Below the pieces are notes generated by a model. It was given only the letters and a program-made list of their open reading frames with translations. It was not told the DNA's origin and made no database searches. This document shows positions 1 through 26,007 of a stretch of 26,007 nucleotides of DNA, in pieces; positions within the stretch are counted from its first letter, which is position 1; each line of letters starts with the position of its first letter. The stretch spans positions 1 through 26,007 of IMG/VR virus record IMGVR_UViG_3300010354_000554; one strand, 5' to 3'. This stretch comes from a virus. The position numbers were made by a program, and so were the translations under genes.

Positions 1-426
1 CTGGATGGCATTTTCTTGATTGAAAAATCCTGCTCTTTGAGTAAAACCTACTGGGTTCTCGGAAAATGATGCAGTAAATCTACCAACTACACCTTGTCCT
101 GGACGATATCTAAGAAAGTTATTACTTCTTATAACACCATAAGAGTTTGCATCTGTTCCACATCCAACCTTGAAAGTATTGTTTTCGTGAGTTGCAATTC
201 CACTATTAGAATACTTAAAAGTCTCAAAGTTTCTTGGATCTAATCCGTAAATTGCATCACCTTGAATTTTAGGTGTGAGTGGAATTGCTAAATTCTCCCC
301 AAATGCAGATTTAGAACAAGCACTCTCATTTAAAAGGTTTCCATACTCATCAGCACGAATATAAACCTCGTGAAGGGTTCTTTCCTGGTTCAGATAGTCT
401 TGTGTGGATTTATTCCAAATTGCCAT
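1..426 (-). CDS. Probable virion structural protein, N-terminal 142 residues (runs off left edge)
   Basis: The reading frame starts at an ATG at 426 and stays open to base 1, giving 142 residues that begin MAIWNKSTQDYLNQ. The start lies 3 bases after the stop of the 105-residue gene, so it is probably translated from the same message. The visible part has no signal peptide or membrane segment. A stretch at about residues 105-130 (RYRPGQGVVGRFTASF, then GFTQRAGFF) resembles a motif I associate with marine phage structural or fibre-like proteins, but I cannot name the family with certainty. It is not recognisable as prohead protease gp21, which T4 encodes soon after gp20. That it is a real gene is well supported by the long open frame and operon spacing. 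The virion role is inferred from context. Confidence 0.7.
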   Translation of the reverse strand, partial: MAIWNKSTQDYLNQERTLHEVYIRADEYGNLLNESACSKSAFGENLAIPLTPKIQGDAIYGLDPRNFETFKYSNSGIATHENNTFKVGCGTDANSYGVIRSNNFLRYRPGQGVVGRFTASFSENPVGFTQRAGFFNQENAIQ

Positions 427-429
427 AAA

Positions 430-747
430 TTAAATCCATTCTAACTTTGATGGATGATATCTTTTAGTATCTTTAATATTAATATTTCTATCTATTGCTG
501 GATAAATTTGATGAACAATTGCACCTGGATATTCATTTTGCAGTTGCTCACCTAAATCTTGTTTTGAGGGAACTCCATTTTTTGTGGTTAGTTCCATTCT
601 ATAAAGACTCCCATTCCACAAAACATCTGCAACATATTCTTCACCAACTGATTGCGGTTCTGGTTGGGAAGAATTGATATAAAGATTTCCGGTAAAATCA
701 CCGGAAATATTTACAGACTCTGAGATGAATTGCTTAAAGGATTTCAT
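430..747 (-). CDS. Conserved small phage protein with capsid-targeting-like leader; candidate internal head protein
   Basis: This 105-residue protein starts MKSFKQFISES, which closely matches the 10-residue capsid targeting sequence of T4 internal proteins IPI-IPIII (MKTYQEFIAE or MKTYQEFITE). T4 prohead protease gp21 cuts that leader after the final Glu. Cleavage after Glu10 (ISE/S) would leave about 95 residues. Residues 38-80 form a small domain with W44, Y49, LQ at 69-70 and YPG at 73-75; a diverged copy lies in the 401-residue protein between the terminase genes. The C-terminus ends KRYHPSKLEWI. The start codon overlaps the stop of the 53-residue gp67-like gene (ATGA), so translation is coupled. 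The gene lies two downstream of the portal, roughly where T4 has gene 68, a prohead core protein. Packaging into the head is an inference from the leader and the location. Confidence 0.85.
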   Translation of the reverse strand: MKSFKQFISESVNISGDFTGNLYINSSQPEPQSVGEEYVADVLWNGSLYRMELTTKNGVPSKQDLGEQLQNEYPGAIVHQIYPAIDRNINIKDTKRYHPSKLEWI

Positions 748-905
748 TCTTCCTCTTCGGTTTCGATATTGAACATTGAATCTGCTACTATAGGACGAAA
801 TTCATCAATTTTTTCTGCAGATTTTGTAAAAAGAAGTTCTTTAATCTTATCACTAATCTGTGAAGGGGATTCGTCAGCGGCAATCATATCCAGTAGATCA
901 TCCAT
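744..905 (-). CDS. gp67: gp67-like prohead core protein (small)
   Basis: This 53-residue frame starts at the first ATG (905) after an in-frame stop and ends at a TGA that overlaps the next start (ATGA at 747-744). The product begins MDDLLDMIAADESPSQ, continues as a short amphipathic helix (ISDKIKELLF), and ends in an acidic tail (ETEEEE). T4 gp67 is also a very small protein encoded directly after portal gene 20. It has a short helical part of similar pattern and a much longer acidic tail, and it is part of the prohead scaffold core. The call rests on position, size, acidity and weak resemblance. A perfect TATAAATA late promoter core lies 28 bases upstream. An alternative is an unrelated small protein of the portal cluster. 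Confidence 0.6.
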   Translation of the reverse strand: MDDLLDMIAADESPSQISDKIKELLFTKSAEKIDEFRPIVADSMFNIETEEEE

Positions 906-933
906 TGTTATAATTCTAATCAGTAATCGTTTT

Positions 934-941
934 TATTTATA
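934..941 (-). promoter_or_regulatory. T4-type late promoter core, perfect TATAAATA, upstream of gp67-like gene
   Basis: Read on the minus strand, the eight bases are exactly the T4 late promoter core TATAAATA. The TAA stop codon of the portal gene (939-937) sits inside it, as TA-TAA-ATA. The gp67-like start is 28 bases downstream, a plausible leader length. In T4, such promoters are read by host polymerase carrying gp55 and gp33 with the sliding clamp. Whether this phage uses identical factors cannot be seen here. Confidence 0.7.
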
Positions 942-2619
942 TCTCACCACCCTTGGGCATTTCTGCTGCTTTAGCGTTTACTTGGGTCGCGGATGCATTA
1001 ATTTCTGGTTCCATTACTGGTTGCCCCAGATCCATTTGAGAAGTTTGGTCTAAAGGCATACCAGTCGTTGGATCTACTGGTGCATTGGGGTCTGGAATAA
1101 TTCCATCTTCAATCTCTTTTTTAATAAGAGCATCTTGCTCAACGATTTCAATATCAGTTTGTCTCAGCACTTTTCTTCTGACATAATCTTGAGAAAAATA
1201 CCTTCCAACATAAGGTTCTGCAATTTGAACCATATTCAGTCTCTCGTTGAGCAACTCCGCATCCTTTAGTTCTGCAAAATGGTTATCGTATAAGAAATCA
1301 TATTGAATATGCTCATCCATCTGCAACCAATCTTCTGGTGTGATTATATTTTTTAGAATGAGTTGAGTTCTCAACATATCACTGAACATATGAGAAAATC
1401 TCTTTCTCAAACGAGCAACAAACTTGCTGAACTTTACTTCATCTCTCAGTATTTCAGATGAACGTCCAAGATTAAATCCACCTTCACCATCCATTCTGGA
1501 TGGAGGAACATTCAGGGAACGGTAAAGTTTTTTCTTAAAATATTCAATATCAGTAATTTCTCCTAGATTTTGACCACCTGGAAGTGTAGAAATTTCAGTC
1601 CCTCTACCACCTTCTCTTCTTGGAAGCCAAAAATCCTCAAGCATCGCCATGAACTTCTTATCATCACGAATTTCGCCAGTGCTTGCATCATATACCTGTT
1701 TATTACGATATCGCATCATCACATCGCGAAGATACTGCTCCGCTTTCACTTTTGGTAGATTGCCCACATCAATATAAAAAATTCTTCTTTCGGGTGCTCT
1801 GGAAAGGCGATAAATTACTAGAGAATCTTCAATCATACGAAGTTGATTGAGAGACTTGATTGCTTTATGTAGATATGAAAGAGTTGAACCTTTATTTCTA
1901 TCTACAAGACCTGAAGTACAATAAGTTATAGAATCACTTGTCATTCTTATTCCAGAATTTGACCCACCCAAACCTCCAGGAGCTGGAGTTCCGGTTGGAT
2001 AAGTCATTTTTGGTTCATAGATAAAATATTCTTCAATTTCAGGAAAATCATAATCCATTGGATTATCAATATTCCTATTGGAAATTCTGTACTTATCACC
2101 TTCTTTTTTCTTTGCCTGACGAACATAACGCATTTTCATTGCGTCAATATATCTCAACTCCTGTATTCCTGCCTCAGGATTTTTTAGATCAATGACTTTG
2201 TGATAATAAAGTCTCCCATCAACATACCAATTTCTATAAATTTCGTGAGATTTTTTATCAAAATCTAAAAGTTCCAGAATATATTTAAATTCCTGTCTAA
2301 TTTTCTTTTTGATCCCGTCACTTGCATTTAAGTTGTCTAAATCAATCTGGACGGGACTATCATTAGTATCACTCACAATTGCTTCATTTACAATATCTTC
2401 AATAGCACTATCCACTTCTGGATGGAGTGCCATTTCTCGATATCTTTTGATAAGATCAAATTCTGTTCTATATACCCCCTCAATATCTACATACGAACCA
2501 AAAAAACCACTACTTAGGTAATGGTCAACCCCGTCCTCCTTATTTGGAGGAACGGGAGAAACTACACCTGGAGATAATGGTTCGTTATCATCAATAGAAA
2601 AACCAAAAAGTTTCGCCAT
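937..2619 (-). CDS. gp20: Portal vertex protein of the head
   Basis: The 560-residue product is the T4-family portal, which forms the dodecameric ring at one capsid vertex through which DNA is packaged and to which the neck binds. It is slightly longer than T4 gp20 (524). It is easily recognised from stretches typical of marine T4-like gp20, such as SGFFGSYVDIEGVYRTEFD near residue 37, ITYCTSGLVDRNKG near 233, the region around SLVIYRLSRAPERRIFYIDVG, and GFNLGRSSEILRDEVKF. This is the gene widely used as a marker for marine cyanomyoviruses. The last ~60 residues are a low-complexity Pro/Met/Gln-rich tail that differs among relatives. It follows gp19 closely, with a late promoter core 30 bases upstream of the start. 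I see no strong ribosome binding site close to the ATG. Confidence 0.97.
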   Translation of the reverse strand: MAKLFGFSIDDNEPLSPGVVSPVPPNKEDGVDHYLSSGFFGSYVDIEGVYRTEFDLIKRYREMALHPEVDSAIEDIVNEAIVSDTNDSPVQIDLDNLNASDGIKKKIRQEFKYILELLDFDKKSHEIYRNWYVDGRLYYHKVIDLKNPEAGIQELRYIDAMKMRYVRQAKKKEGDKYRISNRNIDNPMDYDFPEIEEYFIYEPKMTYPTGTPAPGGLGGSNSGIRMTSDSITYCTSGLVDRNKGSTLSYLHKAIKSLNQLRMIEDSLVIYRLSRAPERRIFYIDVGNLPKVKAEQYLRDVMMRYRNKQVYDASTGEIRDDKKFMAMLEDFWLPRREGGRGTEISTLPGGQNLGEITDIEYFKKKLYRSLNVPPSRMDGEGGFNLGRSSEILRDEVKFSKFVARLRKRFSHMFSDMLRTQLILKNIITPEDWLQMDEHIQYDFLYDNHFAELKDAELLNERLNMVQIAEPYVGRYFSQDYVRRKVLRQTDIEIVEQDALIKKEIEDGIIPDPNAPVDPTTGMPLDQTSQMDLGQPVMEPEINASATQVNAKAAEMPKGGEI

Positions 2620-2649
2620 AATTTATTTTTTAAACTATCTTCTTTTGTC

Positions 2650-2657
2650 TATTTATT
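2650..2657 (-). promoter_or_regulatory. Late promoter core AATAAATA upstream of gp20
   Basis: The minus strand reads AATAAATA, one base from the T4 late core. It starts inside the gp19 stop codon (TAA at 2658-2656), which is followed by a second in-frame TAA. The gp20 start lies about 30 bases downstream. The motif is simple and AT-rich, so a single match is weak evidence. Repetition of the arrangement at other gene junctions raises confidence. Confidence 0.5.
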
Positions 2658-3222
2658 ATGCTTCTTCAGTCGAAGGTGTCCAGTATTGAACTTGGAATTC
2701 GACAGTGAACTCTTCAATAGTATCAGTACTATCGTAAGATAGGTCAATTGCTGCAATATTAGTTGGAAAAATATCAAAGAATTTATAAGTTGCAGCAACT
2801 TCAAGTCCAGAACCAGTGGGAATGTTCTTTCCTACATTACTCTTTCCTCTCTTAAACTGTTTAACAAAAGCATTGCACATGTAATCTGATGGGTTAGTAA
2901 AACCACTTCCGTCAGCATATTGTCCAATTGACTGCATCCATGCTTCCATCGCATCTCTGATTAGGAAATCTTGATCGTTGATAATCGTGACAGTCCAAAC
3001 ATCAAAGGTTCTGTCTCCAGCTACCTTAAAAACTCTTCCTCTAAAGGGAACATCAATTGATGCAATATTAGACGCAGGCAATGCAGCCGCTTTACATAGG
3101 ATTGGAAAATTTTCTGTAAGATTTACTGCATTAGGTGGTGATGGTATTGTCACCTCAAATAGATTGGGGCGGGCACCGCCCCCAATGAGTGCTGATTTGA
3201 AATCCTGAATTGAGTGTGCCAT
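2656..3222 (-). CDS. gp19: Tail tube protein
   Basis: The 188-residue product is the size of T4 gp19 (163 residues) and sits between sheath and portal genes as in T4. It begins MAHSIQDFKSALIGGGARPN and contains the tube-protein pattern of an N-terminal loop (NLFEVTIPSPP), a central strand region with FRGRVFKVAGDRTFDVWTVTI (residues about 60-80) and a C-terminal strand (EFTVEFQVQYW). The protein polymerises into hexameric rings that form the inner tail tube inside the sheath. The start is supported by a strong AGGAGG site 10 bases upstream. It lies 37 bases after gp18, with no convincing promoter of its own, so it is probably read through from gp18. Confidence 0.94.
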   Translation of the reverse strand: MAHSIQDFKSALIGGGARPNLFEVTIPSPPNAVNLTENFPILCKAAALPASNIASIDVPFRGRVFKVAGDRTFDVWTVTIINDQDFLIRDAMEAWMQSIGQYADGSGFTNPSDYMCNAFVKQFKRGKSNVGKNIPTGSGLEVAATYKFFDIFPTNIAAIDLSYDSTDTIEEFTVEFQVQYWTPSTEEA

Positions 3223-3232
3223 TTTTTAAGTT

Positions 3233-3238
3233 CCTCCT
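3233..3238 (-). promoter_or_regulatory. Strong ribosome binding site (AGGAGG) for gp19
   Basis: The minus strand reads AGGAGG with 10 bases to the gp19 ATG. It is the strongest Shine-Dalgarno sequence I noticed in the window. That fits a tube protein made in high copy number while most neighbours have weak or no obvious site. Confidence 0.75.
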
Positions 3239-3259
3239 CGTTTTTGTTTTAATTTAAAA

Positions 3260-5458
3260 TCAAACAGTACCAGCAACTTCTTCAAAACTTACCCCAGTTC
3301 TTGTTGCAACAAAGGTAAGAGTCACATAGTTAATAGATTTGGCAGGCTTCAGGTAGATGTCAGCTCTAAACTCATTATTATCAATCACATCTGGAGTATT
3401 ATTTGATGCATCGCAAACAACCAAGAATCCATAAAGACCGCGCTTTGCCTGAACATCGCGGAGATATGGTTCGACAATATTTCTAAAGTTTGCTCTTGTA
3501 ATCTCATCATTCAGTTCAAAGAGTTGTGCCTGAGCAGATCTTTGAAGTGCTTGCTCTACAGTGAGGAACAGGCGACGAACGTTGATTCTATCGAAAGCAG
3601 AAGCATAACCTAGTGCCGTCTTATCACCAAAGAGAAGAATTCCAATACCAGGTTGATTTACAATAGAATTAATTCTTAATGGATAAAGTTGATCTCTTTG
3701 TGCTTTATTTGGATTATAAGCAAGTTTAATTGCGTTATTCAGAATACCTCTCTGCTGACCTGCAGGAGAGAACCAAGGATATGCAACAATAGATGTTCTA
3801 ACCATCAATCCAGCAACATCTGGGTTGCATGGGATGTAGCGGAACTTATTATTGAATCTATCGTAGGTGTACTTGTATCCACTATCAAATACTGCATATG
3901 ATGAAGAACCAAGAGGAGAGAAAAACTCCATAATATTATCCGTCTGGGTGTCTGGATTAGTAATATCTACTACATCTGCACGATGTGGAGAAATTACTGC
4001 AACACAATCTTTTCTTCCATTAGCAATAGAAATTAGGTGATTAGCCTTAGCTTGAGATTCAAACTTATTACCTAAACCAGGTCCCATAATTAAGTAATCA
4101 ACTTCAATTTCATCTTTGTTAGAGAATAAATTGTAAGAAGTAAACAGGTCACCAAGAGTTGCAGACATGCCTCCCTCATCGCTGTAATCTTTACCACCAC
4201 TGAGAGTATAAGTTACATTTCCAAGAGCACTGTATGTTTTATCCTGGGCATCAATATTCCACAGACCTTCTGCATTTGTAAATTCAGTAAATGCAGTTGA
4301 AAATCCAGTTGCAACTACTGGTTCATTTGGATTAAGTTCATCTGAAGGATTATCTCCAACATAAACATAATTTGAATATATTGCGAGATAATTCTTCCAC
4401 CAGATTTTCTGGGGGGAATTTACTGCGGAAATGGCATCTGTTGCTTTTGATAGACCAAGATGCTTCTCTAATAGATTTCCTTGAATACCCGTAACAGTTC
4501 CTGTATCATCAACTACAACCACATGAATTTCATCACTCTTCCCATTTCTTTGTGCTGCATGTTGGGAAGTTCTTGGTTTTGGTGCAATTGAATTCCAGTA
4601 AATTGCAGTATTGCTTAGCTGCAGTACTTGTTGATCATACCAATCACGAATCGGAGCGGTTCCTGTATTGATGGTTGATGAAGTTGTAGCAACTCCAGCA
4701 CTGGTAATTAATTGAACTGTTAAGCTTCCTCCACCAGTCGATGCTTTAAATGATTGTAACTGTGATTTTGGCGCATAATTAACCGGAGTCTCTACTCCTG
4801 CAGTAGAAACTACCGAAGTAACTTTTACTTCGACAGTACTGGCACCAATTCCAGTAATAATACCCTTGAGATATCCATTAAATAGTGAAGTTGTTCCAAT
4901 TCCAGCAGAAGGGACGTTGGTGAGGGTTGTAGTAACTCCCATACCAACAGATGCTGCTGTAGTGAAAGCAGAACCTACGGTTAAAATTTGATCTGCTTTA
5001 TCGTCAATTACACAAACTTTGAGGTTATTTGCCCAAGACCCCGGATTCTTTGCTGCAAAAATATAGTTTGCAATATCATCTGCATAATTTGCCTCATAAT
5101 CATCAAAATTCTTAATCTTAAGTGAAGGTTCTCCAGCAGTGGAGACACCTGAAGAATTTCTGATTGCATTGGCATTTACCAGATTTCCACCGTCTGTTCT
5201 TACTACCTTTAGAACACCGCCATATGAAAGATATGAAGATGCACTCATCCAATACTCATATTGAGCATCTGTAGAGATTGGTTTTCCAAAAGTTTTGATT
5301 AGTTCGTTTTCTGTAGTGATATCAATTGCTTCATCTACAGGACCAAGTGCGAATGGACCCGCAATTGCTCCAATATTATCTAATACATTATCAGCTCTTC
5401 CTACTGTTAAATCAACCTCTCTGACGAGTACGCCTGGAGATAATTGAGGAGTCGCCAT
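3260..5458 (-). CDS. gp18: Tail sheath protein
   Basis: The 732-residue product is the contractile sheath subunit, longer than T4 gp18 (659). The N-terminus (SPGVLVREVDLTVG) and the C-terminal part (DIYLKPAKSINYVTLTFVATRTGVSFEEV) are the conserved polymerising ends found across contractile tails. The middle holds VDYLIMGPGL, a segment around AVISPHRADVV, and YPWFSPAGQQRG followed by LFGDKTAL near residue 600, typical of the family. Residues about 160-260 are a Gly/Thr/Val-rich region with GIGTT patterns, likely a surface insertion domain that varies among marine phages. The start has GGAG 6 bases upstream and a late promoter core 33 bases upstream. It is probably co-transcribed with gp19. Confidence 0.97.
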   Translation of the reverse strand: MATPQLSPGVLVREVDLTVGRADNVLDNIGAIAGPFALGPVDEAIDITTENELIKTFGKPISTDAQYEYWMSASSYLSYGGVLKVVRTDGGNLVNANAIRNSSGVSTAGEPSLKIKNFDDYEANYADDIANYIFAAKNPGSWANNLKVCVIDDKADQILTVGSAFTTAASVGMGVTTTLTNVPSAGIGTTSLFNGYLKGIITGIGASTVEVKVTSVVSTAGVETPVNYAPKSQLQSFKASTGGGSLTVQLITSAGVATTSSTINTGTAPIRDWYDQQVLQLSNTAIYWNSIAPKPRTSQHAAQRNGKSDEIHVVVVDDTGTVTGIQGNLLEKHLGLSKATDAISAVNSPQKIWWKNYLAIYSNYVYVGDNPSDELNPNEPVVATGFSTAFTEFTNAEGLWNIDAQDKTYSALGNVTYTLSGGKDYSDEGGMSATLGDLFTSYNLFSNKDEIEVDYLIMGPGLGNKFESQAKANHLISIANGRKDCVAVISPHRADVVDITNPDTQTDNIMEFFSPLGSSSYAVFDSGYKYTYDRFNNKFRYIPCNPDVAGLMVRTSIVAYPWFSPAGQQRGILNNAIKLAYNPNKAQRDQLYPLRINSIVNQPGIGILLFGDKTALGYASAFDRINVRRLFLTVEQALQRSAQAQLFELNDEITRANFRNIVEPYLRDVQAKRGLYGFLVVCDASNNTPDVIDNNEFRADIYLKPAKSINYVTLTFVATRTGVSFEEVAGTV

Positions 5459-5464
5459 GTTTTT

Positions 5465-5468
5465 CTCC
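5465..5468 (-). promoter_or_regulatory. Ribosome binding site (GGAG) for gp18
   Basis: The minus strand reads GGAG followed by six A-rich bases and then the ATG. The spacing is good, and it fixes the start of the sheath gene. Confidence 0.65.
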
Positions 5469-5491
5469 GTAAATCTCAGTTAACTAAAAAT

Positions 5492-5499
5492 TATTTATT
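5492..5499 (-). promoter_or_regulatory. Late promoter core AATAAATA upstream of gp18
   Basis: This minus-strand AATAAATA lies in the 80-base gap between the 76-residue gene and gp18, 33 bases before the sheath start. The gap is one of the longest in the window and also holds the GGAG site. It fits a dedicated late promoter for the abundant sheath and tube proteins. Confidence 0.55.
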
Positions 5500-5538
5500 A
5501 AAAACTGACTTTACGTAGGGGAAATATGACGTGAATAT

Positions 5539-5769
5539 CTACCAATCAGGATATGCCCACTCACCTCCACTTAAACCCGTTCTTCTACTATCAATTATTC
5601 TTTTTATTGTGCAATCTTTACACTCATAAGAATATGAAGAAGCAACTGGACCCCTATCTTTACGAGTTCTATAAAACTCCCCTACTAAATTTTTTATCTC
5701 CCCACAAGTTCTACATTTTCTATCGGTCAATAATAAATGACCCAATTTTATCTGCTTATCGAGGTCCAT
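5539..5769 (-). CDS. Small four-cysteine (zinc-ribbon-like) conserved phage protein
   Basis: The 76-residue product has two Cys pairs, CRTC at 19-22 and CKDC at 50-53, about 27 residues apart, as expected for one zinc site. The second pair is followed by a basic stretch (IKRIIDSRR), and the protein ends WAYPDW. Similar small proteins sit between the large terminase and sheath genes in marine T4-like phages, in my recollection. The Cys spacing is like the zinc part of HNH-type or other nucleic-acid-binding proteins, but there is no HNH catalytic triad. DNA or RNA binding is possible but not shown. It could act in packaging or late gene control, or be a structural adaptor. It follows gp17 after 32 bases containing a T10 tract. 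Confidence 0.82.
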   Translation of the reverse strand: MDLDKQIKLGHLLLTDRKCRTCGEIKNLVGEFYRTRKDRGPVASSYSYECKDCTIKRIIDSRRTGLSGGEWAYPDW

Positions 5770-5786
5770 ATATATTCCACTTTAAG

Positions 5787-5796
5787 AAAAAAAAAA
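5787..5796 (-). repeat. Homopolymer tract (T10 on the coding strand)
   Basis: Ten consecutive T residues on the transcribed-sense strand lie between the gp17 stop and the 76-residue gene. I found no stable stem immediately upstream, only a tiny AAG/CTT flank, so I do not call it an intrinsic terminator. It could slow transcription, act as an unpaired leader, or simply be a slippage-prone site. Confidence 0.6.
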
Positions 5797-5801
5797 CTTG
5801 A

Positions 5802-7457
5802 CTAATATTTCCACATATAATCCCAAGTTGATGCAGTATCTCCATATTCATCAAGAAACCACCTGTCTCCATCATTATCGACAAAACTACTTTCATCTAA
5901 TCCATCTGCAATAAATCCAAAAGGAGACATATCTTGTTCGATTTGATTTTTTTGTTCTTCATATAAACGTTTTCTAACATCTTGGTCGGTAAGTTCTTTA
6001 AAGTAGTCTTGTGCGACCAGCCAGGCATATATGACGAGGCACATTGCTAGGTCATCATTGCAACCTTCTTCTGCTTCAAATGAGTTATGCTTTTGAATGA
6101 ACGTTGTCAATTCGCTCATTATTTCATAATCTTTAAAGAGAAGTTTACTCTCTTCAATCATTGTTTTTAAATTGAGGCATCCAACTTTTTTAACAGTTTT
6201 CGACATTTTCACACCCAACTGGGTTTTCTTTCCAGAAAATCCCTGTCCAACTATCTGTCCCGCTCTACCTCTCATGGAACACATCAAAAGATTATTATAT
6301 TCAAGGTCATAATGAATAATTGAGGCTACCTGGTCTCCAACATCATTTACCTCACATAGAATATATGCATTATTATAATTTTTTGCTACATCTACAATAA
6401 TGCTCGGGAAAAGCATCGGCTTAATTTCATTATTTCTATATTTTGCTACCACTTGGTGGGGGAATGTTGTAATATCTATTACAGTAAATGCAGAATAATC
6501 ATTCCCAACTCCCCTAGCAACGTCTACCGTAATTAGATAATCATGGTTATCTATAGATGGTTCATGAACATCTAAACCACCGCTACTAGTTTTTGGTTGA
6601 TCGTAAACAAGCGCCCTAAGTTTAGAAGGTGCAATAAGAGTATCGACAGAACCTAAAAATTCACATTCAAATTCTACCTTAAACTGGGATTCACTTGTAT
6701 TGGCAATTGTTTGCTTTTTCCATTCCTCATCTCTGCCGGGAACTTCACTCCAATGGACATCAGTGAAAACGTACTCATTTTTACCCTTCTCCGCATCATG
6801 CCACATTCGGTAGAAATGATTCATACCATGTGGGGTGGAAACAATTATAACTTTGGTTTGTTTTCCTGAAGTAATTGTTGGATATACCGATGCAAAAAAT
6901 GAATCTGCAATGTGATTTGGAACGAACGCAAATTCGTCCAAAAATAAGATATTGAATGACATACCACGAACCGCAGAAGCAGAAGTAGAAGCAGCCAAGA
7001 TTTTACTTCCATTTTCCAATTCCAAGGAACCTTTATTCCACGATATGATTCCTTGTTGCATCCACTTTGGTAGGTTTTCATAAGCAGTTTGCAGTCTATC
7101 TAATAGTTCCCTTGCGGTTGCTGCTTTGTTCGCTAGAATACCAATATTTACATTATCATTAAAAACTGCATAATGAAGTAGGAAAGATACCACAGTAGTA
7201 GACTTGCCAGTCTGGCGCGGCATCTTACAGATATTAAATCTGTGATTATGGAAATTATTAATTAACTTCTCTTGAAAATGATATGGTTTGAAGGTCTGTA
7301 GACCATGATCCAGAGTCACAATTTTTACATAATTATTTGAAAAGTAAACTGGATCATCTTTACACCTAACAAACTCAAGAATTTGTTCCTGGGTAAATTC
7401 AATAGGCGTATTTGCCTTTTTAAGTAAAGGATTGCCCAAATAAACATCATTTGACAT
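5802..7457 (-). CDS. gp17: Terminase large subunit (packaging ATPase and nuclease)
   Basis: This 551-residue motor protein docks on the portal, pumps DNA into the prohead using ATP, and cuts the concatemer. The N-terminal ATPase has a Walker A-type motif PRQTGKST (residues 80-87), Walker B ILFLDEF (about 170-176, with Asp174 and Glu175), and a coupling motif STPHG (207-211). The C-terminal RNase H-like nuclease has the three expected acidic positions: Asp312 in TVDVARGVGNDYS, Glu369 in CEVNDVG, and Asp468/469 in NDDLAMC. It is shorter than T4 gp17 (610). All catalytic residues are present, so it should be active. It lies 15 bases after the 401-residue gene, with only a weak TAGG-like ribosome site. 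A possible late promoter core lies in the end of that gene. Confidence 0.98.
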   Translation of the reverse strand: MSNDVYLGNPLLKKANTPIEFTQEQILEFVRCKDDPVYFSNNYVKIVTLDHGLQTFKPYHFQEKLINNFHNHRFNICKMPRQTGKSTTVVSFLLHYAVFNDNVNIGILANKAATARELLDRLQTAYENLPKWMQQGIISWNKGSLELENGSKILAASTSASAVRGMSFNILFLDEFAFVPNHIADSFFASVYPTITSGKQTKVIIVSTPHGMNHFYRMWHDAEKGKNEYVFTDVHWSEVPGRDEEWKKQTIANTSESQFKVEFECEFLGSVDTLIAPSKLRALVYDQPKTSSGGLDVHEPSIDNHDYLITVDVARGVGNDYSAFTVIDITTFPHQVVAKYRNNEIKPMLFPSIIVDVAKNYNNAYILCEVNDVGDQVASIIHYDLEYNNLLMCSMRGRAGQIVGQGFSGKKTQLGVKMSKTVKKVGCLNLKTMIEESKLLFKDYEIMSELTTFIQKHNSFEAEEGCNDDLAMCLVIYAWLVAQDYFKELTDQDVRKRLYEEQKNQIEQDMSPFGFIADGLDESSFVDNDGDRWFLDEYGDTASTWDYMWKY

Positions 7458-7472
7458 AATAAAAACCTACTA

Positions 7473-8678
7473 TTAATTGCAGTTCCAACGACGGAGTGCT
7501 TTATTTATTCTTGAATCTGGATCTCTAGCAGTCTCGGCAGAAGTCAATCTCTTTTTCATTCCAGACATTCGACTACAAAATGATTTGCGTCTTTCTGCTC
7601 TTTTCCCTTCTGGATTTTTTTCAGTTACTGCAGTTTGGAGTTTTGAACCCGGATTTTCTCTACGATATGCCTTAACTGCAGCAGGACTTAATCCATCAGT
7701 TTTATCTTGACGATTTACTTTTTGCCAATCTTCTCCCATTGTCTTCACGTAGTTTTTATTTGGGCCCAGTTTGCCAAAACTTCCTCCCTGGGGTCCGAAT
7801 GCTTGAATAAGTGGTTGTCCTGGTTGAATTTCGGATACCGAATGATAAAGAACGTTACACCCGGGATATACTTTTTGCAATTCATCATTAATATCTTTAC
7901 GGGTAGGAAGTTTTGCTTGTGGGAAAAACATCCTGAGAGAATAGTACTTTGCTCTCCAAGAAAGAGTAACTGCAATTACGTTACCAGTTTGTGATTGAAG
8001 ACGTGTTGCTTCCTCAATCTGCGACTTAAATCCTTTAATTGGATCTGGTTGAATCAAATCAATAATTTCTGCAAAGGAATCTCCATTCAAATCTTCAATT
8101 GTTGTGTTCTCTTCCTTATAATTTTTTGCTTTTGAAACACCTTTTGATGGGACGCAATTTGGAACTTTCTTGCCATTTTTGAGTTTCATTCCAACTTGAG
8201 TATAACCTTTCCAGCAAGGATCTTCTTCGGTTAATTTCCTACGAAGTAGATGTTCTTTTAATTTTGCTGGCATTGAAAATATGTCCCAGTAAGTTGATCC
8301 ATATTTACATTCACTTCTCGTTTCTACTTTTTTGCATTTCGGACAGTATCTTTTATCATAATCAGCATGAATTCCGCGAGTTGGCGGCATATGGACAGGA
8401 GAATCTACATCTCCCAATGCTGCACCATAATCTTCTTTTACATCTTTATATTTCTTGTGATTCTTTTTTGCATCTGCTTCCATTTTTTTTAGGCGAGAGT
8501 AATAATCGGGAATTTCATCTAGATGTTGAAGAGCAATATCCATAGCAAGTTTATGGTCTTTTGTATGTTCATGCTCAATAGGTTCTCCCATATCAAGCTG
8601 TTTTTGAATAAAAGAAACCTCAAGACGATGTTTCCTTGCAATTTGCTCAACAGTTTTATGGGATTTCAGTTTGGGCAT
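7473..8678 (-). CDS. Multidomain protein of unknown function between terminase subunits (DUF5661-like and DUF6321-like ends)
   Basis: The 401-residue protein looks like a mosaic. Residues 1-70 match a DUF5661-type pattern (GEPIEHEHTKDHKLAMDIAL, then HLDEIPDYYSRLKKME). Residues 112-124 carry CPKC and a further Cys, possibly metal-binding. Residues 152-176 (EDPCWKGYTQVGMKLKNGK, VPNCVP) are a motif I know from assorted phage proteins. Residues 235-280 are a domain with W241, LQ and YPG (271-273), shared with the 105-residue protein near gp20. Residues 326-400 are a basic Cys/Arg-rich DUF6321-type end (RRKSFCSRMSGMKK, TARDPDSRINKALRRWNC). Lys/Arg richness suggests nucleic-acid contact. Lying between gp16 and gp17, it may help packaging or be a virion component, but neither role is established. 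Family names are from memory and need a profile search. Confidence 0.85.
   Translation of the reverse strand: MPKLKSHKTVEQIARKHRLEVSFIQKQLDMGEPIEHEHTKDHKLAMDIALQHLDEIPDYYSRLKKMEADAKKNHKKYKDVKEDYGAALGDVDSPVHMPPTRGIHADYDKRYCPKCKKVETRSECKYGSTYWDIFSMPAKLKEHLLRRKLTEEDPCWKGYTQVGMKLKNGKKVPNCVPSKGVSKAKNYKEENTTIEDLNGDSFAEIIDLIQPDPIKGFKSQIEEATRLQSQTGNVIAVTLSWRAKYYSLRMFFPQAKLPTRKDINDELQKVYPGCNVLYHSVSEIQPGQPLIQAFGPQGGSFGKLGPNKNYVKTMGEDWQKVNRQDKTDGLSPAAVKAYRRENPGSKLQTAVTEKNPEGKRAERRKSFCSRMSGMKKRLTSAETARDPDSRINKALRRWNCN
7502..7509 (-). promoter_or_regulatory. Possible late promoter core AATAAATA inside the end of the 401-residue gene, before gp17
   Basis: The minus strand reads AATAAATA over codons for Arg-Ile-Asn-Lys near the C-terminus of the upstream protein, about 45 bases before the gp17 start. 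Because it is inside a coding region, the match may simply reflect the protein sequence. Its position is right for a gp17 promoter. Confidence 0.3.
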
Positions 8679-8701
8679 TGAAGTAGATGAGTATCTTTTT
8701 A

Positions 8702-8709
8702 TATTTATT
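8702..8709 (-). promoter_or_regulatory. Late promoter core AATAAATA upstream of the 401-residue gene
   Basis: The minus strand reads AATAAATA with the gp16 stop codon TAA (8707-8705) embedded, in the same A-TAA-ATA arrangement seen after gp20 and the gp7-position gene. The next start is about 24 bases downstream. Confidence 0.5.
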
Positions 8710-9136
8710 GGTTTGTGATATCTTGAGATTGTTGCTTTAAAAGCTTTGCCAACTCTGCTGTAGAACCGACAAAAAGAGAATTGTTAACAGTTGTGGGAGA
8801 TTTTTTAGGTTCTTCTTCAATATCCCTCAGTTTCTTTTGGAGTTCCATTAATTTATCTGTGGCATCAGCAACGTTTTTGATTAACTGCCCAGCAACTTCA
8901 TATGCCCGAGGCATCTCTGTTTCTTGCGCTAATTCAAGAATTCCATTAATTGCTTCTTGTCCCTTTTCAATAAGAGAGTACAAGTTTCCTCTAGTGTAAT
9001 CGTAGTCTTTTTTAATATCATCCGATGTGGTAGGTGATAATTTTTCTATTTTTTCGACAATACTTGAAGATTCCACAGGAACTATTTCTCCATCTATATT
9101 AAATGTTTCATTCAATTTATCAAATTTTTTAGGCAT
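8705..9136 (-). CDS. gp16: Terminase small subunit
   Basis: The 143-residue product is near the size of T4 gp16 (164) and lies just downstream of gp15, as in T4. The sequence is mostly helical: a central region (YSLIEKGQEAINGILELAQE, residues about 52-72), a predicted coiled-coil helix (AGQLIKNVADATDKLMELQK, residues about 82-102), then a short acidic/basic stretch and a C-terminal NNSLFVGSTAELAKLLKQQ that I recognise from marine T4-like gp16. The small subunit forms rings that bind DNA and stimulate the gp17 ATPase. It starts 9 bases after gp15 without its own promoter and is probably co-transcribed with it. The nearby 401-residue gene separates it from gp17, unlike T4. Confidence 0.88.
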   Translation of the reverse strand: MPKKFDKLNETFNIDGEIVPVESSSIVEKIEKLSPTTSDDIKKDYDYTRGNLYSLIEKGQEAINGILELAQETEMPRAYEVAGQLIKNVADATDKLMELQKKLRDIEEEPKKSPTTVNNSLFVGSTAELAKLLKQQSQDITNQ

Positions 9137-9145
9137 TTTTTATAA

Positions 9146-10147
9146 TCACTCAAAAGAACCACTAAATCCAAAATCATCCCCAGTCTCAATTAAAGTATTA
9201 TCTGTAGCGGTAATAGATTTAACTTCAGAACCTGCCAAATGATTAGTTGCTGTTGTATTGTCTTTTCCTCTGACGGCAGTAATAATATTTCCTTCTTTTG
9301 AGGTTACATAAATTTCCTCTCCTTCCAAATCCAAGTATGTATTTACCAGAATAGAACTGGCGTCATTTACGGCAATTAAAGTGTCTGTATTTGATATGTC
9401 TCGCGCAAGATTCGTAATAACAATTCCGGTATAATTTTGAATTGCTCTTGGTTCTGCCGAGTAAACAATCTCCCTTGTTGGGGATGAAGTAAGATCTCCC
9501 GCAATATAACCAATAGATGCTTTTTTGATAATATCTTTCGATGCTGAAGTGACCGGACCAAAGATATAAGTTTTTGCTGTAAATCTTAGGGTATAAATTA
9601 AAACTCTTCTAGATGTAAAATCGCCTTCATAATCATCTTGCATAGTTATACTTTCCAGAATTACTGGAATATCTCTTTTTTCATTGATTGTTTCTACCAA
9701 ATCAACGGTCATAGTATAAGCTGGTTGAAAATATGGCAAAATTTGCTCAACAATCTGCAAAGCATCATCGTTTAATTTTGACATTATATTCAATTCAAAT
9801 TGCATATTATATGGAACGGGGAGATATGCTTTCTTAGTCTCTGTTCCATCTTCTGCAGATTTGGATGTAAAATATTGAGTGGTAGTTGCTTTTCTTGACG
9901 GATCATAGGTTAATCCCGTAAATTCAAATGACATTCTCGGTAATGTTATTTGAACTTGCTTACTCAAATTTGGGGATTGATTTAATCTGGCAAGAAATTT
10001 TTGGATAGGACCGTAAGCAAGGGGAACCTTAATAACGCTAACGTTTTCGCCAGAATTATTGGTATGCTTAATGCTTATCTCGTTAAAAAGAGATCCGAAA
10101 GAAATTACGGTCCTTCTTAGAATTTCGTGATAAAAATACTCAAACAT
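9146..10147 (-). CDS. gp15: Tail completion / proximal tail sheath stabiliser
   Basis: The 333-residue product begins MFEYFYHEILRRTVISFGSLFNEI, the family's typical start, with a core (YNMQFELNIMSKLNDDALQI, residues about 113-132, and an RVLIYTLRFTAKTYIFGP strand pair at about 181-198) matching T4 gp15. In T4, gp15 forms a hexamer capping the tube and sheath and joining the tail to the neck. It is longer than T4 gp15 (272). The extra C-terminal part (about 245-315) is a small beta-rich domain with EGEEIYVTS, AVRGKDNT and HLAGSEV. Variants of that domain recur in the 844- and 1092-residue proteins of this window. A CATAAATA late promoter core lies 44 bases upstream, in the 56-base gap after gp14. 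Confidence 0.92.
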   Translation of the reverse strand: MFEYFYHEILRRTVISFGSLFNEISIKHTNNSGENVSVIKVPLAYGPIQKFLARLNQSPNLSKQVQITLPRMSFEFTGLTYDPSRKATTTQYFTSKSAEDGTETKKAYLPVPYNMQFELNIMSKLNDDALQIVEQILPYFQPAYTMTVDLVETINEKRDIPVILESITMQDDYEGDFTSRRVLIYTLRFTAKTYIFGPVTSASKDIIKKASIGYIAGDLTSSPTREIVYSAEPRAIQNYTGIVITNLARDISNTDTLIAVNDASSILVNTYLDLEGEEIYVTSKEGNIITAVRGKDNTTATNHLAGSEVKSITATDNTLIETGDDFGFSGSFE

Positions 10148-10191
10148 ATTGCTATCTTATAATACGTCTATTTTGGTCAATTAATTATAAG

Positions 10192-10199
10192 TATTTATG
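10192..10199 (-). promoter_or_regulatory. Late promoter core CATAAATA upstream of gp15
   Basis: The minus strand reads CATAAATA just after the gp14 stop codon, 44 bases before the gp15 start. The intergenic gap is 56 bases, longer than most here, which leaves room for a dedicated promoter for gp15-gp16. Confidence 0.5.
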
Positions 10200-10203
10200 T
10201 GCA

Positions 10204-11613
10204 TTACGGCATCCCAAATGGATTGGTTTCGGTAAAATCAATAATATTATTTGCCTCATTCTCAATTTCATCATTTGCAGAATATCCATCATCTGTTGGC
10301 ATTGCATCAATTTTACTCAAATAATGAGATGCTCCGGATTCGGATCCTACAATATTTTCGCCCAAAAGAAATTCTCCATCAATATTAGAAACTTGGAGAA
10401 TATTTGTAATAGAATTCCAAGATTTGACTCTTGCAGTTACTCCACTTTGGGATCCTGTGACTATCTCATTAAACTCAAAGTTTCCTGACGATGACAATGC
10501 GGGATTTCCAATAGTAATGGTTGGGTTCTCTGTATATCCAAGACCAGCATTTGTTATATAAATGGATGTTATTGTTCCTGCAGCAGATACAACTGCCGTC
10601 GCTGCAGCAGAAACTGTTGAAATGCCACTAAAAGTAATTGATGGTGGAACTACGTAACCAGAACCTGAGTTTGTTACTGTAATTATGCCAACAATACCGT
10701 CACCTATAGACGCAATTCCAGTTGCCCCATTACCACCTCCCCCAATGAATTTTACCTGAGGGGTGGTAGTATATCCATAACCGGCATTTGTAATAAAAAC
10801 TTCTTGAACTGACTTTGATTTTGGATTTATGTTTGTATTACATACAACAATTCCATCAATCATCTTAGCAACTGCAGTTGCTGTTCTACCATTGGAAGGT
10901 GCAGAAGAAATACCCACTGTTGGGATAGATGTATATCCACCGCCCCTATTTGTAACAGTAATATACCTAACTCCACCATTTACAATTCCTGCTGTTGCGG
11001 TTGCAGTGGCGCCAACACCAATCATCGTAAGATTTATAAGGTTTCCAATTGGACCTTTATCCTCATCTAGATCTGTTCCACTAATAAGTTCATCAATTTC
11101 GTCAACTCCAGTATCAATTAGTTCATCTTCATAACGGAATAACTCACATCTTAATTGGTATGTATATGTTCCTTGCAACTGATAAAAAGGTTTTTCGTGC
11201 TCTACATACTTAATTTCAAACAATCTTTTACCTAAGGGAAAATAAATTATATCTCCCTCTTTTGGTCTTGATGATACTTTTATATTGGGTTGAGTTTGAA
11301 TTAGAGGTGAAATATAATTCTTAAATCTTTCTCTTGAAATAGTTAATGTTATTTCATTAAGTGCTTGAATTCCAAATTTTGATAGAATAGTTGGATTATC
11401 GCTATATCCATCATAAGTATCAACATAAGCTTCAATTGGATATGCATTATTAAATTCAGATTCTATAACTTCTCTTATAACAGTTTTTTCTGTAATAAAT
11501 TGTCTAGGGAGATAATAAACCTCAACCCCATACATTCTTAATTGCTCGTTAATCAAGTCTTGGATTAACCCCTGTTCTGTTTTAGAACCTTGTAGAAAAA
11601 ATGGATTAAGCAT
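10204..11613 (-). CDS. gp14: Neck protein gp14 with inserted repeat domain
   Basis: The first ~165 residues (MLNPFFLQGSKTEQGLIQDL, YGVEVYYLPRQFI, the region around YVDTYDGYSDNPTILSKFG, RLFEIKYVEHEKPFYQLQGT) are typical gp14, a neck component that joins head to tail with gp13. At 469 residues it is far longer than T4 gp14 (256). The excess is mostly residues 195-370: four copies of a beta-repeat with pattern ITNxGxGYT..P (around 218-234, 272-288, 311-325 and 351-367), interleaved with Ala/Thr/Gly-rich linkers. Residues 380-435 form a second repeat type (IVTGSQSGVTARV and GEFLLGENIVGSESGA). The C-terminus, ending FTETNPFGMP, resembles the gp14 end. These repeats probably form surface decorations on the neck. 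The gene follows gp13 after 4 bases. Confidence 0.92.
   Translation of the reverse strand: MLNPFFLQGSKTEQGLIQDLINEQLRMYGVEVYYLPRQFITEKTVIREVIESEFNNAYPIEAYVDTYDGYSDNPTILSKFGIQALNEITLTISRERFKNYISPLIQTQPNIKVSSRPKEGDIIYFPLGKRLFEIKYVEHEKPFYQLQGTYTYQLRCELFRYEDELIDTGVDEIDELISGTDLDEDKGPIGNLINLTMIGVGATATATAGIVNGGVRYITVTNRGGGYTSIPTVGISSAPSNGRTATAVAKMIDGIVVCNTNINPKSKSVQEVFITNAGYGYTTTPQVKFIGGGGNGATGIASIGDGIVGIITVTNSGSGYVVPPSITFSGISTVSAAATAVVSAAGTITSIYITNAGLGYTENPTITIGNPALSSSGNFEFNEIVTGSQSGVTARVKSWNSITNILQVSNIDGEFLLGENIVGSESGASHYLSKIDAMPTDDGYSANDEIENEANNIIDFTETNPFGMP
10690..11040 (-). repeat. Coding tandem repeats (ITNxGxGYT type) in gp14
   Basis: Within gp14, repeated units of about 40-50 residues carry the pattern [IV]-x-[IV]-T-N-x-G-x-G-Y-[TV]-x-x-P separated by ATATA- or GAT-rich linkers. 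The best conserved copies read TNRGGGYTSIP, TNAGYGYTTTP and TNSGSGYVVPP; a fourth, TNAGLGYTENP, lies just downstream near 10530. Related units occur in gp8, the gp7-position protein and the 844-residue protein. Confidence 0.75.
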
Positions 11614-11617
11614 AAGA

Positions 11618-12472
11618 CTAACCGATAAGGTCTAATGGAGGAAGTTCATAAGTGTTAGACATTTTTTCCATAAGAATATCAATTTCTCGTTGCGCATCAT
11701 CATACATTTGTCTACCATTTAGTTCAACGCCACCTGGAAGTTTAACCCCAGTGAATTTCATCATATTTTGTCCCCACTGTCGTTTGATAAGAGAGGTTAA
11801 ATATGGTTTAATAAAGGAATCATTCCAAACTCTTGAGTAATCATTTGGATCTAAAGTCGAATAGCAATCTATAATAAAATATTGATCTTTAGTAACTGAC
11901 CCCCAATCAATATCCAAGTATAATCTATCTTGTCTTTTATTAAATCTTATTTGTTTTTGGGTATTAAGTAGAAAATCAAGATCTTCTAAGTATGTTTTAA
12001 CCATCGCATAACTCAAAAGTTCCGTTGTTCCCCAATAATAAATGTCATTTAAGAACAACTGATACTTCACACTGAACATATTGTGAGTAATTGTATTGGC
12101 ACCATCAAATGTGAAGATTTTATTTACTCCAATGATATTTGGTGGAACTTGAAGATAGTTGCTATTTTCATAAAAATTAAAGGTAGTTGCGGTTCCTACA
12201 ATGTTTGCAGTTGCTGAAGTGCTTGCAATTCCAACACTAGTTGCTGCTCTACCTCCATATCCCGCTCTTCCCCTATCAATATCATCTTGAGTTACTTGAT
12301 ACTTATAAAAAGTTGGATATACTCCATCAAAATGCCTTTCTTGGAAAAATTGAATCGCATCAACCACCAGATCTTCAATCTGTTCATCTGCAACATTAAT
12401 CTCTAGTACAGGAGCACCAAGTTTTCTTTTACAGTAATCTATAAGTTCTTGTCTAGTGGATGGTTGTGCCAT
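11618..12472 (-). CDS. gp13: Neck protein gp13
   Basis: The 284-residue product (T4 gp13 is 309) begins with RQELIDYCKRKLGAPVLEIN and DLVVDAIQFFQERHFDGVYP, which are characteristic of this head-completion protein. Later parts (SVKYQLFLNDIYYWGTTELL, a segment around RLYLDIDWG, then SFIKPYLTSLIKRQWG and KFTGVKLPGGVELNGRQMYD) also fit the family. gp13 binds the portal after packaging and with gp14 forms the collar that accepts the tail. Residues about 75-95 hold a short Gly/Ala/Ser/Thr-rich insertion (GIASTSATANIVGTATT). The start overlaps the stop of the 56-residue gene by one base (TAATG), so translation is probably coupled. I see no separate promoter. Confidence 0.94.
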   Translation of the reverse strand: MAQPSTRQELIDYCKRKLGAPVLEINVADEQIEDLVVDAIQFFQERHFDGVYPTFYKYQVTQDDIDRGRAGYGGRAATSVGIASTSATANIVGTATTFNFYENSNYLQVPPNIIGVNKIFTFDGANTITHNMFSVKYQLFLNDIYYWGTTELLSYAMVKTYLEDLDFLLNTQKQIRFNKRQDRLYLDIDWGSVTKDQYFIIDCYSTLDPNDYSRVWNDSFIKPYLTSLIKRQWGQNMMKFTGVKLPGGVELNGRQMYDDAQREIDILMEKMSNTYELPPLDLIG

Positions 12473-12642
12473 TAGATTTTAAATTCCGCAACTACTTCTT
12501 GTTGTTTAAAATATAATTTGATATAAGATTTTGCTAAATTTCTCAAAGTTTCAAGATCATCTATACTATCTATATCCCTAGAAAGTTTTTCATATTCAAA
12601 TAATTTATTCATACTTTCTAAAGAAATTTTATCAGGATCCAT
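12472..12642 (-). CDS. Small conserved phage protein upstream of gp13 (56 residues)
   Basis: An ATG at 12642 opens a 56-codon frame (MDPDKISLESMNKLFEYEK, then a central SIDDLETLRNLAKSYIKLYF region, ending QQEVVAEFKI) closed by TAA at 12474-12472, sharing its last base with the gp13 ATG. Its 5' end overlaps the 91-residue gene by 11 bases. The protein is predicted to be helical, with charged and leucine positions suggesting a helical hairpin. I recall similar short proteins starting MDPDKISLE beside gp13 in marine T4-like phages, but no function is known to me. Tight coupling to gp13 suggests a head-tail joining or assembly role, which is inference only. Confidence 0.78.
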   Translation of the reverse strand: MDPDKISLESMNKLFEYEKLSRDIDSIDDLETLRNLAKSYIKLYFKQQEVVAEFKI

Positions 12643-12907
12643 TTGCCAAATTCCTCAGTAAATTTTTAATTTCTTCTAGATCATTCTTAATATGATTTAC
12701 ATCATTCTCAAGGTTCTTTATTTTATCTGTTTGTAGAAACAGTTCATCTAGATTATTTTCTAAGTTTTCTATTTTTTCTTTTTCCCTTCTCTTCGCCGAA
12801 ACTAATTTCATATAATTTTGATATTCAATTTGATTTGTGTTGATTATATGATTCGTATGCGAATCTCTCATTAATCCATCAATTCCATTGACTTTATGGT
12901 ATCTCAT
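12632..12907 (-). CDS. Small coiled-coil protein (91 residues)
   Basis: The product begins MRYHKVNGIDGLMRDSHTNH followed by a short conserved-looking head (IINTNQIEYQNYMKL). From about residue 40 to 88 it is a strongly predicted coiled coil with heptad-spaced Leu/Ile (ENLENNLDELFLQ, then IKNLENDVNHIKNDLEEIKN). The start lies one base after the 844-residue gene's stop, and its end overlaps the 56-residue gene by 11 bases. Small proteins of this design occur at this place in marine T4-like phages in my recollection. A trimeric coiled coil here could be a whisker or collar part, since T4 encodes fibritin just before gene 13, but it is much shorter than fibritin. That comparison is speculative. 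Confidence 0.83.
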   Translation of the reverse strand: MRYHKVNGIDGLMRDSHTNHIINTNQIEYQNYMKLVSAKRREKEKIENLENNLDELFLQTDKIKNLENDVNHIKNDLEEIKNLLRNLANGS

Positions 12908-12908
12908 A

Positions 12909-15443
12909 TCAATATGAAGGTGCTAATGCTAGTACTCTTAGATCTTTAATCCTTGGGGGGAATGCTTGATTTGTTGATGTTCCTACTATTTTAATGCTAA
13001 AGAACCTAAATGAATCTAAATTATCTATACTAAATTCATAATCCCGGAACAAGTTGGGATTATTACTTGATGACAAAACATCTGTCTTTGGTACGGGTTG
13101 ATTTGGCAATCCGTCACTTGCAGAATCATTAATTACTTGCTCCAAATTATTCAAATTTCTAAATCCGGGGAATGGATAAAAAATAGGATCAAGAGATGGA
13201 TCATTTGTAATTGAGTAAAATGCTCTTACATCGCTAAAGGTATTTACATAAGCAGCAAATAAAAGACTAATAGAAGTTGCTGGAATTTCCAGTTCAAGAT
13301 GTTTTGTTACATATACAAAAGCATTAGGATCCTCTTTAATACTAGAAACTCTTAAGTCTGCTGCGTAATCAGTTATTGGAGCATTAACTCTATTTGTCGA
13401 TAATATCAAACTAACCCTATCTAAATCAATGACTGGAGAAACCTTTGAATTTGAAGATTCTAAGGTAAATGACATTGTTAATGATTTATTCCCTTGTATA
13501 TTATCCAAGAAGGTATCTTCATTTAATTTTGAAGCAACTATTCTAGGTGCATCCAAGTAATTATTGGAATTTAAATCTATAGGTTCAAACCCACGATCTT
13601 CAAATGAAATTTCTTGTCCACTCACACTTCTTCCACTAATTGTTCTTATCTGTGATGATATGTTGGTCTTATTTAAGATAAGAGTATGTACATTTGGACG
13701 AATAGTTTCAAATTGTATATTTTGGGTTGCATTTATTCCAGCTCCACCCGCAGATTTTGTTTCGTTGGTATATAGTGAAGGTAAAGACCCAATTCCACTG
13801 CGTTCAGTTAATCCTTGAGGTAAAGTTAATCCATTAAAATTGGCGTTATCTATTTTTATAGTATAATAATCTAAATCAATAGAATCTGATACGGCAGAAT
13901 TTTGAAGTAAGTGAGTTTTATTAATTCTTCTTAAAGATATTCCGTTGAGTTCATACTTCATAACCTCAACCCCAGAAGTATAACTAGATGAAATAGTATT
14001 ATCAATACCTCTGGTAATTCCAGTAAGTGCATTTGAAACTACACCCGTATAAGAAATTATTTCATTTCCAATCAGAATATATCCTGGATTTGATGCTCCA
14101 ACTCCAATATTCTCAAATGTAGAAAAATTAGTTGTAGAAGCAATAGAAATATTTGTTGAGGAATCTGAAGAATAATCTTGCTGTAGAGTTGTAGTCCTTA
14201 CATCAGATCTGGCATTTGAAATTTGGACTTGATTTTCTCTAGCGTGCATTCCGTGATTTTTATGGTTTACTTTAATATGCAAACCATCATTGACCACATT
14301 AATATTTTCTGACGAAACAATAATATTTCCTCCCACGGAAAGATTTAATTCTGAAGTGATTCCGACAGAATCAATATAATATAAAGTACTTCCGGCACCT
14401 ACAGAAAATGATCCTTGAACATTATCTAAAATTAATTCATTAATTCCTGATATTTCGGAAACAGATAATCTAAGATTTTGACCAAGACCTTGAGAACCTA
14501 TAGAATCTGCCGTCAAAATATCACCTAGAACATATCCTCTTCCCCCAGAAGTTATAGTTGCTGCAACTGCAACTCCACCATTTATTGTGATATTTGCGGT
14601 CGCATCTAATCCATTTCCAGTTAAACTACTAAGAGAAACTGAATTAAAGGTAAAACTATCGCTCGTAGATATTGGAGTATAACCTATTCCTGCGTTTACA
14701 ATTTGCAAATTGCCGGATATTTTTCCTGCATTCCCTACATAATTTCCAGTTAGGTTTGAATTTTTTTGTATTATTGTATTTCCAATTTTTAAGTTTGTAT
14801 CCGAAATAGTAGTTCCCAATCCAACTCTTACTAATCTAGAGTTCATATTCAAAGAATCTTTAAGCAGAGTTGCTATTTGATTGTTACCTAGGGCAAGTTC
14901 TGGATTATAAAAATTTATATTCCCAATATTTGAAGTGAAGTTTGCGCGATTTAACTCAAACTTCAAATCTTCATAAGGTTGCTCAACCCAAGAAGACGCA
15001 TTTTGAGACTGAAATAATCCACCTGTTAGTGGTTGCTTCGTTACAATAGCCTGAGGAAACTCTTGAGTATTGTATAATCCACCAGAACCTGATAAATCAG
15101 GTTTACCAAGTTCTGAAACCCAAACTTTATAATTTTCTGAGTTTGATAATAAGACGATAGAATGAAACTTATTACCCTCTAGATAAACCGGAGATGGGAA
15201 TCTAAATCTTGTCGGTATGTTTTGACTTCCATCAGTATCTACTGATACTAAAATTGGGTCTATGGTAACTTCACTAAAAGGATAAATGATATCCGTTGGA
15301 AGACCCAATTGCATGGATCTCAATTGAAGAGTTACTGGAAGAGTGTTATCTTTTGAATAAAAGAAAATATCAATAGAGGTTGCAAAAATTCCGTTAGGGT
15401 CTTCAATAAAAAATGATTGTGCTAATGGGTCTATGATTCTCAT
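12909..15443 (-). CDS. Virion structural protein with N-terminal DPLAQSFF module (baseplate/tail-associated)
   Basis: The 844-residue protein starts MRIIDPLAQSFFIEDPNGIF and continues with SIDIFFYSKDNTLPVTLQLR, FPSPVYLEG, SIVLLSNSENYKVWVSELG and FQSQNASSWVEQPYEDLKFE. This module usually forms the C-terminal portion of large DUF4815-type phage structural proteins. Residues about 245-305 hold two GxGY repeats (NAGIGYTP and SGGRGYVLGD). Residues about 430-500 hold the small EEI/RG domain also seen in gp15 (ILIGNEIISYTG, then ITRGIDNT). A C-terminal domain from about 700 onward (LSLILSTNRVNAPITDYAAD, YVTKHLELEIPATSISLLFA) is a beta-rich fold common in these proteins. It is probably a baseplate or fibre-connector component. 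A late promoter core and an AAAGG site precede the ATG. Confidence 0.85.
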   Translation of the reverse strand: MRIIDPLAQSFFIEDPNGIFATSIDIFFYSKDNTLPVTLQLRSMQLGLPTDIIYPFSEVTIDPILVSVDTDGSQNIPTRFRFPSPVYLEGNKFHSIVLLSNSENYKVWVSELGKPDLSGSGGLYNTQEFPQAIVTKQPLTGGLFQSQNASSWVEQPYEDLKFELNRANFTSNIGNINFYNPELALGNNQIATLLKDSLNMNSRLVRVGLGTTISDTNLKIGNTIIQKNSNLTGNYVGNAGKISGNLQIVNAGIGYTPISTSDSFTFNSVSLSSLTGNGLDATANITINGGVAVAATITSGGRGYVLGDILTADSIGSQGLGQNLRLSVSEISGINELILDNVQGSFSVGAGSTLYYIDSVGITSELNLSVGGNIIVSSENINVVNDGLHIKVNHKNHGMHARENQVQISNARSDVRTTTLQQDYSSDSSTNISIASTTNFSTFENIGVGASNPGYILIGNEIISYTGVVSNALTGITRGIDNTISSSYTSGVEVMKYELNGISLRRINKTHLLQNSAVSDSIDLDYYTIKIDNANFNGLTLPQGLTERSGIGSLPSLYTNETKSAGGAGINATQNIQFETIRPNVHTLILNKTNISSQIRTISGRSVSGQEISFEDRGFEPIDLNSNNYLDAPRIVASKLNEDTFLDNIQGNKSLTMSFTLESSNSKVSPVIDLDRVSLILSTNRVNAPITDYAADLRVSSIKEDPNAFVYVTKHLELEIPATSISLLFAAYVNTFSDVRAFYSITNDPSLDPIFYPFPGFRNLNNLEQVINDSASDGLPNQPVPKTDVLSSSNNPNLFRDYEFSIDNLDSFRFFSIKIVGTSTNQAFPPRIKDLRVLALAPSY

Positions 15444-15454
15444 ATTTATTATAA

Positions 15455-15459
15455 CCTTT
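15455..15459 (-). promoter_or_regulatory. Ribosome binding site (AAAGG) for the 844-residue gene
   Basis: The minus strand reads AAAGG 11 bases upstream of the ATG, within the 48-base gap after the 1853-residue gene. It is moderate in strength with slightly long spacing. Confidence 0.5.
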
Positions 15460-15465
15460 ATGTTA

Positions 15466-15473
15466 TATTTATT
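15466..15473 (-). promoter_or_regulatory. Late promoter core AATAAATA upstream of the 844-residue gene
   Basis: The minus strand reads AATAAATA 22 bases before the ATG, in a true intergenic gap. A second AATAAATA overlaps the start codon itself (15450-15443) and cannot serve this gene. The first would drive the unit running through the small proteins, gp13 and gp14. Confidence 0.5.
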
Positions 15474-15491
15474 GAAAATTCACTAGTTCAA

Positions 15492-18400
15492 TTAAAATGG
15501 ATTATTCGTTAGACTAGTCTGCTTATTTTTCGCAGGTTCTGATTTGACTTCATCGACCTTACTTGGATCTAAACCATAGTTCTCAACGGCACCTGGTCCT
15601 GCTATAATAGTTCCACCTGGTCCTGCTGCTTGTTGGGCAGCTTTTAATGCCGCATCTGCGTCTCCACCATATTGATCTCTAATAATATCCCCAGTAAGGT
15701 ATGCAGTGCCTGAAGAACTAGAACTGGAACTCTTCTTGGGGTTCTTGCAGTCGTTAATTAGTCTGCTTCTTGCCCGACTTAATTGGGAATTAATGTCATC
15801 TGCAATTTGTTGGGATGTTCGAGTGCTTCCTGACACCGATATGGGGCTACCATATAAATATCCTCCTCTAATATTAACATAGACTCTTCCCAAATGATAA
15901 TTTCTATTATCAGCGAAAGAACCTGCATTGCCACCGCCGTTGTTTTTACGAGAAGAATTTATCGGTGCAATCAATTCAACTTCTTGCGCAGTTACATCTT
16001 TATAGTTGGGGTCGGCATTAACCCGATCTGTGCAAGGATCTCCTGTTCTGGGAATAATTGTGGGGTCCAGTACAGTTGGATCTATAGTTTTTACAAGTTT
16101 CTTGTTTACATCAACCTTAGTATCTGTAATATTCTGAGTCTCTGATAATTCTGTAGTATCAATTGTTGCATTTCTGAGTGAAATTATATTTTCCTTAACA
16201 GTATTAATACTTCCTTGAGCATAGTATGTTGTTTCTACTGAAGTCGTAAGAACGCCCTCCACTTTAGAATTAAAGTCGCTATTTGTAAGTCTAAAAACTT
16301 TTTCCCCCGCTTCAAATTTAGAATTATATGAAGTATTTGGACCGGGTATAAAGAAAGAACCAATTACTGTTCCGACATCATCTGTAATAATTCTAATGTC
16401 TCTGACCCTTGCTCTTGCACCACTGCTCAATCCGTGTAAAATAACATCTTTTACCAAATTTCCAAAATACTCACCATTTACCATCTCGGACAGACTAAAT
16501 GTATCAATATTCAGAATACTTGAAGATGATGTATATGTATCAGTCAAACTTGTCTGATCATAAGGGTTTTTTCTAAAAATATCGCTTGGATTTCTATAAT
16601 CTCCATACTTGTGATTTTGTTTTGCTATTCTGATACGCGCGAGTATAGCTGGAATTGCACATAACACCATTCCAGGTGGAGGAGAATACATACGAAGTAC
16701 AGATACATCTTCACCAACCTCAAATACACCTTCCAACATTTCAATTTCTACTAATTTTGGAAATACATAAGAAGAAACATCAACACCGTCAAAGAATGGA
16801 TACATTCTTGTAAATGGTTTTAAACTCTTAGCAGTAAATTGAACGTTTCTGGACCTTACGTAAGGCAAAACATCGGAACTTACTAAAGAATTGCCCAAAG
16901 ACTCATTTGCAAAAGATTCTTTAACTAATGTTTGAGTTCCTTCTCTTGTTTGAGTTCCTGTTTTAATAGTCGTAGTTGTGGTCACCTCATATATTTTTTG
17001 GCCATCTTTAGTGACAGATCCTGTTTTAGGTGAATTTGTATATTTTTCTGTTTCTTTTGTAGTTTTTGTAGTTTTTGTTTCTCCTGTCCAATTTATTTCC
17101 CAAGAATTCCATACGGGATTTCCAAATCCGGTTTGGGGATCTACATCTTCCTGCAGAAGAGTTTTGACATAATTTCCTTCTGCCTGAATAGTTTTCGGTT
17201 CCAAAGAAATTTGATCAATCCAAACATCAGATGAAGGTTGCAATTTCATATTGCCACCATAATAACGTGATCCGTATGGGACAACATTTACAATTTTTGT
17301 TGCATATGGTTGGGAAATTTCATTTACTTCTTCATAATCTAGAGTAACAACTCTTCCAGTAATTTTCACACCATTTCCAATGAAAGTATTGTCGGAACTT
17401 AAATCGTAATTTGAATCTACTTGTGTCCCTATGCCAAGTATAGAATTGGTTCCTCTTAAAAGATCTATAGAAGTTGTATAATGAGTTGGTCTCAACTCTG
17501 CATTATTAATATCAATACTATTTTTAGTTATAGTGATTTTTTGTTGATTTATATTGCTAGAAAAATCATCAACAAAGAAACCAGATTTAAATCTATCAAT
17601 TCCATTTGAATCTTTGATCTGTAAAGAAGCTGTTTTAGACTCCAATAGAGATAGTGAGGTATAATACTCAAGATTTTCAATTCTCTTTTCTAATAATCTA
17701 ATATCAGACATCTTATATCTCTTATATTCCATAAGAGTTGGTCTGGCATCTCCCGCATAGCACAAATATGGGGGAAGATAAACTGAAGCAATCTCTAACG
17801 AATCATCTAATCCTGATGGTGGAACGGGATTTTCTGAAGGATTTCCATAATTTACTTGGAAATTTCCAAATTTTGTAAAGAAAATTCTATCAATTCTAGG
17901 TAAATAAAAGGAATAATGAACAGGGAAAGATTCGTCGGAAGCGAGTATATTTGTTACAGAATTTCCTGCTTGATTAAATGTTCTTCCAAGAAATTCAAAT
18001 GGCGATCTTGAATTTTCTGCGACACCGTAATCAGATACTCTAGGTCTTAAATCAATAATATCAGAATTAGAAATTCCGTTAATTGATTTAATATCACAGT
18101 AATCAAAGTTTGAATATGAATTTACTGTAATAATATCTCCGGTATCTGATGAAGAAAACCCAGCAGACTCAAAAATAATTTTGAGTTTTTTAGTTGGTTC
18201 TAGTTTATTTGAAGACCTAGTTATTTTTGAATAATCATATATGGTATCTTTTTGATTTGTGTCTAATGTAAAGGAAGAGGTAATATCATTGTCCCCAAAG
18301 TTAATAGACGCAATTCTACCGGTTACGTTACTTTCTCTAAACCTTACATTTTCACCATCAACAAATGAAACATTATTTAAACCTATAAATTCTATTTTTA

Positions 18401-21053
18401 AACTATTAACTTTTTTTGTGTATATTCCAAGTGCATTGCTGGATTCGCCTATAAATTCTTCCCCTAACACTAAGTCATTTGTGCTACCTGATGCTCCATC
18501 CAAAACTCCAAAGGTCATGGAAGGGGAATCTGGATTATTAGTGTCCGAAGATTCTATAACTGCATATAATTTTGTTACATCAGGCTCTAATAGACATATT
18601 TCTTGATCTTCTACTCTTGTACCATAAGCATAATTTCCGAATGTAATCCCATTATTTAAAGTTGTTTGCCCAATACCAGATCCTTCTTTTCTGGATTTGT
18701 CAATTATAATTTCCTTTACTCTATTTCTATTTTTTATTTTTGATGATACCGTCTCTTTACGTAAGGTAGCAATTAACTTAGCATTACCTGTACCACTAGT
18801 AAGTCCGTTAATAGTTATTTTCTTCCCATTTGGATCTATGATAATTTTATCTTCAGATAAAATTTCGGTAGTTCCATTTTCTCTAATTAAAGTATATCTT
18901 TCTTCATCATAAGGTAAAAAGTTTTGATCAGATTCTGTAATAGTAACTTCTGTGGAATTTGATGAAATTACACAATTAAATTGTCTCTTGATAGTTAAAA
19001 ATGAATTTGTTAAATCTACATCAGAGATATATTGTTTTGGTAATTGTGTATATAACTTACTTTCAGATGATCTATTTAAGGTAGATGATATAATTTTTAA
19101 ATCAGAAACTGTTACATCACTTTGGGGAAGACTTCCCTCACATATTCCAGGTACTGTAGTCACTCCCGAAATCGTAAATGAGTTCTGCGATACACTAATA
19201 ACTTTTGAGTAATTTATATCAGAATTTCCGGAAAGTGTGTAAGAAACTAAATTTCCTGGTTTAATTATATTTTGGAAGAATATTGAAGGATTTGATACAG
19301 TACTGATTCCAGAAGAGGTTGAAGTAATTGCTACAGTTCCAACTACATCAATAATAGATTGTTTGACATCAGAGTTAAAAGTATATGCTGTCCCTACTTT
19401 CCCATAAATTGATTTTATATCACTTATACCATAAGAAGTAACTGCAGTTGATATTCTTGTGTTTTCAATTCCGTCAAATACAAAACTTTCTCCAATTGAA
19501 AACTTACCTGATACATTATATGCAGTTATAATTCCGGAAGAAGATGCATCATATCTCAAGAATGCAGTAGCGCCGCTTGACTTACCTTTGATGTGAGTTG
19601 GTGTAGCGAGAGTTATTGGTTGGTTTAAGGTTATTTCAACATAGGTCTGAATATCATAAAGAGAAATATCCCATTCATTCAAATTAAGATTGTTTGAATA
19701 TGAACCAGATTCTAAAGCAAAATCATAAACTCTTGCTAAACCTATTTCCTTTCCACTAGCATTGTTTTGATTGTCCTCTACTCTATTATCTCTCAAGCTA
19801 ACATAATAAGTATTTCCAATTCCTATAATTGGAGAACCATGAACTCTATTTAAAGTAAAAGTTGAACCCGTATTGTAAATTACATTTTGGTTTTCAAGTC
19901 TTTTTGTTGTTCTTGGTTTTTTAAAGTCAATATAAGTAGTATTTGGTGTTCCAAGTTCAAATCCTCTAATATAAGACTTAAATGGAGATATTACATAACA
20001 TCCCAAGTCTTCTGATGGTTTGTTCTTATAGTAAGTAAATGAGTTCTCCGAAAAGATTCCCCCATTCCCTTTCAGGTTATTTAAACTCTCTTTAATTGAT
20101 AAAGTAGGTGCTTTTACATAGTAATCCCCGGACTCATCATATGTTCTTCTAGCGAATTCATTTGCTAGATCATCATATTGGGTGTTATATGGAGAAGTTA
20201 CTTCTACACCATCAGTAATCTGCTTCAGTAAAATAAAGTTACTTTCTTCAGCAAATAGAGGAATATTTATTAATTCTGCGGTTATCTTTAATCTATCAGA
20301 ACCTGGAGCAGCATAATTTGTAAATCCATTTGAATTATCTAATAAACTTTCATCATCAATATAATCTACAAATTCTTCATATATTTTAAATCCAACTTTA
20401 TGACTTCCGACATTATTATATTGGTCTAAAAGTAAGAATTTTCCATTTACTCTTAAGAACTTCCCTTTAATATAATAAACACCAGAATTTATATAAACTC
20501 CATGGGCGAATGCAAGGTGATTTTCATTTTTTGTTATACCAAAGTCCTGCCCTTCAGTTAGTCCAGCAGTATTTAATTTAAAAAATTCTCCGGCAGTTTC
20601 TATCTGCAATACTTCACCGGGCAAAAAGTTTTGACTTATTCCATCGGAAGAAGATGATACATAATCAACATACAGGGTTAAACTTCCTATTTCAGATTTT
20701 TTTGAGGAAAGGGTTTCTGCAACTTTTGCTTTTATGCCACTAGTTTTTCCTGTTAATATGGTTCCTTTTAGAACTGATAGAACAGAATCTAAATTAATTC
20801 CATTATAAGAATTTTCTAATATTATCGCAGATAAATCATTTTTATAACTAATCTCTCCTCCGGATACTCTAGCACCTTCTTTAAAAACATGAGATCCAAA
20901 TCGTTCTATTTGTTTTTGAAGTATGGACTGCGAGACATTTAACTCTCTAGCCTGAACAGGGACACTAGGTTTAAACAGAACATTGTAATAATCCTTATTT
21001 TCATCAAAATCGTCATAATATGGGAAAACATTTAGGTTTAGTTCTTGTGACAT
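15492..21053 (-). CDS. Very large DUF4815-type virion structural protein (baseplate, gp9/gp10 region)
   Basis: This 1853-residue protein opens with NVFPYYDDFDENKDYYNVLF, then KPSVPVQARELNVSQSILQK and IERFGSHVFKEGARVSGGEI, the signature start of DUF4815-type phage proteins. Later landmarks are a WNSWEINWTG stretch (about 1315), a Thr/Lys-rich insertion (about 1325-1380), and VRSRNVQFTAKSLKPFTRMY then FFDGVDVSSYVFP (about 1395-1430), common in tail and baseplate proteins. Several copies of an SGAxAxV / FxxGE repeat are scattered through it. It then has YYAQGSINTVKENIISLRNA and an unusual 230-residue tail with a Ser run (KKSSSSSSSG), a Gly/Ala-rich stretch and a polar end. It begins 2 bases after gp8, so it is probably co-translated. 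It lies where T4 encodes gp9-gp12. A baseplate periphery role is inferred. Confidence 0.88.
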   Translation of the reverse strand: MSQELNLNVFPYYDDFDENKDYYNVLFKPSVPVQARELNVSQSILQKQIERFGSHVFKEGARVSGGEISYKNDLSAIILENSYNGINLDSVLSVLKGTILTGKTSGIKAKVAETLSSKKSEIGSLTLYVDYVSSSSDGISQNFLPGEVLQIETAGEFFKLNTAGLTEGQDFGITKNENHLAFAHGVYINSGVYYIKGKFLRVNGKFLLLDQYNNVGSHKVGFKIYEEFVDYIDDESLLDNSNGFTNYAAPGSDRLKITAELINIPLFAEESNFILLKQITDGVEVTSPYNTQYDDLANEFARRTYDESGDYYVKAPTLSIKESLNNLKGNGGIFSENSFTYYKNKPSEDLGCYVISPFKSYIRGFELGTPNTTYIDFKKPRTTKRLENQNVIYNTGSTFTLNRVHGSPIIGIGNTYYVSLRDNRVEDNQNNASGKEIGLARVYDFALESGSYSNNLNLNEWDISLYDIQTYVEITLNQPITLATPTHIKGKSSGATAFLRYDASSSGIITAYNVSGKFSIGESFVFDGIENTRISTAVTSYGISDIKSIYGKVGTAYTFNSDVKQSIIDVVGTVAITSTSSGISTVSNPSIFFQNIIKPGNLVSYTLSGNSDINYSKVISVSQNSFTISGVTTVPGICEGSLPQSDVTVSDLKIISSTLNRSSESKLYTQLPKQYISDVDLTNSFLTIKRQFNCVISSNSTEVTITESDQNFLPYDEERYTLIRENGTTEILSEDKIIIDPNGKKITINGLTSGTGNAKLIATLRKETVSSKIKNRNRVKEIIIDKSRKEGSGIGQTTLNNGITFGNYAYGTRVEDQEICLLEPDVTKLYAVIESSDTNNPDSPSMTFGVLDGASGSTNDLVLGEEFIGESSNALGIYTKKVNSLKIEFIGLNNVSFVDGENVRFRESNVTGRIASINFGDNDITSSFTLDTNQKDTIYDYSKITRSSNKLEPTKKLKIIFESAGFSSSDTGDIITVNSYSNFDYCDIKSINGISNSDIIDLRPRVSDYGVAENSRSPFEFLGRTFNQAGNSVTNILASDESFPVHYSFYLPRIDRIFFTKFGNFQVNYGNPSENPVPPSGLDDSLEIASVYLPPYLCYAGDARPTLMEYKRYKMSDIRLLEKRIENLEYYTSLSLLESKTASLQIKDSNGIDRFKSGFFVDDFSSNINQQKITITKNSIDINNAELRPTHYTTSIDLLRGTNSILGIGTQVDSNYDLSSDNTFIGNGVKITGRVVTLDYEEVNEISQPYATKIVNVVPYGSRYYGGNMKLQPSSDVWIDQISLEPKTIQAEGNYVKTLLQEDVDPQTGFGNPVWNSWEINWTGETKTTKTTKETEKYTNSPKTGSVTKDGQKIYEVTTTTTIKTGTQTREGTQTLVKESFANESLGNSLVSSDVLPYVRSRNVQFTAKSLKPFTRMYPFFDGVDVSSYVFPKLVEIEMLEGVFEVGEDVSVLRMYSPPPGMVLCAIPAILARIRIAKQNHKYGDYRNPSDIFRKNPYDQTSLTDTYTSSSSILNIDTFSLSEMVNGEYFGNLVKDVILHGLSSGARARVRDIRIITDDVGTVIGSFFIPGPNTSYNSKFEAGEKVFRLTNSDFNSKVEGVLTTSVETTYYAQGSINTVKENIISLRNATIDTTELSETQNITDTKVDVNKKLVKTIDPTVLDPTIIPRTGDPCTDRVNADPNYKDVTAQEVELIAPINSSRKNNGGGNAGSFADNRNYHLGRVYVNIRGGYLYGSPISVSGSTRTSQQIADDINSQLSRARSRLINDCKNPKKSSSSSSSGTAYLTGDIIRDQYGGDADAALKAAQQAAGPGGTIIAGPGAVENYGLDPSKVDEVKSEPAKNKQTSLTNNPF

Positions 21054-21055
21054 AA

Positions 21056-22645
21056 CTAGAATTGAATGATTACTTTAATATCTTCTTTTTGATTTTGAGA
21101 TCTTGTTATAGAAGGTCTATTGTCAACATGGATTATATTCCCAGAGTATTTTTTGACCTCTGGATTTGCAATACCAGAGATAAAAGACTGTCCAAGCTTA
21201 TATGTTCTACTATTTATTACTGTTGTAACACCTACACTGTAAATAGACCCAAAACCAGAATCTATTTGCAAATCAATTGTTCCACCTGATATTGTTAAAT
21301 TACCTCCTGCACTTGGCGAAGATGTAAATTTTAATACATCATATCCATAATCACTAATTCCTGTTTGTATTCCACTAACATCAAATCCATATAATGTTTT
21401 ATCTTGACAATATTTTAAAACACCGGTATTCTTATCGTAAGAAATAACTCTACCAATAGCAGTTAATCCAGTCCCTATAGTTTGGGTTATATAAGAATTG
21501 GCAGTAAAAACGGATGTTTGGTAATCCGATTCATTTTCAATTCCAGTAAGTTTTAAAGATCCCACTGCACTTACTTTATCTTTAGACAATATTAAAGTTG
21601 AATCATAATCTTGAGGATTTTCTACTATCCCTACTCTTGCAATTTTATTACCAACAATAAAGTCTGGATTTTCTAAATCATTCTCTATTCTTGAATATAT
21701 TAAAACATTATAAGCACCGAGTTCTCTATAGATATCAGCACCATGACCTCCTTTTGGTGGAATAATAACGTCAAGAGAAGGTGATGCCGTACCAATTCCA
21801 ACAGGAACATTGCCGGCAACTAAATCTACAGTCCCGTAAGTGTATCCAGATCCCCCAGAGGATATGTTTATAGTTTCTACTCTAGATTCGTTATTAATCA
21901 CGATAGTCGCAGTTGCCCCAGTTCCATCACCTTTTATTGGAACATTAGTATAAATTCTATTAGCAGTTCCTACTCCAACACCTCTATCCTTAATAGTTAT
22001 AATTTTTAATTGATTATTTGAAAGTGCTGCATTTAAAATAACGGGTTCATACTCGCTGTTTTCAAACCAGTCTTTCGGAACAGGTATAAAATTTACAGTA
22101 TCAAATTTTATTATTTCGGTGGGTTTAATAGTATAAAGATATTTCCAAACATACCCATCTCCACTATCTCCTGCAGGTCTGGGTTCTAAGTCAATAAAAT
22201 TTGGTTCATCCAACGATGGTCTTCCGTCTGGATTTTCTGGATCAGTTCCGTTTTGTAAACAAATATAAACCTTATACTCACTATTAACTACGTAATAATT
22301 GGCAGAATATAAGTTCGTTGCCCCAGAAGGTTTTGATGTATTGATTCTACTTATATCATGACGATACATGTCATAGGTAGTTCCTGAAGTCCAAGTGATT
22401 TTTCTGACCACTTGACTTATATCATTAGATTTTATTTTTTTCAATGCAATCATAGTATCCCAATAGTCATCTTCCTGCTCAAAACTATCTCTAGGAGCAG
22501 GAGGATTGTCATCCCAATTTAAATCATAATCGGTTGCGTTGGATAACCCAATAAATGAATAGTATGAATTGGAAGAGGAAGTTGCCGCCGCGACAAAATT
22601 CCTTGCATTTAAAATTCTAAATTGGTCAGTTATAATTGCAGACAT
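21056..22645 (-). CDS. gp8: Baseplate wedge subunit gp8
   Basis: The 529-residue product begins MSAIITDQFRILNARNFVAA and has a segment around residues 41-70 (DLNWDDNPPAPRDSF, YWDTMIALKKI), and GDGYVWKYLYTIKPTEIIKF near residue 163, all typical of gp8 in marine T4-like phages. T4 gp8 (334 residues) forms dimers that complete the baseplate wedge arm with gp7 and gp10. The extra length includes a GxGY repeat (INISSGGSGYTYGTVDLVAG, residues about 259-278), a Gly/Pro-rich loop near 290, and a repeat-like segment (IGRVISYDKNTGVLKY). A CATAAATA late promoter core sits 17 bases upstream, overlapping the stop of the previous gene. It probably drives gp8 and the DUF4815 gene together. Confidence 0.82.
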   Translation of the reverse strand: MSAIITDQFRILNARNFVAAATSSSNSYYSFIGLSNATDYDLNWDDNPPAPRDSFEQEDDYWDTMIALKKIKSNDISQVVRKITWTSGTTYDMYRHDISRINTSKPSGATNLYSANYYVVNSEYKVYICLQNGTDPENPDGRPSLDEPNFIDLEPRPAGDSGDGYVWKYLYTIKPTEIIKFDTVNFIPVPKDWFENSEYEPVILNAALSNNQLKIITIKDRGVGVGTANRIYTNVPIKGDGTGATATIVINNESRVETINISSGGSGYTYGTVDLVAGNVPVGIGTASPSLDVIIPPKGGHGADIYRELGAYNVLIYSRIENDLENPDFIVGNKIARVGIVENPQDYDSTLILSKDKVSAVGSLKLTGIENESDYQTSVFTANSYITQTIGTGLTAIGRVISYDKNTGVLKYCQDKTLYGFDVSGIQTGISDYGYDVLKFTSSPSAGGNLTISGGTIDLQIDSGFGSIYSVGVTTVINSRTYKLGQSFISGIANPEVKKYSGNIIHVDNRPSITRSQNQKEDIKVIIQF

Positions 22646-22661
22646 TTTATCGTTTTTAATC

Positions 22662-22669
22662 TATTTATG
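22662..22669 (-). promoter_or_regulatory. Late promoter core CATAAATA upstream of gp8
   Basis: The minus strand reads CATAAATA with the TAA stop of the gp7-position gene (22667-22665) embedded, exactly as after gp20. The gp8 start is 17 bases downstream, so the leader would be very short. Confidence 0.5.
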
Positions 22670-25600
22670 TGGTAGAATACCCAATATATTTAAGTCTATT
22701 AAATCTCTGAATAACTGGAGATGTTGAAATACCCCCATTATTAGCATAAGTTGTAAAATCTTTAGGTTTCAATCTGGATGGTAGTTTGACTAGTCCCCAA
22801 CTATACTCTCCATAAAAATCACTAAATCCAATTCCAGTCAAATTATTATAACTAGAAACACTTACAACAACTTTAGTGACGTTTGTTATTCCAATACCCG
22901 GGACAGAAGTTTGACCAATTGAAACTGAAGCAACTTGGTAAATGTTATCTATAAAAGAAGTGCCTACACCAACAATAGATCCATCAGAATTTAAAGAAGT
23001 AACACCATTACCTACATTTGAATTGAAAACTGTAAAGTAATATCCGGTTTGTATCCCACTAATTCCCGTCGTTGCAATACCAACACTTATAATATCATTG
23101 TCTCTTAAAATAGAATCTTGTGGAATATAAAAATCAAAAGTAATACCAGTAGATGCTACACCTACGGATACCGTATTAATCCCAGTAATAATGCCATAAT
23201 CTCCTTCATAAGAAACTTTATCTATTATTTCATATTTTGGTGAAGGGGGGGAAATCAAAACATATGGTGGATCTGACTGATTATATCCAAAACCCTCATA
23301 TGTTAAATCTATAGAAGAAATCTCTCCATTTATAACTGTTGCAGTAGCAGTTGCTACTCCAGTAGTTCCAACTCCAATTGGATTACTTATAGAAACAGTA
23401 GGACTTGTTGTATATCCGGCGCCTCCTTCTGATATTGATATCATAGAAATAGTTCCTGCGACAGAAACTATGGCAGTGGCAGAAGACGAGACTACTGTAT
23501 CTTGTGATATGATTATGATTTTGTTTTGGGGTTTTTCAGTTGTTCCATCGTGAGTATATTCTTTTTCACTGTCAAAAAATGCTTTTACACTCTCCACAAA
23601 CACAATTGTTGAAGAAGTACTTACATTTTGAATTATATTAGTTGCTGGTTGAATATATGGTTCATAAATTATTCTATCTTTTCCTACACTTTTACCATTA
23701 ACTAAAATATCCTCTTGGTGTTTGCACCATGTTAAAGGTCTTAATAAAGTTTCTTTCTGCGAAATTCCCGGACCTGGATATAAATTAGTTTCTATAGCGT
23801 CTGCAGATATTATATTAGTAACCAATCTGCTATCTTGCGATAGACTCATAGAATCATCATTTATTCTCACATTATCTCCGACTTTAATTGTCTCTAAAAT
23901 ATCTACTTCTTTGGTGTCTACATCCGCTGTACCAGAAAAAAATAATATTTTGCACTTATCTCCTTCCTTTGGTGGTTCGGCAAATCTAATAATACTACCT
24001 CCCCTAAAAGTATATCCTCGTCCTGGAACTTGTAGTACATCATTTATAAAGACCAAAAGTGTTGCTTGAACATCTATATTTGATCCTTTTTTTGCTTTGA
24101 TAGTAGTTTGTTGCCCATTTATAATAATAGGAAATATTTTTCTATTCCCATCAAAGTACTCTTCTATACTATCAAGAACAACAAGTCTTCCTACTGTCCA
24201 TGCAGCAAATTGATCCGATTGTGTTTTATCTATTGTTATTTGGAATTCCGAAAATGCCAATGAAGTATCAGTTTGTATCCCGCTGGTTCCGCCAATAGAA
24301 ACCGTTAGTATTTCATTTTGTTTATACCCATATCCTAAGGTTTTAATATCAAATGATATAACACTGGAACCTTGTCCTACTACAATATCGACCATTGCCC
24401 CAGTACCAACACCTGCAGTAGATTGGGAACTATAAACTAGAGGGAGATTGGTGTAAGATAGTGGAGAATCAAATATAACTATTGGTGGATTTGATGATGT
24501 ATATCCATATCCAGGATTTGTAATTGCAACACTTACAATATTGCCACCACTTATAGAAGCAATTCCAATATATTCTATATTTGACTCTCCAAAACTTTCG
24601 GTTTTAACTCCAACATTAACTATAGTTTGTACACCAGGTCTATATCCAGAACCACTATTTCCTATGCTAATTGATTGTATAGTTCCTGCCAAAGAAACTA
24701 TCGCAGTTCCTCCTGCAGCAACAAGAGGTTGGTAACCAAACCCTTGAGTTGATCCTACTGAAAGTATTATTCCACCTCTAGGTATACTTGCAGTATTAAC
24801 ATCATAATTATTAGAACTAGAGTTGCCAGAGAATGTAACAGAAGTTATGCCAGAATTTTCATTTATATCATAGTCTCCATTTACCTCAGGATCATCGGGA
24901 CCTTGAAAAATGCTGTTTACCAATAAGATTGCGTTATCTGTGGAGAATCCCGTAACGTTACTTCCCCCCAGCTTAAGATCAAAGGATTTCTTTATTCCAT
25001 CAAAATCATTTGAAACCGTATCAAAAATATAATTGTCTAGATATGTCTCATTTGTTTCATCAGCAACACCTGACCTTAAAAATACTCTTCCACTAAAAGT
25101 TGAACTTGTTTCTATTCCAACATAATCGACTTCATCCGCTCTATTTGTAGGGTTAGGTATTGGTACTTTTCCATAAGGTGCGTCTTCAAAGTAAATAGTA
25201 TTGTTTACAATATTGTAATTTCCATATACTTTAGTTACAACAGTTGAAGAAGAATGAGTAGATGCTTCTGTACCCAACCAAGGTCTTAATATTGAAACTG
25301 CATTTGTACTCGATATTCCGACAGAAACAACTTTCATTATCTCATCGTCAATTTTTAGAAGATCGCCTCCCGAAATAAAATTAGTGTTAGTAACATATAT
25401 TTTTTCATCAAAAAACCCAACATCATTTGATAATAATGTTGTAGAAGAAGATGAAACAATTGGAGATTGTATTACATTATCAATTCCAATAATAACCTTA
25501 TTGTTTTGTTTTTTTGAAGTGAATATATGTGATGATCCTATGCCAACTGAAGTAATATCAAAAACTTTAGGAATAGATCTAAGAGCATCCTCTGCAGATG

Positions 25601-25943
25601 CTGCTAACTTTATATCATAATCATTAATCTTTACAACATATAGTGTTTCTGGAAGTAGATTTGTTGTTCCTATCCCAACTACAGAAGTGGTTGCAATTCC
25701 TATTGGTTGATGTGGGTTAGATGTACTATCCAAAAATGAATATTTTATTTCTTCGCCGGTAACAAAATAATGATACGGAATTCTAACTACGTCATTCTCC
25801 GCAGAAACAATTAAAGAACTACTACCATCAAAATAACGTTGAAAAATTGGATTGTTTTTATATGTCAGTTCAAAACTTTTTTTGATGTCATTATTAGTTC
25901 CTGTATAACCAGAATAACTATAGTTAATAAATCCTACTGTCAT
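22665..25943 (-). CDS. Virion structural protein in the gp7 position (candidate baseplate wedge)
   Basis: The 1092-residue product lies directly before gp8, where T4 has gp7 (1032 residues), the wedge initiator. Position and size fit, but I see no motif that proves homology. It begins MTVGFINYSYSGYTGTNNDI. Residues 165-240 hold a copy of the small EEI/RG-type domain (LLKIDDEIMKVVS, then RPWLGTEASTH). Five GxGY repeats occur (about 423-436, 469-482, 528-541, 832-846 and 875-888). Two copies of a fibre-like module with an INxxxQxPxxxY pattern lie near 315-375 and 595-670 (the second reads VFINDVLQVPGRGYTFRGGS). There are no membrane or signal segments. A CTAAATAG promoter-like element lies 15 bases upstream. 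Alternatively, this may be a phage-specific baseplate or tail-associated protein unrelated to gp7. Confidence 0.8.
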   Translation of the reverse strand: MTVGFINYSYSGYTGTNNDIKKSFELTYKNNPIFQRYFDGSSSLIVSAENDVVRIPYHYFVTGEEIKYSFLDSTSNPHQPIGIATTSVVGIGTTNLLPETLYVVKINDYDIKLAASAEDALRSIPKVFDITSVGIGSSHIFTSKKQNNKVIIGIDNVIQSPIVSSSSTTLLSNDVGFFDEKIYVTNTNFISGGDLLKIDDEIMKVVSVGISSTNAVSILRPWLGTEASTHSSSTVVTKVYGNYNIVNNTIYFEDAPYGKVPIPNPTNRADEVDYVGIETSSTFSGRVFLRSGVADETNETYLDNYIFDTVSNDFDGIKKSFDLKLGGSNVTGFSTDNAILLVNSIFQGPDDPEVNGDYDINENSGITSVTFSGNSSSNNYDVNTASIPRGGIILSVGSTQGFGYQPLVAAGGTAIVSLAGTIQSISIGNSGSGYRPGVQTIVNVGVKTESFGESNIEYIGIASISGGNIVSVAITNPGYGYTSSNPPIVIFDSPLSYTNLPLVYSSQSTAGVGTGAMVDIVVGQGSSVISFDIKTLGYGYKQNEILTVSIGGTSGIQTDTSLAFSEFQITIDKTQSDQFAAWTVGRLVVLDSIEEYFDGNRKIFPIIINGQQTTIKAKKGSNIDVQATLLVFINDVLQVPGRGYTFRGGSIIRFAEPPKEGDKCKILFFSGTADVDTKEVDILETIKVGDNVRINDDSMSLSQDSRLVTNIISADAIETNLYPGPGISQKETLLRPLTWCKHQEDILVNGKSVGKDRIIYEPYIQPATNIIQNVSTSSTIVFVESVKAFFDSEKEYTHDGTTEKPQNKIIIISQDTVVSSSATAIVSVAGTISMISISEGGAGYTTSPTVSISNPIGVGTTGVATATATVINGEISSIDLTYEGFGYNQSDPPYVLISPPSPKYEIIDKVSYEGDYGIITGINTVSVGVASTGITFDFYIPQDSILRDNDIISVGIATTGISGIQTGYYFTVFNSNVGNGVTSLNSDGSIVGVGTSFIDNIYQVASVSIGQTSVPGIGITNVTKVVVSVSSYNNLTGIGFSDFYGEYSWGLVKLPSRLKPKDFTTYANNGGISTSPVIQRFNRLKYIGYSTT
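23449..23480 (-). repeat. Near-identical 32-bp coding repeat, copy 2 (partner at 24679-24710)
   Basis: This is the second copy of the repeat described at 24679, encoding TAIVSVAGTI before the unit ISEGGAGYTTSPTVSI. A looser version encoding TAVVSAAGTI occurs in gp14 near 10570-10605. Confidence 0.7.
24679..24710 (-). repeat. Near-identical 32-bp coding repeat, copy 1 (partner at 23449-23480)
   Basis: Two 32-base segments in the gp7-position gene match at 27 of 32 positions when compared by eye. They encode TAIVSLAGTI and TAIVSVAGTI, the linker just before GxGY repeats. The DNA-level likeness exceeds that of the other repeat copies and suggests recent duplication or gene conversion between repeat units. 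Confidence 0.7.
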
Positions 25944-25957
25944 GGAACTTTTTTCAA

Positions 25958-25965
25958 CTATTTAG
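25958..25965 (-). promoter_or_regulatory. Late-promoter-like element CTAAATAG upstream of the gp7-position gene
   Basis: The minus strand reads CTAAATAG, preceded by T, so TCTAAATA differs from the T4 core at the second base. It again contains a TAA (25964-25962) that closes the frame entering from the right edge. The next ATG is about 15 bases on. Confidence 0.35.
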
Positions 25966-26007
25966 ATTATATTTAATTGATTTGATATTTCACTTAGTCC
26001 AAGATTA
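25962..26007 (-). CDS. Last codons of an upstream gene (possible gp6-position gene), right edge
   Basis: On the minus strand, only one of the three frames stays open from the right edge, giving about 14 codons (NLGLSEISNQLNII) and ending in TAA at 25964-25962. The other two frames hit stops at once. The spacing to the next ATG (about 18 bases) is like other junctions here. In T4 the gene before 7 is 6, a baseplate wedge protein. The fragment is too short to identify, so the call is from position only. Confidence 0.4.
   Translation of the reverse strand, partial: NLGLSEISNQLNII

Follow-up and report, generated by a model that had tools for sequence, protein, structure and literature searches.

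The N-terminus of a small marine cyanophage protein, 105 aa long and encoded near the portal gene of an uncultured virus, probably forms a working capsid-targeting leader of the phage T4 type, judging from its sequence, and most likely this leader directs the protein into the prohead core, where it would be cut after Glu10. In the mechanism that we propose, the first ten residues would act as a T4-type capsid-targeting sequence (CTS), docking the protein on the prohead core during head assembly; the phage gp21 protease would then cut after Glu10 and leave the mature domain, of 95 aa, within the head. The larger point beyond this protein is that the leader recurs in cyanophages. We think it probable that a shared T4-type N-terminal code (approximately MK[ST]F..F[IL].E) serves T4-like cyanophages, and numerous uncultured T4-like phages as well, in loading a large and varied set of proteins into their heads; NMNAT-like enzymes, SAM lyases and ADP-ribosyltransferases would be among those loaded for delivery at infection. 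T4-like cyanophages and other T4-like phages would use the same leader for unrelated cargo, which would comprise NMNAT/cytidylyltransferase-like enzymes, SAM lyases, ADP-ribosyltransferase-like proteins and small uncharacterised proteins.

The leader gene, its family and its neighbourhood

The window analysed here is the whole record of the uncultured virus, 26,007 bases in length, and gp21, gp22 and gp23 were therefore taken from relatives. The following features of the window are relevant (a slash marks a cut):

1..426, minus strand: first part of a virion structural protein (phrog_1645), truncated where the window ends; adjoins the leader gene
430..747, minus strand: 105-aa leader-bearing protein, phrog_1742 (complement ORF 747-430, ATG start, plus stop)
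493..642, minus strand: core domain, about residues 36-85; beta-beta-alpha-beta in the AF2 model; common to the 401-aa protein and S-SCSM1_29
718..747, minus strand: 10-residue capsid-targeting-like leader MKSFKQFISE, with a predicted gp21 cut after Glu10 (ISE/S)
744..905, minus strand: 53-aa acidic-tailed protein (phrog_14164 / 2088), between the portal and leader genes
937..2619, minus strand: portal protein gp20 (Portal_T4, 8.5e-193)
7473..8678, minus strand: 401-aa mosaic protein (DUF5661, a leader-protein-like domain and DUF6321), between gp16 and gp17

The protein starting MKSFKQFISES that a sequence-only reading of this DNA had singled out is real and is encoded on the minus strand, with the N-terminus MKSFKQFISESVNISGDFTGNLYIN. 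It is a member of phrog_1742 (E 1.5e-39), a family without an assigned function, and gave no match in Pfam. Homologues turn up in 139 phage records, every one of them named as a cyanophage, and in no fewer than 313 stretches of IMG/VR; a hunt for remoter relatives of the family with a further alignment mostly returned the same contigs. The relatives that we examined begin MK[ST][FY]..F[ILM]SES, and the alignment of the leader across homologues, which that reading had suggested as a check, has the positions F4, F7, I8 and E10 kept in all of them. Mean column identity is 92% over residues 1-11, 91% over residues 12-25 and 69-79% over the remainder. Since residues 12-25 are as conserved as residues 1-11, the conserved block extends past the leader, and the leader could belong to a bigger N-terminal structure.

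In the T4 IPIII leader, positions 4 and 7 chiefly set targeting and positions 8 and 10 processing (review, PMC9026906), and F4, F7, I8 and E10 of the 105-aa protein match these determinants. With the leader MKTYQEFIAE in the T4 record that we scanned, it has M1, K2, F7, I8 and E10 in common, along with an aromatic residue at position 4. The T4-type likeness first noticed from the sequence alone is borne out both by the functional positions of IPIII and by conservation across the family. Across 14 phage genomes, a strict leader pattern matched 34 of 6,525 start-like ATGs versus 4 of 9,849 internal ones (Fisher p = 2.6e-10); at these rates, a set of 20 genes should contain about 0.008 leaders by chance. 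With both strands of the window scanned, the leader pattern matches the 105-aa protein and nothing else; the scanned phages have several leader genes per genome, and the matches of the T4 genome itself are two internal proteins and the product of gene 61.1.

The stop of the 53-aa gene overlaps the start of the leader gene (ATGA) in the window. Three near-complete relatives (G001-G003, 156-223 kb) share the order gp19, gp20, 53-aa gene, leader gene, phrog_1645-type gene, 184-aa gene, gp21, gp22 and gp23, with gp21 near the leader gene, whereas S-SCSM1, S-T4, Syn33, S-SRM01 and S-SZBM1 have the leader gene between gp16 and gp17. The earlier placement of the gene next to the portal gene therefore holds for the window and G001-G003, with the 53-aa ORF in between, and fails for the five other cyanophages: the portal neighbourhood is specific to the clade of the window. 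A phrog_1645-type protein adjoins the leader gene in G001-G003 and in S-SZBM1 (MAIWNKKEQDFLNQERSLFE), and its S-SZBM1 homologue (S-SZBM1_190) is virion-detected. As the two genes are adjacent at both locations, they seem to have moved together as a pair. The 53-aa neighbour was considered as a homologue of T4 gp67, which it resembles by eye, and this was set aside as unsupported by BLAST or Pfam.

Leaders on unrelated proteins

We searched IMG/VR with a degenerate DNA pattern for MK[ST..]FK[QE]F[ILMFV]xE and grouped the protein parts after residue 11 into families by BLAST. At least 126 sites were recovered, at least 120 of them followed by an ORF of 45 aa or more, and the median number of in-frame codons upstream of the sites is 8 among the matches listed. 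The leader-bearing proteins belong to at least 46 unrelated families besides phrog_1742, as against a control pattern of equal composition and scrambled order, which found 22 sites in IMG/VR, all in one gene family. That control family starts MK[ST]KFELFLETKGL and comes from 22 phage contigs (L444-L465). Further, the residue after the presumed cut was left free by the search pattern, and among the matches listed it is Ala or Ser in 36% of the families versus 13% at positions 12-40 (p = 2e-5).

Among the cargo that could be recognised behind these leaders are SAM lyases (PF23780), proteins resembling cytidylyltransferases or ADP-ribosyltransferases, and proteins with DUF5661 or DUF6321; the NMNAT/cytidylyltransferase-like enzyme carries the leader in 11 of the 12 cyanophage-type genomes scanned. 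SAM lyases (PF23780) with the leader occur in uncultured phages (L281:1441-2151, L274:1921-2421 and L304:4015-4725), and these may be packaged anti-restriction proteins with a role parallel to that of T4 IPI. Four mutually unrelated leader-bearing genes lie within 3 kb of a 14-kb contig (L309:6505-9422), apparently as a cargo cluster. A 372-aa protein of KVP40 (L176:16073-17191) with a weak PARP match begins MKNLKSFMEE and is a possible packaged ADP-ribosyltransferase. As a sign of T4-like origin, gp21 was looked for in 20 leader-bearing fragments and is present in 6, approximately as expected for 1.07 Mb if the source genomes are about 190 kb. This is a weak test, and little could be learned from the control contigs because of their shortness.

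Protease sites, virion proteins and the fate of the mature domain

Where T4 gp23 has FLTE/A, its known cleavage site, gp23 of the 12 cyanophage-type genomes has LxE or a close form (LTE/A, LSE/A, LME/S, LAE/A, LHE/A, LTE/T, LNE/T and LNE/V), and gp22 holds many gp21-type sites. The sequence-only reading had called for matching cleavage sites in the head proteins of the same phage, and across this phage group gp23 keeps LxE or a close form, with ISE/S of the leader being of the same type. Three gp21-type xxE motifs are kept in the phrog_1742 alignment itself, at residues 8-10, about 34-36 and 65-67 (L65 and E67 invariant).

For virion evidence we turned to three T4-like cyanophages with published virion mass spectrometry, S-SCSM1, S-SZBM1 and S-CREM2; detection in S-SCSM1 was taken from GenBank 'virion protein' labels, which number 48 versus the 45 proteins given in the paper. 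The NMNAT/cytidylyltransferase-like protein is both leader-bearing and virion-detected in all three: S-SCSM1_91 (leader MKSFLQFLKEA; PMC9602691), S-SZBM1_140 (MRFRQFIIEA, one residue shorter; PMC9146016) and S-CREM2_gp154 (MKNFSSFLTEA; PMC10665884). The same is true of four further S-CREM2 proteins, namely gp6, a SAM hydrolase/SAM lyase (Pfam S-AdoMet_lyase), gp14, a kinase with a GTG start, and the hypotheticals gp13 and gp136. The passages of these papers that we consulted treat virion carriage without naming the leader and leave undecided whether the NMNAT-like enzymes, the SAM lyase and the kinases are cargo or contaminants; the leader on them argues for head loading over contamination, and a simple test follows from it. 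S-CREM2 gp12 (L236:7704-10313), annotated as a Cas9 nuclease and virion-detected, contains a stretch like the leader, LRFASFMAEA at residues 17-26, with a short extension in front of it, and gave no Pfam match.

The association of leader and virion detection is statistically modest. With the broadest pattern it stands at 4 of 9 (p = 0.07, not significant), because S-CREM2 gp175 and a short S-SZBM1 ORF also matched, and with M[KR] required, a condition borrowed from T4 but imposed post hoc, at 5 of 8 (p = 0.009). Two other values, p = 0.027 for the set without gp175 and p = 0.002 for a relaxed set chosen post hoc, are superseded by these. In S-CBWM1, which is not T4-like, the NMNAT is a virion protein (per PMC10665884) without a leader; hence, packaging of such enzymes is not always leader-dependent.

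As for the homologues of the 105-aa protein itself, S-SCSM1_30 is without a virion protein label in GenBank, and S-SZBM1_191, with six predicted tryptic peptides of 7-30 aa, is missing from the published virion table, as is S-SZBM1_192, which is leader-bearing too. This absence may mean that the protein is low-copy, or that it belongs to the core and disappears at maturation without being ejected. Of the earlier proposal, the capsid-targeting reading of the leader is well supported, and the other part, an ejected internal head protein, is less supported, with homologues undetected in two virion proteomes.

The AF2 model of the 105-aa protein is weak (mean pLDDT 61.6), with residues 1-14 below 50 and outside the confident part. 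By hhalign, residues 31-81 align with the family of the 401-aa mosaic protein (E 6e-5, probability 64%), whose S-SCSM1 homologue, S-SCSM1_29, is virion-annotated. Foldseek matched the model to viral DUF6321 proteins and to the 517-aa S-SCSM1 virion protein (ORF29) with E of 0.001 to 0.01; no solved structure in the PDB matches it. DUF5661 and DUF6321 are each also found directly behind a leader elsewhere (L269, L319 and S-SZBM1_192).

We infer the targeting and cleavage of the 105-aa protein from these data, and its later fate could take two forms, both of them sub-cases of the CTS explanation. In the first, the leader brings the protein to the prohead core, where it serves for a time as part of the core or scaffold, functionally like T4 gp67/gp68; gp21 cuts it at several sites, and it leaves the head before DNA packaging without being ejected. 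The two virion negatives, together with the conserved internal gp21-type motifs, keep loss as core in play, and in the window's clade the gene sits in the gp20-gp21 interval, where T4 has gp67 and gp68. However, no sequence kinship with gp68 was seen, the gene lies elsewhere in most annotated relatives, the 65-67 site falls within a predicted helix and is perhaps kept for folding, and the domain also occurs in the virion-annotated S-SCSM1_29; we regard this fate as quite possible, if short of probable. In the second, the mature domain is kept in the head, ejected with the DNA and acts early in the host like T4 IPI-IPIII. This would agree with the other leader-bearing virion proteins, which resemble host-takeover or anti-defence enzymes (SAM lyase, NMNAT-like, kinase), but the 105-aa protein has no enzyme-like family or fold match, its gene keeps to the company of genes for the head and virion, and the same virion negatives count against it, so that we would put ejection somewhat below an even chance. 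It is improbable that the N-terminus is merely part of the fold or a shared translation-start preference with a coincidental likeness to the T4 CTS: conservation is just as high over residues 12-25, and the BLAST alignment with the 401-aa protein spans the leader region (IKGFKSQIEEA), a segment that could therefore go back to a common ancestor, but the leader heads dozens of unrelated families versus one for the scrambled control, the profile comparison with the 401-aa family covers only residues 31-81, and the model leaves the first 14 residues at low confidence.

Wider meaning and comparison with known systems

We found no earlier report of capsid-targeting leaders in cyanophages in the open-access papers searched, and a review of the T4 head has already put forward the idea that T4-like phages load varied proteins by means of CTS-like leaders. 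The capsid-targeting leader that we favour would extend this T4 principle to an abundant group of ocean viruses. If true, the code would let the injected protein set of uncultured phages be read from sequence alone. The leader also makes it possible to draw up lists of proteins that uncultured marine phages are candidates to inject.

Among known systems, T4 gp67 and gp68 are comparable in position, as the leader gene of the window's clade likewise lies in the gp20-gp21 interval among head genes. They differ in that no sequence relation was found and in that the gene lies elsewhere in other cyanophages. The suggestion of a gp68-like scaffold did not hold up: T4 gp68 starts MLLIPETHELVLENV, without the leader, adjacency to the portal gene is confined to the window's clade, and phrog_1742 had no match in the T4 record. 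The NMNAT-like virion proteins of S-SCSM1, S-SZBM1 and S-CREM2 share the same kind of leader and are likewise encoded by T4-like phages, whereas the mature enzyme is unrelated to the 105-aa protein.

In T4 itself, the product of gene 61.1 (54 aa, function not assigned; L160:18966-19130) begins MKTFKEFIKE, a leader nearer to that of the cyanophages than the T4 internal protein leaders are, and no homology to the 105-aa protein was detected past it; from this N-terminus it looks like an unlisted capsid-targeted protein. The T4 internal proteins are found in the mature virion, of which the 105-aa protein is a candidate component. Their mature domains are unrelated to its own by BLAST: once the leader is taken off, the T4 leader proteins do not cluster with phrog_1742, nor do the T4 internal proteins cluster with one another. 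Within the leader, the 105-aa protein differs from IPII and IPIII in having F for Y at position 4 and K for Q at position 5. It shares with them the equal length, the M-K start, an aromatic residue at position 4, F7, I8, E10 and a small residue after the cut site, and its phage group likewise has gp21 and gp23.
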